Source: Pseudomonas sp. R84 (GTDB taxonomy: Bacteria; Pseudomonadota; Gammaproteobacteria; Pseudomonadales; Pseudomonadaceae). From it: a stretch of DNA of 64,000 bases. The stretch lies in assembly GCF_009834515.1 (NCBI RefSeq), contig NZ_CP019426.1, positions 2,903,501-2,967,500 of the forward strand. The letters are read 5' to 3'. A program made the translations under genes and the position numbers. Of the stretch, positions 1-64,000 are shown piece after piece. How positions within the stretch are numbered: position 1 is the first letter of the stretch; every line of letters starts with the position of its first letter. The notes beneath the pieces were generated by a model. That model saw nothing but the letters and a program-made list of their open reading frames with translations. It was not told where the DNA came from and ran no database searches.

Positions 1-280
1 ACCACGGCAAGGCGCGCGGCAGGTATTTCCAGTCCAGCCGCAATGGCCCCATCGGATCCAGCAGCATGGCTGGCAGGCGCTTGAGGATGGACGCGTCGGC
101 AATTGGAAACACCTGCTCGGTCGCCAGATGCCCGGCGTTGCCGAACGAGGCGCCGTGGCCGGGTGGCTGCTGATCAATCACCACCACACGCAATCCCTGG
201 CGCGCCAGACGCAGTGCGCAGGCGACGCCGATGATGCCGGCGCCGACCACAGCAATGTCGCGGGAGACGTTATTGGTCAT
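1..280 (-). CDS. FAD-dependent D-amino-acid dehydrogenase (5' part, runs off window)
   Basis: Only the first 93 codons lie inside the window; the gene continues beyond position 1. The N-terminus has the classic dinucleotide-binding fold ([17 protein letters not shown] followed by an acidic residue at VVVID), and then [11 protein letters not shown], typical of DadA-like flavoproteins. It overlaps the end of the aldehyde dehydrogenase by 11 nt, so it is part of the same operon. In this context it most likely oxidises D-hydroxyproline to the pyrroline carboxylate. Family is clear; the substrate is inferred from the neighbouring epimerase and deaminase. Confidence 0.85.
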
Positions 281-1862
281 GGTACTGCGCTTCCCTTTGC
301 CCATCGAGCAGACGTCGCAATTGCAGCGGGTTGTCATGTTTCAACGCTTCAGGCAGCAAGTTCTCCGGGAAGTCCTGATAGCAGACCGGACGCAGAAAAC
401 GCAGGATCGCCGCTGTACCGACGGATGTAGTGCGCGCATCGGATGTGGCCGGGAACGGCCCGCCATGCACCATTGCGTCACACACCTCGACGCCGGTGGG
501 CCAGCCGTTGACCAGCAACCGACCGGCCTTGCGTTCCAGTGTCGGCAGCAGGTCGCGTGCCTGTTCCAGATCTTGCTCATCCAGATGCAATGTCGCGGTC
601 AACTGGCCCTCCAGATGTTCGGTGACCTGGCGGATTTCAGTTTCACTTTCGCATTGCACAATTAATGCAGCTGCACCGAAGGCTTCAGCTTGCAGGCGGT
701 GATCGGCGAGAAAGTCGGCGGCTTCGGTCACGAATACACGGGCCTGACATTGATTCGGGCCGTTGCCGCTTAGACCAACACCCGCGATGTTCGCACTGGC
801 ATTCTCGGCCAGCGCATTCACGGCAGATTCGTAAGCACTGAAGATGCCCTGTGTGAGCATCGTTTGCGCCGGACTGCGTTGAATAATTTCGGTGGTGGCG
901 CCAATGAATCTGTCCAGCGCCGGTTCTTTCAAGGCAATCACCAAGCCCGGATTAGTGCAGAACTGGCCCGCGCCCAGCGTCAGCGACGCCACAAACCCTT
1001 CAGCCAACGCCTGCGTGCGATTCTCCAGCGCCGCAGGAAACAGCAGCACCGGATTGATCGAACTCATTTCCGCGTATACCGGAATCGGCTCGGGCCGTGC
1101 TTGCGCCGCTTGAATCAATGCCAGACCGCCGCTGCGCGAGCCGGTGAAACCCACTGCTTTGATCCGTGGATCAGTGACCAGCGCAATGCCCACTTCGCGG
1201 CCGGAACCGTACAGCAACGAGAACACGCCTTCCGGCAAACCACAGGTTTTTACCGCCCGAGCGACTGCGCGGCCGACCAGTTCGCTGGTGCCGGGATGCG
1301 CACTGTGCGCTTTGACGATCACCGGGCAACCGGCGGCCAGCGCCGATGCGGTGTCACCGCCGGCCACGGAGAACGCCAGCGGGAAATTGCTCGCGCCGAA
1401 CACCGCGACCGGCCCCAGTGCAATCTGCCGTTGACGCAGATCCGCGCGCGGCAGTGGTTGGCGCTGCGGTTGCGCGCTATCGACGCGCACATCCAGCCAC
1501 TCACCAGCGCGGACCGTGCGGGCGAACATTCTTAATTGTTGGCAAGTGCGCCCGCGTTCGCCCAATAAACGCGCACGCGGCAGGCCGGTTTCGGTGTGGG
1601 CACGCTCGATCAGTTCATCGCCGAGGGCTTCGATTTCCTTGGCAATGCTTTCGATAAATTCGGCGCGGACATTCAGGGTAGTTTCGCGATAAACATCGAA
1701 CGCTGCCCAAGCCAGAGCACAGGCCTGTTCGACATGCTCGGCCGATCCACCGGCATACGCTGGTTGCAGCGCTTCATCGGTGGCCGGATTGATCCCGCGA
1801 ATGGCGGCGCGATTGCCCGCAACCGAGTGCTGTCCGATCAGCATGTGGCCCGTCAGAGTCAT
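270..1862 (-). CDS. Alpha-ketoglutaric semialdehyde dehydrogenase (ALDH family)
   Basis: This 530-residue aldehyde dehydrogenase oxidises 2,5-dioxopentanoate to 2-oxoglutarate, the last step of hydroxyproline breakdown. Visible residues are Asn159 (FGASNFP), the general base Glu265 (VYAEMSS) and the nucleophile Cys302 ([11 protein letters not shown]). The GQFCTNPG form is typical of the KGSADH subgroup. I chose ATG 1862 because AGGAAG lies just upstream; the reading frame extends 14 codons further without a ribosome binding site. It sits downstream of the DHDPS-family deaminase and overlaps the dehydrogenase. KGSADHs also serve sugar-acid pathways, but the epimerase next door makes hydroxyproline the likely role. 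Confidence 0.9.
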
Positions 1863-1933
1863 GGTGTCTTCCTGATGAAAAGGGAAATGCCTGCCGCGTA
1901 GCACTACGCATCGCGGCAGGTGAGGCTGAAGTG

Positions 1934-2881
1934 TCAGGCGAAGCTCTGTTCCGCCGACCAGTTCTCGTACCAGTGACGGAACAGCGAGTACTGCTTCTCG
2001 GCATAACGCCGCTGCGAATCGCTCAACGCATCGGTTTCGTTGAAGTGCAGGGTGTATTCCTTGTCGCCGTTGAGCACCATCAGGTGTTTGTAATACAGCA
2101 CCAGGTCGCAGCCTTCATCGAACGACGACAACACGGCCAGCGCCGATTCCAGCTCCCGCGCCTGACGACGGGCTTTGGCATCACCCTTGGCCGCTTGCTT
2201 GCTCAGCGCGACCAGTTGCAGCACCTCGCGGGGCAGCGCGTTGCCGATACCGGTGATCGCGCCGGTGGCGTTGCAGTTGACGAAACCGTGCACCACTTGG
2301 GTGTCGACGCCGACCATCAGGGTCACGTCTTCATCTTTGGAGGTGATGTTTTCGGCGGCGTAACGCAGGTCGGCGCCACCGCCAAACTCCTTGAAGCCGA
2401 TCAGGTTCGGGTGCTCGCGGCGCAGTTCGAAGAACAGGTCGGCGCGGGTGGCGAAGCCGTAGTAGGGGCTGTTGTAGATCACTGCCGGCAGGTTCGGCGC
2501 GGCTTGCAGAATCGCGGCGAAGTGGGCTTTTTGCGCGGCCGGCGAAGCACCACGGGACAGTACGCGTGGAATCACCATTAAACCCTGCGCGCCAACTTTC
2601 GCCGCGTGCGCCGCATGGGCAACCGCTTCGCGCGAGTTCACTGCGCCGGTTCCGACAATGGTTGGAATCCCGGCGGCGACCAGACGCGCCACGCCTTCCT
2701 GCCGTTCAGCCTCGGTGAGCAACGGCCAGTCGCCCATCGAACCGCAATAAACCACGGCGCTCATGCCGACATCGATCAGCTCGCGACCCTTGGCCACCAA
2801 CGCGTCGAAGTCCGGTTTGCGTTGGGCGGTGCACGGGGTCATCAGGGCCGGCATGCAACCGGTGAAGATGTTGTCGCTCAT
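1934..2881 (-). CDS. DHDPS/NAL-family 1-pyrroline-4-hydroxy-2-carboxylate deaminase
   Basis: This 315-residue TIM-barrel protein of the dihydrodipicolinate synthase/N-acetylneuraminate lyase family has the Schiff-base lysine Lys164 (LIGFKEFGG), the tyrosine motif YNSPYYG near residue 140 and the substrate loop [12 protein letters not shown] replacing the usual GTTGE. In hydroxyproline operons this family deaminates and dehydrates pyrroline-4-hydroxy-2-carboxylate to ketoglutarate semialdehyde. The start at 2881 (MSDNIF) leaves a short gap to the epimerase. Function is inferred from the operon, as the family also contains aldolases and sugar-acid dehydratases. Confidence 0.87.
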
Positions 2882-2936
2882 TGCTTTAACTCCTTGGCAC
2901 ATCGTTCAAATTGAGGTGAAAAGTCAGCGCGGCGGC

Positions 2937-3863
2937 TCAGATGCCCCACGCGAACGGGTCTGCTTCGTCGATCAGCAACGTGCTGTCGGCGGTCATGTAG
3001 GCACGGCCGGTGATGAACGGGCGGATGCGTTCGCCATGCCATTCAAAGCGGCCTTCGAACTGGCTGCCGGTGATGCTCGCCTGCACCCAGGTTGCGCCGG
3101 GTTGCAGTTTTTCGTCGGCCGCAAGGCAGGCGAGTTTGGCGCTGGTGCCGGTGCCGCAAGGGGAGCGGTCGTAGGCTTTGCCAGGGCACATGACGAAGTT
3201 GCGGCTGTCGGCCCGATCGTCATCGGCGAACAGTTCGATGTGATCGATGACGGCACCGTCTTCGCCGAAAATGCCCTGATCTTCGAGGGCCTTGAGCATG
3301 GCCCAGGTGTACGCCGTGAGGTGTTCGACGTTGTCCATGGTCAGCGTCTGGCCGTGCTCGGAGACGAGGAAAAACCAGTTGCCGCCGTAAGCGACATCGC
3401 CGAATACACGGCCGTAACCCGGCACATCCACCGATACCTGTTTGCGGTGACGATAAGCGGGGACGTTGCCCAAGGTGACGGTTCCGTCGTCATGCAACGT
3501 GGCACTGACCGGGCCGACCGGGGTGTCGATCTTGTGGATGCCTGGCTCGATTTTCCCCAGGTACTGCAACGAGTTGATCAGGCCGATGGTGCCGTGGCCG
3601 CACATACCCAGATAACCGGCATTGTTGAAGAAAATCACCCCGCACGTGGCGTCCGGCGAGACCGGCGCGCAATACAACGCGCCGACCAGCACATCGTTGC
3701 CGCGCGGTTCCAGCAGGCAGGCGCGGCGCCATTGATCATGCTGAGTGCGCAGCGCATCGCGTTTTTCCACCATGCTGTTGCCGGGCAGATTCGGGAAGCC
3801 TGTCATCACCAGACGCGTGGGTTCACCGCCGGTGTGGGAATCAATGACGTGTAGTTCTTTCAT
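2937..3863 (-). CDS. lhpA: 4-hydroxyproline 2-epimerase (proline racemase family)
   Basis: This 308-residue enzyme converts trans-4-hydroxy-L-proline to cis-4-hydroxy-D-proline. Both catalytic cysteines are present: Cys88 in GMCGHGTIG and Cys236 in [11 protein letters not shown]. Together they mark an epimerase rather than the Thr-containing 3-hydroxyproline dehydratase subgroup. Length and cysteine spacing match the family. The start ATG at 3863 gives the standard N-terminus [17 protein letters not shown]; the frame is open far upstream, but that part overlaps the permease gene. It lies between the permease and the deaminase in one operon. Confidence 0.93.
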
Positions 3864-3885
3864 GATTAGATCCCGTTGGTTGATT

Positions 3886-5511
3886 TCAGTAGGCGCCGGC
3901 AGGGCGTGCAGAAACGGTCGAGGCAGGGGCGTTGACTTCGCTTTCCTCATCGTCCTCTTCCAGACGCAGCAGATGCGCCGGCACACCGGTTGCGGCACCC
4001 CAGTAATAAATGCCGGTGGCGCAAGCAGCGACGACGATGGTGTCGAACGGATGAGCGAGGATGCCGAGGCCACCAAAGGTGCCGAGTTTCGACAGAACGA
4101 TGGTCACCGCATAGAAGGCGATCAACCATGCCGAGGAACGCACTTGGCTGGCCAGATTCAGGTGAGCGGTCGGCACAAAACGACCGCAGAGCAGATAGAC
4201 GACGAACATCAGGATTTGCAGGCCGAGCAGCCACGACACAGTGTTCCAGCCCGACCAGTAGACAATCAGCGCGGCGATGATGAACGACACCGGCCCGAGC
4301 AGACCCATGCACTTGACCCGGAACGGTCGTGGCATGTCTGGCGCATTACGGCGCAGCGCGGCCACGGTCACCGGCGCCACGGCGTAACTCAACACCAGCG
4401 CAGCGGAAACCACGTTGATCAGCGCTTCCCACGACGGAAATGGCAGGGTCCAGAACACCGACAGAGCAAAGGTCAGCCACAGCGCCGGACGCGGAATCCC
4501 GGACTTCTCATCGATATGAGTGAAGACTTTGAAAAAGGTCCCGGTCTGCGCCCAGCCATAGATCACGCGTGGGGTGGCGTTCATGTAGATGTTGCCGCAG
4601 CCGCTCGGCGAGATCACCGCGTCGGCGACCACCAGATACGCCAGCCAGCCCACACCCAGTGCCAGGGCGATGTCGCGGTACGGCAGGGAAAATTCCTTGC
4701 TGATCCCGGCCCAGCCATTGGCGAGCATTTCCGTCGGGATGCTGCCGAGAAAGGCCATTTGCAGCAGCACATAAATCAACGTCGACAGCAGCACCGAGAG
4801 GATCAGTGCGATGGGAATGGTGCGCTGTGGATTCTTCACTTCACTGGCCACGGAGATGATCGGCGTCAGCCCCAGGTAAGCGAAAATCACGCCACCCGCC
4901 GACACCGCCATTTCGATACCGGACAAGCCGAACGGGGCGAAACCTTGTACTTGGAAATTCGCCGGTTTGAAGAAGGTGAACAGCACGCCGATCACCAACA
5001 GCGGCACGATGAACTTGAACACGCTGACCAGATTATTGGCCTTGGCGAAGGTTTTCACGCTGCGGTAGTTGAGCAGGAAAAACACGCACAGAAGGCCGAA
5101 CTGCACCAGCCAGCCGAGAATCGTCGGATCGCCGCTGCCAGCCTTGGTCAGCTCGGGAAACCACGCTGCTGCGTATTGGCGTGAGGCAACCACTTCGATC
5201 GCCACCAGACTGGAAAACGCAATCAGGGTAATGAAGCCCATCAAGTAGCCGAGCAGAGGCCCGTGGGAATAAACCGGATAGCGCACCACACCGCCGGCTC
5301 GCGGCAATGCAGCGCCTAGCTCGCAATAGACGATGCCCAGCAACAACACGGCAAAACCACCCAGCAGCCAGGAAAAAATCCCCGCCGGCCCGGCGATGGC
5401 GGACACATGACTGGCCGCGAACAACCAGCCGGAGCCGAAAATCGCCCCGAGTCCGATAAATGTGAGGTCGATCAGTGAAAGCTGTTTTTTGAACTTGCCT
5501 TGGCCTGACAT
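3886..5511 (-). CDS. APC-family amino acid permease
   Basis: This 541-residue membrane protein has about twelve hydrophobic helices. It begins with [20 protein letters not shown], the glycine-rich first helix of amino acid-polyamine-organocation transporters. It is the first gene of the minus-strand hydroxyproline operon, only 22 nt from the epimerase, so it probably imports hydroxyproline or proline. AAGAAGG lies upstream of ATG 5511. The C-terminal tail is charged and cytosolic ([11 protein letters not shown]). Confidence 0.88.
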
Positions 5512-5742
5512 GGCATCGCCTTCTTGTGAGTTATTGGATAGGCAGTTGTGTCACTGGGACGCCCAGACTTTGAACGTGTCGACGCTGTGGCGATTGATGT
5601 TTTGCGGCGGCTTCGATGACGAAATCAGCACAGTCGCGCTGAATAAACGTGGCCCTCGACATGCTTTGAACCATGCTGCAATCTGCACGCGAAGGCCGCA
5701 TGGCGGGCGCTTCGTCCATCCACGTTACGAGGGGATTGTTTG
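5512..5742. promoter_or_regulatory. Divergent control region of the hydroxyproline operon and its PAS-AraC regulator
   Basis: A 231-nt gap separates the permease start from the regulator start on the other strand. It must carry promoters for both directions and probably the regulator's binding sites. I could not pick out a convincing -35/-10 pair or a clear repeat. Confidence 0.45.
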
Positions 5743-6513
5743 ATGCAGCAGGCGTTCTCGATCCTGTCTCAAGGCATTGATGGGCATCGTCCGCAGACAC
5801 TTGAGGAGCTGTTGGCCGGCGCGGCGCTGCTGCTGCCGATGCTCGATGTGATCCCTAACGCGGCGATTTTCATCAAGGATGTGCAGGCCCGTTACGTGCT
5901 CGCCAACCGCACGCTGGTGCAACGCTGTGGCTTGAAGGATCTGCGTCCGCTACTTGGCAAAACCAGCGCGCAGGTATTCCCGGCGCAACTCGGGCCGGGC
6001 TACACCGAGCAGGATCGCAAAGTGCTGGAGGAGGGCTTTGTGCTGGAGGATCAGCTTGAACTGCATCTGTACGGCAGCCGCGAACCAGGCTGGTGCCTGA
6101 CGCACAAGCAGCCGCTGTACAACCGTGACGGAGTGATCATTGGCCTGGCGGGGATTTCCGTGGACCTGCAATCGGCCAGTGAAACGCACCCGGCATTCGA
6201 GCGGCTGGCGGCTGTCGATGAGCATATCCGCGCGAATTTCAATCGCCGCGTGACCCTCGGTGAGCTGACCCGCATCGCTGGCATTTCCGTGGCGCAGCTG
6301 GAGCGTTACTGCAAACGCGTGTTTCACCTGACGCCACGGCAGATGATCCAGAAAGTACGCCTCGAACACGCGCATCGATTGCTGCACACCGACCTGCCGA
6401 TTACCGAAGTGGCGCTGCAATGCGGCTATACCGATCACAGCGCCTTCACCCGCCAGTTCAAGGCGTCGACCGGGTTTACGCCGCGTGAGTACCGGCAGGC
6501 CACCTCACCCTGA
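5743..6513 (+). CDS. PAS domain-containing AraC-family transcriptional regulator
   Basis: This 256-residue regulator has an N-terminal PAS-like segment (IPNAAIFIKDVQARYVLANR to about residue 115) and a C-terminal AraC double helix-turn-helix (about residues 150-253, including GELTRIAGISVAQLERY and GYTDHSAFTRQFK). ATG 5743 is preceded by GAGGGG at good spacing; a TTG one codon earlier is less likely. It is divergent from the hydroxyproline operon and is its probable activator. What the PAS domain senses cannot be read from sequence. Confidence 0.85.
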   Translation: MQQAFSILSQGIDGHRPQTLEELLAGAALLLPMLDVIPNAAIFIKDVQARYVLANRTLVQRCGLKDLRPLLGKTSAQVFPAQLGPGYTEQDRKVLEEGFVLEDQLELHLYGSREPGWCLTHKQPLYNRDGVIIGLAGISVDLQSASETHPAFERLAAVDEHIRANFNRRVTLGELTRIAGISVAQLERYCKRVFHLTPRQMIQKVRLEHAHRLLHTDLPITEVALQCGYTDHSAFTRQFKASTGFTPREYRQATSP

Positions 6514-6535
6514 TGAAATGGCACTGAGAAGCAAT

Positions 6536-6618
6536 GTAGGAGCTGCCGAAGGCTGCGATCTTTTGATTTTGTTTTTTAAGATCAAGATCAAAAGATCGCA
6601 GCCTTCGGCAGCTCCTAC
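6536..6618. repeat. REP-type inverted repeat (GTAGGAGCTGCCGAAGGCTGCG)
   Basis: An almost perfect 83-nt palindrome: GTAGGAGCTGCCGAAGGCTG reads inward from both ends, with arms of more than 30 bases around an AT-rich loop. This is a common intergenic repeat of fluorescent pseudomonads. It lies between convergent genes and may block read-through or protect 3' ends. Confidence 0.9.
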
Positions 6619-6625
6619 GAGGGCG

Positions 6626-7222
6626 TTAAGCCAGGACAGTCAGCCATGCCGAGAGCAGCAGTAACAAGGCAAGCGTCGCGTTCATCCGCTTGAACGCTTT
6701 CGGCGACCCCATCAATCGCGCACTGCCCACACCCAGCAACGCCCACAACGTCATGCATGGCAACGACACCAGCAGAAACGCCAGCGACAACACCAGCAGC
6801 CGCAGGGTCTTGTCACCACCGCCGACAAACACGCTGACCACCGCCACAGCCATCATCCACACTTTGGGGTTGACCAGTTGCAGCATCGCCGCGCCGAGCA
6901 CGCTGAAACCTTCTTCCTGCGTATCCGTCGGGTCCAGCGACGGCGGCGCACTGCGAAAGATCTGCCACGCCAGCCAGCTCAACCAGAGCACACCGCCCCA
7001 GGCCATCGCTTGCTGCACGCGCGGGTAGCGCAGCAAGGTTTCGCCGGCACCGAGGCCGACCACCAATACAATCAGTGCCGCCGCCGCGCAGGCACCAAAA
7101 ATGATCGGCAATGTGGCGAGCAAGCCTTGGCGCGAACTGTGGCTCAGCACCAGAATATTGGTCGGCCCCGGCGTGATCGAGGCAACGAAAGCAAACAGCA
7201 GGAAGGGCAATAATGACGCCAT
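6626..7222 (-). CDS. LysE/RhtB-family amino acid exporter
   Basis: This 198-residue integral membrane protein has five or six hydrophobic segments and the family signature SITPGPTNILVLSHSSRQG in the first helix. AAGGAAT is placed well before ATG 7222. It lies 54 nt downstream of the AraC regulator on the same strand, probably in one transcript. Such pairs usually export an amino acid whose excess the regulator senses; the substrate is unknown. Confidence 0.88.
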   Translation of the reverse strand: MASLLPFLLFAFVASITPGPTNILVLSHSSRQGLLATLPIIFGACAAAALIVLVVGLGAGETLLRYPRVQQAMAWGGVLWLSWLAWQIFRSAPPSLDPTDTQEEGFSVLGAAMLQLVNPKVWMMAVAVVSVFVGGGDKTLRLLVLSLAFLLVSLPCMTLWALLGVGSARLMGSPKAFKRMNATLALLLLLSAWLTVLA

Positions 7223-7276
7223 GGGCGGATTCCTTGGAAGTAAACACAGGAAGCCATGATCGCCAGCCGTTGTGGA

Positions 7277-8113
7277 TCAGTCTGGAAGGTTTGAGCAGCG
7301 CTTGCGGTAGTCGGCGGGGGTAAGCTGGTAGGCGCGGCGGAACCAGCGGCCCAGATGACTCTGGTCAGCAAAACCGAGCACGCTGGCGACCTGCGCCGGC
7401 GTTTCACCCCGGGCCAGCAACTGCCGCGCCTTGGCCAGCCGTAACTGGATCAGATACGCGTGGGGCGCCAGGCCAAAAGCAGACTTGAAGGCGCGGCTGA
7501 GACGAAAACGGTCTACCCCGCAGATCCGCGCGAGATCATCGAGACCGATATCTTCATAGGTGTGCGCGTGCAGATAATCCCGCGCCAGTTGCGCCACCAA
7601 TGGCAGGCGCGGATCGAAAACCTGGCGCTTGCGCCAGTCGAGATGGCGCGTGAGCGAGCTCAGCAAACCATCGACGGCGGTCTGCCGGACGATGCGCAGA
7701 TCGCCGTCATGCAGCGCATGGAAGGCTTGACTGATCGCTGTGGCCAGACGCGGATCCTGACTCAGCGTGTCGGCAAAACCGGGCTGGCTGTCGGCCGGGG
7801 CGTCTTCGAACAGCGCGTGCATTTCACGCTCCAGCCAGTGCGGATCGAGGTAGAGCATCGAATAGGTAAAACCTTCCTCGGTCGGCGCTTGCCCATCGTG
7901 GATTTCCCCCGGCTCCAGCAGGAACACGTTGCCCGGCGTACTGCGATGGCGCACGCGGCGGCAATTGAACTGCTGCACACCTTGCTCGGTGACGCCGACG
8001 AGGAAACTGTCATGCCAGTGCGGATCGTAGGCATGGCCCTCAAAGTGAGCGCGAATCGATTCAATCCCGGTGTCGACATCCTGGGAAAGATCGATCCAGT
8101 TGCGTTTATCCAC
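7277..8113 (-). CDS. AraC-family regulator with N-terminal cupin domain
   Basis: A 278-residue protein with an AraC-binding cupin (about residues 20-110: HDSFLVGVTEQG, LLEPGEIHDG) and a C-terminal DNA-binding domain (DIGLDDLARICGVDRFRLSRAF and GFADQSHLGRWFRRAY). I place the start at GTG 8113, because GGAGA lies five bases before it; the frame stays open only to a TTG further upstream. It precedes the LysE exporter and likely controls it. Confidence 0.85.
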   Translation of the reverse strand: MDKRNWIDLSQDVDTGIESIRAHFEGHAYDPHWHDSFLVGVTEQGVQQFNCRRVRHRSTPGNVFLLEPGEIHDGQAPTEEGFTYSMLYLDPHWLEREMHALFEDAPADSQPGFADTLSQDPRLATAISQAFHALHDGDLRIVRQTAVDGLLSSLTRHLDWRKRQVFDPRLPLVAQLARDYLHAHTYEDIGLDDLARICGVDRFRLSRAFKSAFGLAPHAYLIQLRLAKARQLLARGETPAQVASVLGFADQSHLGRWFRRAYQLTPADYRKRCSNLPD

Positions 8114-8251
8114 GAAGTCTCCAGTGTTCGGCGTTACAAAGGTGCGGCTCCATAAAATACCGCGCAATGGTGAAGGGCGTTTAGAAGATTTGTGCAGGTG
8201 AGGGGGCTAGACTCTGTAGGTCACGACCCCTTTGGCGGCAGGTGAAATACG

Positions 8252-8527
8252 ATGCTCAACCGATGCTCGCTCTGGGGCATGCTTACCCTGATCGGCCTCA
8301 GCCTGACGTTTAACGCAGGCTGTTCCAGCCGAAAACACTATCCACCGTCGGGTGTTGGCGATGCCTGCTACGCCAAAGCCTTGCCGTCGGTCGGCGAGGG
8401 CGGTCTGGCCTGGGGCTCCAGTTTGAACATGGCTCGGCAGAAGTCGATGAACAACTGCATCCGCTATGCCGGTCGGTCTGGAGGCACGCCGGATACCTGT
8501 CAGGTGGTCTTGGCCAAATGCAAATAG
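8252..8527 (+). CDS. Small outer-membrane-type lipoprotein of unknown function
   Basis: This 91-residue protein has a hydrophobic signal ending in a lipobox (FNAGC, Cys23), so it should be lipidated. The mature part is about 69 residues, with three further cysteines (CYAK, NNCIR, DTCQ) plus one near the C-terminus (KCK), suggesting disulfides. AGGTGA precedes ATG 8252. I do not recognise a named family. Confidence 0.75.
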   Translation: MLNRCSLWGMLTLIGLSLTFNAGCSSRKHYPPSGVGDACYAKALPSVGEGGLAWGSSLNMARQKSMNNCIRYAGRSGGTPDTCQVVLAKCK

Positions 8528-8534
8528 CTTTCTG

Positions 8535-8577
8535 TTGACATGGTTGCTTCAGGCAAATATATAGTTGCCTTAAGCAA
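8535..8577 (+). promoter_or_regulatory. Sigma-70 promoter overlapped by two MarR-type operators
   Basis: TTGACA (8535-8540) and TATATA (8558-8563) are separated by exactly 17 nt. Two inverted repeats of the form TTGC-N5-GCAA lie at 8544-8556, between the two boxes, and at 8565-8577, just after the -10 box. Their centres are 21 bp apart, about two helical turns. The arrangement predicts autorepression by the MarR domain of the gene that starts at 8595. Confidence 0.75.
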
Positions 8578-8594
8578 CTACTTGAGTATCTGCC

Positions 8595-9518
8595 ATGTCC
8601 AGCAGCCATCTCCTCGAACAAGCCGACGTTGTGCGCGGCTTCAACCGCTTCTACACCCATCAGATCGGCGTACTGCAGGAGCATCTGCTGCAAAGCGATT
8701 ACTCGCTGACTGAGCTGCGCATTTTGTATGAACTGGCCTCGCGTGGTGACCTGACCAGCGCTGATCTGCGCCAGATGCTCGGCCTCGATGCCGGCTATAT
8801 GAGCCGGATCATCAGCGGTTTCGAGAAGCGCGGCTTGATCCAGAAAGTCCCGTCGCCTACGGATGCCCGCGCTGCACAATTGCACCTCACTGACATCGGG
8901 CGCGAAATTCTGGTCCCGCTGGAAAAGGCTTCCCGCGAACAGATCGTCGCCATGCTCGAGCGATTGCCTGAACCGCAGCAAAAACAACTGATCGGCGCCA
9001 TGACGCTGATCCAGGCACTGCTGGAGGGCAGCAAGGATTCAACTTACCTGTTGCGCGATCCGCAGCCCGGCGACATGGGCACGGTGATGCAACAACAAGC
9101 GGCACTCTATACCCGCGAATACGGTTGGAACGCGGAGTTCGAGGTGTTGGTGGCGGAGGTGGTCGCCAAGTACCTGCGTGATTACGACCCGACGAGCGAG
9201 CGCTGCTGGATTGCGGAAAAGGACGGCAAGGTCATCGGCTCCGTGTTCATCGTCCGCCAGGACGCCACCACTGCCAAACTGCGCATGCTCTACGTCGACG
9301 CCAGCGCGCGGGGCTTGGGCATTGGCAGTCGTCTGGTCGAGGAGTGCCTGCGCTTTGCCCGGCAGATTGGCTACCAGAAAATGACCCTGTGGACGACCAG
9401 TAACCTGACGGCTGCACGCAAGATTTATCAGCAGGCCGGGTTTGAACTGGTGGAGGAAGAAGCTGTTCACAGCTTTGGCAAGGATCTGGTGAGTCAGACG
9501 TGGGCGCGGGCGTTGTGA
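8595..9518 (+). CDS. MarR-type HTH / GNAT acetyltransferase fusion protein
   Basis: The first ~150 residues form a MarR winged helix (LTELRILYELASRGDLTSADLRQMLGLDAGYMSRIISGFEKRG, written here in outline only as residues 33-76). The last ~150 residues form a GNAT domain with the acetyl-CoA loop ARGLGIGSRLVEE and NLTAARKIYQQAGF. Its promoter carries two palindromes suited to a MarR dimer. This two-domain family is widespread in pseudomonads; the acetylated substrate is unknown. Confidence 0.88.
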   Translation: MSSSHLLEQADVVRGFNRFYTHQIGVLQEHLLQSDYSLTELRILYELASRGDLTSADLRQMLGLDAGYMSRIISGFEKRGLIQKVPSPTDARAAQLHLTDIGREILVPLEKASREQIVAMLERLPEPQQKQLIGAMTLIQALLEGSKDSTYLLRDPQPGDMGTVMQQQAALYTREYGWNAEFEVLVAEVVAKYLRDYDPTSERCWIAEKDGKVIGSVFIVRQDATTAKLRMLYVDASARGLGIGSRLVEECLRFARQIGYQKMTLWTTSNLTAARKIYQQAGFELVEEEAVHSFGKDLVSQTWARAL

Positions 9519-9562
9519 TCTGATTTTCATCGGTGGGTGCAGTGAAAAGGCAGACGAAAAAA

Positions 9563-9588
9563 AACCGCCTTTGCGGGGCGGTTCTTTT
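9563..9588 (+). terminator. Intrinsic terminator of the MarR-GNAT gene
   Basis: The stem AACCGCC/GGCGGTT (9563-9569 with 9577-9583) encloses a 7-nt loop and is followed by CTTTTG. A run of A's on the other side would let it work in both directions. Confidence 0.8.
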
Positions 9589-10009
9589 GTAAACCTTGGG
9601 TTGCGACCGAGGTTTGTTGCTTCACTAGCTGCTTTAACGTTCGCTCATGGTAGGAGTCTTTGTGCCCCCTTGCAAGGTTAAAGTTCGTATGAAGCTGGTT
9701 GTTTGTGCTATTTCATTTCCAGAAAAAGCTGGCAGAAATAATGGTTAACAAAACAGAAAATTACTTTTCCTGAAAGCCTTTGAATGAAGGTTATGATGCG
9801 GGCGCTCACTTGTTCGAGCAGCGGTGAGGCCAGGCTGGTGACTAAACGGTTTCATGCCCTTTGACACGGTTTTGCACCCGTGCCGGAATGATGTTTCGGA
9901 GGGATTTCAACCGGCCGCCTCACTAGCTGCTTTAACGTGCAGGCTGAAGGCAAGCATGATCCGGTAAGTTTGCCGGAGGTTTGGCCCCCAGCCCCGGAGG
10001 CCAAAACGT
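9589..10009 (+). other. Intergenic region with duplicated leader motif
   Basis: The 19-mer TCACTAGCTGCTTTAACGT occurs twice, at 9622-9640 and 9920-9938. Each copy is followed by CGTATGAAGCT (ATG at 9689 and at 10010). The first copy opens only a 19-codon frame (9689-9748) with poor ribosome binding. The second leads into the better 32-codon ORF. Two hairpins precede the second ATG: CCGG/CCGG at 9961-9976, and TTTGGCC (9980-9986) with GGCCAAA (9999-10005), which partly covers the GGAGG at 9996-10000. No longer gene fits the 881-nt gap. Confidence 0.5.
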
Positions 10010-10108
10010 ATGAAGCTTTTGCTGCGTACGCTGAGCCTTGTATGGAGATTGTTTAAAGCATTTCGCTTTTACGAGTTCCTGCGAGACCACTTTGACGACC
10101 TGAAGTAA
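10010..10108 (+). CDS. Putative 32-residue basic amphipathic small protein
   Basis: ATG 10010 has a perfect GGAGG at 9996-10000 and opens 32 codons ending in TAA at 10106-10108. The peptide is MKLLLRTLSLVWRLF, then KAFRFYEFLRDHFDDLK. It is basic and hydrophobic at the start and acidic near the end, consistent with a membrane-surface helix. A strong terminator follows 18 nt later, which gives a compact transcript. I do not recognise the family. It could instead be an sRNA with a chance ORF. Confidence 0.5.
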   Translation: MKLLLRTLSLVWRLFKAFRFYEFLRDHFDDLK

Positions 10109-10126
10109 CGGCCGTTGAGGTGGGGG

Positions 10127-10164
10127 AAGCCCGTTCCAGTTTCGACTGAAGTGGGCTTTTTTTT
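10127..10164 (+). terminator. Strong intrinsic terminator with UUCG tetraloop
   Basis: AAGCCC pairs with GGGCTT (10127-10132 with 10153-10158) and CAGT with ACTG around a TTCG loop. The stem is nearly continuous and is followed by an uninterrupted run of eight T's. It ends the small-ORF transcript. Confidence 0.85.
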
Positions 10165-10399
10165 GTTTTATAAAACTGTCATAAGTAGGATTTTTCTATA
10201 TTGGGTTTTTTTGGCGTGTAGGGCATTTCTTCGGCAAGTGTAGGCGTTGTTCAAACACACTCTGTAATCCACAAAAAGTGTTCGATTATCGAGTACCCAA
10301 ACCTTCGTCCAATTGCCCACCCTGACACTCCGGCGTACTGTGACGCGTGATGCCTGAAACCCCGTGAAACCAAAATAACGACAACAACGAGCACCTCCC

Positions 10400-11356
10400 A
10401 TGGACAGCCATCTGCTGAGCGATCGCAGCAGCGTGTTTCGTCACGCTGACCCTTATGCCGTCTCCGACTACGTCAATCAGCACGTCGGCCAGCACTTCAT
10501 CGGCCTGTCCAGAACCGCCCACCCGCAAGCCAGCCTCAACCATCGCAAACTCGCCAATCTCGATCTGGCCCGCATCAGCTATGGCGGCAGCGTACGCGTG
10601 ACCTCCGTGGCCCTGGAGACCGTTTACCACCTGCAAGTGCTGCTGCAAGGCAATTGCCTGTGGCGCGGGCACAAGCGCGAGCAGCATCTGGTGCCGGGCG
10701 AGTTGCTGTTGATCAATCCGGATGATCCGGTCGATCTGACTTACTCGGATGATTGCGAGAAATTCATCCTCAAGGTGCCGGTCAGCGTGCTTGAATCGGT
10801 GTGCGACGAGCAGCGCTGGCAGCGTCCGGCAAACGGTATCCGTTTCCTGCGCAATCACTATCGGCTCGATGAGCTGGAAGGCTTCACCAATCTGCTGGCG
10901 ATGATCTGTCAGGAAGCCGAGGCCAGCGACCCGTTGCTGCGGGTGCAGGAGCATTACGCGCAGATCATCGGTAGCAAACTGATCTCGCTGATGAACACCA
11001 ATGTCAGCCGTGAGTGCCTAAGCGCACCGAACGTCAGCTTCGAGCGCATCGTCGATTACATCGAGCGCAATCTGAAACTGGATTTGCCGGCCGAACATCT
11101 GGCCGCACAGGCGAGCATGAGCCCGCGCTCGCTGTACGTTTTGTTCGAACGCCAACTCGGCGTCACGCCGATGCAATACATCCGCCAGCGCAAACTGGCG
11201 CGCATCCACACCTGCCTCAGCGATCCAAGTTGCCCGGTGCGCAGTCTCACCGAACTGGCCCTGGACTACGGCTTCCTGCACCTCGGTCGCTTCTCCGAAA
11301 GCTATCGCCAACAGTACGGCGAACTGCCGTCGCAGACCTTCAAACGCCGCCACTAA
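10400..11356 (+). CDS. benR: BenR, AraC/XylS-family activator of benzoate degradation
   Basis: This 318-residue regulator has an AraC-binding-like N-terminal domain (residues about 40-190) and a C-terminal AraC DNA-binding domain (LPAEHLAAQASMSPRSLYVLF; DYGFLHLGRFSESYRQQYG). Length and position directly upstream of benA fit BenR, which binds benzoate and activates the ben promoter. Two exact XylS-type boxes between this gene and benA support the call. ATG 10400 has no strong Shine-Dalgarno sequence. Confidence 0.88.
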   Translation: MDSHLLSDRSSVFRHADPYAVSDYVNQHVGQHFIGLSRTAHPQASLNHRKLANLDLARISYGGSVRVTSVALETVYHLQVLLQGNCLWRGHKREQHLVPGELLLINPDDPVDLTYSDDCEKFILKVPVSVLESVCDEQRWQRPANGIRFLRNHYRLDELEGFTNLLAMICQEAEASDPLLRVQEHYAQIIGSKLISLMNTNVSRECLSAPNVSFERIVDYIERNLKLDLPAEHLAAQASMSPRSLYVLFERQLGVTPMQYIRQRKLARIHTCLSDPSCPVRSLTELALDYGFLHLGRFSESYRQQYGELPSQTFKRRH

Positions 11357-11409
11357 AACACAGCGCTAAACCCTCTCCGAAACACGCCGAATCATCTGCC
11401 GCGCCATCC

Positions 11410-11472
11410 TGCACAAAACGGATAGCGATCTGCAGGATTCGGCTATTGCCCCGTGCATCGCCTCCCTAATCT
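11410..11472 (+). promoter_or_regulatory. benA promoter with two BenR/XylS boxes
   Basis: Two direct repeats match the XylS consensus TGCA-N6-GGNTA exactly: 11410-11424 (TGCACAAAACGGATA) and 11431-11445 (TGCAGGATTCGGCTA). They are spaced 21 bp start to start, as in the TOL plasmid Pm promoter. A -10-like TAATCT lies at 11467-11472, 21 nt after the second box, matching the Pm spacing as I recall it. This predicts benzoate-dependent activation by BenR. Confidence 0.85.
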
Positions 11473-11508
11473 GACCTGGCCTGAACAATAACAATGGAGG
11501 CCCCGGCC

Positions 11509-12864
11509 ATGTCCCTGGGAATCGACTACCTCAATGCCATGCTTGAAGAAGACAAGGAGAAGGGCGCCTACCGCTGCAAGCGGGAGATGTTCACTGATCC
11601 GCGGCTGTTCGAACTGGAGATGGCGCACATCTTCGAAGGCAACTGGATCTACCTCGCCCACGAAAGCCAGCTCCCCAACAATAACGATTTTCTGACCACC
11701 ACCATGGGCCGTCAGCCGATCTTCATCGCGCGCAACAAGGACGGTGTGCTCAACGCGTTCCTCAATGCCTGCAGCCATCGTGGCGCCATGCTCTGCCGGC
11801 ACAAGTCCGGCAACCGTTCCAGCTACACCTGCCCGTTCCACGGCTGGACGTTCAACAACAGCGGCAAACTGCTCAAGGTCAAAGACCCGAGCGAAGCCGG
11901 CTATCCCGCAGGCTTCAATTGCGAAGGCTCCCATGACCTGACCAAAGTCGCGCGTTTCGAGTCCTATCGCGGCTTTCTGTTCGGCAGCCTGAATGCCGAT
12001 GTGAAATCCCTCGCCGAGCACTTGGGTGAGTCCGCCAAGATCATCGACATGATCGTCGATCAGTCGCCAGAAGGCCTGGAAGTGCTGCGCGGTTCCAGCT
12101 CTTACATCTACGAAGGCAACTGGAAACTCACCGCTGAAAATGGCGCCGATGGCTACCATGTCAGCTCGGTGCACTGGAACTACGCCGCCACCCAGAACCA
12201 GCGTCAACAGCGCGAAGCAGGTGAGGCGATCAAGACCATGAGCGCCGGCAGTTGGGCGAAAAAGGGTGGTGGTTTCTATTCCTTCGATCACGGCCATCTG
12301 CTGCTCTGGACTCGCTGGGCCAACCCCGAAGACCGTCCCGCTTATGAGCGCCGTGACGAACTGGCCCGGGATTTCGGTCTGGCCCGCGCTGACTGGATGA
12401 TCGAAAACTCGCGCAACCTGTGCCTGTACCCGAACGTGTACTTGATGGATCAGTTCAGCTCACAGATCCGCATTGCCCGGCCAATCTCGGTCGACAAGAC
12501 CGAAATCACCATCTACTGCATCGCTCCCAAAGGCGAGAGCGCTGAAGCGCGGGCCAAGCGCATTCGTCAGTACGAAGACTTCTTCAACGTCAGCGGCATG
12601 GCCACGCCGGATGACCTGGAAGAATTCCGCTCGTGCCAGACCGGTTACGGCGCCGGCCGTGGCTGGAACGACATGTCCCGTGGCGCGACGCATTGGGTCG
12701 AGGGCGCGGACGCAGCGGCCGAAGAAATCGATCTCAAACCGTTGCTCTCCGGCATGCGCACCGAAGACGAAGGCCTGTTTGTACTGCAACACAAGTACTG
12801 GCAGGAAACCATGCTCAAGGCCGCTGCCTCCGAGCCACAATTGATCCCCGTGGAGGCCGTGTGA
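11509..12864 (+). CDS. benA: Benzoate 1,2-dioxygenase alpha subunit
   Basis: A 451-residue Rieske oxygenase large subunit that dihydroxylates benzoate with BenB and BenC. The Rieske ligands are in [11 protein letters not shown] and CPFHGW. The mononuclear iron site is around [15 protein letters not shown] chose ATG 11509 because GGAGG is eight bases before it; an ATG at 11494 would overlap that ribosome binding site. AntA (anthranilate) is the alternative, but the presence of benD favours benzoate. Confidence 0.94.
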
Positions 12865-13352
12865 TGAGCAACCTCTACGACTGCGTGCGCGATTTTCTCT
12901 ACCGCGAGGCGCGTTATCTTGATGACGGCCAGTGGGATCAATGGCTGGAGCTGTACGCCGCCGACGCCACTTTCTGGATGCCGGCCTGGGACGACAACGA
13001 CACCCTCACCGAAGACCCGCAAAGCGAAATCTCGCTGATCTGGTACGGCAACCGTGGCGGCCTCGAAGACCGCATTTTCCGGATCAAGACCGAGCGCTCC
13101 AGCGCGACCATTCCCGACACCCGCACCTCGCACAACCTGAGCAACATCGAAATCGTCGAGCAGAGCGCAGACGAGTGTCAGGTGCGCTTCAACTGGCACA
13201 CCCTGAGCTTTCGTTACCAGGTCACTGACAGCTACTTCGGCAGCAGTTTCTACACCCTCGGTCTGCGCGGCGAACAGCCGCTGATCAAGGCCAAGAAAGT
13301 CGTGCTGAAAAACGATTACGTCCGTCAGGTCATCGACATCTACCACATCTAG
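12864..13352 (+). CDS. benB: Benzoate 1,2-dioxygenase beta subunit
   Basis: This 162-residue small subunit of a ring-hydroxylating dioxygenase (NTF2-like fold) starts at an ATG sharing one base with the benA stop (TGATG). Family features include the N-terminal helix LYREARYLDDGQWDQWLELY and DATFWMPAW. It assembles with BenA in the hexameric oxygenase and has a structural role. The tight overlap implies translational coupling with benA. Confidence 0.94.
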   Translation: MSNLYDCVRDFLYREARYLDDGQWDQWLELYAADATFWMPAWDDNDTLTEDPQSEISLIWYGNRGGLEDRIFRIKTERSSATIPDTRTSHNLSNIEIVEQSADECQVRFNWHTLSFRYQVTDSYFGSSFYTLGLRGEQPLIKAKKVVLKNDYVRQVIDIYHI

Positions 13353-13372
13353 TCGACACGGCGAGGTGCACC

Positions 13373-14386
13373 ATGAATTTCCAGATCGCGCTTAATTTTG
13401 AAGACGGCGTCACCCGTTTCATCGAGGCTGGCGGCCATGAAACCGTCGCCGATGCGGCTTATCGCCAAGGCATCAACATCCCGCTGGACTGCCGTGACGG
13501 CGCCTGCGGCAACTGCAAATGTTTCGCCGAGGCCGGGCGTTACGACATGGGCGACAACTTCATCGAAGACGCCTTGAGCGCCGACGAACTCGCACAAGGT
13601 TATGTGCTGACCTGCCAGATGCGCGCTGAAAGCGATTGTGTGGTGCGAGTGCCGGCAGGCTCGCAGCTGTGCAAGACCGAACAGGCCAGTTTCCAGGCCT
13701 CGATCAGCGATGTCCGGCAGTTGTCCGAAAGCACCATCGCGCTGTCGATCAAGGGCGAGGCGCTGAGCAAACTGGCGTTTCTGCCGGGTCAATACGTCAA
13801 TCTGCAAGTGCCGGGCAGCGAACAGACCCGCGCTTATTCCTTCAGCTCATTGCAGAAAGACGGCGAAGTCAGTTTCCTGATTCGCAACGTGCCTGGCGGC
13901 TTGATGAGCAGTTTCCTTACCGGGTTGGCCAAGGCTGGCGACAGCATGACGCTGGCCGGTCCCTTGGGCAGCTTCTATCTGCGCGAGATCAAGCGGCCGT
14001 TGTTGCTGCTCGCTGGCGGCACCGGCCTGGCACCGTTCACCGCGATGCTGGAAAAGATCGCCGAGCAGGGCAGCGATCATCCCGTGCATTTGATCTATGG
14101 CGTGACCAATGACTTCGATCTGGTCGAACTCGATCGTCTCGAAGCCTTCGCCGCCCGCATCCCGAACTTCAGTTTCGGCGCCTGCGTGGCCAATCCGCAG
14201 AGCGCGCATCCGCTCAAGGGTTACGTCACCCAGCACATCGAGCCGCGCCATCTCAATGAAGGCGACGTCGACGTGTACCTGTGCGGGCCGCCGCCGATGG
14301 TTGAGGCGGTCAGCCAATACATCCGCGAGCAGGGCATCACCCCGGCGAATTTCTACTACGAAAAATTTGCCGCTGCGGCTGCCTGA
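13373..14386 (+). CDS. benC: Benzoate 1,2-dioxygenase electron transfer component
   Basis: This 337-residue reductase passes electrons from NADH to the Rieske centre of BenA. The N-terminal plant-type ferredoxin has its 2Fe-2S cysteines at 40, 45, 48 and 81 (LDCRDGACGNC, LTCQ). The middle has the FAD motif RAYSFSS, and the C-terminal part has the NAD-binding segment LAGGTGLAPFTAML and CGPPPMVEAV. It is 20 nt downstream of benB in the same operon. Confidence 0.94.
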   Translation: MNFQIALNFEDGVTRFIEAGGHETVADAAYRQGINIPLDCRDGACGNCKCFAEAGRYDMGDNFIEDALSADELAQGYVLTCQMRAESDCVVRVPAGSQLCKTEQASFQASISDVRQLSESTIALSIKGEALSKLAFLPGQYVNLQVPGSEQTRAYSFSSLQKDGEVSFLIRNVPGGLMSSFLTGLAKAGDSMTLAGPLGSFYLREIKRPLLLLAGGTGLAPFTAMLEKIAEQGSDHPVHLIYGVTNDFDLVELDRLEAFAARIPNFSFGACVANPQSAHPLKGYVTQHIEPRHLNEGDVDVYLCGPPPMVEAVSQYIREQGITPANFYYEKFAAAAA

Positions 14387-14406
14387 AATCCTTTTTCGAG
14401 GTTGTC

Positions 14407-15168
14407 ATGAACAACAGATTCTCCAACAAGGTCGCACTGGTCACTGGCGCGGCGCAGGGTATCGGCCGCCGCGTGTGCGAACGCCTGTTGCGCGAAGGCG
14501 CACAAGTGGTCGCCGTAGACCGCTCAGAGCTGGTTCACGAGCTGCAAGGCGAGCGCGCTCTCGCACTGACCGCTGACCTTGAGCAATACGCCGATTGCGC
14601 CCGGGTGATGGCGGAAGCCATCAACACCTTCGGCCGACTCGACATCCTGATCAATAACGTCGGCGGCACGATCTGGGCCAAGCCCTTCGAGCATTACGAA
14701 GTCGAACAGATCGAGGCTGAAGTGCGCCGCTCACTGTTCCCGACGCTGTGGTGTTGCCACGCCGCGCTGCCGTACATGCTCAAGCAAGGTCGTGGCGCCA
14801 TCGTCAACGTTTCATCGATTGCTACCCGCAGCGTCAATCGCGTGCCGTACGGCGCGGCCAAGGGCGGCATCAATGCGCTCACCGCGTGCCTGGCCTTTGA
14901 AAACGCCGAGCGCGGGATTCGCGTCAACGCTACCGCACCGGGCGGTACCGAAGCACCGCCCCGGCGGATCCCGCGCAATGCCGCCGAACCGTCGGCGCAG
15001 GAGCAGGCCTGGTATCAGGAGATCGTCGCGCAAACCCTCGACAGCAGCCTGATGAAACGCTACGGCAGCCTCGACGAACAGGTTGGCGCGATCCTCTTTC
15101 TCGCCTCCGACGACGCTTCCTACATCACCGGTGTGACTCTGCCGGTTGGTGGCGGCGACCTCGGTTGA
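14407..15168 (+). CDS. benD: 1,6-dihydroxycyclohexa-2,4-diene-1-carboxylate dehydrogenase
   Basis: This 253-residue short-chain dehydrogenase has VTGAAQGIGRRV as cofactor motif and a catalytic tyrosine and lysine in VPYGAAKGG. It oxidises and decarboxylates the benzoate cis-diol to catechol. Its position after benC is standard for ben operons. It also distinguishes this locus from antABC, whose product collapses to catechol without a dehydrogenase. Confidence 0.93.
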   Translation: MNNRFSNKVALVTGAAQGIGRRVCERLLREGAQVVAVDRSELVHELQGERALALTADLEQYADCARVMAEAINTFGRLDILINNVGGTIWAKPFEHYEVEQIEAEVRRSLFPTLWCCHAALPYMLKQGRGAIVNVSSIATRSVNRVPYGAAKGGINALTACLAFENAERGIRVNATAPGGTEAPPRRIPRNAAEPSAQEQAWYQEIVAQTLDSSLMKRYGSLDEQVGAILFLASDDASYITGVTLPVGGGDLG

Positions 15169-15190
15169 TTAGTTTTCAAGGGACATTGAA

Positions 15191-16312
15191 ATGCAGCGAA
15201 TCCTGATTGAAAACCTGACGACGATCATCGTCGACCTGCCGACCATCCGCCCGCACAAACTGGCGATGCACACGATGCAGAAGCAGACCCTGGTGATTCT
15301 GCGCCTGCGCTGCAGCGATGGCATTGAAGGTATCGGCGAAGCCACCACCATTGGCGGCCTCGCTTACGGTTATGAAAGCCCGGAAAGCATCAAAGCCAAT
15401 ATCGATGCGCATCTGGCGCCGGCGCTGGTAGGCATGGAGGCCAACAACATCAACGCGGCGATGCAGCGGCTCGACAAAATTGCCAAGGGCAACACTTTCG
15501 CCAAGTCCGGCATCGAAAGCGCGCTGCTCGATGCGCAAGGCAAACGCCTCGGTCTGCCGGTCAGCGAACTGCTCGGCGGCCGCGTACGGGACAGCCTAGA
15601 AGTGGCCTGGACCCTGGCCAGCGGCGACACCGCCCGCGACATCGCTGAAGCCGAGCAAATGCTCGAAGCGCGTCGCCATCGCATCTTCAAATTGAAGATC
15701 GGCGCCAACCCGCTGGAGCAGGATCTCAAGCATGTGGTGGCGATCAAAAAAGCCTTGGGCGAGCGCGCCAGTGTGCGGGTTGACGTTAACCAGTATTGGG
15801 ACGAATCCCAGGCAATTCGCGGCTGTCAGGTACTGGGTGACAACGGCATCGACCTGATTGAACAGCCGATCTCGCGGGTCAACCGCTCCGGGCAGATTCG
15901 CCTGAATCAGCGCAGCCCGGCGCCGATCATGGCCGACGAATCGATCGAAAGCGTCGAGGATGCTTTCAGCCTTGCCGCCGACGGTGCTGCCAGTGTGTTC
16001 GCCCTGAAAATCGCCAAGAACGGTGGCCCGCGTGCCGTGCTCAGAACCGCGCAGATCGCCGAGGCGGCCGGCATCGCGCTGTACGGCGGCACCATGCTCG
16101 AAGGCTCCATCGGCACGCTGGCCTCGGCGCACGCCTTCCTCACGCTCAAACAACTGACCTGGGACACGGAGCTGTTTGGGCCGTTGTTGCTGACCGAAGA
16201 CATCGTCATTGAAACGCCGCAGTACCGCGATTTCCACCTGCACATCCCGCGAACCCCGGGCCTTGGCCTGACGCTGGACGAAGAGCGTCTGGCGCGTTAT
16301 CGCCGCCACTGA
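15191..16312 (+). CDS. catB: Muconate cycloisomerase
   Basis: This 373-residue enolase-superfamily enzyme turns cis,cis-muconate into muconolactone. It shows the KxK motif (FKLKIGA), metal ligands in VDVNQYW, IEQPI and MADESIES, and the second catalytic lysine in FALKIAKNGG. It begins 22 nt after benD, so the ben and cat steps are on one transcript. In many relatives catB sits in a separate catR-controlled operon; no catR is adjacent here. Confidence 0.94.
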   Translation: MQRILIENLTTIIVDLPTIRPHKLAMHTMQKQTLVILRLRCSDGIEGIGEATTIGGLAYGYESPESIKANIDAHLAPALVGMEANNINAAMQRLDKIAKGNTFAKSGIESALLDAQGKRLGLPVSELLGGRVRDSLEVAWTLASGDTARDIAEAEQMLEARRHRIFKLKIGANPLEQDLKHVVAIKKALGERASVRVDVNQYWDESQAIRGCQVLGDNGIDLIEQPISRVNRSGQIRLNQRSPAPIMADESIESVEDAFSLAADGAASVFALKIAKNGGPRAVLRTAQIAEAAGIALYGGTMLEGSIGTLASAHAFLTLKQLTWDTELFGPLLLTEDIVIETPQYRDFHLHIPRTPGLGLTLDEERLARYRRH

Positions 16313-16327
16313 ATCAGGAGAACCAGC

Positions 16328-16618
16328 ATGTTGTTCCACGTAAAAATGACCGTGAAATTGCCCGTCGACATGGACCCGTCGCTGGCCACCCGGCTCAAGG
16401 CAGACGAAAAGGAACTGGCCCAACGGCTGCAACGCGACGGCGTATGGCGGCACCTGTGGCGCATCGCCGGGCACTACGCCAATTACAGCGTGTTCGATGT
16501 GCCGAGCGTTGAGGCCTTGCACGACACGCTGATGCGCTTGCCGTTGTTTCCCTACATGGACATCGAGGTCGATGGCCTGTGCCGGCATCCGTCGTCGATC
16601 CACAGCGACGACCGCTGA
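16328..16618 (+). CDS. catC: Muconolactone delta-isomerase
   Basis: This 96-residue protein matches the small decameric isomerase that converts muconolactone to beta-ketoadipate enol-lactone. Family features are the start MLFHVKMTVKLP and WRIAGHYANYSVFDV. It begins 15 nt after catB with AGGAG upstream. Length is normal for the family. Confidence 0.94.
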   Translation: MLFHVKMTVKLPVDMDPSLATRLKADEKELAQRLQRDGVWRHLWRIAGHYANYSVFDVPSVEALHDTLMRLPLFPYMDIEVDGLCRHPSSIHSDDR

Positions 16619-16632
16619 CCCAACCCGGTCCC

Positions 16633-16722
16633 TGTAGGAGTGAGCCTGCTCGCGATAGCGGTGTTTCATTCAGCATCGATGGCAACTGGCAGACCGCTAT
16701 CGCGAGCAGGCTCACTCCTACA
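16633..16722. repeat. REP palindrome inside the ben-cat operon
   Basis: TGTAGGAGTGAGCCTGCTCG is met by its reverse complement at the other end, forming a long hairpin between catC and catA. The arms extend through GCGATAGCGGT. Transcribed as RNA it could protect the upstream mRNA or lower catA expression. Confidence 0.9.
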
Positions 16723-16781
16723 AGGGACGGTGCTGGAACTCAAGAACCGCGTCGACAAAACAACAAGATGAGGTAACCACC

Positions 16782-17699
16782 ATGACCGTGAAAATTGCCC
16801 ACACCGCCGAATTGCAAACGTTTTTCAAAGAAGCCGCCGGTTTTGCCAAGGTCGACGGCAACTCCCGGCTGAAAACCATCGTCCTGCGCATTTTGCAGGA
16901 CAGCGCCAGCATCATCGAAGACCTCGACATCAGCGAGGACGAGTTCTGGAAATCGGTCGACTATCTCAACCGTTTGGGCGCTCGCTCGGAAGCAGGGCTG
17001 CTGGTCGCCGGCCTCGGAATCGAGCATTTTCTCGACCTGTTGCAGGACGCCAAGGATGCACAGATCGGCTTGACCGGCGGCACGCCACGCACCATCGAAG
17101 GCCCGCTGTACGTGGCCGGCGCGCCGTTGTGCGAAGGTGAGTGTCGCATGGATGACGGCAGCGAGGAGGGCGTCGCCACCGTTATGCACCTCGAAGGCCA
17201 AGTGTTCGATCTGCATGGCCAGCCGCTGGCCGGTGCCACCGTTGATCTGTGGCACGCCAACACCAAGGGCACGTACTCGTTTTTCGACCCGAGCCAGTCC
17301 GAGTACAACCTGCGTCGACGCATCATCACTGACGCCGAGGGCCGCTACCGCGCTCGCAGCATCGTTCCGTCCGGTTATGGCTGCGACCCGCAAGGGCCGA
17401 CCCAGGAATGCCTGAACCAGCTCGGCCGCCATGGCCAGCGTCCGGCCCATGTGCATTTCTTCATCAGCGCACCGGGGCATCGGCACCTGACCACGCAGAT
17501 CAATCTGTCGGGCGATCAATACCTGTGGGATGACTTCGCCTATGCGACCCGTGAAGGCTTGGTCGGGGAAGTGGTGTTCCGTGAGGACGCGGTTTTGGGG
17601 CGTTATGCGGAGCTGAAGTTCGACTTCCAGTTGCAGCAGGCGCCTGAAGCCAGTGCCGAACAACGCAGCCAACGACCGCGTGCGTTGCAGGACGCTTGA
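16782..17699 (+). CDS. catA: Catechol 1,2-dioxygenase
   Basis: This 305-residue intradiol dioxygenase cleaves catechol to cis,cis-muconate. The four ferric iron ligands are visible: Tyr165 (KGTYSFF), Tyr199 (VPSGYG), His223 and His225 (RPAHVHFF). The N-terminal helical dimerisation domain is complete. It is separated from catC by a REP palindrome, although the gene order suggests co-transcription. Confidence 0.95.
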   Translation: MTVKIAHTAELQTFFKEAAGFAKVDGNSRLKTIVLRILQDSASIIEDLDISEDEFWKSVDYLNRLGARSEAGLLVAGLGIEHFLDLLQDAKDAQIGLTGGTPRTIEGPLYVAGAPLCEGECRMDDGSEEGVATVMHLEGQVFDLHGQPLAGATVDLWHANTKGTYSFFDPSQSEYNLRRRIITDAEGRYRARSIVPSGYGCDPQGPTQECLNQLGRHGQRPAHVHFFISAPGHRHLTTQINLSGDQYLWDDFAYATREGLVGEVVFREDAVLGRYAELKFDFQLQQAPEASAEQRSQRPRALQDA

Positions 17700-17715
17700 T
17701 ACCGAGTCGTCAGTG

Positions 17716-18023
17716 CCCCTCACCCTAACCCTCTCCCAGAGGGAGAGGGGACTGACCGAGGTGATCTAGAGCGCTACGTCGACCTGAACAATATTTGCCG
17801 AATCCAACCCGGTTGTTCAGGTCGATGTATACCGCAAGACAACTCGGTCGGCTCCCTCTCCCTCTGGGAGAGGGCTGGGGTGAGGGGAACTGATCAAGGT
17901 GATCTTGAGCGTCACGCCAACGTGAACGATATTCGCCGAATCCAACCCGGTTGTTCAGGTCGATGTATACCGCAAGACAACTCGGTCGGCTCCCTCTCCT
18001 CGGGAGAGGGTTGGGGTGAGGGG
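17716..18023. repeat. CT-rich palindromic repeat with internal 138-bp tandem duplication
   Basis: The stretch starts with CCCCTCACCCTAACCCTCTC and ends with its mirror GGTTGGGGTGAGGGG. Inside, a 65-nt segment (17797-17861) recurs exactly at 17935-17999, a period of 138 bp. The element is related to the one at 30162-30375. It fills most of the gap between catA and the oxygenase gene; no ORF is evident. Confidence 0.85.
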
Positions 18024-18176
18024 AATTCAGACCTAAGGTAATGCGAAAAAGATATTGGCTACGTATTTTTAAGATCGTTTAGTTTTGTCGCAACGACGAA
18101 TCAAAACGCATCAAACCGATAGACCCCCGATTGCCATGACGGCACACGCTGAATCGATCACAGGTTCTTCAGGTTT

Positions 18177-18196
18177 GATTCACACGGGAGTGAATC
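18177..18196 (+). promoter_or_regulatory. Perfect inverted repeat over the ribosome binding site
   Basis: GATTCAC (18177-18183) and GTGAATC (18190-18196) form a perfect 7-bp inverted repeat around ACGGGA. The likely Shine-Dalgarno GGGAG is split between loop and stem, and ATG 18197 follows directly. It could be an RNA hairpin that limits translation, or a DNA operator. Confidence 0.5.
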
Positions 18197-19243
18197 ATGC
18201 CGCATACCCTCGATATCACCGCATTACCGACGCTGGACCTGTCGCAGTTCGAAGGCACAGCTCAGCAGCGCTACGAATTTCTCGAAAACCTGCGCCACGC
18301 CGCCCGCGACGTCGGCTTCTTTTACCTGACCGGCCACGGTATCGACAGCGACTTGCTCAAGCAGGTGCAGGCCCACGCCCGGCAATTCTTCGCCTTGCCC
18401 GACAGTGAGAAAACCGCCGTCGGCATGATCAACTCACCGCACTTTCGCGGGTACAACCGTGCCGCCTCGGAGATCACCCGTGGCCAGCCTGATCTGCGTG
18501 AACAGTTCGATCTGGGCGCCGAGCGCGAGGCGCTGCCATTGACGGCGGACAGCCCGTTCTGGGCGCGGCTGCAAGGCCCCAACCAATGGCCGGCGGCACT
18601 GCCGGAACTGAAACCTTTGCTGCTGGAATGGCAAGAGGCGATGACGCGGATGTCGTTGCGCCTGCTGCGTGCGTTCGCTCAGGCACTGTCGCTGCGGGCC
18701 GACGCGTTTGATCAGCTCTACGGCGACAAACCCAACGAACACATCAAGTTGATGCGCTATCCCGGCCAGTCCAGCGAGTCGAGCCACCAGGGTGTCGGCG
18801 CGCACAAGGACTCCGGTTTCCTCAGCTTCCTCCTGCAAGACCAGCAGGCCGGTCTGCAGGTCGAGATCGAAGAGGGGCGCTGGATCGACGCGTTGCCGCG
18901 TGAGAACACCCTGGTGGTGAACATCGGCGAACTGCTCGAACTGGCCAGCAACGGTTATCTGCGGGCCACGGTGCATCGCGTGGTTTCGCCACCGGCGGGT
19001 AGCGAACGCCTGTCGGTCGCGTTCTTCCTCGGTGCGCAACTGGATGCCGTGGTGCCGCTGTATCCGCTGCCCACCGCACTGTTGCGCGAGGCGCGCGGGC
19101 CGGCGAGTGATCCGCTCAATCCGCTGTTTCGCGATGTTGGCTGGAACTACCTCAAGGGGCGTCTGCGCTCGCATCCGGATGTCGCGCAGCGCTTCTACGC
19201 CGATGCGTTGCTGCCGCCACCGCCCGTTCGTAAATCCGCCTGA
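18197..19243 (+). CDS. Fe(II)/2-oxoglutarate-type dioxygenase (isopenicillin N synthase family)
   Basis: This 348-residue cytosolic oxygenase has the full iron triad His203, Asp205 (GAHKDSG) and His260 (ATVHRVV), and the RxS co-substrate motif Arg271-Ser273. Its N-terminal DIOX_N region is complete (residues 10-115). Relatives are sometimes annotated 2-oxobutyrate oxidase. It starts a co-directional run with two ABC transporters, so it probably oxidises an imported compound, perhaps one containing sulfur. Substrate is inferred only loosely. Confidence 0.82.
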   Translation: MPHTLDITALPTLDLSQFEGTAQQRYEFLENLRHAARDVGFFYLTGHGIDSDLLKQVQAHARQFFALPDSEKTAVGMINSPHFRGYNRAASEITRGQPDLREQFDLGAEREALPLTADSPFWARLQGPNQWPAALPELKPLLLEWQEAMTRMSLRLLRAFAQALSLRADAFDQLYGDKPNEHIKLMRYPGQSSESSHQGVGAHKDSGFLSFLLQDQQAGLQVEIEEGRWIDALPRENTLVVNIGELLELASNGYLRATVHRVVSPPAGSERLSVAFFLGAQLDAVVPLYPLPTALLREARGPASDPLNPLFRDVGWNYLKGRLRSHPDVAQRFYADALLPPPPVRKSA

Positions 19244-19270
19244 CTCATCACTCGCTCAAGGACTCCGCAC

Positions 19271-20080
19271 ATGATCAAGAAAGCAGGTTTGACCCTGGCC
19301 GTGCTCGGCGCACTAGTGACGTCGTTCGGTGCGCAGGCGCTGGAGCCGTTGCGCGTGGCCGCCGACCCGGTGCCCCACGCGCAGATTCTGGCGTACATCC
19401 AGAAAATCGATCCGCAGCTGAATCTCAAAGTCATCGAGATCCCCAACGGGGTGAACTCCAATGAGCTGTTGGTGCACGGTGATGTCGACGCCAATTACTT
19501 CCAGCACCTGCCGTACCTGAAATCCCAGGAAAAGGCCCTCGGCGAGAAACTTGCGGTGGCGGCCACGGTGCATATCGAACCCTTGGGCATCTACTCGCAC
19601 CGGCACAAAAGCTTCGCCGACGTGCCGGTAAAAGGCACAGTCGCCGTGCCCAACAACGTCACCAACCTGAGCCGCGCGCTGTACCTGTTGCAGGACAACG
19701 GCCTGATCAAACTCAAATCCGGTTTCAATGACCCGGCGGCCGATCAGGCAACGCCCAAGGACATCGCCGAGAACCCGAAACAGCTGAAGATTCTCGAAAT
19801 CGAATCACCGCAGATTCCGCGCTCGCTGGACGACGTCGATCTGGCCGTGATCAACGGCAACTACGCGCTCGACGCAGGCTTGGTGCCAGCCAAGGATGCC
19901 TTGGGCCTGGAGAAAGCCGAGCACAATCCTTACGCCAATATTCTGGTGACCACGCCGAAGCTGGAGCACGACCCGCGTATCGCGCAACTGGCCAAGGACC
20001 TGACTTCGCCAGAAGTCGCCAAATACATCACCGACAACTTTGCCGGTTCAGTGATTCCGGTGGCGGGCAGCAAGCCATGA
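19271..20080 (+). CDS. MetQ/NLPA-type periplasmic substrate-binding protein
   Basis: A 269-residue binding protein of the NLPA family ([27 protein letters not shown]). Typical MetQ is a lipoprotein, but here the signal peptide ends AQA/LEP without a lipobox cysteine, so it should be soluble in the periplasm. Its stop overlaps the ATPase start (ATGA). It delivers methionine or a related ligand to the adjacent ABC components; the true ligand is unknown. Confidence 0.87.
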
Positions 20081-20877
20081 TCGCCGTCGAGCAGTTGAGC
20101 AAGACGTATCCTTCGGCCGCGCAACCGGCACTCGATCAGGTCTCGCTGAGCATTCCCGACGGTGCGGTCTTCGGGATTCTCGGGCGTAGCGGGGCGGGCA
20201 AGTCGACGCTGCTGCGCTGTCTCAATCTGCTCGAACGTCCGGACAGCGGCCGGATTCTGATTGACGGTGTGGATCTGCTGACGCTGTCCGACAGTGACCT
20301 GCGCAAACAACGCCAGCGCATCGGCATGATCTTCCAGGGCTTCAACCTGCTGCATTCGCGCACGGTGTTCGACAACATCGCGGTGCCGCTGGAGATTGCC
20401 AATATCGGCAAACCGTGGCGCCATGTGCGGGTTCGCGAATTACTGGAACTGGTCGGTTTAAGTGACAAGGCGCAGGCCTTCCCGTCGCAATTGTCCGGCG
20501 GCCAGAAACAGCGCGTCGGCATTGCCCGCGCCCTCGCCGCAGAGCCGGCGTACCTGCTCTCGGACGAGGCCACCAGTGCGCTCGACCCAGAGACCACCGA
20601 ATCGATCCTGCAATTGCTTCGCGACATCAATCGGCAATTGGGCGTGACCATCGTGTTGATCACCCATGAACTGGAGGTGGTCAAGTCGATCTGCGATCAC
20701 GCTGCGTTCATGGCCAACGGACGTCTGGTCGAAGCCGGCCCGGTGCCAAGGCTGCTGGCCGATGCGCAATCGCAACTGGGCGCTTCGCTGCGGCCGACCT
20801 GCGGCTTGCCACTGGGTCACGCTGAGCCGGGCCTGAGTTTTCTTAAACAATACGGCGTACGGGCGGCGCACTCATGA
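20077..20877 (+). CDS. MetN-like ABC transporter ATP-binding protein (no NIL domain)
   Basis: This 266-residue ATPase has Walker [10 protein letters not shown], signature [15 protein letters not shown], Walker B YLLSDEAT and the switch histidine in LITHELEV. Classical MetN is about 340 residues because of a C-terminal regulatory NIL domain. Here only a short tail follows the nucleotide-binding domain, so methionine feedback is probably absent. ATGA overlaps link it to genes on both sides. Confidence 0.88.
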
Positions 20878-21545
20878 ACCGCACGGTCAATTGGGATGAA
20901 ATCCTGCAACTGGTGTTCAACGCCACCGGTGAAACCCTGTACATGGTCTTGCTCGCGGGGCTGTTCACGCTGCTGATCGGCTTACCGCTGGGCGTGTTGC
21001 TGTTCATCAGTCGTCGCGACGGGCTGTTGCCGTTGCCACGCTTGAATGCCGCGCTGGGTAGTATGGTCAACCTCGGCCGTTCACTGCCATTCGTGGTGAT
21101 GCTGATCGCCCTGATTCCGCTGACGCGGTTGCTGGTCGGAACAACACTAGGCAGCACCGCCGCTGTGGTGCCGATCACCATCGGCGCGTTTCCGTTCTTC
21201 GCCCGCATCGTCGAAAACGCGCTGGACGAAGTCGACAAGGGCCGCATCGAAGCGATTCTCGCCATGGGCGGCGACATCGGCCATGTGATTTTCAAAGTGT
21301 TGTTGCCCGAAGCGCTGCCGGCATTGCTGGCCGGGATCACCTTGACGCTGGTGATGCTGATCGGTTTTTCCTCGATGGCCGGGGTGATCGGTGGCGGCGG
21401 GCTCGGTGATCTGGCGATCCGTTACGGCTATCAGCGGTTCAACAATGAAGTGATGGTGGCCACGGTGGTGGTGTTGGTGATCCTCGTCCAAGGCGTGCAA
21501 AGCCTGGGTGATCGATTGGTTCGTTCGCTGGCGCATCGCCGCTAA
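20874..21545 (+). CDS. MetI-like ABC transporter permease
   Basis: This 223-residue membrane protein has about five hydrophobic helices and the coupling motif [19 protein letters not shown] typical of binding-protein-dependent permeases. [20 protein letters not shown] resembles MetI. It overlaps the ATPase gene by 4 nt and completes a three-component importer. Confidence 0.88.
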
Positions 21546-21553
21546 GGATTTGT

Positions 21554-23110
21554 ATGAGTGTGCCGGTCGCTGTAGTTCGCGAGCCACTGATTCGTGTGCG
21601 TGAGTTGAGCAAAATATTTGGCGCGAGCCGGGCGCTGGATGCCGTCAGCCTGGACATCTATCCCGCCGAAGTAGTGGCGCTGCTCGGTGCCAATGGCGCG
21701 GGCAAGTCGACCCTGGTGAAGATCCTCGCGGGCAGCCAGACTGCCGACGCTGGCGAGATCTGGCTGGAAGGCGCGCCACGGCATTTCAGCTCGCCGCTGT
21801 CGGCGCGGCGCTTCGGCATTGTCGCGGTGCATCAACAGATCAACGAGGGCATTGCACCCGGTTTGAGCGTCGCGGAAAACCTCCTGCTCGATGAACTGTG
21901 CAAGCCAGACGCGGACTTCTGGCTCAATCGCAAACGCCTGCTGGAACGCGCCGCGAGCATCGCCGCCGGGCTGGGTTTGACCTTGCCGCTGGAGCAACCG
22001 ATCGAGCATCTCGGTCAGGCCGAACGGCAATTGGTGGTGCTTGCTCGGGCCTTGGCCTTGCAGCCGCGTCTGCTGATTCTCGATGAGCCGACGGCAGCGC
22101 TCTCCGACACCGAGGCGCAGCGCCTGTTTGGTTTGATCGACACCTTGCGCAGTCGCGGCGTGGCGATTCTGTACATCTCCCATCGACTCTCCGACCTGCA
22201 ACGCGTGGCGGATCGCGCCATCGTTCTGCGTGATGGTCAGTTCGCGGGTGAGTTCACCGCTCGGCAATTGCCGGAAGCGGTGAGCGCCATGCTCGGGCAG
22301 GCGCTGGCCGAGCATGTTTATCAGCCGTGCGTGGCCGGGCGCGAGGTGTTGAAACTCAACGCCATGCAAATTCTGCCGCGCTCCGCCGCGTTCGACCTGA
22401 CACTGCACGAAAACGAAGTGGTGGTGCTCACTGGGCTGTTGGGCGCCGGTAAAAGTGAAATCGCCGAGGTGCTGTTCGGCCTGCGTAAAGCGACCTCGGG
22501 CCGCGTGCAACTGGATAACGCTGACTGGCGTGCGGACTCACCGCGCCAGGCCATTCAAAGCGGGGTGTTCTTTGCTGCCGAAGACCGCGCCAGTCAGTCG
22601 ATGGTGGCGGATTTTTCCCTGCGCCGGACGTTGACCTTGCCGTTTCTGGAGCGCTTCACACGTGGCGGTTTTATCCGCAACCGCGCCGAGGCCGCAGCGG
22701 TCGAGGCACAAGTGGCAGCGCTGGGGATCAAGACTGCCGGCATCGATGTGCCGATGAGCGCGTTGTCGGGCGGCAATCAACAGAAAGTCGTGCTCGGCCG
22801 CTGGCTGCTCGGCAATGGGCGAGTATTGATCCTTGATGAACCTTTTCAAGGCGTCGACGTGCGCGCCCGCCGCGACATCGGCCAACTGCTGCGCGACAGC
22901 GCCGAGGGGCGCGCGACTTTAGTGATTTGCGCCGACGTCGATGAAGCCCTGGAAATTGCCGACCGCATTCTGCTGGTACGCGATCACGCCGTGGTCGCCG
23001 AGTACCCGCGTGCCGGCCTCGATCGTGCTGATCTGGTCGCTGCACTGGCCGGCAGCGACGTGACCGAACATTCCCCTCAAGCCACGCCAAGGAGCAGAGC
23101 GAGTGCCTGA
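21554..23110 (+). CDS. Sugar-type (RbsA/MglA-like) ABC transporter ATPase, tandem domains
   Basis: This 518-residue protein holds two ATPase halves. The first has Walker A GANGAGKST and LILDEPTAAL. The second has the degenerate Walker A GLLGAGKSE, the signature LSGGNQQKVVLGRWL and LILDEPFQGVD, as in RbsA/MglA. It starts 8 nt after the MetI-like gene, so two unrelated ABC systems share a transcript. Substrates of this CUT2 class include pentoses, autoinducer-2 and other small polar molecules. Confidence 0.9.
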   Translation: MSVPVAVVREPLIRVRELSKIFGASRALDAVSLDIYPAEVVALLGANGAGKSTLVKILAGSQTADAGEIWLEGAPRHFSSPLSARRFGIVAVHQQINEGIAPGLSVAENLLLDELCKPDADFWLNRKRLLERAASIAAGLGLTLPLEQPIEHLGQAERQLVVLARALALQPRLLILDEPTAALSDTEAQRLFGLIDTLRSRGVAILYISHRLSDLQRVADRAIVLRDGQFAGEFTARQLPEAVSAMLGQALAEHVYQPCVAGREVLKLNAMQILPRSAAFDLTLHENEVVVLTGLLGAGKSEIAEVLFGLRKATSGRVQLDNADWRADSPRQAIQSGVFFAAEDRASQSMVADFSLRRTLTLPFLERFTRGGFIRNRAEAAAVEAQVAALGIKTAGIDVPMSALSGGNQQKVVLGRWLLGNGRVLILDEPFQGVDVRARRDIGQLLRDSAEGRATLVICADVDEALEIADRILLVRDHAVVAEYPRAGLDRADLVAALAGSDVTEHSPQATPRSRASA

Positions 23111-24128
23111 TTCAAGTTTACTGTTATCGACCGAGCCGGCACGCGCCGAACGTCTGCTGCACGGGTTGATCCGTTACGGCCTGTTATGGCTGCTGGCGCT
23201 GATCGTGGTGTTTTTCAGTGTGGCCGAGCCGGCATTCCTGCGCGTCGGCAATCTGTTCAGCATCCTGCAATCGGTGTCGATTGTCGCGCTGCTGGCGCTC
23301 GGCGTGACGCTGACCATGGCGGTCGGCGGTCTCGATCTGTCGATTGGCGCGGTGGCGGCGATGAGCCTGATGATCGCCAGTTACGTGATGGTCGTGCTCG
23401 GCTGGGGCGCGGTGCCGGCGGTGTTGATCAGTCTGGCCGGTGGGGCGCTGGTCGGTCTGCTCAACGGCTGGCTGATCGTCAAACTGCGGGTGCCGGACAT
23501 TCTCGCGACGCTGGGCAGCATGTTTCTGGTGATTGGCGTGCAACTGATTCCCACTGGCGGACGCTCGATTGCGGTAGGCATGACGCTGCCCAGCGGTGAG
23601 GAAACCGAAGGTACGTTCAGTGCTGCGTTTCTGGCGCTGGGGCGTGGACGGTTGTGGGAGGTGGTGCCGATTCCGGTGTTGATCACGGCGGTGGTAGCAG
23701 TGGCGGTGTGGCTGTTTCTCGAACGTACGCGCATTGGTCGTTTGTTCTATGCCATCGGCGGCAACGAGCAAGCGGCGCGTCTGGCCGGTGCTCCGGTGCA
23801 GCGCTTCAAGTTGTTGGCTTACGTGCTCTCGGCGTTGCTCGCATCGCTCGGCGGGTTGTTGCTGGCAGCGCGCCTGGGTCGCGGCGATGTCAGTTCGGGC
23901 AACGGTCTGGTGCTGGATGCTCTCGGCGCGGCGCTGATCGGTTTTGCCGTGCTCGGTGCGAAGAAGCCCAATGCCTTCGGCACCCTGGTCGGGGCGCTGC
24001 TGGTGGCGGCGCTGCTCAATGGCCTGACCATGCTCAACGCGCCGTATTACGCGCAGGATTTCGTCAAGGGACTGGTGCTGGTGCTGGCCCTGATGTTCAC
24101 GTTCGGCCTCGCGCATCGGGCGCGTTGA
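23103..24128 (+). CDS. Sugar-type (RbsC-like) ABC transporter permease
   Basis: This 341-residue permease of the BPD_transp_2 family has many hydrophobic helices and the conserved LTMAVGGLDLSIGAVAAMS. I use GTG 23103, which overlaps the ATPase stop by 8 nt. It pairs with the tandem ATPase and the binding protein on either side. Confidence 0.88.
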   Translation: MPDSSLLLSTEPARAERLLHGLIRYGLLWLLALIVVFFSVAEPAFLRVGNLFSILQSVSIVALLALGVTLTMAVGGLDLSIGAVAAMSLMIASYVMVVLGWGAVPAVLISLAGGALVGLLNGWLIVKLRVPDILATLGSMFLVIGVQLIPTGGRSIAVGMTLPSGEETEGTFSAAFLALGRGRLWEVVPIPVLITAVVAVAVWLFLERTRIGRLFYAIGGNEQAARLAGAPVQRFKLLAYVLSALLASLGGLLLAARLGRGDVSSGNGLVLDALGAALIGFAVLGAKKPNAFGTLVGALLVAALLNGLTMLNAPYYAQDFVKGLVLVLALMFTFGLAHRAR

Positions 24129-24151
24129 GCCGCTTTATTCAAGGAAGTTGC

Positions 24152-25207
24152 ATGCACGGTTCAATCACACAGTTCGCCCGTCATTGCCTCGCCGGTGCGT
24201 TGCTCTCGGCAGTGGCGCTGGGCGCTCAGGCTAAAGCCTTGCCAGGTGCGCCGGCACCGTTCGACAAAGGTCAGGTACAGATCGCACTGGTGGGTTACTT
24301 GTTCTCCGGGGACTTCCCCGAGGCGTACTTGCGTGGCGTGGAAAAACAGACTGAAGCGTTGGGCGCCAACCTGCGCGTATTCGATGCCCGGCAGCAAGCG
24401 GCGAGTCAGGGCGAGATGATCGATCAGGCGGTCGATCTCGGCGTCGACGGCATCATCGTCCAGCTCGGCCTGGCCGAAACCCTGAAAGCGCCGATTGATC
24501 GGGCCATCGCCAAAGGCATCAAAGTCGTCGCTTTCGATGTCGATCTGAACACCCCGCAAGTGACTCAGGTCGAGCAGGATCACCATGCGCTGGCGCGTCT
24601 GGCACTGGATCAGGCCATCAAGGACAACGGCACAAAGTTTGATGCCGGCTACGTGTACATTAGCGGCTTTACGCCGATGGAGCGCCGCGATGAAATCTGG
24701 AGTCAGGTGAAGAAAGCCAATCCGGGGATCGTCGAGAAGGCACGCTTTGGCACGCTGAATCCGCCGATTGCCAACTCGGTGGCGGATCAGGCCAGCGCCG
24801 TGCTTCGAGCCAATCCAGGCATCAGCGTGATCTTCGCACCGTTCGATGAGTTCGCCAAAGGTGCGAAAATCGCCGTCGATGAGGCTGGGCTGACCAGCAA
24901 GGTGAAGATCTACAGCGCCGATATTTCCACCGCCGATATTCAGATCATGAAAGAACCGGACAGTGCCTGGGCGGCGACGGCGGCGGTCAATCCGCAAGTC
25001 GCCGGGGCGATCAGCGTGCGCAGTCTGGCGATGTTGATTGCCGGGGAAAACCCGGGGCATCAGGTGCTGGTACCGCCGACGTTAATTACCCGCCAGCAGT
25101 TGCTGGATCTGGATGTGAAAAACGTTCGAGATCTGGCGCAGAAGCTCCCCAGCTTTGGTGATTCCGCGAATGTCGCACGGGCGGCGTGGATCCCGGTGGT
25201 CAACTAG
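24152..25207 (+). CDS. Periplasmic sugar-type substrate-binding protein (Peripla_BP_4)
   Basis: This 351-residue protein has a cleavable signal peptide ending AQA/KALPG and a ribose-binding-type fold (QIALVGYLFSGDFPEAYLRG; DGIIVQLGLAETLKAPIDRA; VVAFDVDLNTP). GGAAG lies upstream of ATG 24152. It completes the CUT2-like importer. The ligand pocket cannot be read from sequence. Confidence 0.88.
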   Translation: MHGSITQFARHCLAGALLSAVALGAQAKALPGAPAPFDKGQVQIALVGYLFSGDFPEAYLRGVEKQTEALGANLRVFDARQQAASQGEMIDQAVDLGVDGIIVQLGLAETLKAPIDRAIAKGIKVVAFDVDLNTPQVTQVEQDHHALARLALDQAIKDNGTKFDAGYVYISGFTPMERRDEIWSQVKKANPGIVEKARFGTLNPPIANSVADQASAVLRANPGISVIFAPFDEFAKGAKIAVDEAGLTSKVKIYSADISTADIQIMKEPDSAWAATAAVNPQVAGAISVRSLAMLIAGENPGHQVLVPPTLITRQQLLDLDVKNVRDLAQKLPSFGDSANVARAAWIPVVN

Positions 25208-25229
25208 ATCCTCCTACCGACAACGATCC

Positions 25230-25323
25230 CCTGTAGGAGTGAGCCTGCTCGCGATGGCGTCAGGTCTGTCGACATCTTTGGCGCTTGACCCAGCGCTATC
25301 GCGAGCAGGCTCACTCCTACAGG
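25230..25323. repeat. REP palindrome
   Basis: CCTGTAGGAGTGAGCCTGCT at the start is mirrored exactly at the end, with a divergent loop. It belongs to the same family as the copies at 16.6 and 26.0 kb and sits between the binding protein and the molybdoenzyme gene. Confidence 0.9.
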
Positions 25324-25355
25324 GAATTGGGGGCACCCTTGAAAATGGAGTGACT

Positions 25356-26021
25356 ATGCACAACAAAGCTGACCGCTTACGCAAAAGCCGTTCCCCGAAA
25401 ACCGATACGGCGCTCGGTAAACGACTACCCCCAGGCCAGGTGCTGACGGAGCGTTTTCCAATTCTCCACGAAGGCGAAATACCGGATTACGACCTCGCCA
25501 ACTGGTCGCTGCGCCTGTTCGGCACACTCGCACGGCCAATCGAATTACGTTACGCCGATCTGCAGACGCTGCCGCAACGGCAACTGCGCTGCGACATCCA
25601 TTGCGTGACGCGCTGGTCGAAGTTCGACACCGAGTGGAGCGGGGTGCATCTGCAGGACCTGTTGCAGGCATTTGATATCCAGCCAACATCGGATTTTGTC
25701 ATGGCCCATGCCGACCACGATTACCAGACCAACTTGCGACTCGACGATCTGTTGCATCCGGGCAGTCTGCTGGCCACCCATTACGCCGGCCAACCGCTGA
25801 CCGCACAACATGGCTGGCCACTGCGGCTGGTGGTGGCGGGGCGGTATTTCTGGAAGAGCGCGAAGTGGCTGCGCGGGCTTGAATTCGTCGAGCAGGAACA
25901 ACCGGGGTTCTGGGAGCAGAATGGCTTTCATCTGCACGCCGATCCGTTTGCCGAACAGCGTTTCAGTGGGGATGAACTGGATATTGCCGAGAATGCCTGG
26001 CTGGAAAAAGAGTTCGACTAA
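25356..26021 (+). CDS. Cytosolic sulfite oxidase-like molybdopterin protein
   Basis: This 221-residue protein has the oxidoreductase molybdopterin fold. The likely Mo-ligand cysteine lies in DIHCVTRWSKFD, and HYAGQPLTAQHGWPLRL and WKSAKWLRGLEF are typical of the YedY/sulfite oxidase superfamily. There is no Tat or Sec signal, unlike MsrP, so it should act in the cytosol. Its place after two importers and an oxygenase suggests sulfur or other oxyanion chemistry, which is inference. Confidence 0.8.
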   Translation: MHNKADRLRKSRSPKTDTALGKRLPPGQVLTERFPILHEGEIPDYDLANWSLRLFGTLARPIELRYADLQTLPQRQLRCDIHCVTRWSKFDTEWSGVHLQDLLQAFDIQPTSDFVMAHADHDYQTNLRLDDLLHPGSLLATHYAGQPLTAQHGWPLRLVVAGRYFWKSAKWLRGLEFVEQEQPGFWEQNGFHLHADPFAEQRFSGDELDIAENAWLEKEFD

Positions 26022-26044
26022 GTAGTGCCCGACGCAGATCAAAA

Positions 26045-26136
26045 CTGTAGGAGTGAGCCTGCTCGCGATAGCGGTTTTAAATTCAACGGTGATGTCGACA
26101 GATGTACCGCTATCGCGAGCAGGCTCACTCCTACAG
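26045..26136. repeat. REP palindrome
   Basis: CTGTAGGAGTGAGCCTGCTC is mirrored at 26117-26136 around a variable loop. It is close in sequence to the copy at 16633-16722, including the GCGATAGCGGT inner arm. Confidence 0.9.
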
Positions 26137-26453
26137 GGGGACTGCATTTCAATATAAAAAATTGGTGTTGGTTGGTTCAGGTGTTGGCTCAGCAACACTT
26201 CTGTTGAACTAAGAACAACTTTTTAGAGCGATCTAACCTAAGCGTTATTGGTTCTTTTGCGATCGACGGCAGCTCGTCTAGCATCGGCTTTCAAGGGGAA
26301 ACGTCTCACGCTGGGGAAACTGCAACTCACCGTAAAAAAGCCTTCACTGCCTTCCAGAAATCCAAAACTACAGCAGACATTTCCGCGCATTGCTTGCCGA
26401 ACTTTTATTGTCGGCAACGGCCGGGTATTAACTGCGATTCAAGGAGCTGTTAT
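26137..26453 (+). other. Upstream region of the TonB receptor gene
   Basis: About 317 nt without a supported gene separate the REP from the receptor. The region is AT-richer than its surroundings and must contain the receptor promoter. I could not assign -35/-10 boxes or a known operator with confidence. Confidence 0.4.
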
Positions 26454-28841
26454 ATGCATTACCGTTCCCGTTCATTACTGGCGGCTGCTGTCGTGTCCGC
26501 TATCTGGCAACTTCCGGCCAACGCCGAAGAAACTTCGGCAAGCGCTGACAGTGAATCCCGACTTGGTACCGTGTTGGTCACCGGCACCCGTGGCACTTCG
26601 CGCACCGTGCTGGATTCGCCGGTGCCGGTCGATGTGCTCACCGCTGAAGACCTCAAATCCGCCGGCGCCGCTGACGGTGAACTGGGCGCGGCATTGCAGA
26701 CTTTGTTGCCATCCTTCAGCCTGCCGCGCCAATCCAACTCCGGCGGCGCCGACCATGTGCGTGCGGCGCAACTGCGCGGCATGAGCCCGGATCAGGTGCT
26801 GGTACTGGTCAACGGCAAGCGCCGCCACACGTCGGCGGTGGTCAACGATTCGTCGAAGATCGGTCGCGGTACTGCCCCCGTGGATTTCAACTCGATACCG
26901 ATCAGCGCGATCAAACGCATCGAAGTGCTGCGTGACGGTGCCGGCGCGCAGTACGGCTCCGACGCGATTGCTGGGGTGATCAACATTATCCTCGACGACG
27001 CCCCCGAGGGCGGTGAGGTGTCGACCAGTTATGGCGCCTATCACACCCGTCAGGACGCGATCGACAAGACCACCACCGACGGCCAGAACAGCGTGACCAC
27101 GGCGAAGATCGGCACGCGTTTGGGCGAGGAGGGCGGGTTTATCCGTGGCGGCACCGAATACAAGGATCGCAACCCCACCAACCGCGCTGGTTTCGACGGT
27201 TTTGCCGACAGCCCTGGCCAGCGCAACTATGTGATGGGCGACGGCGTCGCGCGCGACGTCAACCTCTGGTTCAACAGTGAGTTGCCACTGGCCGGCGGCA
27301 AGGCCTACAGCTTCGGCACCTATAACCAGCGCCACACCACCGGCGCCGAGTTCTATCGCTACCCGTACGAACAGCCGCAGTTCTACCCCAACGGCTACTT
27401 GCCGCAATCGCTCGGCGACAACAAAGACATCTCCGCCACCGCCGGTTTCAAAGGCCTGATCGGTGACGAGTGGGACTTCGACAGCAGCGTCACCCACGGT
27501 CGCAACCGCTTCGACGGATCGACCCGGCACACGCTCAACGCCAGTCTCGGCGAAGACTCACCGACGAAGTTCGACACCGGCGATTACGAGCTGCGCCAGA
27601 CCACCAGCAACCTCGACTTGAGCCGCGAACTGCGTCTCGGTGAGCGCTCCTTCGTACTCGCGGTTGGCGGCGAATACCGCTACGAAAACTACCTGACCTA
27701 TGCCGGTGACGAGGCCTCCTACATCGGCTCCGGAGCCGACGGCGCCAATGGTCTGCGCCCGAGCGAAGAGTCGGATCTGGATCGCAATGTGTTCGGTACT
27801 TACGCCGAGTTGTCCGGCGATCTCACCGACCGCTTCTTCGTCGACGCCGCCACGCGTTGGGAACATTACGACGATGCCGGCAGCAAACTCACCGGCAAAC
27901 TCAGCGGTCGCTACAAACTCACCGAGCAATGGGCCTTGCGCGGTGCGGTGTCGAACAACTTCCGTGCACCGTCGCTGGCCCAGAGTGGCTTCCAGAACAC
28001 CACCAGCAACTTCGGCGATGGCGGTACGCTGACCGATATCCGCGTGCTCTCGGTCAACGACCCGATCGCCCGCGCACTGGGCGCTGAAAAACTCGATCCG
28101 GAAACCTCGAAGAACTTTAGCCTTGGCCTGACTTTCCAGTTGAACGAACGCTTCGACGCGTCGCTGGACGTGTTCCGCATCGACGTCAAAGACCGCATCA
28201 CCCTGTCGCAACGCATTGGCAGCGATGCTCTGGAAAACTACATCAACGACAACTTCGGCGTTGCTGGCGTGCACGACGTCAACTTCTTCACCAACGCGGC
28301 GGACACCAGCACCGACGGTGCCGAATTGGTGCTCAACTACCACCAACCGTTCTACGAAGGGCAACTGGGCCTGACCACCGCGTACACCTACAACCACACC
28401 AAAGTCACCAGCACCAAAGGCACGCCGTCGCAACTGACGGCGCTGGGCGTTGGCAATGACGCGCTCGTTGGTGTCGAGGAAACCAACACCCTGACCGACG
28501 CGGCGCCGAAGGATCGCTTCATCTTTTCCGCCAATTGGGCCAGCGAGCATTGGGGCTTGCTCGGGCGTCTGACCCGCCAGGGCGAGACCACTCGCGTGTT
28601 CGATTTCGGCGATTCGCAACCGGAGCAAACTTACGGCGCGGTGTGGCAGCTGGACGCCGAAGTGGCCTACAAATTCACCCCGAAATTCAACATTGCCGTG
28701 GGCGGCAACAACCTCACCGACAACTACCCGGAACGTTCCGGTTCGGCGATCAACTACGGCGGCAACCTGCCGTACGACGTGCTCTCGCCAATCGGCACCA
28801 ACGGCGCCTACTACTACGCCCGCGCCACCTATGGTTTCTGA
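26454..28841 (+). CDS. TonB-dependent outer-membrane receptor
   Basis: This 795-residue receptor has a signal peptide (LLAAAVVSAIWQLPANA), a plug domain (LGTVLVTGTRGTSRTVLDSP to GVINIILDD) and a beta-barrel ending in the terminal aromatic ATYGF. AAGGAG precedes ATG 26454; the frame extends 20 codons upstream without a ribosome binding site. No iron-specific feature is evident. Its position at the end of the oxygenase/ABC cluster suggests it brings the same or a related compound across the outer membrane. Confidence 0.9.
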   Translation: MHYRSRSLLAAAVVSAIWQLPANAEETSASADSESRLGTVLVTGTRGTSRTVLDSPVPVDVLTAEDLKSAGAADGELGAALQTLLPSFSLPRQSNSGGADHVRAAQLRGMSPDQVLVLVNGKRRHTSAVVNDSSKIGRGTAPVDFNSIPISAIKRIEVLRDGAGAQYGSDAIAGVINIILDDAPEGGEVSTSYGAYHTRQDAIDKTTTDGQNSVTTAKIGTRLGEEGGFIRGGTEYKDRNPTNRAGFDGFADSPGQRNYVMGDGVARDVNLWFNSELPLAGGKAYSFGTYNQRHTTGAEFYRYPYEQPQFYPNGYLPQSLGDNKDISATAGFKGLIGDEWDFDSSVTHGRNRFDGSTRHTLNASLGEDSPTKFDTGDYELRQTTSNLDLSRELRLGERSFVLAVGGEYRYENYLTYAGDEASYIGSGADGANGLRPSEESDLDRNVFGTYAELSGDLTDRFFVDAATRWEHYDDAGSKLTGKLSGRYKLTEQWALRGAVSNNFRAPSLAQSGFQNTTSNFGDGGTLTDIRVLSVNDPIARALGAEKLDPETSKNFSLGLTFQLNERFDASLDVFRIDVKDRITLSQRIGSDALENYINDNFGVAGVHDVNFFTNAADTSTDGAELVLNYHQPFYEGQLGLTTAYTYNHTKVTSTKGTPSQLTALGVGNDALVGVEETNTLTDAAPKDRFIFSANWASEHWGLLGRLTRQGETTRVFDFGDSQPEQTYGAVWQLDAEVAYKFTPKFNIAVGGNNLTDNYPERSGSAINYGGNLPYDVLSPIGTNGAYYYARATYGF

Positions 28842-30231
28842 CGCGGGGCCGGGGCGGCATCTGCCGGTGTTTCAGGCGTTGCTGATCACGCTGGGCATGG
28901 TGATCACCACCGACATCCTGAAAACCGCGCCGACCGTGGCCCTCAATGTCGGGCCGGAGCATTTCTACCTGTTGTGGGTGCTGGGCGGCGTCGCGTCGAT
29001 GATTGGCGCGCTGTGTTTTGCAGAGATGGCCACGGCGTTTCCGCATCCGGGCGGCGACTATCACTTTCTGCGCACGGCGTATGGCGAACGCATGGGATTC
29101 TTGTTCGCCTGGTCGCGGTTTTCGGTGATGCACACCGGGTGGATAGCGTTATCGGCGTTCATGTTTGCCGATTACGTCGATGCGGTGGTGCCGCTGGGGC
29201 AGTACGGCTCCGGGTTGTTTGCCGGGGCGGTGATTGCGGCATTGGTGTCGCTTAATCTCATCGGTAAACACACTGGTTTTATTACCCAGACCTTGTTGGT
29301 GGGGCTGCTGGCGCTGGGTTTTTTGAGCATCGCCAGTGCCGGTGTTTTTCTGGCCTGGCAAGGTATCGAAGCGCCTGCGCCGAGTCTTGCGCCCGTCGTG
29401 GAAAACACCGGCATGGCCGGGTTCTCGGCGGCGATGATTTTCGTCTTTCTGGCATTCGGCGGCTGGAGCGATGCGGCGACGTTGTCGGCGGAAGTGCGTG
29501 ATGGCCGGCGGGGGATTTTCATCGCCATGCTCGGTGCGCTGAGCGTGTTGATGGCGATCTATCTGGCGCTCAATTGGGCGTTCGTTCAGGGCTTGGGATT
29601 CGCTGGACTGGCCGCCAGCAATGCACCGGCGGTTGAGTTGTTGAACCGTGCTTTCGGTGCACCGGGTGTCATGCTGATTTTGCTGATGGTCGGTATCGCC
29701 GCGATCGCGACCATCAACTCGACCCTGCTGGTCGGCGCTCGCACCACTTACGCTGCTGCGCGCGATGTGCCACAACTGCGCAGCTTCGGCGCCTGGGATG
29801 ACCGCCATGGTGTACCGCGCAAAGCGTTACTGGCGGAAGGAGCGGTGGCATTGTTGCTGGTGCTGTTTGGCAGTTTTACTCAGAGCGGCTTCAACACCAT
29901 GGTCGAGTACCTGACCCCGGTTTATTGGCTGTTTCTGAGTTTGAGCAGCGTAGCGCTGATCATCCTGCGACGGCGCTTTCCTGAGGTGCCGAGGCCGGTG
30001 AAGGTGCCGTTGTATCCGCTGTTGCCGCTGCTGTTTTTCGGGTTGTGCCTGTACATGCTGTATTCCAGCGTGACGGTGGTGGGGTTTGGGGCATTTTTGG
30101 GGATTGCGGTGTTGCTGGTGGGCTTGGTGCTGTTGGCCGGGTTGAGCCGACTGACGCTAAACCCTCACCCCAGCCCTCTCCCAGAGGGAGAGGGGGCCGA
30201 CCGAGGTGTCTTGGGGGATACATCGACCTGA
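28831..30231 (+). CDS. APC-family permease with repeat-derived C-terminal tail
   Basis: This 466-residue transporter has about twelve hydrophobic helices. The most upstream ATG, 28831, overlaps the receptor stop by 11 nt but has no clear ribosome binding site, so the exact start is uncertain. The last ~20 residues (NPHPSPLPEGEGADRGV...) are encoded by the CT-rich intergenic repeat that begins at 30162. The native C-terminus was therefore probably altered by the repeat. The substrate is unknown; it may be an amino acid from the same pathway. Confidence 0.83.
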   Translation: MVSDAGPGRHLPVFQALLITLGMVITTDILKTAPTVALNVGPEHFYLLWVLGGVASMIGALCFAEMATAFPHPGGDYHFLRTAYGERMGFLFAWSRFSVMHTGWIALSAFMFADYVDAVVPLGQYGSGLFAGAVIAALVSLNLIGKHTGFITQTLLVGLLALGFLSIASAGVFLAWQGIEAPAPSLAPVVENTGMAGFSAAMIFVFLAFGGWSDAATLSAEVRDGRRGIFIAMLGALSVLMAIYLALNWAFVQGLGFAGLAASNAPAVELLNRAFGAPGVMLILLMVGIAAIATINSTLLVGARTTYAAARDVPQLRSFGAWDDRHGVPRKALLAEGAVALLLVLFGSFTQSGFNTMVEYLTPVYWLFLSLSSVALIILRRRFPEVPRPVKVPLYPLLPLLFFGLCLYMLYSSVTVVGFGAFLGIAVLLVGLVLLAGLSRLTLNPHPSPLPEGEGADRGVLGDTST

Positions 30232-30375
30232 AAGACCGAATCGATTATGGCTTCAGTGAAGCAAATACTGGTCGAAGCCGATTATGGATTCAGTGAAGTA
30301 CGTTCAGGTCGGCGTACTTCTCCAATATCCCCGGATCGGTCCCCTCTCCCTTTGGGAGAGGGCTAGGGTGAGGGG
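30162..30375. repeat. CT-rich palindromic repeat, second copy
   Basis: CCCTCACCCCAGCCCTCTCC at the left end is mirrored by GGGAGAGGGCTAGGGTGAGG at the right. The outer parts match the element at 17716-18023, including GAGGGAGAGGG and CCGACCGAGGTG. The centre has its own direct repeat (GATTATGG-TTCAGTGAAG twice). It reaches into the permease reading frame. Confidence 0.85.
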
Positions 30376-30378
30376 CTC

Positions 30379-30840
30379 TTAAAAGGACACCTCCGCCGGC
30401 TGCGACAACCGCAGCACCGACAAGTCCCCCGTATTACGCTTGTAAGCCAAACGAATCGCTTCGATGCTGGCCCCATTCTTCGCACTATTTTCATGCAAAA
30501 TCACAATCACCTTGGTGCTCAAGCGCTCAGGCTCCTTCGCGCCCTTATCCCGCCACTGCCCATAAGCATCAAGCACACTGAATCCATCAGGAAACCGCGA
30601 CGTAACCTCCTGATCAAGAAACTCGCGCCAGCGCGCCGGGCTGACCGCACCTTCCTTGCCATCGATCGAACCCACGGAGAAGTACAACTCGGTGCGAATC
30701 CACTGCGCCTGCGCCGGCCGCGAAGTATCACCTTGCAGGGTCGAACTGGCGGGATCATGGGTGTGAACGGACGCAGGAGGAGGGCTGGCACAACCGGCGA
30801 CGGCGACGAACAGCGCCGCCAGTAGAAAACGTCGAGGCAT
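30379..30840 (-). CDS. DUF3574 lipoprotein
   Basis: This 153-residue protein has a lipobox (AVAGC, Cys17) and a DUF3574 domain (IRTELYFSVGS; FPDGFSVLDAYGQWRDKG; TKVIVILHE). It should be anchored in the cell envelope. Function of the family is unknown. No operon partner is evident; the next minus-strand gene upstream is 200 nt away. Confidence 0.83.
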   Translation of the reverse strand: MPRRFLLAALFVAVAGCASPPPASVHTHDPASSTLQGDTSRPAQAQWIRTELYFSVGSIDGKEGAVSPARWREFLDQEVTSRFPDGFSVLDAYGQWRDKGAKEPERLSTKVIVILHENSAKNGASIEAIRLAYKRNTGDLSVLRLSQPAEVSF

Positions 30841-30963
30841 GGAACATCCTTATTGAACGATGAGTAAACCGCTCGAGTATAAGGTTGCTGTCTGACCGCC
30901 AATAAAGACCTAAAAAGCCGGCATTTAGGCGCTTCCGGAATAACCCTTCACCGCGCAAAAATT

Positions 30964-30990
30964 GTGGGAGCGAGCCTGCTCGCGAAAGCG
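30964..30990. repeat. Single REP half-element
   Basis: GTGGGAGCGAGCCTGCTCGC is one arm of the REP family, with the short internal palindrome GCGAGC-CT-GCTCGC. No second arm is found nearby, so this is a solo copy. Confidence 0.75.
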
Positions 30991-31037
30991 ATTTTTCAGA
31001 CAGCGAAAATATTCCATGCCACAGCTTCACCGATTCA

Positions 31038-33419
31038 TTACCCACTCGCCGGTGGTTTCGCCAACGCAATCTCTGCCGCACCCAGCCGCTTGAGAATTTC
31101 AAACAACAAATCACTTTTGGTCACCCCGACAATCCGCGGGCTGCCCACATAACCGGTCACCGTCAAAGTAATCCCGTCCGGCGACAACTTGCTGAAGCGC
31201 ACGAACGGTGCCGGTTTATCGAGGATGGTTTCGTTCTCCCGATAAGTGTTGAGCAACAGGTCTTTCACCTCTTCGGGATCGATGTCCAGCGGGAACACCA
31301 GTTCCAGCGACGCCACGCCTTGCGCGCTGCCACCCAATGTCACGTTGCGCAGGTTCTGCGAGATCAGTTGCGAGTTGGGCACGATGACAATCGAGCGGTC
31401 GCTGAGCTGGATTTCCGTGGCGCGCACATTGATGCGGCGAATATCGCCTTCGACGCCACTGATGCTGATCAAGTCGCCGACTTTCACCGGCCGTTCAGTC
31501 AGCAAAATCAGCCCCGAGACAAAATTCTTCACGATCTCCTGCAAGCCGAAACCGATGCCCACCGATAACGCACTGACGATCCACGCCAGATTGGTCCACT
31601 GCACGCCCAGCGACGACAGCGTCAGCAGAATCACGAAGGCGTAGCCGATGTTGGAAAACAGCGTGCTCAGCGAGGCGCACATGCCCGGGTCCATCTCGGT
31701 CTTGGGCAGGAACTCGTTGTCGAGCCAACGGCGCAGGGCGCGGATCAGCCAGATGCCGATCATCAGCGCCAGCACGGCATTGAGCAGGTGGCCGGGGACG
31801 ATGTTCAGCTTGCGCAGCCCGGCGCCGCCGAGGATTGCCATGATGTTGCTCGCCAGTTGTCCCAGCGTGGTGCCGATGCCGCCGACAAACAGGGCGATGA
31901 CCGCCAGCAACAACAGCGCGGCCCGGCTGAAACCGGACAGCAGAATCTCGATCTGATCAAGCCGGCGATCGCCAATGCCGAGCAACTGTTTAAGTGCCTT
32001 GCCGCTCGCATGTCTGGGTGAAAACACGTGTTCGCAGGCGTCCTTGACCAATTGAATCAGCAAGTAGAACCCCGACAAGACTATGTACGCCCACACCAGC
32101 TCATAACTGATGAACCGCGCCAGCGACACGTAACCGGTGAGCAGGGCAATCGCCGAGACAAACATCGAAATGCTCGCGATGGTGTAAATCACCCCGGCAA
32201 ACGTACTGTTGGCCGCCGCTGCATCATTGGCCGCGACCAGTGCCTTGCGCACCTTGCCGACGCGCAACAGCAGGACCGTCACGATCGCTAGCACGACGAT
32301 CGAAATGACCCCGCGCCCGGCAATCACGATCTGGCTGCTCATGCCGGTGGCGTTGCTGACCTGCACCAGCGTCACCAGCACCAATAACGTGCAGGACAAG
32401 ATGCGCGGGTAGGGCCTGAGCGCCAGTGCCACCTGATCGGCAATCGCCGGCAGGCGCCACGAGGGATGTTCGGTCGACAACAACGCGCGGCTCAAACCGG
32501 TGATCAGCACGCAGGCATAGACGACCTTCTCGAACTCTTCGGAGAATGTTTCCAGTACCGGCGGCAAATTTTGGTGGCGGGTGCAGGCGTAGAACAACAA
32601 TTGCAAGGCAATGCCGGTGGTAGCGATGGTCGCCAGCGCCGAGGCGAACGCCAGTGCACTGCGGCGCAGACGCCCCTCGGGCATGCGGTAAATGCACACC
32701 CAGGTCAGGCCGCGTTCGGCCAGTCTGCGGCCGAATGTCCAGATGATCAGCGCCAACGCCATCAGTACACTGGTGTAGGCGCGTTCGCCCGGCGCCCACA
32801 CGGTGGACCATGTATCGCGCACCTGCGTGACGAAAAAGCGTAAACGCTGACGGTCGTCGTCACTCGGACTCACCAGCGGCGACCAGAAACTCGGGCTCAG
32901 CACGCTGTCAGTGCCCAGCGTCAGCTCACTTTCAAGCAGTGTGCGACGGATGCCAGCGATCTGCGTAATAAGGTCCGCTGCGCTCTGCTTCAGCGCAGCC
33001 AGGCTCTTCAGCGTGCCGTCGACCTTGCTCTTTTGCTCGGCCAGCGATGCCCGTTGCGCGACGATATCTGCCTGCTCGGCCGCCAGATCGGCATCCGGCG
33101 CAGCCCCCAGCACCCCAAGCTGCACGGCCAGTTGCGCCTGCTGCGGCAACAACGCTGCCGACAACCGATCGACATCCAGAATAAACGCCTGCACCCGATC
33201 CTGCGGGCCTTCGAGCTGGTTGTAATTGTTCGCTGCGGAAATCTGTTGCTTGAGGCCGTCGAGGCGTTGTTGCAACGCCTGCAGATCGCTTTGTGAAATC
33301 ACCGGTAACGGCGCGGCGGCGGTGGCCGGCGCCGGCAAATCGGCTGCCCACAGCGGCGGACTGCCGCAAACAAGCAGCATGAACGCGACAAAAAACAACG
33401 ACTTCAGTGTGTTGCGCAT
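31038..33419 (-). CDS. Large MscS-family mechanosensitive channel with DUF3772 domain
   Basis: This 793-residue membrane protein has a signal peptide (LLVCGSPPLWA) and a periplasmic coiled-coil-rich DUF3772 region (about residues 50-180). Several additional helices lead to the MscS core (ALSVGIGFGLQEIVKNFVSG, residues about 610-630, and the beta domain VGDLISISGVEGDIRRINVRAT). It should release solutes on membrane tension. It resembles the MscK/YbdG-like large channels in layout. Confidence 0.9.
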   Translation of the reverse strand: MRNTLKSLFFVAFMLLVCGSPPLWAADLPAPATAAAPLPVISQSDLQALQQRLDGLKQQISAANNYNQLEGPQDRVQAFILDVDRLSAALLPQQAQLAVQLGVLGAAPDADLAAEQADIVAQRASLAEQKSKVDGTLKSLAALKQSAADLITQIAGIRRTLLESELTLGTDSVLSPSFWSPLVSPSDDDRQRLRFFVTQVRDTWSTVWAPGERAYTSVLMALALIIWTFGRRLAERGLTWVCIYRMPEGRLRRSALAFASALATIATTGIALQLLFYACTRHQNLPPVLETFSEEFEKVVYACVLITGLSRALLSTEHPSWRLPAIADQVALALRPYPRILSCTLLVLVTLVQVSNATGMSSQIVIAGRGVISIVVLAIVTVLLLRVGKVRKALVAANDAAAANSTFAGVIYTIASISMFVSAIALLTGYVSLARFISYELVWAYIVLSGFYLLIQLVKDACEHVFSPRHASGKALKQLLGIGDRRLDQIEILLSGFSRAALLLLAVIALFVGGIGTTLGQLASNIMAILGGAGLRKLNIVPGHLLNAVLALMIGIWLIRALRRWLDNEFLPKTEMDPGMCASLSTLFSNIGYAFVILLTLSSLGVQWTNLAWIVSALSVGIGFGLQEIVKNFVSGLILLTERPVKVGDLISISGVEGDIRRINVRATEIQLSDRSIVIVPNSQLISQNLRNVTLGGSAQGVASLELVFPLDIDPEEVKDLLLNTYRENETILDKPAPFVRFSKLSPDGITLTVTGYVGSPRIVGVTKSDLLFEILKRLGAAEIALAKPPASG

Positions 33420-33527
33420 GGGTGAGGCGGCTCGAATGGATCACACAGTCTATGAGGTTAGGTGATCGAGCCGATCGGGGAGGAAAACTTTCCGGCAAAG
33501 CAGGGCAGGTGAGCAAGTGTCCAGACG

Positions 33528-33554
33528 AAAAAAGCCCGACGGGTAAGGTCGGGC
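33528..33554 (-). terminator. Intrinsic terminator of the repeat-peptide gene
   Basis: GCCCGAC (33534-33540) pairs with GTCGGGC (33548-33554). Read on the minus strand the hairpin is followed by six T's. It lies just downstream of the gene that ends at 33587. Confidence 0.82.
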
Positions 33555-33586
33555 CTTTCTTCGGTGACGGCGCTGAAGCACTGCAT

Positions 33587-33820
33587 TCAGACGGCGCGGC
33601 GTTCAATCAAGCGGTCCGAACCACCTTCGGCAACGGCATCACTGAACAGCGGGTCGGTTTCAGTGGCGGCGGCAACTGCGTCGCTGAACAGCGGATCAGT
33701 CTGGGTCGCAGCGGCGACTGCATCGCTGAACAGTGGATCAGTCTGGGTGGCAGGTTCAGCGGCAAAAGCATTCAGGGCGAACAGTGAGAAAGCGATGCTG
33801 AGAAGGGCTTGGCGTTTCAT
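33587..33820 (-). CDS. Small secreted protein with three 14-residue tandem repeats
   Basis: This 77-residue protein has a clear signal peptide (LLSIAFSLFALNAFAA). After it come three tandem copies of ATQTDPLFSDAVAA (residues 24-37, 38-51 and 52-65; the third has Glu for Gln and an altered end). The remaining tail, SDRLIERRAV, is basic. ACGGAG precedes ATG 33820, and a good terminator follows, so it looks like a real monocistronic gene. I do not recognise the family or a function. Confidence 0.7.
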   Translation of the reverse strand: MKRQALLSIAFSLFALNAFAAEPATQTDPLFSDAVAAATQTDPLFSDAVAAATETDPLFSDAVAEGGSDRLIERRAV

Positions 33821-33963
33821 GAGTGTGTGCTCCGTGGGGTAGTGGTTGGGTCTGGAGCCGATCTTACGCCGTGAGCCTGATAAGAGAACTTCATTGAATC
33901 AATGGCTGTTATTGGCGCGGTTAATGATTGGGCTTTCTGAAGTCATCAAGGCGTAAATCAGGC

Positions 33964-34842
33964 TTACGCATAACCGATCTTCACCTGAGCACTGATCAGT
34001 TCAGCCAGCATCCGCACCGGCTCGGTGAAGGTCTGCCGCGACCGGTGCACCAGGCCGATATCGCGGTGGAAAGTGTGTTGCCCCAAGTTCAGCACCCGGA
34101 CACCGGCAGGCCATGCAAAGTCGGGCGCGGTCTGCGGCACCAGTGCCACTCCGACACCGTTTTCGACGAGTCTGATAATCGCCTCCAGCTCATCCAGCTC
34201 GCAGACCTCTCGCAGTGTGAAATGCATCTGCCGCAAAAAGCGGTCGACCTGCCTGCCGCCAAAGGAAGATCGGTCATATCGAATGAACGGCTGGCTGGAA
34301 AGCAACTGGGTCCAGTCATCTCCCGGCATATCACGCGGCACGATCAACCGGTAAGGCTCCAGTGCCAGCGTCGTCCAGCGCAGGTCGCTTTGCAGTGAAA
34401 AGGGTGGGCGGATGATCACGGCCATGTCGATCTCGCCAACATCCACCAGGTTGACCAGTTCCATCGACAACCCAGGCACCACGCGGGATCGGCACTGCGG
34501 GCAGTGCTGGTGAAACTTAGCCAACGCGTCCGGCAAGTAAGAGCGCTGCACTGAAGCAATCGCGCCAATGTTGACCAGCACGTTGGGCGGCAGTCCCATC
34601 GTTGTCGAACCGAGGCTGTCGTAGAGCCTGAGCAGTTCTTGCGCCTGCAGGAGGATCTGCTGGCCCATTTTGTTGAGGTGTGCCGAGCGCCCCTTCCTGT
34701 CGAAAAGCTCGAAGCCGAGTTCAGCTTCCAGGCGCTGGATCTGTGCGCTGACGGCGGCCTGCGTGAGGCCGATTTTGTTGCCTGCAGCAGCGAAAGTACC
34801 TTCGCGCGCGACGGTGATGAGTGTCTTCAGTTCTTTGATCAT
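33964..34842 (-). CDS. LysR-family transcriptional regulator
   Basis: This 292-residue protein has the N-terminal LysR winged helix (EGTFAAAGNKIGLTQAAVSAQ) and a periplasmic-binding-like effector domain. It is divergent from the VOC protein gene and the symporter gene that follow, and is probably their regulator. A palindrome CACAAATATTAATTGTG lies directly upstream of its start. Confidence 0.9.
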   Translation of the reverse strand: MIKELKTLITVAREGTFAAAGNKIGLTQAAVSAQIQRLEAELGFELFDRKGRSAHLNKMGQQILLQAQELLRLYDSLGSTTMGLPPNVLVNIGAIASVQRSYLPDALAKFHQHCPQCRSRVVPGLSMELVNLVDVGEIDMAVIIRPPFSLQSDLRWTTLALEPYRLIVPRDMPGDDWTQLLSSQPFIRYDRSSFGGRQVDRFLRQMHFTLREVCELDELEAIIRLVENGVGVALVPQTAPDFAWPAGVRVLNLGQHTFHRDIGLVHRSRQTFTEPVRMLAELISAQVKIGYA

Positions 34843-34843
34843 T

Positions 34844-34860
34844 CACAAATATTAATTGTG
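34844..34860. promoter_or_regulatory. Candidate LysR operator in the divergent region
   Basis: CACAAATATTAATTGTG has perfect 5-bp arms around an AT-rich centre. It lies two bases upstream of the LysR start codon, in the 157-nt gap shared with the VOC gene. The position fits autoregulation by a LysR protein. Confidence 0.45.
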
Positions 34861-34999
34861 TTTCTAAGAAATATATATTGATTTTTATGTTTGGTTTTCC
34901 GTCCTAGGATGTTTCCCATTCCCCGGCAGCGGCTGAATCCTAAGGCGCCGATGACGGCAGGAATGTTCGCCAACCCACAACAATATGATCGGAGTTCTG

Positions 35000-35425
35000 A
35001 TGAGCCTCTCGCCTTTTCACCTCGCTATCCCCGTTTACGATCTGGCTGCAGCGCGCACCTTTTACGGTGAAGTCTTTGGTCTTGCAGAAGGGCGCTCCAG
35101 TACTCAGTGGGTCGACTTCGATTTTTATGGCCACCAACTGGTCATCCACGAACACCCGAAAACCGCGTCCCAGGAAAGTGTTCACAGCAACCCGGTCGAC
35201 GGTCACGACGTTCCGGTTCCGCACTTCGGCATCATTCTGGGATGGCAACAGTGGGAAGCATTGGCCGAACGCCTGAAGTCCTTTGGCACCGAGTTTGTGA
35301 TCGAACCGTACATTCGCTTTCAGGGGCAGGTCGGCGAGCAAGCCACCATGTTTCTCTTTGATCCGTGCGGCAACGCTCTGGAATTCAAGGCTTTCAAGGA
35401 TATGAGCCAGCTCTTCGCCAAATGA
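35000..35425 (+). CDS. VOC-family (glyoxalase/dioxygenase-like) protein
   Basis: This 141-residue protein has the vicinal-oxygen-chelate fold: [21 protein letters not shown] at the start, a central HQLVIHEHP segment and the C-terminal [15 protein letters not shown]. The metal residues His7, His near 51 and Glu near 131 can be seen. I chose ATG 35000 because GGAG is nine bases upstream. It is divergent from the LysR gene and 112 nt before a symporter. The reaction is unknown. Confidence 0.85.
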
Positions 35426-35537
35426 CAGGCGGCATGGCACAACCCGGTTGTGCCATTCGGTCTCAAGTGAGCTGGAAGCTCATGACTCTAGCAACTGCCC
35501 TTAGCGCAGACCTTTCATTCCAACAAAAAGGCTAGAC

Positions 35538-36794
35538 ATGAAACGTATTCCCCTGGTGTGGCAAATCGTTGCCGGGCTGTTGCTTGGCGTGCTCGTCGGT
35601 TGGTATTTCAACACCCATCCGCAGTATCAAACATGGGTGAGTGCGGAGATCTTGAAGCCTCTGGGCGACATCTTTATCAAGATGATGAAGATGGTGGTGG
35701 TACCGATTGTGTTCTGCTGCATGATCCTGGGCATTGCCGGCGGTGGCGATAACAAGTCGTTTGGCCGCATGGGCATCAAGTCGCTGGGGTATTTCTTTGC
35801 GATAACCGCGCTGGCGATTGTGGTCGGCCTGTGTTTCGCAAATATCTTCGAGCCGGGTACCGGCACCGATATTTCCGGCCTGTCCCACGGCACGGCGTCG
35901 ATCAACATGGAGCCGTCAAAAGGTGCGCTGGTGATCCTGCAGAACATCGTGCCGGACAATGTTCTGGTGGCGATGTCGGAAGCGAAATTGCTCTCGGTGC
36001 TGTTCTTCGCCGTGCTGTTCGGCCTCGCCCTGAACGCGCTGCCGAGAGAAAAAAGTGCACCGGCCATTGCGCTGGTTCAGAGCATTTCCGATGCGATGTT
36101 CAAGGTTGTCTCAATCGTCATGGCCTACGCACCGATAGGTGTCTTCGGCATGATCGGCGCGACTGTCGCGACGTTTGGGTTTGCCTCGCTGTTGCCGTTG
36201 CTCAAGTTGATCGGCGTGGTTTACCTGGCGCTGGTGGTTTTCGCCTTGGTGATACTCGGCGGAATTTGCTACTTGATTGGCGAGAACATTTTCAAATTGA
36301 TTCGCTACTTCCGCAGTGAATTGATTCTGGCGTTTTCAAGTGCCGCATCCGCCGCCGTCATGCCGCAGTTGATGACCCGGTTGGAGAGCTACGGTGTACC
36401 GCGTCGGATCGTCAGTTTCGTGGTGCCGGTGGGTTATGCATTCAATCTGGACGGCGCTTCGATTTTCCTTGGCGTCGCGACGATCTTCGTCGCGCAACTC
36501 TATGGCATCGACCTGTCGCTGTCGCAGCAGATCCTGCTGGTGGTGACGATGGTACTGACATCGAAAGGCGCGGCAGGTGTGCCCGGGTTTGCCATCATCA
36601 TTCTCTCCGCAACGTTGGCTTCAGCCGGTTTGCCCCTGGAGGGTGTGGCATTGATCGCGGGTATTTTCAGGATCATCGACAGCGGTACGACCACGCTGAA
36701 TGTATTGGGCAATGCCATTGCACCGCTGGTGATTGCCAAGTGGGAAAGAGCAACGCTTGAACCTGCACGCGTTCGTCCTGCGGCCGAAGTGTGA
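35538..36794 (+). CDS. DAACS-family dicarboxylate/amino acid:cation symporter
   Basis: This 418-residue transporter of the DctA/GltP family has about eight membrane helices and two re-entrant loops. Signatures are FIKMMKMVVVPIVFCCMILG, the serine-rich AFSSAASAAVMPQL and GTTTLNVLGNAIAPLVIAKW. It probably imports a C4-dicarboxylate or acidic amino acid with cations. With the VOC protein and LysR it forms a small regulated module. Confidence 0.9.
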   Translation: MKRIPLVWQIVAGLLLGVLVGWYFNTHPQYQTWVSAEILKPLGDIFIKMMKMVVVPIVFCCMILGIAGGGDNKSFGRMGIKSLGYFFAITALAIVVGLCFANIFEPGTGTDISGLSHGTASINMEPSKGALVILQNIVPDNVLVAMSEAKLLSVLFFAVLFGLALNALPREKSAPAIALVQSISDAMFKVVSIVMAYAPIGVFGMIGATVATFGFASLLPLLKLIGVVYLALVVFALVILGGICYLIGENIFKLIRYFRSELILAFSSAASAAVMPQLMTRLESYGVPRRIVSFVVPVGYAFNLDGASIFLGVATIFVAQLYGIDLSLSQQILLVVTMVLTSKGAAGVPGFAIIILSATLASAGLPLEGVALIAGIFRIIDSGTTTLNVLGNAIAPLVIAKWERATLEPARVRPAAEV

Positions 36795-36897
36795 GTCTTT
36801 AGTCGCACCTCGGCACGACGGATATCTGCTTGTTAAACCGCACTGATGACGAGTGCACGCTCGCTGACAAAGGGGCGTTTTTTTTCGGTCTGTTTAC

Positions 36898-36912
36898 TAG
36901 ACGACCGGTCTA
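36898..36912 (+). promoter_or_regulatory. TetR/NemR-like palindromic operator upstream of the ene-reductase
   Basis: TAGACGACCGGTCTA is a perfect inverted repeat (TAGAC-N5-GTCTA) ending 16 nt before the ene-reductase start codon. TAGAC/GTCTA half-sites are known from NemR-type repressors that control ene-reductases. No TetR gene is adjacent. Confidence 0.6.
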
Positions 36913-36928
36913 TTGAGTTGGAGGGTTT

Positions 36929-38032
36929 ATGATTGATAACGCTGTGGATACCGACCTTTTTTCGCCCATGGCCATGGGTGCGCTGCAATTGGCCAATCGA
37001 ATTGTCATGGCGCCCGTCACGCGCAGCCGGATGGCTGATGACGGTGTGCCGAATGAAATGCACGCGACGTATTACGCCCAACGCGCCAGTGCAGGCTTGA
37101 TCATCGCCGAAGCGACGAACATTTCCGCTCAGGGCCGTGGCTATGCGATGACCCCGGGAATCTGGTCGCAAGCGCAGGTCGCCGGGTGGAAGAAAGTCAC
37201 CGATGCCGTACACGCGGCCGGCGGAAAAATCGTCAGCCAGTTGTGGCATGTCGGGCGTTTCTCCAGTGTCGAGTTGCAGCCCAATGGCGAATCGCCTGTG
37301 GCACCTTCGGCGATCAAGGCTGAGGGCAGCACGTACACCGAGAAAGGTTTTGTCGAAGTGTCGATGCCGCGTGCGCTTGAGACCTCGGAAATTCCGGGAA
37401 TCATCGAGCAGTACAAACTGGCTGCTGAGAACGCCAAGCGCGCCGGTTTCGATGGCGTGGAAGTGCATTCGGCCAACAGTTATCTGCTCGACCAGTTTCT
37501 GCGCGATTCGACCAATCAGCGCACGGACCGATACGGCGGCGCCATCGAAAACCGTGCGCGGCTGACGCTGGAAGTCACCGAAGCGGTGGTGTCCATCTGG
37601 GGCAGCGACCGCGTCGGTATCCGCCTTTCACCCGTAACCCCCGATGCCGGCAATACGCCGCCCGACAGCAATGTCATGGCGACATACGGCTACCTGATCC
37701 AGCAACTCAATCGATTCAATCTGGCCTACCTGCATTTCGTCGAAGGCGCCACCGCCACATCTCGAACCGTGCCGGCGGGCGTGGACCTGGACGCGCTGAG
37801 TGCGCAGTTCGAAGGCGCGTTCATTGGCAACAACAACTATGACCTGGCGATGGCGCTTGAGCGTCGGGCGCAGGGGCGTATCGACGCGGTGGCGTTTGGT
37901 CGCCTGTTTATTGCCAACCCCGATCTGGTGGAACGTCTGCGGCACGGTCTCGAACTGACCATTGCGCCGCGTGAGAGTTACTACGGCGGGGGCGCCAAAG
38001 GCTACATCGACTGGCCAACCGCCAACGCTTGA
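36929..38032 (+). CDS. Old yellow enzyme-family alkene reductase
   Basis: This 367-residue FMN protein reduces activated C=C bonds of electrophilic enals, enones, maleimides or nitro compounds using NAD(P)H. It shows IVMAPVTRSRM near the N-terminus, the substrate-binding His/Asn pair in EVHSANSYLLDQFLRD and the FMN phosphate site VAFGRLFIANPDLV. GGAGG lies five bases before ATG 36929. Upstream is a NemR-like operator, and downstream are an SDR and two small proteins on the same strand. Confidence 0.92.
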   Translation: MIDNAVDTDLFSPMAMGALQLANRIVMAPVTRSRMADDGVPNEMHATYYAQRASAGLIIAEATNISAQGRGYAMTPGIWSQAQVAGWKKVTDAVHAAGGKIVSQLWHVGRFSSVELQPNGESPVAPSAIKAEGSTYTEKGFVEVSMPRALETSEIPGIIEQYKLAAENAKRAGFDGVEVHSANSYLLDQFLRDSTNQRTDRYGGAIENRARLTLEVTEAVVSIWGSDRVGIRLSPVTPDAGNTPPDSNVMATYGYLIQQLNRFNLAYLHFVEGATATSRTVPAGVDLDALSAQFEGAFIGNNNYDLAMALERRAQGRIDAVAFGRLFIANPDLVERLRHGLELTIAPRESYYGGGAKGYIDWPTANA

Positions 38033-38078
38033 ATGACTGCCCGGACGCAATCGCATTCACTGTAAAGAGGAACGGAAC

Positions 38079-38822
38079 ATGAACTATCTGCACAACAAAG
38101 TCGCCATCGTCACCGGCGCATCGTCCGGTATCGGGGCGGCAACCACACGTGCGCTGGCAGCACACGGCGTTCGCGTCGTTGCCGCCGCGCTGGATGAACA
38201 CGGTCTGGCAGCCTTCGTCGCCGAGTTGCGTGAGGCCGGTCATGACGTGGCTGCATTTACCACGGATGTGACCCGGCTGGATCAAACCCGGGCGCTCGCC
38301 AGATTCGCGCAGGACACCTATGGCGCTGTCGACATTCTGGTGAACAACGCCGGGCTGATGCTGTTCTCCAACTGGGTCGATCTGGCCGTGGCGGATTGGG
38401 ACAAGATGATCGACGTGAACATCAAGGGCTATCTCAATGCCACAGCAGCCGTGCTGCCAATGATGCTGGAGCACAAGTCCGGGCAGATCCTCAACATGGA
38501 CTCGGTGGCCGGCCATCAGGTCGGGCCGGCGGCGGGTGTTTACAGCGCCACCAAATTTTTCGTGCAAGCCATGACGGAGTCCATGCGCAAAGAGCTGGGT
38601 GTGCAGCACGGCATCCGCGTCAACACGGTCAGCCCCGGTGTCATCAATACCGGCTGGGCGGACAAGGTCAGTGATCCACAAGGGCGCAAGGCTGCCCAGG
38701 AACTGAACCGCATCGCCATCGCACCTGACGATATCGCGCGTGCCGTGATCTACGCGCTCAATCAGCCGGAAAACGTCACCGTCAACGACCTGATCATTTC
38801 GCCGACGCGCCAGGACTGGTAA
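38079..38822 (+). CDS. Short-chain dehydrogenase/reductase
   Basis: A 247-residue classical SDR with cofactor motif VTGASSGIGAAT, the NNAG motif and catalytic Ser/Tyr/Lys in DSVAGHQVGPAAGVYSATK. It lies 46 nt after the ene-reductase, likely in one transcript. It may reduce the aldehydes or ketones left after alkene reduction. The substrate is not known. Confidence 0.9.
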   Translation: MNYLHNKVAIVTGASSGIGAATTRALAAHGVRVVAAALDEHGLAAFVAELREAGHDVAAFTTDVTRLDQTRALARFAQDTYGAVDILVNNAGLMLFSNWVDLAVADWDKMIDVNIKGYLNATAAVLPMMLEHKSGQILNMDSVAGHQVGPAAGVYSATKFFVQAMTESMRKELGVQHGIRVNTVSPGVINTGWADKVSDPQGRKAAQELNRIAIAPDDIARAVIYALNQPENVTVNDLIISPTRQDW

Positions 38823-38903
38823 CCGTCGGCTGTTCCTGCTGCCGGGTGCCAATCCTGGTTCCTGGCAGCCTTTGTCACTCACCCCCAACGATAGGAAACA
38901 ACC

Positions 38904-39290
38904 ATGTCCAAGAACATTAAAGCCGTGCCGACGGCTGAATACAACGCTGTCATCGCGACCGCCAATCAATACGTCGAAGGCCTTCGCATTGGCAGCGCGC
39001 AAGGCGTCGCTCAAGCCTTCCATAAAGAGGCAGTGATGTACGGTTTCACCAACGGCGAACTGCTCGGCGGCCCGATCAAGAACCTGTTTGATTTTGTCGA
39101 GAAGAACGGCGCAGCCCCCGAAATCAGCACGCGACTCGACGTGCTGGCGATCACCCCGACCACTGCGGTGGTGCGTGTGGACATGGAAACGGATGCAATT
39201 GGCGCCGACTACAACGACTACCTGACCCTGATCAAAATCGACGGAGCCTGGAAGGTCATCGCCAAGGTGTATCACCAGTTCGAGGTCTGA
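38904..39290 (+). CDS. NTF2-like (lumazine-binding-like) protein
   Basis: This 128-residue protein matches the NTF2-like alpha+beta barrel (ATANQYVEGLRIGSAQGVAQAF; GAWKVIAKVYHQFEV). Members act as small enzymes or ligand carriers. It follows the SDR on the same strand, 81 nt away. There is no signal peptide. Confidence 0.8.
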   Translation: MSKNIKAVPTAEYNAVIATANQYVEGLRIGSAQGVAQAFHKEAVMYGFTNGELLGGPIKNLFDFVEKNGAAPEISTRLDVLAITPTTAVVRVDMETDAIGADYNDYLTLIKIDGAWKVIAKVYHQFEV

Positions 39291-39302
39291 ATACCGACCG
39301 CT

Positions 39303-39322
39303 CCCGGCATCTCGCTGCCGGG
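39303..39322 (+). other. Stem-loop between the NTF2-like and SRPBCC genes
   Basis: CCCGGCA (39303-39309) pairs perfectly with TGCCGGG (39316-39322) around a 6-nt loop. No T-run follows, so it is more likely an mRNA stabiliser or weak attenuator than a terminator. Confidence 0.45.
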
Positions 39323-39346
39323 GATCAACATAAGAGGATTTTTGTC

Positions 39347-39784
39347 ATGCCGATGGTTGAGTTTGACGCTGTCGTGGACGGCGATGCACAACAGGTCTGG
39401 AGTGTGTTGAAGCAGTTTGGCCAGATTCAGAACTGGCATCCTTCGATCGTGAGCAGCCAGATCGAAGGCGGGGCGGCGCAGAGGGTGGGTTGCATTCGCA
39501 CCCTCACGCTGACCGATGGCGCGGTTGTCAGAGAACGCTTGTTGGCGATTGATGACTCAGCATTATCGCTGTCCTATCGCTTTGAAGAGGCACCTTTACC
39601 GCTGGACAACTACGTGGCCAGCGTGAAGTTGGTCGCTTTAACGGGACAGAACAAAACGCTCATCAGTTGGTCGGCAAGTTTCGATCCTCAAGAACTGAAT
39701 ACCGCTGAGCACTATCAGGCACTGATCCAAAGCCTGATCGTTGAGGGGCACAGCGGGCTGCAGGCATTGCTCGCTCAGCTTTAA
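39347..39784 (+). CDS. SRPBCC-family (polyketide cyclase/MxaD-like) protein
   Basis: This 145-residue START-like fold protein begins VEFDAVVDGDAQQVWSVLKQFG and contains NWHPSIVSSQIEGG, typical of MxaD/polyketide-cyclase relatives that bind hydrophobic ligands. It is the last gene of the ene-reductase run. Its function is unknown. Confidence 0.82.
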   Translation: MPMVEFDAVVDGDAQQVWSVLKQFGQIQNWHPSIVSSQIEGGAAQRVGCIRTLTLTDGAVVRERLLAIDDSALSLSYRFEEAPLPLDNYVASVKLVALTGQNKTLISWSASFDPQELNTAEHYQALIQSLIVEGHSGLQALLAQL

Positions 39785-39965
39785 CAACACACGGTTCACA
39801 CGCCCTCATTCCCGCAAGGAATGCAGGGCATGAAGCGAATGAATTTTTCCTCGCGTGGCGGCCAGTCTAGGTACGCGACCGGCCTGAGGCGGGGTTTGGC
39901 GAGGCGCCGCGGTTTTTCAGCTGCCTGTTCTGGGAGGCGTGGCTGACGTGTAAAAGCGACAGCCT

Positions 39966-40733
39966 CTAAAAGTACCGACTCGGCACTTCCCCCAACACTT
40001 GCTTGAACACCGTCGCAAACGCACTGGAACTGCTGTAGCCCAAGTCCATCGCGACCTCTGTGACCGACTGACCTTTGCCCAGCATGACAATCGCCGCCAG
40101 CAGACAGGCTTGCTGCCGCCATTCGATGTAGCTGATCCCGGTGTGCAGTCGAAAGTGTCGGGTGAAGGTGCGTCGACTCATGCCAGCACGTTGCGCCATG
40201 TCGTCGATACCGACCTCCAGCGAAGGCTGTTGCAGAAACGCGCGGCACACCATTGCCAGTCTAGGTTCTGCCGGTAACGGCGCATTGAGCGAAAGCGCCG
40301 GCATGCTGGCGATTTCATGCAGCAGCAAGCCCATCAAATGGCCGTCATGCCCTTGAGTGGAATAGCGCGCGGGTACATCGATGGCTTTCAACAGCAAATG
40401 GCGCAACAACGGCGACACGTCCAGTACCTGACAGTGCCCCGGCAGTCCGAGGCGCTGCGCCGCTTGTTTGCGGATATAGGTGTTGTGCAGCTTGACAGGC
40501 CCGCGCATTTGCATGGAGTGCGGCAGTTGCGCGGGTACCCAGATGCCGCGTTGCGGCGGCACGACCCAGTTGCCGTCATCGGTAAAAACGGTGATGACGC
40601 CGCTGGCCGCGTAGGCAAATTGGCCGCGCTGATGATCGTGCAGTGGGAACAGCGTGCCGTCCGCGTAGTCAATGGCAGTCACGACGGCATCGCGCGGGGT
40701 GTTCTGATAGGGATGGCTGGAGATTTCTCGCAT
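39966..40733 (-). CDS. AraC-family regulator with N-terminal cupin
   Basis: This 255-residue regulator has a cupin domain (FPLHDHQRGQFAYAASGVITV; LPHSMQMRGPV) and a C-terminal AraC domain (GIDDMAQRAGMSRRTFTRHF; DLGYSSSSAFATVFKQVLG). The architecture resembles NimR-type repressors, which control a divergent exporter. Here it is divergent from the EamA transporter gene, with 108 nt between their starts. Confidence 0.9.
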   Translation of the reverse strand: MREISSHPYQNTPRDAVVTAIDYADGTLFPLHDHQRGQFAYAASGVITVFTDDGNWVVPPQRGIWVPAQLPHSMQMRGPVKLHNTYIRKQAAQRLGLPGHCQVLDVSPLLRHLLLKAIDVPARYSTQGHDGHLMGLLLHEIASMPALSLNAPLPAEPRLAMVCRAFLQQPSLEVGIDDMAQRAGMSRRTFTRHFRLHTGISYIEWRQQACLLAAIVMLGKGQSVTEVAMDLGYSSSSAFATVFKQVLGEVPSRYF

Positions 40734-40841
40734 GGCCCGATTCTAATGAAAGTTGGCCTGTGACTGAAAGCAGGCCATGCAGATTGCCGGCATATTTCTC
40801 CGCGCCCGAGTACTTCCGCTCGGCGCCGGGAAAGATTGACC

Positions 40842-41726
40842 ATGCAAAAGAAGCATCTTGTACTCGCCGTTCTGGTGACGGCTGTCTGGGGATTGAATTT
40901 CCCCGTGACCAAACTCGGACTGGCCGCTATCGACCCGCTGTTGCTGACCGCGCTGCGTTTCACGTTGGCTGCATTGCCCTGGGTGTTTTTCGTCGAGCGT
41001 CCACGCGTAGCGTTCCACTGGCTGGCTGCTTACGGATTGATTTTCGGTGTGGCGATGTGGGCGTTGATCAACCTTGGTATTGCGTGGGGCGTGCCCCCCG
41101 GAACGGCATCGTTGCTGATCCAGGTCAGTGCATTTTTCACCTTGGGCTGGGGCGTGGTCTTCTTCGGCGAGCGCCTGGGACGGCTGCAATGGCTTGGCAC
41201 TCTGCTGGCCGCCGCCGGCCTGATAGGCATCGTACTGAGCCGCCCCGGCGACGCATCAACGGCGGGTTTGGCGTTGGTCATTGGCAGCGCCGTGGCGTGG
41301 AGCATTGGCAACGTCGTGATCAAAGTCTCGAAGGTGCGGGAGATTTTCGCATTCGTGGTGTGGGCGAGCTTGTTTCCTCCGATCCCGCTCATGCTGCTGA
41401 CGTGGCTGCTGCATGGCTCGGCACCGTTCACGGCATTGCCGTCGCAGCTCAATGCGATAACCGTGTTTTCACTCGCGTTTCAGGTCTACGCCGCGACGCA
41501 CTTCAGTTACTGGGGATGGAACCTGCTGTTGCGCGAATACCCGATGTCGCGAGTGGCGCCGTTGTCGCTGTTGATCCCTGTGTTCGGGATCTTCAGCTCG
41601 ATGGCGATATTCGGGCAATTCCCAAGTCCGGGCGATTGGTTTTTGATTTTGCTGGTGTTACTGGCAATCGCCTTGGGATCAGGGCACCTGCACGCAATGT
41701 TTCTTCGCCTTCGTGTGCGCCATTGA
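40842..41726 (+). CDS. EamA-family (DMT superfamily) transporter
   Basis: A 294-residue membrane protein with two EamA domains and about ten helices (VTAVWGLNFPVTKLGL; LIPVFGIFSSMAIFGQFP). Such carriers usually export metabolites. I take ATG 40842; a TTG two codons earlier is also in frame. It is divergent from the cupin-AraC regulator, which probably controls it. Confidence 0.9.
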   Translation: MQKKHLVLAVLVTAVWGLNFPVTKLGLAAIDPLLLTALRFTLAALPWVFFVERPRVAFHWLAAYGLIFGVAMWALINLGIAWGVPPGTASLLIQVSAFFTLGWGVVFFGERLGRLQWLGTLLAAAGLIGIVLSRPGDASTAGLALVIGSAVAWSIGNVVIKVSKVREIFAFVVWASLFPPIPLMLLTWLLHGSAPFTALPSQLNAITVFSLAFQVYAATHFSYWGWNLLLREYPMSRVAPLSLLIPVFGIFSSMAIFGQFPSPGDWFLILLVLLAIALGSGHLHAMFLRLRVRH

Positions 41727-41808
41727 CCGTTCAGTAGTTGATGCGACCCATTGTGCCTTGGACAGACCGTTGGAGAATGCAGAGGATTTTCGCCAGGCGA
41801 GAGGGATT

Positions 41809-41964
41809 TCAGCTTTCGCTGGTTTCGACTGGCTCTGCGGCTTCAGCTTCCAGTTTCGCCCGGTCAGCCTTGCTGATGTACTTGGGCTTTTTCGGCGCGA
41901 GTTTGGCGCTGGCCTTTTTGGCCTTTTCCTTGAATAACTGCTTGAGTTTCTTTTGACGATTCAT
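41809..41964 (-). CDS. DUF2986 small lysine-rich protein
   Basis: This 51-residue protein begins MNRQKKLKQLFKEKAKKASA and continues with LAPKKPKYISKADRAKLEAE, the conserved pattern of DUF2986. It is very basic at the N-terminus and acidic at the end, suggesting RNA or ribosome contact. It is small enough to be missed by a simple length cutoff. Ribosome binding is weak (GGACAG). Confidence 0.78.
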   Translation of the reverse strand: MNRQKKLKQLFKEKAKKASAKLAPKKPKYISKADRAKLEAEAAEPVETSES

Positions 41965-42109
41965 GTTTTCTGTCCGGCCTACAAGTTTGAATAGCGACTA
42001 GCGAAGGGCGTAAACGTATGCATCAAGGGGCGATCCACAAGATATGCACTTTGCCCTCAAAAAGGCGCGAATCCTGACGTAAGCTTCCGTCCAAGGCAAT
42101 GCCAATTCT

Positions 42110-43018
42110 TCACATCGCGATAAAGTCGCGCACAGCCTTGATGGTCGGCGCCGGGGCTTCTTCCATCAACCAATGTCCTGCCGCCGGAATCACCACCTCG
42201 GTGACGTTGTCCGCAGCATTGCGCATGACGATCGCTTCGTTGTTGCCGAAGGACTTTTCACCGCCCACGGCCAGCACCGGCATGCTCAAGTGTTTGTGCA
42301 GGACGGGGGCGTTGTCGAGGGCGTCCTGACGAATGCTGCGAAACTGCGCGAACGCGGCGTGCATGGCGCCAGGGCGGGCGTAAAGCCTGGCGTAGTGCTG
42401 GCGGGTGCCCTCATCGACTTTGGCCGGGGTGCCGGCGAACTCGTTCCAGAAGCGGTCGAGGTAGATGCGCTCGCGTCCAGCCACCAGACGCTCCATGTCC
42501 GCACCGCCAAAGTCGAAGTGCCAGAGCATCGGCGAACGAACGATATCGTTCCAAGGTGTGATACCGGGCACGGGCGCGTCCATCACCACCAGGCGCTCGG
42601 TCAGTTCGGGATAGCGCGCGGCATAGGCGAACGCGACCATGGTGCCGATGTCATGCCCGATGACCACCGAGTGCTCGATCTTCAGCGCGCTCAACACCTG
42701 ACGAATGTCGCCGGCCTGGGTCTTCTTGTCGTAGCCGTCCGCCGGAATCGAAGACAAACCCATGCCGCGCAGATCCGGCACCACCACGGTGTGATCGCGG
42801 GCCAGATCCGCCGCCAGCGGCGCCCACATGTCGCCGGTATCACCGAAGCCATGCAACAGCACCACGGCCGGACCCTTGCCACCGACCCGCACATGCATTG
42901 TCGCGCCTTCGACCTTGATGTCCTGAGTGTGGAAGGTCGGCGGGAAGGGGACGACGTCGGCATAAGCCTGGAAACTCAGGGCAGTAAGGGCGAGGGCGGC
43001 CAGTAGCGGACGAGTCAT
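42110..43018 (-). CDS. Periplasmic alpha/beta hydrolase, Cif-like epoxide hydrolase
   Basis: This 302-residue protein has a signal peptide (LLAALALTALSFQAYA) and an epoxide-hydrolase-type alpha/beta fold. The nucleophile is an aspartate, Asp123 (IGHDIGT), not serine. The oxyanion motif is HGFGD and the catalytic histidine is His282 (AAGHWLMEE). Exported epoxide hydrolases with this layout resemble Cif of P. aeruginosa, including WHFDFGGADMERLVAGRERIY in the cap. A haloacid or haloalkane dehalogenase is the alternative. Confidence 0.83.
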   Translation of the reverse strand: MTRPLLAALALTALSFQAYADVVPFPPTFHTQDIKVEGATMHVRVGGKGPAVVLLHGFGDTGDMWAPLAADLARDHTVVVPDLRGMGLSSIPADGYDKKTQAGDIRQVLSALKIEHSVVIGHDIGTMVAFAYAARYPELTERLVVMDAPVPGITPWNDIVRSPMLWHFDFGGADMERLVAGRERIYLDRFWNEFAGTPAKVDEGTRQHYARLYARPGAMHAAFAQFRSIRQDALDNAPVLHKHLSMPVLAVGGEKSFGNNEAIVMRNAADNVTEVVIPAAGHWLMEEAPAPTIKAVRDFIAM

Positions 43019-43084
43019 GACGAAGTCTCCGGGCGTAGGGGGAATGGAGAGAGCGTAGACGTATCGATCAGGGCTGGCGGAGTT

Positions 43085-43546
43085 TCATTCAGAAGCGAAC
43101 GCTGCCTCGATAAACGCCCCCAGCGCCTGCTCTTCAAGAATCTCGATCGAGAAATGTCCGAAGCGTTTCGGCAGCCAGATGATGCGCGTTCCGGACGGCG
43201 ATTGCAGGTTCTCGCGAGTCAGCGGCTGGCCGTTTTCGTCCTCCGGCTGAACCCCGCTGGCGAGCAGTTCGTCGTAGGCCAATTCGATATCAGGGGTCGT
43301 GTAGCAATGGCGGTAAATCATGCCTTCGCCAACCGTATCCAACAGATCCTTGAGATTGCCCGCCAGCGGCTGGACCAGCATGAAGCGTTCCTGACCGATC
43401 AACGCGACGGCATAGCGTACGTGCAGGCCCCCGCGATTCCATATCTGCGTTGTGGAGATCCGCGCCTGCAGTATCTGCGCGTAATAGGCACAAGCTTGTT
43501 CAAGGTCTTTGACCAGTACGTCGATGTGGCTGAACTTCAAATCCAT
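43085..43546 (-). CDS. VOC-family (glyoxalase-like) protein
   Basis: This 153-residue protein has the vicinal-oxygen-chelate fold (FSHIDVLVKDLEQACAYYAQIL; FGHFSIEILEEQ). It lies upstream of the Cif-like hydrolase on the same strand, 66 nt apart, and could be in the same transcript. No metal-binding role can be confirmed and no substrate is known. Confidence 0.8.
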   Translation of the reverse strand: MDLKFSHIDVLVKDLEQACAYYAQILQARISTTQIWNRGGLHVRYAVALIGQERFMLVQPLAGNLKDLLDTVGEGMIYRHCYTTPDIELAYDELLASGVQPEDENGQPLTRENLQSPSGTRIIWLPKRFGHFSIEILEEQALGAFIEAAFASE

Positions 43547-43657
43547 GAAATAGCTCCTGTCGGGCGGTGTCGATGGGCCGGGCTGTCATCGACGAACGGT
43601 CAGCCGGAATAAACTAAGCTGATGTGTAACGTCAAGATGACACAGGAGCAACCCACC

Positions 43658-44140
43658 ATGAAGGCGCGCCGCATGATCAAGTCACGCAGGTTGATTGCAA
43701 CGGTTTCTTCGCTGGCGCTGGTTTTCAGCTCGGCGATGGCATTGGCCGATCCCGGCAACGGAAAGGGGCAGGGCAATGGCAAGGGTAATCCGCAGAACAT
43801 GCAGGGCCACGGTAACCAGAAAGGTAATGGCAACAAGGGCAACAACGCTGGGGGTGACTGGAGTCATGGCCCAAGCATCGATCGCGGCAATGTGCTCGGA
43901 ATTGTTGGCGGCTACCGCGACTACTGGAGCCCGGGCCCCGCGCTGCCGCCGGGCATCCAAAAGAACCTTGCACGCGGCAAACCGCTGCCGCCCGGGATCG
44001 CGAAAAAGCTCGATGGACGCCTGGTAGGGCACCTGCCGCATTACGATGGCTACGAATGGCAGCAGGTGGGCACGGATCTGATCCTGGTCGCGCTGGCAAC
44101 CGGGCTGATTTATGAGGTGCTCAACGGCGCATTTGATTAA
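43658..44140 (+). CDS. CigR-like (RcnB-family) exported protein
   Basis: This 160-residue protein has a signal peptide (LALVFSSAMALA), then a glycine/asparagine/lysine-rich low-complexity stretch (GNGKGQGNGKGNPQNMQG). A C-terminal domain with PPGIQKNLARGKPLPPGIAKKL and a hydrophobic end follows. This matches the CigR/RcnB type of envelope proteins. I place the start at ATG 43658, nine bases after AGGAG. The role of such proteins in pseudomonads is not established. Confidence 0.75.
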   Translation: MKARRMIKSRRLIATVSSLALVFSSAMALADPGNGKGQGNGKGNPQNMQGHGNQKGNGNKGNNAGGDWSHGPSIDRGNVLGIVGGYRDYWSPGPALPPGIQKNLARGKPLPPGIAKKLDGRLVGHLPHYDGYEWQQVGTDLILVALATGLIYEVLNGAFD

Positions 44141-44191
44141 GCCGTAGCGCTGAGCCACGGTCGCCGTCAGCTGTTATTGATGTGCGATTGA

Positions 44192-44214
44192 ATTGCTGCA
44201 AAATACGCAGCAAT
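44192..44214 (+). promoter_or_regulatory. Perfect palindrome upstream of the quinone oxidoreductase
   Basis: ATTGCTGC (44192-44199) and GCAGCAAT (44207-44214) form a perfect 8-bp inverted repeat around AAAATAC. No T-run follows. It lies about 90 nt before the oxidoreductase start, and may be the operator of the LysR regulator encoded downstream. Confidence 0.4.
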
Positions 44215-44306
44215 GATCTGCATGTTGAGGGTCTTGTTCGTCGACTCATCGGTTATCAGACTGGAACCACTGACGTTGAAGCAACTTCCAGAAAGGAGAG
44301 ATAACC

Positions 44307-45281
44307 ATGGTTTCCGTGATCCGGCTTGAGCAGTTTGGCAATCAAGACGTACTGCAAATGCAGATAACCGATTGGCAGGCACCAGGGCCCGGTGAAGTCT
44401 GGCTTGAGCAGGAAGCGGTAGGTGTCAACTTTCTCGACGTGACCCAACGCAAGGGCGCGGTCGCGGTTCCTCTGCCTTCCGGCCTTGGACTGGAGGGCGC
44501 GGGACGTGTGGCTGCGATTGGTGCAGGTGTGAGCAACATCAGCGTCGGGGATCGTGTCGCCTACGCCACCGGGCCATTGGGGGCTTACGCCTCGGCGCGG
44601 CTCTTCCCCGCTGAGCGCCTGGTCAGAATTCCTGACTCCTTGTCATGCGATGAGGCAGCCGCAGTCATGTTCAAGGGCATCACCGCGCAGTACCTGTTGA
44701 AATCCACTTATCCCGTAGGGCCGGGTACCACCCTTCTGCTTTACGGGGTGGCGGGCGGTTTGGGGGCGATCATGGCGTCATGGGCCAAGCATCTGGGAGC
44801 GACGGTGATCGGTGTCGTGTCGAAGCAGGCCAGTGTCGAAAAAGCTCGGGCGTCGGGTTGTGATGAGGTGCTGGTGTTCGACGCCGAGACCCTGGCAGCG
44901 GACGTCGCGCGACTCACCGATGGACAGAAGGTCGATGTGGTGTATGACCCGATCGGGCGGTTGTCTTTTCAGGCGTCACTGGACAGCCTGCGTCCACGTG
45001 GTTTGATGGTGTCGTTCGGCGCCTCATCCGGTGCGCCGGCAGCGGTGGAACTGGCGACACTCAACAGCAAGGGCTCGCTGTTTTTGACGCGTCCCTCACT
45101 GGCCGCGCACACGGCAACGGTCGCTGAGTATCAGGCGCGCGCGCAAGATGTTCTGGCCGCTGTCGCAGCCGGTATTATCCAACCGCATATCTGGGCAAGC
45201 TATCCATTGGCCGATGCCGCGTTGGCCCATGCCGACCTGGAATCGGGCCGATCTTCAGGGGCGATCATTCTAAAACCATGA
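44307..45281 (+). CDS. Quinone oxidoreductase (zinc-independent MDR family)
   Basis: This 324-residue NADPH:quinone reductase of the medium-chain superfamily shows VNFLDVTQRKG, GLGLEGAGRVAAIG and the cofactor motif LLYGVAGGLGAIM. No structural-zinc cysteine cluster is present. AAAGGAGAG precedes ATG 44307. Its stop overlaps the LysR start by 4 nt, so the two genes are coupled. Confidence 0.9.
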   Translation: MVSVIRLEQFGNQDVLQMQITDWQAPGPGEVWLEQEAVGVNFLDVTQRKGAVAVPLPSGLGLEGAGRVAAIGAGVSNISVGDRVAYATGPLGAYASARLFPAERLVRIPDSLSCDEAAAVMFKGITAQYLLKSTYPVGPGTTLLLYGVAGGLGAIMASWAKHLGATVIGVVSKQASVEKARASGCDEVLVFDAETLAADVARLTDGQKVDVVYDPIGRLSFQASLDSLRPRGLMVSFGASSGAPAAVELATLNSKGSLFLTRPSLAAHTATVAEYQARAQDVLAAVAAGIIQPHIWASYPLADAALAHADLESGRSSGAIILKP

Positions 45282-46204
45282 ATCTCGATGTTTTGAGCAA
45301 TCAGCACGGCGACGAAATCGCTGCCTTCCTCGCCGTCGCCTCGCAGGGTTCCTTTGTCGCGGCGGGGCGGCTGCTGCAACGCCATCCGACGATCATCTCC
45401 AAGCGCCTTGCCGCCATGGAGCAACGCCTGGGTGTTCGCCTTGTCGAGCGCTCGACCCGCCGGGTGCGCATCACCGAGGCCGGCGCCCAACTCGAACAGC
45501 GCCTGCGCTCCGCCGTTGAGCTGATGAACGACGCGCAGCAGCAAGCGGCGCAGGGTGCCGGCGAAATTCGCGGCACGTTGCGCCTCGCATTGCCGGCTGC
45601 CATGGGCCGCCTCTGGCTGGGGCCGATGTTGCCGGAGTTTCTCAAGGCGCATCCGCAGGTCTCGATTATTGCCGACTACAGCGAGGGGCTGGTCGACATC
45701 ATCGAGCAGGGTTTTGACGCCGCCATTCGTATTGGCGAGCTGGAGGATAATCGGTTGATCGCGACGAAGCTTTGCGACCACCGGCGGATTCTGTGCGCCT
45801 CGCCAGCCTACCTCCAGGCCCATGGCGTGCCCGCAACACCTGAGGATTTACTTCAGCACAACTGCCTACGCTTCAGTGGGTTGGCATCTTTTCCGCTGTG
45901 GCGCCTTCATCGTGGTCATGAACTGCAAACCGTCAGCGTCAAAGGCAACCTGACCGCCAGTGACAGCGAGTCGCTGCTTGCCGCTGCCCGAGCAGATGCC
46001 GGCATTCTGGGCGCGGGAGACTGGTTGATGAGCCGCGATATCGCCGCCGGAAAGCTGATTCATGTCCTGCCTGACTGGCAACTCGACAGCGCTGGAGGCG
46101 TTTATCTGGTCAGACCATCGGCGCGGTTTCCAACGGCGGTGGTCGTCGCGTTCAAGCAATGGCTCGAAGCGAAGTTCGCGCCCGCGCCGCCGTGGGCTTT
46201 TTGA
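45278..46204 (+). CDS. LysR-family transcriptional regulator
   Basis: This 308-residue regulator has an N-terminal helix-turn-helix (GSFVAAGRLLQRHPTIISKR) and a C-terminal LysR substrate domain. It is translationally coupled (ATGA) to the quinone oxidoreductase. LysR genes are more often divergent; here it lies downstream, so it may control the upstream promoter. It ends 76 nt before the convergent methyltransferase. Confidence 0.9.
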   Translation: MNLDVLSNQHGDEIAAFLAVASQGSFVAAGRLLQRHPTIISKRLAAMEQRLGVRLVERSTRRVRITEAGAQLEQRLRSAVELMNDAQQQAAQGAGEIRGTLRLALPAAMGRLWLGPMLPEFLKAHPQVSIIADYSEGLVDIIEQGFDAAIRIGELEDNRLIATKLCDHRRILCASPAYLQAHGVPATPEDLLQHNCLRFSGLASFPLWRLHRGHELQTVSVKGNLTASDSESLLAAARADAGILGAGDWLMSRDIAAGKLIHVLPDWQLDSAGGVYLVRPSARFPTAVVVAFKQWLEAKFAPAPPWAF

Positions 46205-46280
46205 AAACTTGCAGTGGTGTGTGCTGATGGCGCGAGTGGCAGCAGACTCCAGTCTGCACCGCTGCGCGCCAACAGGGCGA

Positions 46281-47822
46281 TCAGACGATTCTCAACGCGC
46301 TCAGCACGATCAGTGATTGCTCGGCAAATGCCTGGGCCTGTTCGGTCAGCGCGGCGATGTTGGCTTCGGCGGTGGTCAACGCTTTGCCGTCCTTGACCAA
46401 CACTTCGTTTTGTTCGGCGATGACGCTCCACGCCAGTTGCGCCCACTCCGCCGGGTGCTGCTTGCCCTGACGGATCGCAATCAGGAACAGTTGCTGGAAA
46501 CGACTGACGGTAACGCCGCCACCGGTAACCGGGCTACTCAGCACCTGAATGTCGGCGTTGAGCAGCGCGCGCTTGCACAATTGCAGGTTGAACGCGGCGC
46601 AGCGTTCGTACACCAGCGCCTCGGCGGCTTCGCTCTGGCACGGGGCTACCGCGCCCATACTGACCAGGATGGCGATGGCCTGTTCGAGATCGTCATAGGC
46701 CATTGGTGACACCGCATCGAGCAACTGCTGCATCGTTTTGGCTTCATACGTCTGGCCGGCGAGTGCATCGAGGACCGGGCCATAAATTTCCGCTTGCAGT
46801 GATGCTTCGCCAGCCGGGCCGGTGACGCTGGACGCTACGTTTTCTGTCGGTTGCATCAGGACAAAACGCGTACTGAGCATGCGCGACCGGCGCTCGGTCG
46901 CGCTGAGTCGGTTGGCACCGCGCACGTACAGGTCGCGACGGAAAGCCTGGTTGACGAAGTAGTCACGCGCCTGCTCGCGCATCACCGGGTGTTCGATCCC
47001 GTCGAGAAAGGCCAGGCCTTCGGCGCTCAGGTTGAGTACGTCGACCGAATCCAGCGGCACCGCCGTCGTGACGTAATCTAGCTTGGCCGGGGCCAGCGCA
47101 TCGACCATGTCGGCGAAATACATGCAGTTCCAGTCGCGATTGAAATATTCGTGGGCGACGTATTGGCGATCCTGACCTTTGATGGTCTGCAGGCGCGCGC
47201 CCAGGCTTGGCGCAGCAATGGCGTACTTGGGGTTGGCCGCCAGCAGCGCTTCGGAAAACTGCAACGCGGCATCGATGCGCTGATCGGCCCGCGTCGAGTG
47301 ATTGGCAAAGCGGTCATGCAGGCTGAACAACTGGCGCAACGGCGCTGCAGGCGACCAGCCCGGGAAGGCGTTGTAGCTGACGTACAGATGACCACCCGGT
47401 TTGAGGTGGCGGCGGGCGAATTCGACAATCAGCTTCTGGTTGTCACGGCTGACCCAGGTCCAGATGCCATGCAGGCTGATGCTGTCGAACTGCGGCAGAT
47501 CATGACGCGCCAACAGTTGCTCGAAGCTGTCGTCATACAGCCGCGCACCGTTGTTGCCCAGCGCTGCGAGTTCAATGGCATGGGCCGCCTGACCGGGGTG
47601 GAAGTCGGTACCGACGAAGCCTGCCGGGTTGGCGGTGGCGTGGATATTGATCGACACACCCTGACCAAAACCGAGTTCGCAGTGATAGCCGTCGGGATTG
47701 TCCAGACCGGCAAAGCCGCGCAACAACAGGCAGTAACGCTGGAAAACCGGATTGATTTCCCGGCTATAGCTGTAGGTGTAGCCTTCGTCGGTGAAATAAC
47801 CTTCGTTCCAGGCATTGCTCAT
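46281..47822 (-). CDS. Class I SAM-dependent methyltransferase with regulatory domain
   Basis: This 513-residue protein has a Rossmann methyltransferase domain (HCELGFGQGVSINIHATANP; FDSISLHGIWTWVSRDNQ) and a C-terminal MethyTransf_Reg-type domain. I start at ATG 47822 because AGAGG precedes it; an ATG eight codons upstream lacks a ribosome binding site. The methyl acceptor is unknown. Confidence 0.85.
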   Translation of the reverse strand: MSNAWNEGYFTDEGYTYSYSREINPVFQRYCLLLRGFAGLDNPDGYHCELGFGQGVSINIHATANPAGFVGTDFHPGQAAHAIELAALGNNGARLYDDSFEQLLARHDLPQFDSISLHGIWTWVSRDNQKLIVEFARRHLKPGGHLYVSYNAFPGWSPAAPLRQLFSLHDRFANHSTRADQRIDAALQFSEALLAANPKYAIAAPSLGARLQTIKGQDRQYVAHEYFNRDWNCMYFADMVDALAPAKLDYVTTAVPLDSVDVLNLSAEGLAFLDGIEHPVMREQARDYFVNQAFRRDLYVRGANRLSATERRSRMLSTRFVLMQPTENVASSVTGPAGEASLQAEIYGPVLDALAGQTYEAKTMQQLLDAVSPMAYDDLEQAIAILVSMGAVAPCQSEAAEALVYERCAAFNLQLCKRALLNADIQVLSSPVTGGGVTVSRFQQLFLIAIRQGKQHPAEWAQLAWSVIAEQNEVLVKDGKALTTAEANIAALTEQAQAFAEQSLIVLSALRIV

Positions 47823-47961
47823 GGGTGCAGCCTCTTGAATCGTCATTGAAAGTAGCTTTTACGGGACGGACTTGCATCGTTGAAACCTCTCGCCGTCCAC
47901 ACAGGATGTTGTCGGCAGGATATGACCGTTCGATAGGGGGCATGCGGATATTTCGCCGGGG

Positions 47962-48471
47962 TTATTGATGATCGGACCTGGGCGCTCCTGACAAACGCAC
48001 GCCCATCTCAAAGGCGCGGGTCTCGAAGCCGAACTCGGCATACATGCGCACCGCGCGCTCGTTGAATGGCCAGACCGTCAGGCGCAAGTCCTGTGCATTC
48101 TGCTCGATGGCCCAGTCCTTGATCCGTTGAATCAGCGCGCGGCCAATGCCTTTGCCCCAGAACGGCTCGGCGACACACACCGAACCGATGCGAACAACAT
48201 TCTGCGGTTGCATCAACGGCCCGGAACTGGCGGACAGGTTGGCCGTAATGAACGCGACGGGACGGTCACCGGCGCTGGCAATGAAGACGATCTGACCGGG
48301 CTTCTCGAAAACACCAGACCAGTGCGGCAAGTCGCGGACAAAATCTTCGGTCGCGGCGGCGTAGATATCTGGGCGGGCGGCGTGGTGAACCGAATTGAGC
48401 AATTGGCCCAGTTCGCACATCGCCAGAGCATCTTCGGCGGTGGCGGTTCGGTAGGTAATGACTTCTTCCAT
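47962..48471 (-). CDS. GNAT-family N-acetyltransferase
   Basis: This 169-residue acetyltransferase has RIGSVCVAEPFWGKGIGRAL as acetyl-CoA loop and FNERAVRMYAEFGFETRAF at the end. I start at ATG 48471 (MEEVITYRTA), nine bases after AGGAG. It lies downstream of the bleomycin-resistance-like gene, 52 nt apart on the same strand. The substrate is unknown. Confidence 0.87.
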   Translation of the reverse strand: MEEVITYRTATAEDALAMCELGQLLNSVHHAARPDIYAAATEDFVRDLPHWSGVFEKPGQIVFIASAGDRPVAFITANLSASSGPLMQPQNVVRIGSVCVAEPFWGKGIGRALIQRIKDWAIEQNAQDLRLTVWPFNERAVRMYAEFGFETRAFEMGVRLSGAPRSDHQ

Positions 48472-48523
48472 GAATGGCGCTCCTGTGTTGTTCGGCAATC
48501 GTAGCGTTGCGTCAGGGTAAAGC

Positions 48524-48946
48524 TCAAATTGCTCGTTCACCCAAGCGTTCTACCAGTCTGATCAGATACCCATCGGGATCCTGAACGATGAATTCGCGTT
48601 GGCCGACTTCAATGTTGTCAGCGCGATACCAAGTGTCTTGGCAATCACGGTAAAGCGCAAAACCTGCCTGCCCGAGAAGACGGATGATCGAAGCGACTTC
48701 GGCAACATCGATCTGCAGGTTGATGCCGCGTCCGAAGGGCTTGCTTAGCGGTGCCGTCAACCATTGGCCGGCATCTGGATCAACTTGTTCGAGCATGACC
48801 TGTGCGCCATTCAGATTCAGGTAGGCGAAACCGTCTTCGGGCCGCTGATAAGCGATGCTGAATCCCAGGCAAGACACCCAGAACCGCAGGCTGTCTTGCA
48901 GGTTGCTCACCATCAATTCCGGGACCAGTCTGTTGCGTTCGAGCAT
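48524..48946 (-). CDS. Bleomycin-resistance-like VOC protein
   Basis: This 140-residue VOC protein (LVPELMVSNLQDSLRFWVSCLG; REFIVQDPDGYLIRLVERLG) resembles the Ble family, which sequesters glycopeptide antibiotics. Dimeric drug-binding cannot be confirmed from sequence, and many chromosomal members have other roles. It is followed by the GNAT gene. Confidence 0.83.
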   Translation of the reverse strand: MLERNRLVPELMVSNLQDSLRFWVSCLGFSIAYQRPEDGFAYLNLNGAQVMLEQVDPDAGQWLTAPLSKPFGRGINLQIDVAEVASIIRLLGQAGFALYRDCQDTWYRADNIEVGQREFIVQDPDGYLIRLVERLGERAI

Positions 48947-49252
48947 GAGGTGACTTCCGTTTCGAGTTGTAAACTGTGATCAAAGTCGATCGGTTGAATC
49001 CTTCGTAAGCGTCGTATCCTGCGGTAAACCGGCTGAATAAAACATCCCGGCGGCTATCGGCATTTCACCGAGAACGTCCGAAGCAGGGTGCACCTGGGTC
49101 GCTTTTTCAGGAAAATCTGTGCATTGAATGTTTTTACGTCAGGCGAATAATCGAGCGCTCGAAACCTTTTGGAATGAGCACTGTATGGAAATTTTCCGCG
49201 TTGATTCTGACGACATCTATCGTTTACGGACGGCTGCCTCAAGGAGTCGCCC
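48947..49252. other. 306-nt gap before panB
   Basis: The gap lies between two divergent starts and must hold promoters for both. I see no convincing ORF, no strong inverted repeat and no known riboswitch. Confidence 0.4.
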
Positions 49253-50068
49253 ATGAGCCTGCATACCCGCACCAAACGCCTGACCGTGCCGCAACTGGTC
49301 GCGATGAAAGGCCAACAGAAAATCGTCTCGCTGACGGCGTACTCCAGCAGTATCGCCAGACTGATCGACCCGATCGTCGACTTCATTCTGGTCGGCGATT
49401 CCACGGCCATGGTCGGTTATGGCCGCGCCTCGACGCTGAGCATGCAGCTCGAAGAAATCATCGGCCACACGCGGGCGGTGGTCGATAGCACGCGCCTGGC
49501 CTGTGTGGTGGCCGACATGCCGTTTGGCAGTTATCAGGAATCCAGTGAACAGGCCTTTCGCAATTGCGCTCAGGTGCTGGCGCGGACAGGTTGTGATGCG
49601 GTGAAGCTGGAGGCCAACAAGACCTTGGCGCCGACGGTCGAGTTTCTCGTGGCGCGCGGGATTCCGGTCATGGCCCATGTCGGGTTGATGCCGCAGTTCG
49701 TCAATGTCATGGGCGGTTTCAAGGCTCAGGGCCTGACGGCTGAAACCGGTGCAGTGATTGCCGAAGATGCCCGGGCCAATCTAGAGGCAGGCGCTTTCGC
49801 TTTGTTGCTCGAAGGTGTGGCCGAGGGCGTGGCGCGGCAGATTACCCTGGAGTCGAAAATGCCCACCATCGGCATTGGCGCCTCACCGGCCTGCGACGGG
49901 CAGGTGCTGGTCACCGAAGATGTGCTCGGCCTGGGCGGTGAGCATCTGCCGCGTTTCGTCAAACGCTACGCCGATGTCGGCGCAGTGATCAGTGAGGCCT
50001 GCGCGCAGTTTGCTGAGGATGTGCGCCATGGGCGGTTTCCGGAAGCGCGGCATTGTTATGGACTCTGA
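49253..50068 (+). CDS. panB: 3-methyl-2-oxobutanoate hydroxymethyltransferase
   Basis: This 271-residue enzyme transfers a hydroxymethyl group to ketoisovalerate for pantothenate synthesis. Family motifs are [43 protein letters not shown] and [16 protein letters not shown] is well placed before ATG 49253. PanC is not adjacent, so this may be a second panB copy with a specialised role. Its stop abuts the stop of the convergent MocR gene. Confidence 0.9.
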
Positions 50069-51469
50069 TTACGCCGGATGTTCTGTGCCGATAGCTTGCG
50101 CCAGTTGTTTCACCGCGTGGCCGATGTCCTTTTCCCAGTCGAGGGTGTAGCTCAGGCGCAGGTGCTGCTTCCAGGCGCCTTGCTGGCTGAAGATTTCGCC
50201 GGGGGCGATGACGATCCGCTCGGCCAGCAGGCGCTCGAACACCCGTTGCATGTCGATCGCCCGCACAGCCTTGAGCCAGAAGCTCGCACCGCCCTGAGGG
50301 GCGACTACCTGCCACTGGCCGCTACCGTGCTTTTCCAGCAAGGTCTGCAGCTGTTGCATGCGCTTGACCAACAGTGCGCGCAGCATAGTCAGGTGCTGGT
50401 CAATGCGCCTGGAGTTGTAAAGTCTGGCAATCGCTTTCTGCCGCATCGGCGAGAGACGAAATCCGCGCTGCATAAACAGTCGATGAAATTGCGCGGTCTG
50501 CTGGCGACACAGCACGTAGCCGTACGGCGCTTCGCCGCCAATGATCTTGTCGAACGTCGAGAACACCAGCAGCTTGTCCGGGTTGGCAAAATCGCGATAG
50601 CGCGCGGGTGAATCGGAGAAACACAACTCGCCCCAAGCATCGTTTTCGAACAGCCAGACATCGCGCTCGGCCAGCCAGTGACAGATCTGCTGTTTATCCT
50701 GTGCCGGCATCAACTGGCCTTGGGGAATATTCACCGTGGAGGACAGCACCGCCAGGCGCACCGGTTCGCGCGTGAGCAGTTCGTTGAACGCAGGCAAGTT
50801 GAAGCGGCCGTCTTCGCCGAGGGGCATCTCGATGACGCGGATGTTGGCAGCCTGCAATTGGCGCAGAATCGCCCATGAGCAGGGCGACTCCACCAATGCC
50901 ACGCTGCCAAAGAGGTTCAAGGCGCTGAGCGACAATTCCAGCACGCTGCGCAGGTCCGCGCCGATATACACCTGCTCGGCCTGCCAGTGGTCGTGAGTGG
51001 AGCGCGTATAGCGTTCAGCCAGGGCCGCGCGCAATTCGGGTTCACCTAGGGGCTGATAAAGCGGTGCGTGCGAGTGCGGGTATTGGCGGGTCAGTTCGCG
51101 CTCGATCGTCAACAGCGGACCTTGAAGCGACAACAGCATCGCCGGGGCATCGCTGCTCAGGGCCAGCATGGCCGGCTGACGGGCACTGGCGAAGACGTTG
51201 TCCAGCAGGCTGTCTGCGCTGCCTGTCACACGCGCCGCCGGTGTTGCCCGGGTGAAATAACCGAACCTGGCTTTGGCCTGGATTCTGCCTTCGTCCTCAA
51301 GCAGTGCATAGGCGTATTTGGTCGTCGACACCGAAACGCCAAGGCGCAGGGCCAGTTGTCGCAAGGACGGCAGTTTCTGTTCAGTCGTGCCACTTGAGGC
51401 CTCTATCAATCCGACGAGGTAGTGGTAGACATCCTGATAGGCAAATGACACGTCCTTGCGTAACGTCAA
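50069..51469 (-). CDS. MocR-type GntR regulator with aminotransferase domain
   Basis: This 466-residue protein combines an N-terminal GntR winged helix (KLPSLRQLALRLGVSVSTTKYAYALLEDEG region, residues 32-61) with a fold-type I aminotransferase-like domain. The PLP lysine candidate is in FSTFDKIIGGEAPYGY. The start is TTG 51469, because AAGGAG lies seven bases upstream and no ATG fits. It is convergent with panB, with no intergenic bases. Confidence 0.87.
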   Translation of the reverse strand: MTLRKDVSFAYQDVYHYLVGLIEASSGTTEQKLPSLRQLALRLGVSVSTTKYAYALLEDEGRIQAKARFGYFTRATPAARVTGSADSLLDNVFASARQPAMLALSSDAPAMLLSLQGPLLTIERELTRQYPHSHAPLYQPLGEPELRAALAERYTRSTHDHWQAEQVYIGADLRSVLELSLSALNLFGSVALVESPCSWAILRQLQAANIRVIEMPLGEDGRFNLPAFNELLTREPVRLAVLSSTVNIPQGQLMPAQDKQQICHWLAERDVWLFENDAWGELCFSDSPARYRDFANPDKLLVFSTFDKIIGGEAPYGYVLCRQQTAQFHRLFMQRGFRLSPMRQKAIARLYNSRRIDQHLTMLRALLVKRMQQLQTLLEKHGSGQWQVVAPQGGASFWLKAVRAIDMQRVFERLLAERIVIAPGEIFSQQGAWKQHLRLSYTLDWEKDIGHAVKQLAQAIGTEHPA

Positions 51470-51495
51470 TGCTGCGCTCCTTGAATGTCAGTGTG

Positions 51496-52038
51496 TCAGC
51501 GTCGGGTGCATTGAGGTTTTCGCACATCGGCCAGTTCAGCCAGAAACGCTGAAATCTGCTGGGGGCCGCGCACGTGAATGACCGGGATCTGCGGTCCGAC
51601 GGTAGCACGTATTGCTTCAATGCTCGGGCGATTGATACGGTCAAAATTCCACACGTATTTCAGGAAATGCAGAAAGGCTCGGTTCAGACGCTCGGTGCAG
51701 CCCAACGGCAAATCAGCGCGTGGGCGATTCAGTGCGCTGCGCAGAATGACCCGCTTGATGCAGGTCAACCGTGGCGTATCCAGCCAGATAACCAGCTCGG
51801 CACGGGGCAGGCGCAGATCGAGGGTTTGCCGCGAATAATTGCCTTCGCAGATCCAGGCGTCGCCCGCCACGGCTTGGCGAACCCGTTCGCGGAACACTTC
51901 ATTGTCCGGCTCTACCCAGTCCGGTTCCCAGAACAGCGGGTCGAGGTGAATCACTGGCAGACCCAGGCGCCTGCCCATCTCGCGAGCAAGGGTGGATTTG
52001 CCGCTGCCCGAGTTGCCCAGAATGACGATGCGTTGCAT
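51496..52038 (-). CDS. P-loop kinase, adenylate kinase-like (FlaR/topology modulation type)
   Basis: This 180-residue protein has a Walker A motif (GNSGSGKSTLAREMGRRLG) and the ICEGNYSRQTLDLRLPRAEL segment of the adenylate-kinase-like topology-modulation family. It is probably a small nucleotide or nucleoside kinase. It lies 26 nt upstream of the MocR gene on the same strand and may be co-transcribed. I use ATG 52038. Confidence 0.82.
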   Translation of the reverse strand: MQRIVILGNSGSGKSTLAREMGRRLGLPVIHLDPLFWEPDWVEPDNEVFRERVRQAVAGDAWICEGNYSRQTLDLRLPRAELVIWLDTPRLTCIKRVILRSALNRPRADLPLGCTERLNRAFLHFLKYVWNFDRINRPSIEAIRATVGPQIPVIHVRGPQQISAFLAELADVRKPQCTRR

Positions 52039-52135
52039 GTGCAAATCCCTTGCTGCAAAAAGCCGCCAAGTCTAAATCAAGCGCCTCCGCAATTCTGAAA
52101 AAAACGCTCTGGGCGGTGGGGGCCGAGTGGCAACC

Positions 52136-52162
52136 AGAAAAAAGCCCGGCGAAAGCCGGGCT
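52136..52162 (-). terminator. Intrinsic terminator of the hemerythrin gene
   Basis: AGCCCGGC (52143-52150) pairs with GCCGGGCT (52155-52162) around a 4-nt loop. Read on the minus strand the stem is followed by a T-run. Confidence 0.85.
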
Positions 52163-52179
52163 CGTCAGCTTTCAACGGG

Positions 52180-52656
52180 TTAAGCAGCCATGTTTCCGGC
52201 GGCCATTTCCTTTTTGCAACTGGCCTTCATGGCCTCCATCTGCGCACCCAGTTCTTCAAGTTTTTCCTTGCCCAAGAGCTTTTTCGCCTGAGGAAACATT
52301 TCCGTTTCTTCCTCTTCGATATGGTGTTCAAGCAGTTCCTTGACCACTTTCACCCGACCGGAAAACTCCGGTGTGCCGGGGTCGGTCAGCTTCAGATCGG
52401 GCAGCACCAGTGAGTCGACGGTGCGGTGTTCTTCCTTGGCCTCGAAATACATGACGTCCTGTTCCTTGCTGCCGGCGGCCTTGAAGGCGGGGTAGAGGAT
52501 TTCCTCTTCGAGTCGGGTATGGATGGAAATTTCCATTTCCAGCTTGCCCAGCAGCTCGACACGTTTTTTCAGCGCGCGCTCGGTCGAGTCGCTCAGTTGG
52601 CTCAGGATATCTTTGACTTTGGCATGATCGGCTTTGAGAAGGTCGATGGCGTTCAT
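52180..52656 (-). CDS. Hemerythrin HHE domain protein
   Basis: This 158-residue helical protein has the di-iron ligand pattern His11 (DHAKVKD), His46 and Glu50 (IHTRLEEE), His77 (EEHRTVD) and His111 or His112 (LEHHIEEEE). Such proteins sense or store O2 or NO and are often stress induced. It has its own terminator and is divergent from the Zn-alcohol dehydrogenase gene. Confidence 0.87.
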   Translation of the reverse strand: MNAIDLLKADHAKVKDILSQLSDSTERALKKRVELLGKLEMEISIHTRLEEEILYPAFKAAGSKEQDVMYFEAKEEHRTVDSLVLPDLKLTDPGTPEFSGRVKVVKELLEHHIEEEETEMFPQAKKLLGKEKLEELGAQMEAMKASCKKEMAAGNMAA

Positions 52657-52971
52657 GGGATTGCCTCTGCTGTCACGGAGTGGACACAGGCCGTTTTCTC
52701 ACGGATCTGTGAATGCCCTGACTCAACCGCATTTGCCGTGCCAGTTCGTGGCAAATGTTCAAGCGCTATGGATCAAGGGCTTGCGCGGTCAGAGGCAAAA
52801 AGCCTTCGTGCAGCCTGCATGAAGCGGGGAGCGCAGGCATTGCAGATCACCGCTTCGCAGCAATTCATGGCCCGCTGATCCGAATGTGCGAAAGCCTTCT
52901 GAACTCGTTTTGGCGTTGCCCTGCCGTATGGAAACAGCAGCCATTTCACTCAAATGATCGAGGAACTCACC
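52657..52971. other. 315-nt divergent gap
   Basis: It lies between the hemerythrin start and the alcohol dehydrogenase start on the opposite strand and should contain both promoters. I see no reliable ORF or strong repeat. Confidence 0.4.
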
Positions 52972-54198
52972 ATGCGAGCAATGACCTATCACGGCGCCCA
53001 TGACGTCAGAGTCGAAACCGTGCCGGACCCGAAACTGGAAGCCGCCGACGACATCATTCTGCGGGTGACGGCCACGGCGATTTGCGGCTCGGATCTGCAC
53101 CTGTATCGGGGCAAGATCCCGACGGTCGAGCATGGCGATATCTTCGGCCATGAGTTCATGGGCATCGTCGAGGAAACCGGTTCGGCGGTGACCGCAGTGC
53201 AGCGCGGTGACCGGGTGGTGATTCCGTTCGTGATTGCATGCGGCGACTGTTTTTTCTGTCAGCAGGAACTGTATGCCGCGTGCGAAACCACCAATACCGG
53301 CCCCGGCTCGGCAATGAACAAGAAAATCATCCCGCCACCCGCCGCGCTGTTTGGCTATAGCCGTCTGTACGGTGGAATCCCTGGAGGCCAAGCGGAACTG
53401 GTGCGGGTGCCGAAGGCCAATATGGGGCCGTTCAAAGTGCCGGGGACACTCTCGGACGAGAAGGTGTTGTTCCTTTCGGACATTCTGCCAACCGCCTGGC
53501 AAGCCGTGACCAATACTGGCATCGGTCAGGGTTCAAGCATTGCGATTTATGGTGCCGGACCGGTTGGCCTGCTCAGCGCGGCATGCGCGAAGATGCTCGG
53601 CGCCGAGCGCATTTTCATGGTCGATCACCACCCATATCGGCTTGACTACGCGCAACGCACCTACGGCGTGATACCGATCAACTTCGATGACGACGATGAC
53701 CCGGCAGATACCATCATTCGCCAGACTCCGGGCAGTCGTGGCGTCGATGCAGTAATTGATGCCGTAGGGTTTGAAGCCAAGGGCAGCACCACCGAAACGA
53801 TCCTCGCCACCCTCAAGCTAGAAGGCAGCAGCGGCAAAGCGTTGCGCCAGTGCATTGCTGCCGTGCGTCGAGGTGGGGTAGTGAGCGTGCCGGGCGTGTA
53901 TTCGGGCTTCATCCACGGCTTTCTGTTTGGCGATGCCTTCGACAAAGGACTAACGTTCAAAATGGGCCAGACCCATGTGCAGCGCTACTTGCCCGAGTTG
54001 CTCGGCTACATCGAAACCGGCGCATTGCAACCCGAAGCGATCATCACTCATCGACTGTCCCTTGAGCAGGCCGCCGAGGGTTACAAGATCTTTGACAAGA
54101 AAGAGGAAAACTGCCGCAAGGTCATTCTGACCCCCGGCAGCAGTGAAGTGCCGCTGGCGCAGATGGAGGAGATGCCGCCGCTGGTGCCCGCCAGTTAA
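52972..54198 (+). CDS. Zinc-dependent alcohol dehydrogenase (formaldehyde dehydrogenase-like)
   Basis: This 408-residue medium-chain dehydrogenase has catalytic zinc residues in AICGSDLH and GHEFMG and the structural zinc cysteines near CGDCFFC. The cofactor motif is [19 protein letters not shown]. It lacks features of glutathione-dependent class III enzymes and resembles the FdhA/glutathione-independent group. GAGGA lies before ATG 52972. Substrate is not established. Confidence 0.85.
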
Positions 54199-54260
54199 AT
54201 CGAGCTTGAACAGCGGGGCGCTGCCGGTGGCAAGCCCCGCACGACAGCGAATGAATCAGG

Positions 54261-54464
54261 TTACGACGACGCGTTATGACTGACATGCTTGGGCCCCGCC
54301 AACGCCCAGGCAATCAAGCCGAACAGCGGCACAAACACGATCAGCACAATCCATACACCTTTGTTGCTCGATTTCCCCTCACTCTTGCGCACCCGATTGA
54401 TGGCCCAGAGTTCGATTAGCAGAAGAACTGCCGCCAGTACGATCCACACGGTTTCGATTTGCAT
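54261..54464 (-). CDS. PLD nuclease N-terminal domain protein
   Basis: This 67-residue membrane protein has two hydrophobic helices (VWIVLAAVLLLIELWAINRV and VWIVLIVFVPLFGLIAWAL) joined by a basic loop, matching the PLDc_N domain found alone in many bacteria. It follows the dehydrogenase gene in convergent orientation. The function is unknown. Confidence 0.82.
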   Translation of the reverse strand: MQIETVWIVLAAVLLLIELWAINRVRKSEGKSSNKGVWIVLIVFVPLFGLIAWALAGPKHVSHNASS

Positions 54465-54514
54465 TGGCTACCTCCTGATGGTCTGTTCGTTAGGTGGCGT
54501 GCGGTGCGACGGGT

Positions 54515-55441
54515 TCATTTATTTTTCTTCAGTGCATTGAGCTGCCGCGCCAGTTGCAAGGCTACGCGGCCGCTGTTGAAAGCCGGCAGCAGGTGTGTGA
54601 AAGGGATCTCGATGATGCGGTTCTCGCGCACCGCGCGCAGTTGCGACAACACCGGGTCGTGGGTCAGCAGATAGCGTTTGCGCCTGGCGGGCGACCATTC
54701 GGCGTCGGCCAGCAGGATTACGTCCGGGTCGCTGGCCAGCAGGGTTTCGCTGTTGACGGTGACTCGATAGAGGTTGATGTCGGCGAACACATTGCGTGCC
54801 CCTACGGCGGCCAGTAGCGGGGTGACAAACCCGCGTTGACCTTCGCTGTCGAGGCCTTTGACTTCGCTGTCGAGATAGAACACGGACAACGGTTTACCGG
54901 CACCGGCCAAGGCTCGGGCGCTGGCAAGGTCCTTTTCCATGGAGTCGATCAACGCTTGGGCTTTTTGCGGCTGGTGCAGCAGCTTGCCCAGCGTCAGCAG
55001 GTCATGGCGTACATGCGCGAAATAGTCCAGCGAGTGCCCGTTGCAGGCAGATTCCAGCAGATACGAACCCACGCCATTGCGCGCCAGTCCCGAGCGTGAG
55101 GTCACCCCGTCGCCGAACGCCGTGGCAAAACCGCCGATCACCAGATCCGGCTTCGCAGCGTAAAGCACTTCGCTGGCCGGGTACTGCCGCGCGATTACCG
55201 GCACGCCGAAATAATCGGCTTGCCGCTGACCGGCATCGTTGTCATCCAGATAGGCGACCCCGACCAACGATGACCCCGCGCCCAACGCCAACACAATGTC
55301 GGCCGCATGCTGGTTGAGCGCAACAATTCGCGAGGGTGGTGTTGTCGCAAAGTGCCAGTCCTCGGCGCAATTGCTGAAACTGTCGGCGAGCACTGGCGTT
55401 GAGCAGAGCAGGGCGCCAAGCGCCAACATAATCGATCTCAT
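54515..55441 (-). CDS. BtuF-like periplasmic substrate-binding protein
   Basis: This 308-residue binding protein has a signal peptide (LALGALLCSTPVLA) and a class III helical-backbone fold (PSRIVALNQHAADIVLALGA; KPDLVIGGFATAF). It overlaps the ferredoxin-like gene by ATGA, and both follow btuB below a cobalamin riboswitch, so it should bind cobalamin. No BtuC/BtuD permease or ATPase is encoded alongside. Confidence 0.85.
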   Translation of the reverse strand: MRSIMLALGALLCSTPVLADSFSNCAEDWHFATTPPSRIVALNQHAADIVLALGAGSSLVGVAYLDDNDAGQRQADYFGVPVIARQYPASEVLYAAKPDLVIGGFATAFGDGVTSRSGLARNGVGSYLLESACNGHSLDYFAHVRHDLLTLGKLLHQPQKAQALIDSMEKDLASARALAGAGKPLSVFYLDSEVKGLDSEGQRGFVTPLLAAVGARNVFADINLYRVTVNSETLLASDPDVILLADAEWSPARRKRYLLTHDPVLSQLRAVRENRIIEIPFTHLLPAFNSGRVALQLARQLNALKKNK

Positions 55442-55797
55442 CCCCGCGCCTTGATCAGCAAATCCGCGACAATTTCACCGCCCACCAGATGCCCCTCGAC
55501 CAGCCGCTGCACATCTTCATGGCTGTGCACGCCATACCAGCAGCGTTCCGGGTACACCGTCACAATCGGCCCCAGATTGCACGGAAACTGGCAGTGCGTG
55601 CGGGTCAGCAAGACGCCGCCTGGCGTCTCGATGCGATCGTGCGCCAGCAAATGCCGACGCAGGGTTTTCCATAACTGCAAGGCGCCGCGCTGGGTGCAGC
55701 GCGGGCCGGTGCAGAGGAACACATGGCGCGCATGCTCGGGCACGTGCGACCAGTCCGGGTGCGTGTCGACGCCGTCGACGGTTGTGATTTCACTCAT
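55438..55797 (-). CDS. Thioredoxin-like 2Fe-2S ferredoxin protein of the btu operon
   Basis: This 119-residue protein has cysteine motifs CTGPRC, HCQFPC and RCW, matching thioredoxin-fold 2Fe-2S ferredoxins. It overlaps the btuB stop (TGATG) and the next gene start (ATGA). Such small proteins are found in cobalamin-related operons; it may help reduce corrin cobalt, which is inference. Confidence 0.82.
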   Translation of the reverse strand: MSEITTVDGVDTHPDWSHVPEHARHVFLCTGPRCTQRGALQLWKTLRRHLLAHDRIETPGGVLLTRTHCQFPCNLGPIVTVYPERCWYGVHSHEDVQRLVEGHLVGGEIVADLLIKARG

Positions 55798-57734
55798 CAG
55801 AAGCGGTACGTGTAGCGCACTTCGGAGGTGAACGGCCGGCCGAGGTTGTCGACGTTGCTTGAGCGGCTGGTGACGTAATCGCGGTCGAAAAGGTTTTCCA
55901 CCAGCAAGCTAACGCGGTGTTGGCGGGCGTTGTCGAGATAGCGATAAGCGTCGGCGTCGACCACTGAATAGTTGCCGTATTCGACTTGCTTCGAGCTTTT
56001 GATGTCGCGAATGTAGCGCATCGCAGCGCCGGCACCCCACAGGCGGTTTTCCGATTCATAACCCACCCGCGAGCGGGCGAAAAAGCTTGGAATGTCGTTG
56101 ATCGTCACACCGGTGCGCGATTCGGTGAGGTTGCGCGTCATGTCCGCTTGCAGGCTCCACTGATCGTTGAGCGCCAGTTTGGCGTCGGCCTCGAAACCGC
56201 GCATCTGGATCGTGCCTTCACCGTTGACCCACTGAATGCCGTCGAGGGTGATCAAGTCGTCGATCTTGCGTTTGAACAGGGTCACGCTGGCGCTGAATTC
56301 GCGATCGAGCAAGAAGCCTTTGTAGTCGACACCGAGTTCAACGTTGCGGCTTTTTTCCGGTTTCAGGTTGCGATTGCCGATCTCGTCGCCCGGTTCGTTG
56401 ACGAACAGTTGCTCGGCGTTCGGCAGTTTGTAAGCGCTGCCGTACTGACCGCGCACCGACCAGTTGTCATTCAGGTCATACAGCGAAGTGAGCATACCGA
56501 CCGTGGCACTGTCGCCGCCGCTCATGGCTTCATGACGCACGCCGATGCTCGGGTGCCAGTCGGGCAGGGCGTCGATCTGCGGGCGCAATTGCGTGTAGAA
56601 CGCATGGGCTTCAGCCTTGTCGTTGTCGATGACCAGCACATCGTCCTGGCCCTTGAACCACTGGTTGTCGGTGCCGAACACCAGCACATGGCCGCCGGGC
56701 AGTTCAGCCTTGCCTTCGGCCTGCACACCCCAATCGGTGAAGCCCCAATAGTCGTTGTGGTTAATGACTTTGGTGCCACCGCCGACGACGTTGTTGACCC
56801 GCGTGTAGCGCGTGTCCCAGTCGTTGATATGCCCTTTGACAAAGTAGCTCAGGCGCTCATTGATGGTCTGCTCGAAGGTCGCCGTGGCGATCTGTTGCAC
56901 GCGGTCGTTGGTGGTGTTGTGGTTGTCGACCGGGCGGGCGAAGTCGAGGTTGGCGTCGGCGTATTGGTAGAACAGTTCCAGCCGCGCATCCTCGCCGAAC
57001 GACTGAATGGCCTTGCCGCCAAACGTGGTGACTTCGTAGGCGCGGCGCTTCTCGCTGATGTTTTTCATGTCGCGGTTGCGATAGGGCTGGTAACCGTCGG
57101 AAACGTTGTGGCTGACATACGCCAGCAGACCGAGATCGCCGAATCCATTAGTGACGATATTTTCGACCCGCGCATCTTCGGTGGTGCCGCCGAAGCTGTC
57201 GACGCCCAGGTTGACCTCGCCGGAGGCTTTGCGCGATTGCGGGCTGCGGGTGACGATGTTGATCACGCCGGAAACGGCCTGAGTGCCGAACAACAGACTC
57301 TGGCCACCCTTGAGCACTTCGATGCGCTCGATGGCGTTGGCCGGCAGGGTGTCCAGATAGAGGCCGCCGTACAGGCGATTGTTCAAACGCACACCGTCGA
57401 GCAGGATCAGCGTGTCGTCGTTGCGCCCGCCGAGCAGCGAATAGGTGCCGTAGTCGAACGGGCCGTTTTTTGGCGCGACATACAGGCCGGGAATGAACAT
57501 CTGCATGACGCGGCTGACATCGGCGCTGGGGCCGGCACGTTCGATCTGTTCGCGGCTGACGATCTCGACCTTGCTGCCGAACTTCGCCATCTCGGCGACG
57601 GTGGTGGATTCCACTGACGGTGCAGAAACGATTTGCTGATTGAGTTCGAGCGGCGCGTCGTCGGCCAGCAGCAGTGGGCTGAACAGGCAGCCGAACAAGA
57701 GGGTTGGAGCAGAAGTGTTGAAAGGTCGAATCAT
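55797..57734 (-). CDS. btuB: TonB-dependent vitamin B12 receptor
   Basis: This 645-residue outer-membrane receptor has a signal peptide (LLFGCLFSPLLLA), a plug domain (VEIVSREQIERAGPS to VSGVINIVTRSP) and a C-terminal beta-barrel ending in VRYTYRF. ATG 57734 follows GAGAAG. A cobalamin riboswitch lies directly upstream, which identifies cobalamin as the ligand more firmly than the protein alone. Confidence 0.92.
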   Translation of the reverse strand: MIRPFNTSAPTLLFGCLFSPLLLADDAPLELNQQIVSAPSVESTTVAEMAKFGSKVEIVSREQIERAGPSADVSRVMQMFIPGLYVAPKNGPFDYGTYSLLGGRNDDTLILLDGVRLNNRLYGGLYLDTLPANAIERIEVLKGGQSLLFGTQAVSGVINIVTRSPQSRKASGEVNLGVDSFGGTTEDARVENIVTNGFGDLGLLAYVSHNVSDGYQPYRNRDMKNISEKRRAYEVTTFGGKAIQSFGEDARLELFYQYADANLDFARPVDNHNTTNDRVQQIATATFEQTINERLSYFVKGHINDWDTRYTRVNNVVGGGTKVINHNDYWGFTDWGVQAEGKAELPGGHVLVFGTDNQWFKGQDDVLVIDNDKAEAHAFYTQLRPQIDALPDWHPSIGVRHEAMSGGDSATVGMLTSLYDLNDNWSVRGQYGSAYKLPNAEQLFVNEPGDEIGNRNLKPEKSRNVELGVDYKGFLLDREFSASVTLFKRKIDDLITLDGIQWVNGEGTIQMRGFEADAKLALNDQWSLQADMTRNLTESRTGVTINDIPSFFARSRVGYESENRLWGAGAAMRYIRDIKSSKQVEYGNYSVVDADAYRYLDNARQHRVSLLVENLFDRDYVTSRSSNVDNLGRPFTSEVRYTYRF

Positions 57735-57840
57735 TGTCTTCTCGAAAAGGATCTTCGCAGAAGAGCATGCAAGAGAAGGCATCGCGCACAGCCAATACCG
57801 GCCCATGCCCGCCCACCGCAGGATTTTGCCAAACGAAATT

Positions 57841-58025
57841 CCAGGCCGGTCTCCGGGCTCGCGCGTATCGAGGCTTTCACCTTCCCATGGCCGTCTGGCC
57901 ACAGTGGTGTATCGAAAGCATCACGCGCATACCGTTGCGGGGGCAGCACCGGACTTGTTCGAAAAGAACGTACCGGTTTCCCGTTTCACCCCATGCACGG
58001 CGGCATGGGACACCTGAAACTGGCC
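57841..58025 (-). promoter_or_regulatory. Cobalamin riboswitch
   Basis: Read on the minus strand the region shows the conserved elements in order: AGTTTCAGGTG, GGTGAAACGGGAAACCGGT, the B12 box GCTGCCCCCGCAACGGTA, GCCACTGTG-like pairing, GGGAAGGTGAAAG and the closing GCCCGGAGACCGGCC. It sits about 105 nt upstream of btuB. Binding of adenosylcobalamin should switch off the three-gene btu operon. Confidence 0.95.
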
Positions 58026-58199
58026 GGCATCTGAACATTCGACAGACCGTTCGTCAACTTGCCGATGAGTGCTCCTCAATCTGGATCTGCCAGTACCACC
58101 TATGGACGCCTGAGCGATCGCTTTGATCTGAATGGCTTGCCGACGTTCGGCCCTATATCCTGCACGCCTGTGTGATGGAATGACTTAGGGAAGAATTGC

Positions 58200-59327
58200 A
58201 TGCCGTTCAGGGTGATGGTGGTCGGTGGTTACGGAAATTTCGGCAGCATCGTGTGCCGGCATCTGGCGTTGATGCCGCAGATCGGCCTGGTACTCTCCGG
58301 CCGTGATCCGCAAAAATTGCAGCGCAAAGTCGATGAACTGAATGGTCAATCGGGCAATGTCTGCGAAGGCTGGTGCGGCGATGCCATGGGCGCCGATTTC
58401 AAAGACGCATTGCGGGCGCTGAACATTCAGTTGGTCGTCCACACCGGCGGGCCGTTTCAGGGGCAATCCTATGCCGTCGCCGAGAGCTGCATCGACGCGG
58501 GCGTGAACTACTGCGATCTGGCCGACTGCCGAACTTTCGTCAATGGCATCGACGTGCTCGATGCGCGGGCGAAACTGGCCGGCGTGGCGATTCTCAGCGG
58601 TTGCAGTTCGGTCCCAACGCTGTCGTCGGCAATCATCGATGAACAGCGCCAGCGCTTTTCCCGCATCGACTCGATCGAACACGGCATTTCCTCATCGGCG
58701 AAAATGCCGGGGCTGTCGACCATCGAAGGCGTACTCGCCTATGCCGGCAAGCCGATCAAACAGCTGAAGAACGGCAAGGTGCATGAAGTGTCCGGCTGGC
58801 TGGACCTGACCTTGCGCAAAATGCCGCAGATGGGCACCCGGCTGCTGGCCAACGTCGATGTCCCGGACATGGACATCTTCGCCAGCCGTTATGGCGCGCA
58901 GACCCTGAAGTTCAAGGCCGGCGCCGGGCTGAAACTCGGCGGCATCGCCAACGGCTTGCTGGCGCAGGCTCTCAAGGTGGGGCTGGTGCGCGACCATGCG
59001 CTGTGGGCCGGCAGACTGCATCGACTGGGCCTGCGCTTCGAGCGTTTCGGCGATGGCAAAAGCGCGATGTACATCGACGTTCGGGGCCTTGGGTTTGACG
59101 GCAAACCGCTGTCGATGACCGCGCAACTCACCGCCCTGAACGACAAAGGCCCGGAAATCCCCAGCTGCGCCGCCGTAGCGCTGGCCACGAAAATGGCTCA
59201 GGGCTACGTGCCGACCGCCGGCGCCCGACCTTGCGTGGGCGAAATCAGCGTCGCCGAGTACATGGCCGCGATCAACGATCCCGACAACCTGAGTCTGGCC
59301 GTGCACTTCTCGGACGGGCAGCGCTGA
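58200..59327 (+). CDS. Saccharopine dehydrogenase-fold oxidoreductase
   Basis: This 375-residue protein has an N-terminal NAD(P)-binding motif (VMVVGGYGNFGSIVCRHLA) and a C-terminal domain of the saccharopine dehydrogenase family. Close to residue 80, VHTGGPFQGQSYAVAESC matches the family. It lies 1 nt from the DUF2269 gene, so they are probably co-transcribed. The substrate is unknown. Confidence 0.82.
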   Translation: MPFRVMVVGGYGNFGSIVCRHLALMPQIGLVLSGRDPQKLQRKVDELNGQSGNVCEGWCGDAMGADFKDALRALNIQLVVHTGGPFQGQSYAVAESCIDAGVNYCDLADCRTFVNGIDVLDARAKLAGVAILSGCSSVPTLSSAIIDEQRQRFSRIDSIEHGISSSAKMPGLSTIEGVLAYAGKPIKQLKNGKVHEVSGWLDLTLRKMPQMGTRLLANVDVPDMDIFASRYGAQTLKFKAGAGLKLGGIANGLLAQALKVGLVRDHALWAGRLHRLGLRFERFGDGKSAMYIDVRGLGFDGKPLSMTAQLTALNDKGPEIPSCAAVALATKMAQGYVPTAGARPCVGEISVAEYMAAINDPDNLSLAVHFSDGQR

Positions 59328-59328
59328 C

Positions 59329-59820
59329 ATGCTCTATCTGTGCCTGAAGTACCTGCACATCATCGCCGCGATCTTCCTGTTCGGTTTCGGCATGGGTTCC
59401 TACCTCTACCTGATCGCCGCCAGCCGCACGCGCAATCCACAAGTGATTGCCCACGTTGCGCGCATGGTCGTGGGCTTTGACACCTGGATCACCACACCGG
59501 CCGGATTCGTGCAGATCATCACGGGTTATCTGCTGATGCGACTTTCGGGGTTGTCGATGAGCACCGAGTGGGTGCTGACGTCGTTGATCATCTTCTTCTG
59601 CGTCGGCTCGTTGTGGTTGCCGGTGTTGCTCCTGCAGAAGCGCCTGTATGTGTTGGCGTCGACTGCGGGCGAGGTGGGGGGCGGACTTGATGAACAATAT
59701 CAAGCGGTTTACCGCAAATGGTTCTGGATGGGCGTGCTCGGGTTTGCCGGGATGTTTGTCATCGTCCTGATTATGGTGACGAAGATGACGCCCCTGCAGT
59801 TGTTCAGCTTGCTGACGTAG
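59329..59820 (+). CDS. DUF2269 integral membrane protein
   Basis: This 163-residue protein has four hydrophobic helices and the DUF2269 pattern LKYLHIIAAIFLFGFGMGSYL. It starts one base after the oxidoreductase stop. The 3' end overlaps the convergent DCC gene by 17 nt. The function is unknown. Confidence 0.82.
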   Translation: MLYLCLKYLHIIAAIFLFGFGMGSYLYLIAASRTRNPQVIAHVARMVVGFDTWITTPAGFVQIITGYLLMRLSGLSMSTEWVLTSLIIFFCVGSLWLPVLLLQKRLYVLASTAGEVGGGLDEQYQAVYRKWFWMGVLGFAGMFVIVLIMVTKMTPLQLFSLLT

Positions 59821-60271
59821 AGGCCGTTGCTTTCAGAAAGCGCTGTTCATGATCCGGGGAGGGCAGCAGGCAAGTGTCGTACTTGCCGAACAGTCGGTAG
59901 CGGTTCAGCGCGATGCGGTCGTAGGCCCAGTCGCGCAGGCCGCGAGGGAGTCCGCGCAGCAGTCGCAATGGCTGCCAGCGGGCGGGTAATTGGCTGATGA
60001 CTTCGAGGAACGCGTCTGAACGTTCCCAGTAGTGGCGGTCGCGGATGACGGCCATGGTGTCGAATTGGTCGATGGGCAGGCCGGCCCACGCGAGCAAGGC
60101 CTGTCCTTCCGGCGACTGCACCGCTGCCAGACGCACGCGACGTTGATGATCGTGGCGAATCAAAAAACGCGCCCAGCCATTGCAGAGTTTGCACACGCCA
60201 TCGAACAGGACTACGGATTCGCCGGGGTTGAGGAACGGGGCGGGGGTTGGGCGGGTTTTTGAGGTGGGCAT
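59804..60271 (-). CDS. DCC-family thiol-disulfide oxidoreductase (DUF393)
   Basis: This 155-residue protein carries the family motif FDGVCKLCNGWARF, whose CxxC (Cys28-Cys31) suggests a thiol-disulfide or redox role. It overlaps the end of the DUF2269 gene on the opposite strand by 17 nt. There is no signal peptide. Confidence 0.85.
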   Translation of the reverse strand: MPTSKTRPTPAPFLNPGESVVLFDGVCKLCNGWARFLIRHDHQRRVRLAAVQSPEGQALLAWAGLPIDQFDTMAVIRDRHYWERSDAFLEVISQLPARWQPLRLLRGLPRGLRDWAYDRIALNRYRLFGKYDTCLLPSPDHEQRFLKATASTSAS

Positions 60272-60445
60272 TGGGTTGGGTTCGGGAGATGCTGGAGTGC
60301 TGCGATCATAGCCTCAGAACGTACGATCTGCGAATGGCCGTATTCGCTGAGAGCCGGGCGCGTGCCTGACCCCCAGCGCTCAGGCACTCCGAGAGAACAT
60401 GGATCAACTACAGTTTCCTTTACCTACCGTAAAGGAAATTTGTCC

Positions 60446-60757
60446 ATGGCAGTGGATCAGGATCGTTTTTCACGCGCTTTCAGTTTTGTTCTCAACAATG
60501 GCACAGAGTTGTTCCCGGTGAGAATGAAACGCAGGGATACCGGCGTGGTTGCCTATCGCATATCAAAAGGGGGAACGGGCGGAAACACATTGGAGGCAGG
60601 AGAAGAGGTTGATGAAGAGACGATGATTCATAAAGTCTTCAACCTTGGCTATGCGGTCCGGTGCTCTTCGGTCGATGGGAGTACTAGCGGTTTATACAAA
60701 CCAGGTGGGCATTCTGTACGCGAGGTGCACCGTCACGTGCCGGGTCGAACCAGATGA
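60446..60757 (+). CDS. Hypothetical protein, about 103 residues
   Basis: ATG 60446 has AAGGAAA upstream and opens MAVDQDRFSRAFSFVLNNGT, with RISKGGTGGNTLEAGEEVDE and a C-terminal GLYKPGGHSVREVH. I do not recognise a domain. The last dozen residues (RHVPGRTR) look unlike the rest, and another frame stays open to 60893, so a 3' frameshift is possible. Codon use is similar to neighbours. Confidence 0.6.
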   Translation: MAVDQDRFSRAFSFVLNNGTELFPVRMKRRDTGVVAYRISKGGTGGNTLEAGEEVDEETMIHKVFNLGYAVRCSSVDGSTSGLYKPGGHSVREVHRHVPGRTR

Positions 60758-60923
60758 CGTCAGAAAGATAGTACTGGGCTTTATTGGCAGAAAAGGAATG
60801 GCGGGAATTTCAGGATTTCGGAGAATGCGGGATTTATGCGAGCCATTCAAAGTGGGCGAGAGCGCTCGGCACGGAACCAAGCGCTCAGGGTAGGGCGGGG
60901 ACTTATTGCTCCACCCTGACGTT

Positions 60924-61142
60924 TCAGCCTTTGTTCGCGTTTAGCTTGCGCAGTTCTTCGTAGGTCGCCGACTGGACGAACCAGAAGCCGGAAATGATGC
61001 ACCAGCACAGGGTGCCGGCCACGAAGATACCCAGTGCCGGGAGGAACCCGCTGGTGAAAATCGCGACGATAGCGACCAGCCAGATGAACGCCAGGGAGAG
61101 ATAGAGGACGGTGTTGTTGACGCTGATGACGAAGTCTTTCAC
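60924..61142 (-). CDS. Small two-helix membrane protein
   Basis: This 72-residue protein has two hydrophobic segments (VLYLSLAFIWLVAIVAIFTS and GIFVAGTLCWCIISGFWFV). I start at GTG 61142 because AAGGAA lies upstream at good spacing; the frame continues to 61199 without a ribosome binding site. The function is unknown. Confidence 0.68.
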   Translation of the reverse strand: MKDFVISVNNTVLYLSLAFIWLVAIVAIFTSGFLPALGIFVAGTLCWCIISGFWFVQSATYEELRKLNANKG

Positions 61143-61367
61143 GGGGCATATTCCTTGCAGGATGTAGAAAAATTCCCCCTCTCCGGGGGGCGAACGCATG
61201 CTATCACATTGCCTTCATGGTTCAAGGAAGGGGAACTTTTTGCCGGGTGGAATGGGGAAAGATTTATTTATCAGGCGACCGGTCGCTGCTCGACTAAAGC
61301 AGACACCCAATGCAATCTTGATCCCTTTGTGGCAGCAGCCAGAGACCCGCCACAAAGGGATTACCCA

Positions 61368-61730
61368 TCAATCCACCGGCACAACATTATCCAGTGCTTG
61401 ATTAACCGCCAGTTCCCCCAGCATCACCACTTGCGCAATCCCCAGCGCAGTTTTGCGGTGGCCTGGGTCAAGGAGGGCGGCGAAGTTGCAGAGCATTTCG
61501 GTGGCTGAGCTGAGGGACTCGCTGGCGTTGACGAGCAGGGACTCGCTGTCGTAGTCGGAGTTGGCCAGAAACATGGGAGCGTGTTTTTTTTCGCTGCCCA
61601 TGATGCGTTGGGTTGGCGTTAGGTAGTAGTCGAGGGCGCGTTCGGCCGCGTCGTTGAGTGTTCGGGAATCTGGGAATTTGTAGGGTGAAACTGGGTCGGT
61701 TTCTGGTGGGTTGGGTGTGACTTTGAACAT
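61368..61730 (-). CDS. DUF6124 family protein
   Basis: This 120-residue protein begins MFKVTPNPPETDPVSPY and includes LNDAAERALDYYL, the pattern of the Pseudomonas DUF6124 family. I start at ATG 61730, eight bases after AGGAG. The C-terminal half is helical (ESLLVNASESLSSATEMLCN). A very structured region lies directly upstream, which probably forms its 5' leader. The function is unknown. Confidence 0.8.
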   Translation of the reverse strand: MFKVTPNPPETDPVSPYKFPDSRTLNDAAERALDYYLTPTQRIMGSEKKHAPMFLANSDYDSESLLVNASESLSSATEMLCNFAALLDPGHRKTALGIAQVVMLGELAVNQALDNVVPVD

Positions 61731-61769
61731 AGATGACACTCCTGGGAAACAATTGAGGAGCCATCACGA

Positions 61770-61937
61770 TTCGCTACCAAACGAAGGGTGGCGGCCATGC
61801 ACAGGTTGGTAGACCGGTCCAGGAACCCGGCGCGCCCGAGGACGCCCTACGCATGGCCACCATAAAACGGAGATCAAGAGGTACGATCTCTGAGAGAGGT
61901 GCGCGATGCGCCTGGAAATACCGGGCTACCAAACCCG
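61770..61937 (-). ncRNA. Candidate structured leader with two identical hairpin loops (DUF6124 upstream region)
   Basis: Two hairpins show the same 8-nt loop CTACCAAA on the plus strand: TTCG/CGAA at 61770-61785 and CGGG/CCCG at 61922-61937. Between them TTGGTAG (61806-61812) is complementary to seven loop bases, allowing alternative pairing. A stem GGTGG..CCATGC with GCATGGCCACC encloses the middle, and GAGATC/GATCTC follows. The DUF6124 ATG lies 40 nt beyond the first hairpin on the minus strand, so it is most likely a 5' leader, though orientation is not proven. Confidence 0.5.
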
Positions 61938-62070
61938 ATCACTGTTTTTCAGTGACCCGGAAACGATAAAACCCGCGCCCCAGACGCACAAGCCGGCGGA
62001 TTCTGGCGTAGTCGTAGGCAATGGCGCAAGACGTTGTAGCCTTGAGCCGGTAACGCGGCGTGTCTTTTAA
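61906..62070 (+). CDS. Possible 54-codon ORF opposite the structured leader (low support)
   Basis: ATG 61906 is preceded by GAGAGGT and opens 54 codons to TAA at 62068-62070 (starts MRLEIPGYQTRSLFFSDPE). It shares its DNA with the hairpin at 61922-61937. The structured RNA explains the conservation I would expect here as well or better, so this may be a chance frame. A 38-codon frame from 61853 overlaps it. Confidence 0.25.
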   Translation: MRLEIPGYQTRSLFFSDPETIKPAPQTHKPADSGVVVGNGARRCSLEPVTRRVF

Positions 62071-62216
62071 ACAGTGATGGAAAACTCGTAAACACGCCTC
62101 ATCAACACGCCGTTCAAAATGGCATGCGTCAATACTCAGATCATTGCGTTGGAACCCTCACGCCAAGGTACGCACCAACACTAAGTTGCAACCCAAAAAG
62201 ACGAGGAAGGATACCC

Positions 62217-63224
62217 ATGTCAGTTCATCCGATTTTGTTTCTGGGCGGATCCGGCGCCATCGGCCACCGTTCTGCCGAAGCGTTGCGTGCTGCCTATCCT
62301 GAGGTGCCGTTACTGATCGGCGGCCGCGACCTCGCCAAGGCTCAACAGGCTGCCGAGGAAATGGGCGGGGCGCAGGGCGTAGTCATTGATCCTGCTGCCG
62401 ATGACCTGGGGCTGGGTGATCGCCCGGTCAGCGCCGTGGCGGTTTTCTATATGGATCATTCCCTGGCCGGACTGCGTTTCGCGCAGCAACGCAAGGTGCC
62501 GCACTTGAGCATTTCGTCCGGCATTTTCGAGATTGCGCCGCAAATCGCCAGTTACATCCATCGCCCTGACGCATCCCCAATCGTGCTGGGTTACGAATGG
62601 ATGGTGGGCGCGACGACGGTGGCGGCGCTGCACATTGCTGAGGCGTTTGCCCGGGTGCGCGATATCCGCATTGATGCGCTGGTCGACGAGGAGGACGGCG
62701 GCGGGCCGACCGTGGCCAAGGATTTCGAGCACCTGAACAAGATGCTGCCCGCCGCCCTGACTCGGCGCGATGGCAATTACATCTGGCGTGAAGGTGAGGA
62801 GCAGAGCGTCAGCTTCCGTGCGCTGGACGGCACGTCGATGCAAGCCTCTGGCTTCTCGTCCATCGATGTTAGCGGGCTGGCTGCCGCTACCGACGCGCCA
62901 AATGTGCAGTTCAATCTGGCCAGCGGGGTCAGTTCTTCGCGGCGCGCGGGTCGGCCGATGTCGACTGAGATCCTTATCGAAATGGTCGGCGAGGATCGCA
63001 AGGGTCGGACGTTGCACACACGGCATGCCGTCGTTCACCCGGCAGGTGCCGCAGCGTTGACAGGGCTTAGCGTGGCCATGTTGCTGGAACGACTGCTCGG
63101 GCTGGATGGCAAGCCACCCACTCCGGCAGGTCTGTACTTCCCTTATCAGTTGCTCGATGCCGGTGCGTACCTGGAGCGTCTGAGCAAAGAGGGCGGTGAG
63201 TTGCTTGAATTGAAAGTGCAGTAA
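62217..63224 (+). CDS. NAD(P)-binding saccharopine dehydrogenase-like oxidoreductase
   Basis: This 335-residue protein has a Rossmann start (ILFLGGSGAIGHRSAEALRA) and a C-terminal domain like saccharopine dehydrogenase relatives. ATG 62217 lies after GAGGAAGG; the open frame extends to 62124 but has no ribosome binding site there. It resembles the gene at 58.2 kb in fold. The substrate is unknown. Confidence 0.8.
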   Translation: MSVHPILFLGGSGAIGHRSAEALRAAYPEVPLLIGGRDLAKAQQAAEEMGGAQGVVIDPAADDLGLGDRPVSAVAVFYMDHSLAGLRFAQQRKVPHLSISSGIFEIAPQIASYIHRPDASPIVLGYEWMVGATTVAALHIAEAFARVRDIRIDALVDEEDGGGPTVAKDFEHLNKMLPAALTRRDGNYIWREGEEQSVSFRALDGTSMQASGFSSIDVSGLAAATDAPNVQFNLASGVSSSRRAGRPMSTEILIEMVGEDRKGRTLHTRHAVVHPAGAAALTGLSVAMLLERLLGLDGKPPTPAGLYFPYQLLDAGAYLERLSKEGGELLELKVQ

Positions 63225-63263
63225 GGCAAGTTTCCTTCGTTAACGCCGATCGTTCTGATAGAT

Positions 63264-63295
63264 CCGCTGGCGAGCCTTGATGTGCTCGCCAGCGG
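63264..63295. terminator. Perfect 12-bp hairpin between convergent genes
   Basis: CCGCTGGCGAGC (63264-63275) pairs perfectly with GCTCGCCAGCGG (63284-63295) around 8 nt. It lies between convergent genes and could terminate both, but there is no T-run on either side, so classical termination is uncertain. Confidence 0.55.
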
Positions 63296-63305
63296 GCATT
63301 CGCGC

Positions 63306-63698
63306 TCAAGGCGAGTGCCAAAGCCCACCATCCGCCACCGGCACCTCACCCAGATCATAAGGATTGATCCCCTCAAGACACCCCACATTGAAACCAAACT
63401 CATGCGGATTGGTGCTGCGTCGATGATGGGTGTAAATGCCGCAGTTACCGCAGAAAAAATGCTCAGCCACTTGCTGGCCAAAGCTGTACTTCAACAACGC
63501 AGACTTACCGCGAATGACCTTCAAGTCCGTAGCCGGCACCGCTGCGACGATCGCGCCTCGGCGTTTGCAGAACGAACAGTCGCAGCGGTGGGGCGTGGGC
63601 AGGCCTTCGGGCAAGTGGATTTCGAGGATAACGGCGCCGCAGTGGCAACTCGCGCGGTGGTCACGGCGGATCAGCGTGTTGCCGATTTGTTTGAGCAT
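63306..63698 (-). CDS. GFA-family (glutathione-dependent formaldehyde-activating-like) protein
   Basis: This 130-residue protein has the zinc-cysteine pattern of GFA domains: SCHCGAV, CDCSFCKRRG and FFCGNCGIYTHH. I start at ATG 63698 (MLKQIG), where the domain begins; the upstream frame overlaps the next gene. It is two bases downstream of the DUF6555 gene. Despite the family name, most members have no proven formaldehyde role. Confidence 0.88.
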   Translation of the reverse strand: MLKQIGNTLIRRDHRASCHCGAVILEIHLPEGLPTPHRCDCSFCKRRGAIVAAVPATDLKVIRGKSALLKYSFGQQVAEHFFCGNCGIYTHHRRSTNPHEFGFNVGCLEGINPYDLGEVPVADGGLWHSP

Positions 63699-63700
63699 GA

Positions 63701-63949
63701 CTACGCCTCCATCCAGTCCACCGTTGCCGTTTCGCGCCATTTCACCTCGGTAATGCCGAACCGCTCGGCCTGGGGTTTGGAGATGACTTTCAACGGTGGC
63801 TTGCCAGGTTTGGGAATCGGCGCAATGCCGGCATCGCAGCTCGCCCAATGCCATGCGTCAGCATTGCGCATGGTTTTCGCGCGGATGACGAATGATTTTG
63901 GCTGGCCGTGAAGTTTGTATTCGATGACGAAGATGTCGACGTTGCTCAT
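63701..63949 (-). CDS. DUF6555 family protein
   Basis: This 82-residue protein starts VDIFVIEYKLHGQPKSFVIR and includes NADAWHWASCDAGIAPIP, typical of the Pseudomonas DUF6555 family. AGGAGG lies upstream of ATG 63949. It forms a two-gene unit with the GFA protein. The function is unknown. Confidence 0.8.
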   Translation of the reverse strand: MSNVDIFVIEYKLHGQPKSFVIRAKTMRNADAWHWASCDAGIAPIPKPGKPPLKVISKPQAERFGITEVKWRETATVDWMEA

Positions 63950-64000
63950 GAGTTCCTCCTTACGCTCATACGCAAATGAGTTTTGTCGACGAAAAAAATT

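Follow-up and report, generated by a model that had tools for sequence, protein, structure and literature searches.

The structured leader upstream of a DUF6124 gene in the window, the 64,000-nt stretch of the Pseudomonas sp. R84 genome that we analyzed (NZ_CP019426.1, positions 2,903,501 to 2,967,500), is a C4 antisense RNA together with its target sites, an RNA that is already known. The genome holds a set of 36 such modules whose a and b keys are largely their own, and we consider it highly probable that they represent translational self-silencing by a processed C4, similar to that of the P1 immI operon and amplified here on the chromosome into a family whose members carry private keys; the pairing is read from sequence, and we infer the processing, the repression, and the role of the protein. 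In P1, the order of elements is a1b1, C4, a2b2, and gene, with the second pairing covering the first gene's ribosome-binding site.

The RF01695 covariance model matches positions 61867-61784 with 78.8 bits (curated cut-off 45, E = 8.7e-15), and the minus-strand leader folds with a z-score of -3.69 relative to 200 dinucleotide shuffles, none of which scored as low. The minus strand is the functional strand, on which a promoter, a1b1, a hairpin, C4, a2b2, and the DUF6124 gene follow one another (Table 1), and the exposed loop therefore reads UUUGGUAG and the segment complementary to it CUACCAA. An earlier note on this DNA had described two hairpins sharing one loop (CTACCAAA in forward-strand letters, within an exact 10-nt repeat, GCTACCAAAC, at 61773 and 61925) and a segment, TTGGTAG, fitting either of them; all are present, the hairpins being the a2 and a1 target sites and the segment being a', complementary to both. 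The long stem and the GAGATC/GATCTC pairing that it listed were likewise located. A match to the c4-a1b1 model RF03163 at 61969-61918 falls just below the cut-off (45.6 vs 46.7 bits), with the orthologues L048 and L049 scoring 46.8, and a simple consensus scan for promoters picked up none. Following the rule used for Acinetobacter baumannii (PMC5320573), b' denotes whichever loop is complementary to the ribosome-binding site; this second pairing, with the Shine-Dalgarno sequence, was absent from the earlier note and is the most locus-specific part of the module.

Table 1. Features of the C4-DUF6124 module in the window, in order of transcription.
Feature	Position	Strand	Basis or remark
Upstream element CAGAATCCGCCGGCTTG	61989..62005	-	Common to 18 C4 units of the genome
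Probable promoter, TTGTGC (61986-61991), 17 nt, TATCGT (61963-61968)	61963..61991	-	By eye; position kept in syntenic copies
5' hairpin of the a1b1 part, TCACTG/CAGTGA	61939..61955	-	RF03163 match
a1 hairpin, loop UUUGGUAG, target of a'	61922..61937	-	Sequence, Rfam model, pairing comparison
b1 segment UUUCCAGG, complementary to b'	61911..61918	-	By eye
Terminator-like hairpin, GAGATC...GATCTC then CGUUUU, directly before C4	61870..61890	-	Terminator-like scan
C4 antisense RNA	61784..61867	-	RF01695, 78.8 bits, E 8.7e-15; covariation
b', loop of C4 stem P3, GUUCCUGGA; partners b2 and b1	61818..61826	-	Pairing comparison
a' (CUACCAA); partners a1 and a2	61806..61812	-	Pairing comparison
a2 hairpin, loop UUUGGUAG, target of a'	61770..61785	-	Sequence, pairing comparison
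b2, CCAGGA over the DUF6124 Shine-Dalgarno, target of b'	61740..61745	-	6 contiguous Watson-Crick pairs, -15 to -10 from ATG
DUF6124 gene, 120 aa	61368..61730	-	PF19619, 65.8 bits, cut-off 27

The 36 genome copies also bear out the three-stem C4 structure. Over the 26 pairs of the C4 part, 95.9% of cells are standard pairs (97.9% in P1, 96.1% in P2, and 89.4% in P3), compared with only 39-43% for slid versions of the same pairs. Seventeen pairs change on both sides, against a shuffled mean of 10.1 and with none of 500 shuffles as high; the C4 stems covary in these copies.

In the mechanism that we favor, which draws on the C4 model of P1/P7 (PMC5320573, PMC8198154, PMC12197685), the leader would be transcribed together with DUF6124 and C4 would then be excised from it, presumably by RNase P, which cuts C4 from its precursor in P1/P7 (PMC5320573). 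Free C4 would place a' on the a2 loop and b', the P3 loop, on the DUF6124 Shine-Dalgarno sequence, keeping translation off through repression that is probably exerted in trans. C4 could also bind the a1b1 element at the transcript's 5' end, and transcripts ending at the hairpin before C4 may yield a short a1b1 RNA that sequesters C4 and turns the gene on, much as IsrK does for anrP. On the P1/P7 precedent, C4 is expected to be excised and to affect ribosome binding in trans, and not to serve as a two-loop cis switch. The proposal that the region is a cis-regulatory leader of DUF6124 thus stands in part: it is structured, lies on the minus strand, and precedes most DUF6124 genes of the genome and those of 20 of 20 close relatives, but its action is expected, from P1/P7, to be in trans.

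C4 and the DUF6124 family are closely linked across the Pseudomonas sp. R84 genome (6.60 Mb, one contig), in which we found 36 C4 matches, 35 of them above the cut-off, along with 33 DUF6124 and three DUF3077 matches that occupy 35 separate places. For 31 of the 36 C4s, a DUF6124 or DUF3077 domain begins 87-230 nt beyond the C4 end on the same strand; counted from the protein side, a C4 accompanies 31 of the 35 domains. Four domains lack a C4 of their own. Judging by coordinates, one of them comes second in a tandem pair, and for the remaining three rechecking found no C4 in 7 kb. One DUF6124 gene without C4 directly precedes a PrrF small RNA (158 bits; L038:3620-4034). As for the five other C4s, two (L001 and L036) precede Bro-N antirepressor-like genes, the L001 protein also matching PHROG anti-repressors, and three (L026, L033, and L035) precede short proteins without a Pfam match. 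The distance from the C4 end to the ATG is 45-55 nt in 35 of the 36 units, L004 being the exception. By eye, an ATG 49 nt after the L004 C4 opens a 24-codon leader ORF, and the stop of this ORF shares the sequence ATGA with the start of DUF3077; this overlap resembles that of orf45 with anrP in Gifsy-1 (PMC4825925) and suggests that the two L004 reading frames may be translationally coupled in the same way.

To compare pairing within and between units, each P3 loop was set against the ribosome-binding region (-30 to +3) of every one of the 36 units and each a' against all a2 and a1 regions, with the longest Watson-Crick run as the measure and 20,000 permutations for significance. For b', the mean run was 7.28 with a unit's own region and 3.84 with others, and the own region was best (ties included) in 30 of 36 units and uniquely so in 24. 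The corresponding values were 7.14 and 4.16 for a'-a2 (25 best, 12 uniquely) and 7.47 and 5.03 for a'-a1 (20 best, nine uniquely), and when b' and a'-a2 were summed, 35 of 36 units fit their own target best (ties included), 33 uniquely, with L023, whose sum is higher for L027, as the sole exception. None of the 20,000 permutations reached the observed mean for b', a'-a2, a'-a1, or the sum. All 36 P3 loops differ, and the stretch they pair with sits between -21 and 0, in the ribosome-binding region, save in L030, where the longest run stays below four. Complementarity between the a core and a1 spans 6-11 nt in every unit; with a2 it spans 6-9 nt in 34 of 36. The shared loop was expected to be conserved before other DUF6124 genes, and there is no such single sequence: we grouped the loops of the 36 copies by hand into about 20 forms, each changing with its partner. 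Largely private keys in 36 modules would imply that the main silencer of each gene is the C4 of the same unit. The a' keys are partly held in common, with TTGGTAG occurring in nine units, so cross-talk through a is possible.

Duplex energies pointed the same way. Mean duplex energies with the own target exceeded all 10,000 permutations for each of a'-a1, a'-a2, b'-b1, and b'-b2, yet the own target was best in only 14, 6, 8, and 12 of the 36 units, respectively, on segments that contain stem bases. Nested co-folding did not bring out the C4 pairings, which speaks against the favored mechanism: it gained 1.2 kcal/mol for C4 with a2b2 and 2.2 for C4 with a1b1, less than the 6.6 for a1b1 with a2b2. 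Loop-loop pairing lies outside this folding model.

Private pairing is also seen beyond this genome. In a second genome of the genus (G009), 30 of 38 C4s were fetched, 22 of which have an ORF of at least 50 aa with its ATG 38-54 nt downstream, and 24 were usable once six without a loop or ATG had been dropped. Among these 24, which include two C4s without a proper gene there (L152 and L154), the b' run averaged 7.54 with the own region and 4.00 with others, the own region being best in 18 and no permutation of 20,000 reaching this mean. For 17 viral-contig loci with 13 distinct loops, picked from the internal ones among 74, the averages were 7.82 and 4.01, with the own region best in 16 of 17 and again none of 20,000 permutations as high.

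Comparison of a single chromosomal site across strains shows these keys changing. Flanking DNA places L048, L049, L050, L051, L054, L120, and L159 at the site of the window unit; L053 and L115, which have some flank in common with it, were left out of the syntenic comparison. At this site b', b1, and b2 occur in three types that change together, and in L054 and L120 the a sequence goes from TTGGTAG to TTAGTAG at once in a1, a', and a2. The b' loops of types 2 and 3 pair over 4 and 3 nt with the ribosome-binding region of the window but over 10-11 nt with their own, while window-type b' pairs over 6-7 nt with its own region but also over 6 nt with that of type 3. Protein identity to the window DUF6124 is 62% in L120 and 90-97% in the other syntenic copies, and dN/dS to the window copy is 0.04-0.14 among the six syntenic relatives used, L120 aside, rising to as much as 0.27 in pairs with L120; judged by these ratios, the DUF6124 protein at this site is under purifying selection. 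By eye, L054 looks recombinant, with the leader and N-terminus of one type and a remainder of window type. The neighboring gene is well matched in five other genomes of the genus, with C4 there in G019 (L159) and none found in the roughly 4 kb examined in each of the other four (L160-L163), and the unit is, on this comparison, gained or lost at the window site among genomes of the genus. Taken together, the anatomy, private pairing, joint change, and conserved geometry make the pairing logic well supported at the sequence level.

Two further features recur upstream of C4. A hairpin of varying sequence precedes it, with a mean fold z-score of -1.77 and values below -1 in 25 of 36 units, compared with a mean of -0.05 and six of 36 for a control region inside or after the ORF; it is a candidate terminator, with a loose rule giving terminator form in 19 of 36 units vs 21% of shuffles. 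The element CAGAATCCGCCGGCTT(G/A) has 18 copies in the genome (14 exact and four with one mismatch), all upstream of C4 units by coordinates, and allowing two mismatches adds four places, none before a C4 unit. A second element, TCAGGTTGTCCGTCGGACGT, has seven exact copies, all upstream of C4 units, and none with one to three mismatches. Reversed-pattern controls gave one match each (with up to two mismatches allowed for the CAGAATCCGCCGGCTTG element). Both CAGAATCCGCCGGCTTG and TCAGGTTGTCCGTCGGACGT contain CCGNCGG, and they are near-exclusive markers of 25 C4 units; elements bearing this motif possibly point to a dedicated regulator of C4 units.

The association extends to other genomes of the genus. 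C4 was found in 54 of 59 Pseudomonas genomes, that of the window included (median 17 copies, maximum 54), and DUF6124 in 47; the five genomes without C4 also lack DUF6124, and the two counts correlate with a Spearman coefficient of 0.88, a statistic that ignores relatedness. The closest named relatives of the window DUF6124 are from Pseudomonas, including P. fluorescens strains at 97-98% protein identity, and C4 lies just upstream in all 20 loci scanned, the 20 most similar of 80 DUF6124 loci from named genomes. In G009, tandem C4s (three at about 100-nt spacing) occur at C21:16214-16512 (L156 and its neighbors) and C58:321065-321620, some without a downstream gene, and these could be stand-alone antisense arrays. 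Across the class, C4 is present in at least 7 of 185 genomes, with at least one to three copies each outside the window genome; because the class search scores few candidates, recovering 22 of the 36 in the window genome, these counts are lower bounds.

Viral sequences carry the unit as well. All 17 viral-contig loci have a C4, which in 14 ends 46-54 nt before the matched gene and in L193, L197, and L198 lies more than 500 nt from the matched gene and 52-53 nt before another DUF6124-like ORF. In one viral contig (L204:3865-4360), a phage tail operon contains the C4-DUF6124 unit, flanked by the genes for tail fibre and tail sheath, indicating that phages can carry it as cargo. A plasmid search with DUF6124 returned no match, and a search of phage records returned one, at the edge of a prophage record adjoining prtR.

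Elsewhere in the class, C4 precedes other genes. In G156, a C4 at 1501-1583 of L245 lies 51 nt before a gene for a SymE-type toxin (PF08845, E 7.4e-13). Two further C4s of G156, in L242 and L246, precede similar 88-aa proteins, and scanning that of L242 gave a CsrA-like match below the cut-off; C4 is thus used with genes other than antirepressors. In the class a Bro-N gene is also found behind C4, and scans of three further class proteins behind C4 gave no match. The occurrence of C4 before SymE-type, Bro-N, and CsrA-like genes suggests that C4 leaders guard proteins that need to be off by default.

The DUF6124 protein itself is predicted to form a pair of long helices (pTM 0.48; pLDDT for residues 71-110 about 95-97), and the fold had no match in the PDB or viral library at E <= 0.001. 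PA2703, which we take to be the immunity protein Tsi2, gave a weak match (E 3.1) that we counted as no evidence of a structural relationship. DUF6124 had no match in PADLOC (defense) or NCBIfam (curated families), and against PHROGs reached only 0.074. Pfam scans of six neighboring genes assigned four to metabolic or membrane families and gave nothing for the other two; we rejected a prophage as the setting of the locus, the Pfam-matched near neighbors being non-phage genes. The adjoining small protein (60924-61199, minus strand) matches the phage family phrog_6140 (2.2e-11), a PHROG of unknown function. DUF6124 would most likely be a self-silenced effector carried by both phages and chromosomes, and a toxin-like or phage-linked role is plausible.

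One such reading is that DUF6124 and its relatives are the toxic small proteins of type I toxin-antitoxin systems with C4 as the antitoxin RNA, which we regard as possible but lean against. The antitoxin of a classical type I system is transcribed from a separate promoter, whereas C4, by arrangement, derives from the leader of the mRNA being silenced, and most type I toxins are shorter than DUF6124, a predicted helical protein of 120 aa that also lacks PADLOC and NCBIfam matches. On the other hand, a private silencing RNA does cover the ribosome-binding region, the G156 C4 stands before a SymE-type toxin gene, and cell division is inhibited by the P1 protein Icd, whose gene belongs to the C4-controlled operon (PMC8198154, PMC11897509).

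It is also conceivable, although we think it unlikely, that C4s confer superinfection immunity by silencing matching mRNAs of incoming phages, with DUF6124 as a passenger or decoy target. C4 is an immunity RNA in P1/P7 (PMC12197685), two units of the genome appear still to control Bro-N antirepressor-like genes, and DUF6124 units are present in viral contigs, one of them among tail genes. However, each C4, with one exception, best fits its own gene, and purifying selection at the window site argues that DUF6124 is no plain passenger.

A broader extension of self-silencing, which we find decidedly doubtful, is that the genus carries a set of addressable self-silenced effectors. Each unit would be a sensor with C4 as the lock, and any RNA with the same key, such as a phage transcript or another a1b1, would titrate it and free one DUF6124 or DUF3077 protein, the whole set forming an RNA-addressed phage-response system. 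Keys would stay private through joint change of C4 and ribosome-binding site, and recombination among paralogues and phages would exchange them. Dedicated promoter elements would be common to many units.

That the two loops form a switch or kissing loop acting only in cis, with a' on a1 or a2 within one molecule as the earlier note had it, now seems very improbable. It is true that a' fits a1 and a2 alike and that IsrK/anrP combines alternative cis structures with trans pairing (PMC4825925). In predicted folds, however, an outer stem of 17 bp closes C4 off as a domain, and pairing of b' with the ribosome-binding region, the most specific feature, would be superfluous for such a switch. Finally, we give almost no credence to the idea that these are decaying relics of phage immunity regions with no present function, since despite the phage-derived ancestry of C4 and its many copies, internal stops occur in none of 33 DUF6124 matches, dN/dS is 0.04-0.14 among syntenic copies other than L120, and pairing segments change jointly.

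If translational self-silencing by C4 is what these modules do, a single bacterial genome appears to operate about 30 antisense circuits of the same phage type in parallel and to keep them largely apart. Such natural, near-orthogonal translational switches would offer a test bed for the evolution of antisense specificity, in which whole pairing codes swap at one chromosomal site and the protein stays put. They may also open a way into DUF6124/DUF3077, a large family with no known function whose probable default silencing would, unless recognized, make it hard to study.

C4 and a1b1 RNAs have already been described (PMC2864571), so C4 itself is known; its coupling to DUF6124/DUF3077, and the scale of that coupling, were not found described in the openly accessible literature searched, and the search on DUF6124 or DUF3077 returned only a mention of a DUF3077 pseudogene. 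The C4 of P1/P7 (immI operon; RF01695, RF03163) belongs to the same RNA family and has the same order as the Pseudomonas module. In contrast to P1/P7, the Pseudomonas C4 sits on the chromosome among metabolic genes in up to 54 copies per genome, its gene is DUF6124/DUF3077 rather than icd/ant, and its key is largely private to each copy. The hallmark of a P1-type immI, an antirepressor downstream in a phage, is absent at the window and present in part at L001 and L036 (Bro-N).

Many C4-like copies also occur in A. baumannii AB5075, in which one genome encodes 21 group 1 C4-like sRNAs, six of them truncated, whose target segment varies and for which RNA-seq suggests C4 5'-end processing (PMC5320573). 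The targets proposed in that study are bacterial RNAs or incoming phages, whereas the Pseudomonas copies lie 45-55 nt before an ORF and their match to that ORF was tested here. In Gifsy-1, a leader RNA with a terminator is followed by read-through into a repressed gene, and IsrK activates anrP (PMC4825925); in Burkholderia cenocepacia, isrK with its terminator and C4 make up one transcriptional unit (PMC4603805). The Gifsy-1 gene is an antirepressor and that of the window is DUF6124, and the isrK model (RF01394) reaches only 32.6 bits in the window against a cut-off of 50. As in type I systems such as SymE/SymR, an antisense RNA covers the site where ribosomes bind the message for a small protein, but unlike in those systems, C4 is located in the leader of the very transcript being silenced.

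What the first reader, a model, noticed from the sequence alone, without database searches (positions are those of the whole stretch)
61741..61940. Structured leader with two hairpins sharing one loop and a complementary segment
Hairpins at 61770-61785 and 61922-61937 expose the same 8-nt loop (CTACCAAA) on different stems (TTCG/CGAA and CGGG/CCCG). TTGGTAG at 61806-61812 can pair with either loop, but not both, as in a kissing-loop or a switch. A long stem (GGTGG..CCATGC / GCATGGCCACC) and GAGATC/GATCTC also fit. On the minus strand it ends about 40 nt from the DUF6124 start codon, so it may be a cis-regulatory leader for that family.
Basis: partly seen in the sequence, partly recalled or inferred. 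Interest (0 to 1): 0.7.

Follow-up and report, generated by a model that had tools for sequence, protein, structure and literature searches.

The report
Private antisense switches across Pseudomonas genomes
The hairpins are one copy of a phage-type antisense RNA switch (C4 RNA) that this Pseudomonas genome carries about 36 times, mostly in front of genes of one unknown family, and each copy seems to pair best with its own gene, through a code that changes between sister species.

Summary
The hairpins are real and have a name. On the minus strand, 61867-61784 is a C4 antisense RNA (Rfam RF01695, 78.8 bits), laid out as in phage P1: target hairpin a1, segment b1, C4, target hairpin a2, segment b2 over the Shine-Dalgarno (SD) site, gene. 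It missed that the C4 P3 loop (b') pairs with the SD of the DUF6124 gene.

The surprise is scale and coding. The genome holds 36 C4 RNAs and 33 DUF6124 genes, 29 of them behind a C4. 184 of 199 Pseudomonas species have a C4. By computed pairing each C4 fits its own target best in 35 of 36 rows; two other species agree (33/38, 15/17). Between two species, b' differs in 14 of 21 syntenic pairs (proteins 91-99% identical); in 12 of the 14, hybrid pairing is clearly weaker. Eighteen cassettes share an upstream element found nowhere else in the genome.

A known RNA kind, in an apparently undescribed genome-wide, mutually orthogonal, recoding form. Repression and the function of DUF6124 are inferred, not shown.

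The parts
61990..62031 (-). cassette-specific upstream element (class I), candidate operator
   Evidence: pattern found 18 times in the whole genome, 18 of 18 upstream of a C4 cassette, reversed-pattern control 0 (cassettes listed)
61963..61991 (-). predicted promoter: TTGTGC (61991-61986), 17-nt spacer, TATCGT (61968-61963)
   Evidence: read off the aligned cassettes; inferred; the generic sigma-70 scan called no promoter here
61938..61956 (-). first leader hairpin, probably the RNA 5' end (inferred)
   Evidence: conserved in the cassettes that could be aligned, 33 of 36; part of the c4-a1b1 model
   Evidence: c4-a1b1 match 61969-61918; P1 layout
61911..61916 (-). b1 segment TCCAGG, complementary to b'
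   Evidence: changes together with b' in orthologues
61870..61890 (-). hairpin with T-rich tail just before C4 (terminator-like, as in isrK)
   Evidence: 4 such sites in the region, 1.5 expected; a hairpin of at least 5 pairs at this place in 27 of 36 cassettes, mean energy -12.1 against -8.1 shuffled
61784..61867 (-). C4 antisense RNA; likely mature 5' end at the GGU (61861)
   Evidence: Rfam RF01695 78.8 bits; 15 of 22 consensus pairs with two-sided changes over 36 paralogues
61818..61826 (-). b' = P3 loop GUUCCUGGA, pairs with the SD (b2) and with b1
61739..61745 (-). b2 site CCAGGAG, overlapping the Shine-Dalgarno
61368..61730 (-). DUF6124 gene, 120 aa
   Evidence: PF19619, 65.8 bits, cutoff 27

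Best explanation
This is a C4-type antisense cassette: one promoter, a 5' leader carrying the first target copy (a1/b1), a C4 RNA, a second target copy (a2/b2) over the ribosome-binding site, and a DUF6124 gene. The transcript makes both repressor and target. C4 is probably cut out by RNase P; its b' loop covers the SD and its a' segment grips the a2 loop, so the gene is silent once C4 has built up. The a1/b1 leader, especially if transcription sometimes stops at the hairpin before C4, competes for the same C4 segments and can release the gene. The output would be a short pulse, or expression only where C4 is scarce. Pseudomonas has multiplied this cassette to dozens of dispersed copies; many share an upstream element, but each has its own b'/a' code, so each C4 acts mainly on its own gene. 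Shown here: the parts, their complementarity, its covariation, copy number, orthogonality by computed energy, recoding between species. Inferred: transcription, processing, repression, release, pulse.
For: Rfam match and P1-like layout. 36 C4 and 33 DUF6124 genes in the genome, 29 paired; 77 of 80 kept DUF6124 loci of other genomes have a C4 20-110 nt upstream. Own target best for 35 of 36 C4s (self -21.4, non-self -10.3, sd 3.1 kcal/mol, 0 of 10000 permutations); 33 of 38 and 15 of 17 in two other species. Recoding: b', b1 and b2 switched together in window orthologues; b' differs in 14 of 21 syntenic pairs, native -11.2, hybrid -6.9. Coding sequences under purifying selection, median dN/dS 0.08 over 27 pairs. 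Ends fit RNase P: TGG at the 5' side in 34 of 36, GCC[AT]CC at the 3' side in 34 of 36.
Against: No transcript, processing or repression data could be seen. Folding alone does not settle cis against trans: in the full leader of the window the C4 cloverleaf dominates (P1 stem 0.95), but other cassettes favour a1/b1 pairing or SD pairing. On b' alone 12 non-self pairs are as strong as the median self pair. Four DUF6124 genes had no C4 hit and seven C4s have another or no clear gene. G176 holds two cassettes with the same code. In 2 of the 14 syntenic pairs with a differing b' the hybrids pair as well as the natives.
Confidence: 0.78

Rival explanations
1. Purely cis RNA switch: C4 is never released; a'/b' toggles between a1/b1 (gene on) and a2/b2 (gene off) within one transcript.
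For: Both partner copies covary with the antisense segments, and the computed ensembles split between cloverleaf, a1/b1 pairing and SD pairing. In Salmonella isrK two such structures of one transcript were reported (PMC4825925, section read).
Against: The C4 ends keep the RNase P-like GG and GCCACC features; in Acinetobacter RNA-seq the C4 part has more reads than its leader, as if processed (PMC5320573, passages). A cis switch needs no orthogonality between copies.
Confidence: 0.2
2. Addiction or toxin-antitoxin-like cassette: C4 is an RNA antitoxin and DUF6124 a growth inhibitor, kept by selfish spread.
For: Dispersed unit: of the 35 other cassettes 25 match the window cassette by DNA, never beyond 213 nt before C4 nor past the stop codon; the P1 product Icd inhibits cell division and Gifsy AntQ is toxic.
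Against: Nothing shows toxicity; the window protein finds 0 of 72,556 plasmid records and 1 of 50,697 phage records; purifying selection fits a useful protein as well.
Confidence: 0.2
3. Remnant prophage immunity regions with no present role.
For: C4 DNA of one own cassette matches 32 phage records; two cassettes encode Bro-N antirepressor-like proteins; outside Pseudomonas four of the C4 loci looked at precede AntA, Rha or Bro-N genes.
Against: Open frames, dN/dS 0.08, compensated codes and syntenic retention; of five window neighbours scanned none is a known phage regulator: four have no PHROG, one matches a PHROG of unknown function.
Confidence: 0.04

Closest known systems
C4 antisense RNA of phages P1/P7 (Rfam RF01695) with a1b1/a2b2 targets in the c4-icd-ant operon
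   Same: Same cloverleaf, same order a1-b1-C4-a2-b2-gene, b2 near the ribosome-binding site (P1 only, P7 not fetched).
   Different: Chromosomal, dozens per genome, mostly a DUF6124 gene instead of icd-ant, a shared upstream element. Here the SD-pairing half (b') is the more variable one (36 of 36 distinct; a' 22 kinds), whereas for P1/P7 specificity is ascribed to a' (PMC5320573, passages).
Group 1 C4-like sRNAs of Acinetobacter baumannii (PMC5320573)
   Same: Many C4 copies in one bacterial genome, variable loop, RNase P-like GGW start seen in RNA-seq (passages).
   Different: In the passages seen no adjacent target gene family is described; the authors leave targets open. Here each copy but one has a candidate target gene next to it.
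IsrK of Salmonella Gifsy-1 (RF01394)
   Same: Short leader RNA ahead of a terminator and a read-through mRNA; the window matches weakly (32.6 bits, cutoff 50), as does P1 (35.1).
   Different: Below the family cutoff; IsrK controls orf45-anrP, not DUF6124.
CI RNA with seqA/seqC of phage P4 (as described in PMC4825925, section read)
   Same: Processed antisense RNA with one complementary site upstream and one downstream of itself.
   Different: Acts by transcription termination in a phage; not compared by sequence here.

Membership tests
C4 antisense RNA (RF01695) | C4 covariance model over cutoff | tested here: met
   78.8 bits, cutoff 45; stem pairs covary in paralogues, 15 of 22 consensus pairs, the P3 stem not being in that consensus
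C4 antisense RNA (RF01695) | a' and b' complementary to an upstream a1/b1 | tested here: met
C4 antisense RNA (RF01695) | a' and b' complementary to a downstream a2/b2 over a ribosome-binding site | tested here: met
   layout as P1
C4 antisense RNA (RF01695) | processing by RNase P to about 77 nt | not testable with these tools
   only end motifs seen, 34 of 36 at each end
C4 antisense RNA (RF01695) | repression of the target gene | not testable with these tools
   no expression data
c4-a1b1 (RF03163) | model over cutoff | tested here: inconclusive
   45.6 bits, cutoff 46.7
isrK (RF01394) | model over cutoff | tested here: not met
   32.6 bits, cutoff 50
DUF6124 (PF19619) | domain over cutoff | tested here: met
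   65.8 bits, cutoff 27
type I toxin-antitoxin system | growth inhibition by the encoded protein, relieved by the RNA | not testable with these tools
   no growth data

The most novel reading that the evidence does not exclude
Pseudomonas runs a genome-wide self-recognition system: dozens of cassettes under a common trigger, each kept quiet only by a C4 with the matching code. Codes diverge fast between lineages through drift and leader swapping, so a cassette that enters a cell lacking its code is expressed at once. Carried on many loci, this would mark incoming or foreign DNA, as phage heteroimmunity does, and DUF6124 proteins would be the response.
Probability: 0.15. Interest if true: 0.92.

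Novelty: new variant of a known kind. Interest (0 to 1): 0.74.

Why it matters
It would give a Pfam family of unknown function, named in no paper of the held library, its first regulatory logic; turn a textbook phage repressor into a genus-wide chromosomal network; and offer dozens of naturally insulated antisense switches per genome, with their recoding caught between related species. That makes testable how an antisense RNA and two targets change code together without losing control.

Tried and rejected
Kissing-loop riboswitch as a new class: dropped once Rfam named C4. Structure of DUF6124: AlphaFold mean pLDDT 73.7, low-confidence start, a helix and a confident helical hairpin; no PDB match with E below 1, so no function claimed. 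PHROGs: no family for the window DUF6124, for L055, or for four of five window neighbours; the fifth (59329-59820) and the DUF3077 protein match PHROGs of unknown function. DUF6124 outside the genus: matches in 5 of 293 genomes of the order, all five in the own genus (8 of its genomes appear in the listing), none in the other 117 genera. C4 in 24 of 369 genomes of the class, 23 of 272 genera (strict filters, 11 candidates scored per genome). Genus counts stop at 20 per genome because only 20 candidates were scored; by my count of its listing 69 of 199 reach that ceiling. A looser b1 test with a 110-nt window gave a weaker signal (own best in 12 of 36) than the placed one (22 of 36); for some cassettes the automatic a1 placement, and so b1, is visibly wrong. 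One search left out 5 of 43 and 2 of 19 units without a downstream frame, and a twentieth G176 match under the cutoff. One search used a wrong frame for one pair (348774); one search used corrected frames and is the one to trust. One search misparsed b' in L206 and L207. A paper search for orthogonal antisense paralogues listed seven papers, none to the point by title.

Full report
WHAT IS THERE. They lie on the minus strand in a C4 antisense RNA locus: C4 at 61867-61784 (78.8 bits, cutoff 45), c4-a1b1 at 61969-61918 (45.6 bits, cutoff 46.7), and a weak isrK match over 61957-61863 (32.6 bits, cutoff 50). The gene behind it is DUF6124. Phage P1, as annotated in AF234172, has the order a1, b1, C4, a2, b2, icd, with b2 ending 10 nt before the icd start; the window has the same order.

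HOW MANY. The genome (6.6 Mb, one contig) has 36 C4 matches, 35 over cutoff, and 33 DUF6124 genes; by position 29 pair up. The other seven C4s precede two Bro-N proteins, one DUF3077 protein, two similar small proteins without a Pfam family over cutoff, one 105-aa frame that was not scanned, and one place with only a 24-aa frame. Copies are dispersed, 18 on each strand. Relative G097 has 43 C4s, 42 over cutoff; G176 has 20, 19 over cutoff. Of 199 Pseudomonas species genomes, the own one included, 184 have at least one, 183 over cutoff; 15 have none found. A search of named genomes with the window protein kept the best 80 of 516 loci; 77 of the 80 have a C4 20-110 nt upstream, the other three about 500-570 nt upstream. 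In the 36 paralogues 15 of 22 consensus pairs show two-sided compensating changes; the P3 stem is not in that consensus.

PRIVATE CODES. Every C4 of the genome has a different b' (36 of 36; a' falls into 22 kinds by its first 8 nt). I computed duplex energies for each C4 against each cassette. For b' against the 32 nt before the start codon: self -12.4, non-self -5.4 (sd 2.3) kcal/mol; own best in 26 of 36 rows. With a' against the a2 region added: self -21.4, non-self -10.3 (sd 3.1); own best in 35 of 36 rows and 35 of 36 columns; none of 10000 permutations reaches the self mean. Shuffled own loops give -5.7. The upstream copy a1/b1 gives own best in 29 of 36. Two further genomes: own best in 33 of 38 and 15 of 17 rows for a2/b2, 28 of 38 and 14 of 17 columns, none of 5000 permutations. 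These are computed energies, not measured specificity; on b' alone 12 non-self pairs reach the median self strength, and two G176 cassettes share one code.

RECODING. In orthologues of the window cassette, G000/G055 against G097/G019, b1, b' and b2 differ together, with a 5-nt length change in b', while the a1/a'/a2 letters and most of the coding sequence stay. For G000 and G097 there are 27 reciprocal-best genes; 21 have at least one matching flank; in 14 of these 21 b' differs; native b'/b2 -11.2 against hybrid -6.9; in 12 of 14 the hybrid is weaker by 2 kcal/mol or more, in the other two it is not weaker. For b1, over 19 changed pairs of a first run, native -9.7, hybrid -6.3. Over the 27 pairs the median dN/dS is 0.08. 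In 12 of 37 comparable G097 cassettes the leader's best match in G000 is not the cassette of the gene's best match; in several of the 12 the margin is small or the gene has no close orthologue. The clearest is G097 3696091: its leader is 88% like the window leader and 77% like that of G000 3002568, the reciprocal-best partner of its gene (flanks of that pair not matched). Leader swapping between paralogues is thus one likely source of new codes.

SHARED CONTROL. Upstream, 18 cassettes, the window's among them, share a 42-nt element next to the predicted -35 box. A whole-genome pattern search with up to 2 mismatches finds exactly these 18 sites and none elsewhere; the reversed pattern finds none. 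Eight more share a second element, ten have neither. Of the 35 other cassettes 25 match the window cassette by DNA, never beyond 213 nt before C4 nor past the stop codon, so the cassette is a dispersed unit of roughly 700 bp. A common operator with private silencers is an inference.

MECHANISM. In P1, C4 is cut from a larger transcript and, with its loops, blocks icd/ant expression (PMC5320573 and PMC8198154, passages; the original Citron and Schuster work was not read). In isrK, a short terminated leader RNA binds its own read-through mRNA and switches it on (PMC4825925, abstract and two sections). The window has the parts for both: C4 and its SD target for silencing, a1/b1 ahead of a hairpin with a T-rich tail for release. 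Computed ensembles of the full leaders are mixed: the window favours the free C4 cloverleaf (0.95), others favour a1/b1 pairing or SD pairing. My reading: default silence, with a pulse or release when C4 is scarce or titrated. This is inferred.

WHAT IS KNOWN. Weinberg 2010 (PMC2864571, passages) lists C4 and c4-a1b1 as certain RNAs of Proteobacteria and phages. The Acinetobacter study reports many C4-like sRNAs in one genome without, in the passages seen, adjacent targets. Searches of the held library found 17 papers with 'C4 antisense RNA', 15 listed, none with DUF6124, one with DUF3077, four with RF01695, one with c4-a1b1, and six with 'C4 antisense' and Pseudomonas, none of whose titles concerns this; except for the four papers named above these were seen as listings only. 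Subscription papers are mostly not held, so earlier reports cannot be excluded.

VERDICT. A new variant of a known kind: a C4 RNA by its model and by its target layout (the a1b1 model falls just under its cutoff), apparently new in its chromosomal multiplication with a DUF6124 partner, its mutual orthogonality and its recoding.

Noticed in passing
window 61990-62031 (minus) and 17 further sites in G000: A 42-nt element, in many copies with a GTTTAAA motif further upstream, was found only in front of C4 cassettes: a candidate binding site for a common regulator.
   Followed up: partly
G000:C1:6332109 and 1293249 (L001, L056): Two C4 cassettes encode Bro-N antirepressor-like proteins: a possible bridge between the phage and the chromosomal forms. 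Whether they lie in a prophage was not checked.
   Followed up: partly
G000:C1:315015 and 3667583 (L046, L055): Two C4-linked proteins of about 100 aa, alike (ends LLxxxQQxMLxWKAP) and without a Pfam family over cutoff.
   Followed up: partly
G176:C1:2951197 and 2951978 (L179, L175): Neighbouring cassettes about 780 bp apart with the same protein start but quite different b' codes; by contrast 2061673 and 3006316 share one code.
   Followed up: partly
L188, L193, L197, L202 (other genera): Outside Pseudomonas these C4s precede phage regulator genes AntA, Rha, Bro-N and AntA; several others precede small proteins, two of which were scanned and have no Pfam family.
   Followed up: partly
window 61319-61360: Inverted repeat (CCCTTTGTGGC...GCCACAAAGGG) just after the DUF6124 stop, without a T run; varies between orthologues.
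   Followed up: no
L183 (EU982300.1, 52-405): The only phage-record match to the window protein lies at the very edge of a P. fluorescens prophage record, beside a prtR repressor gene.
   Followed up: no
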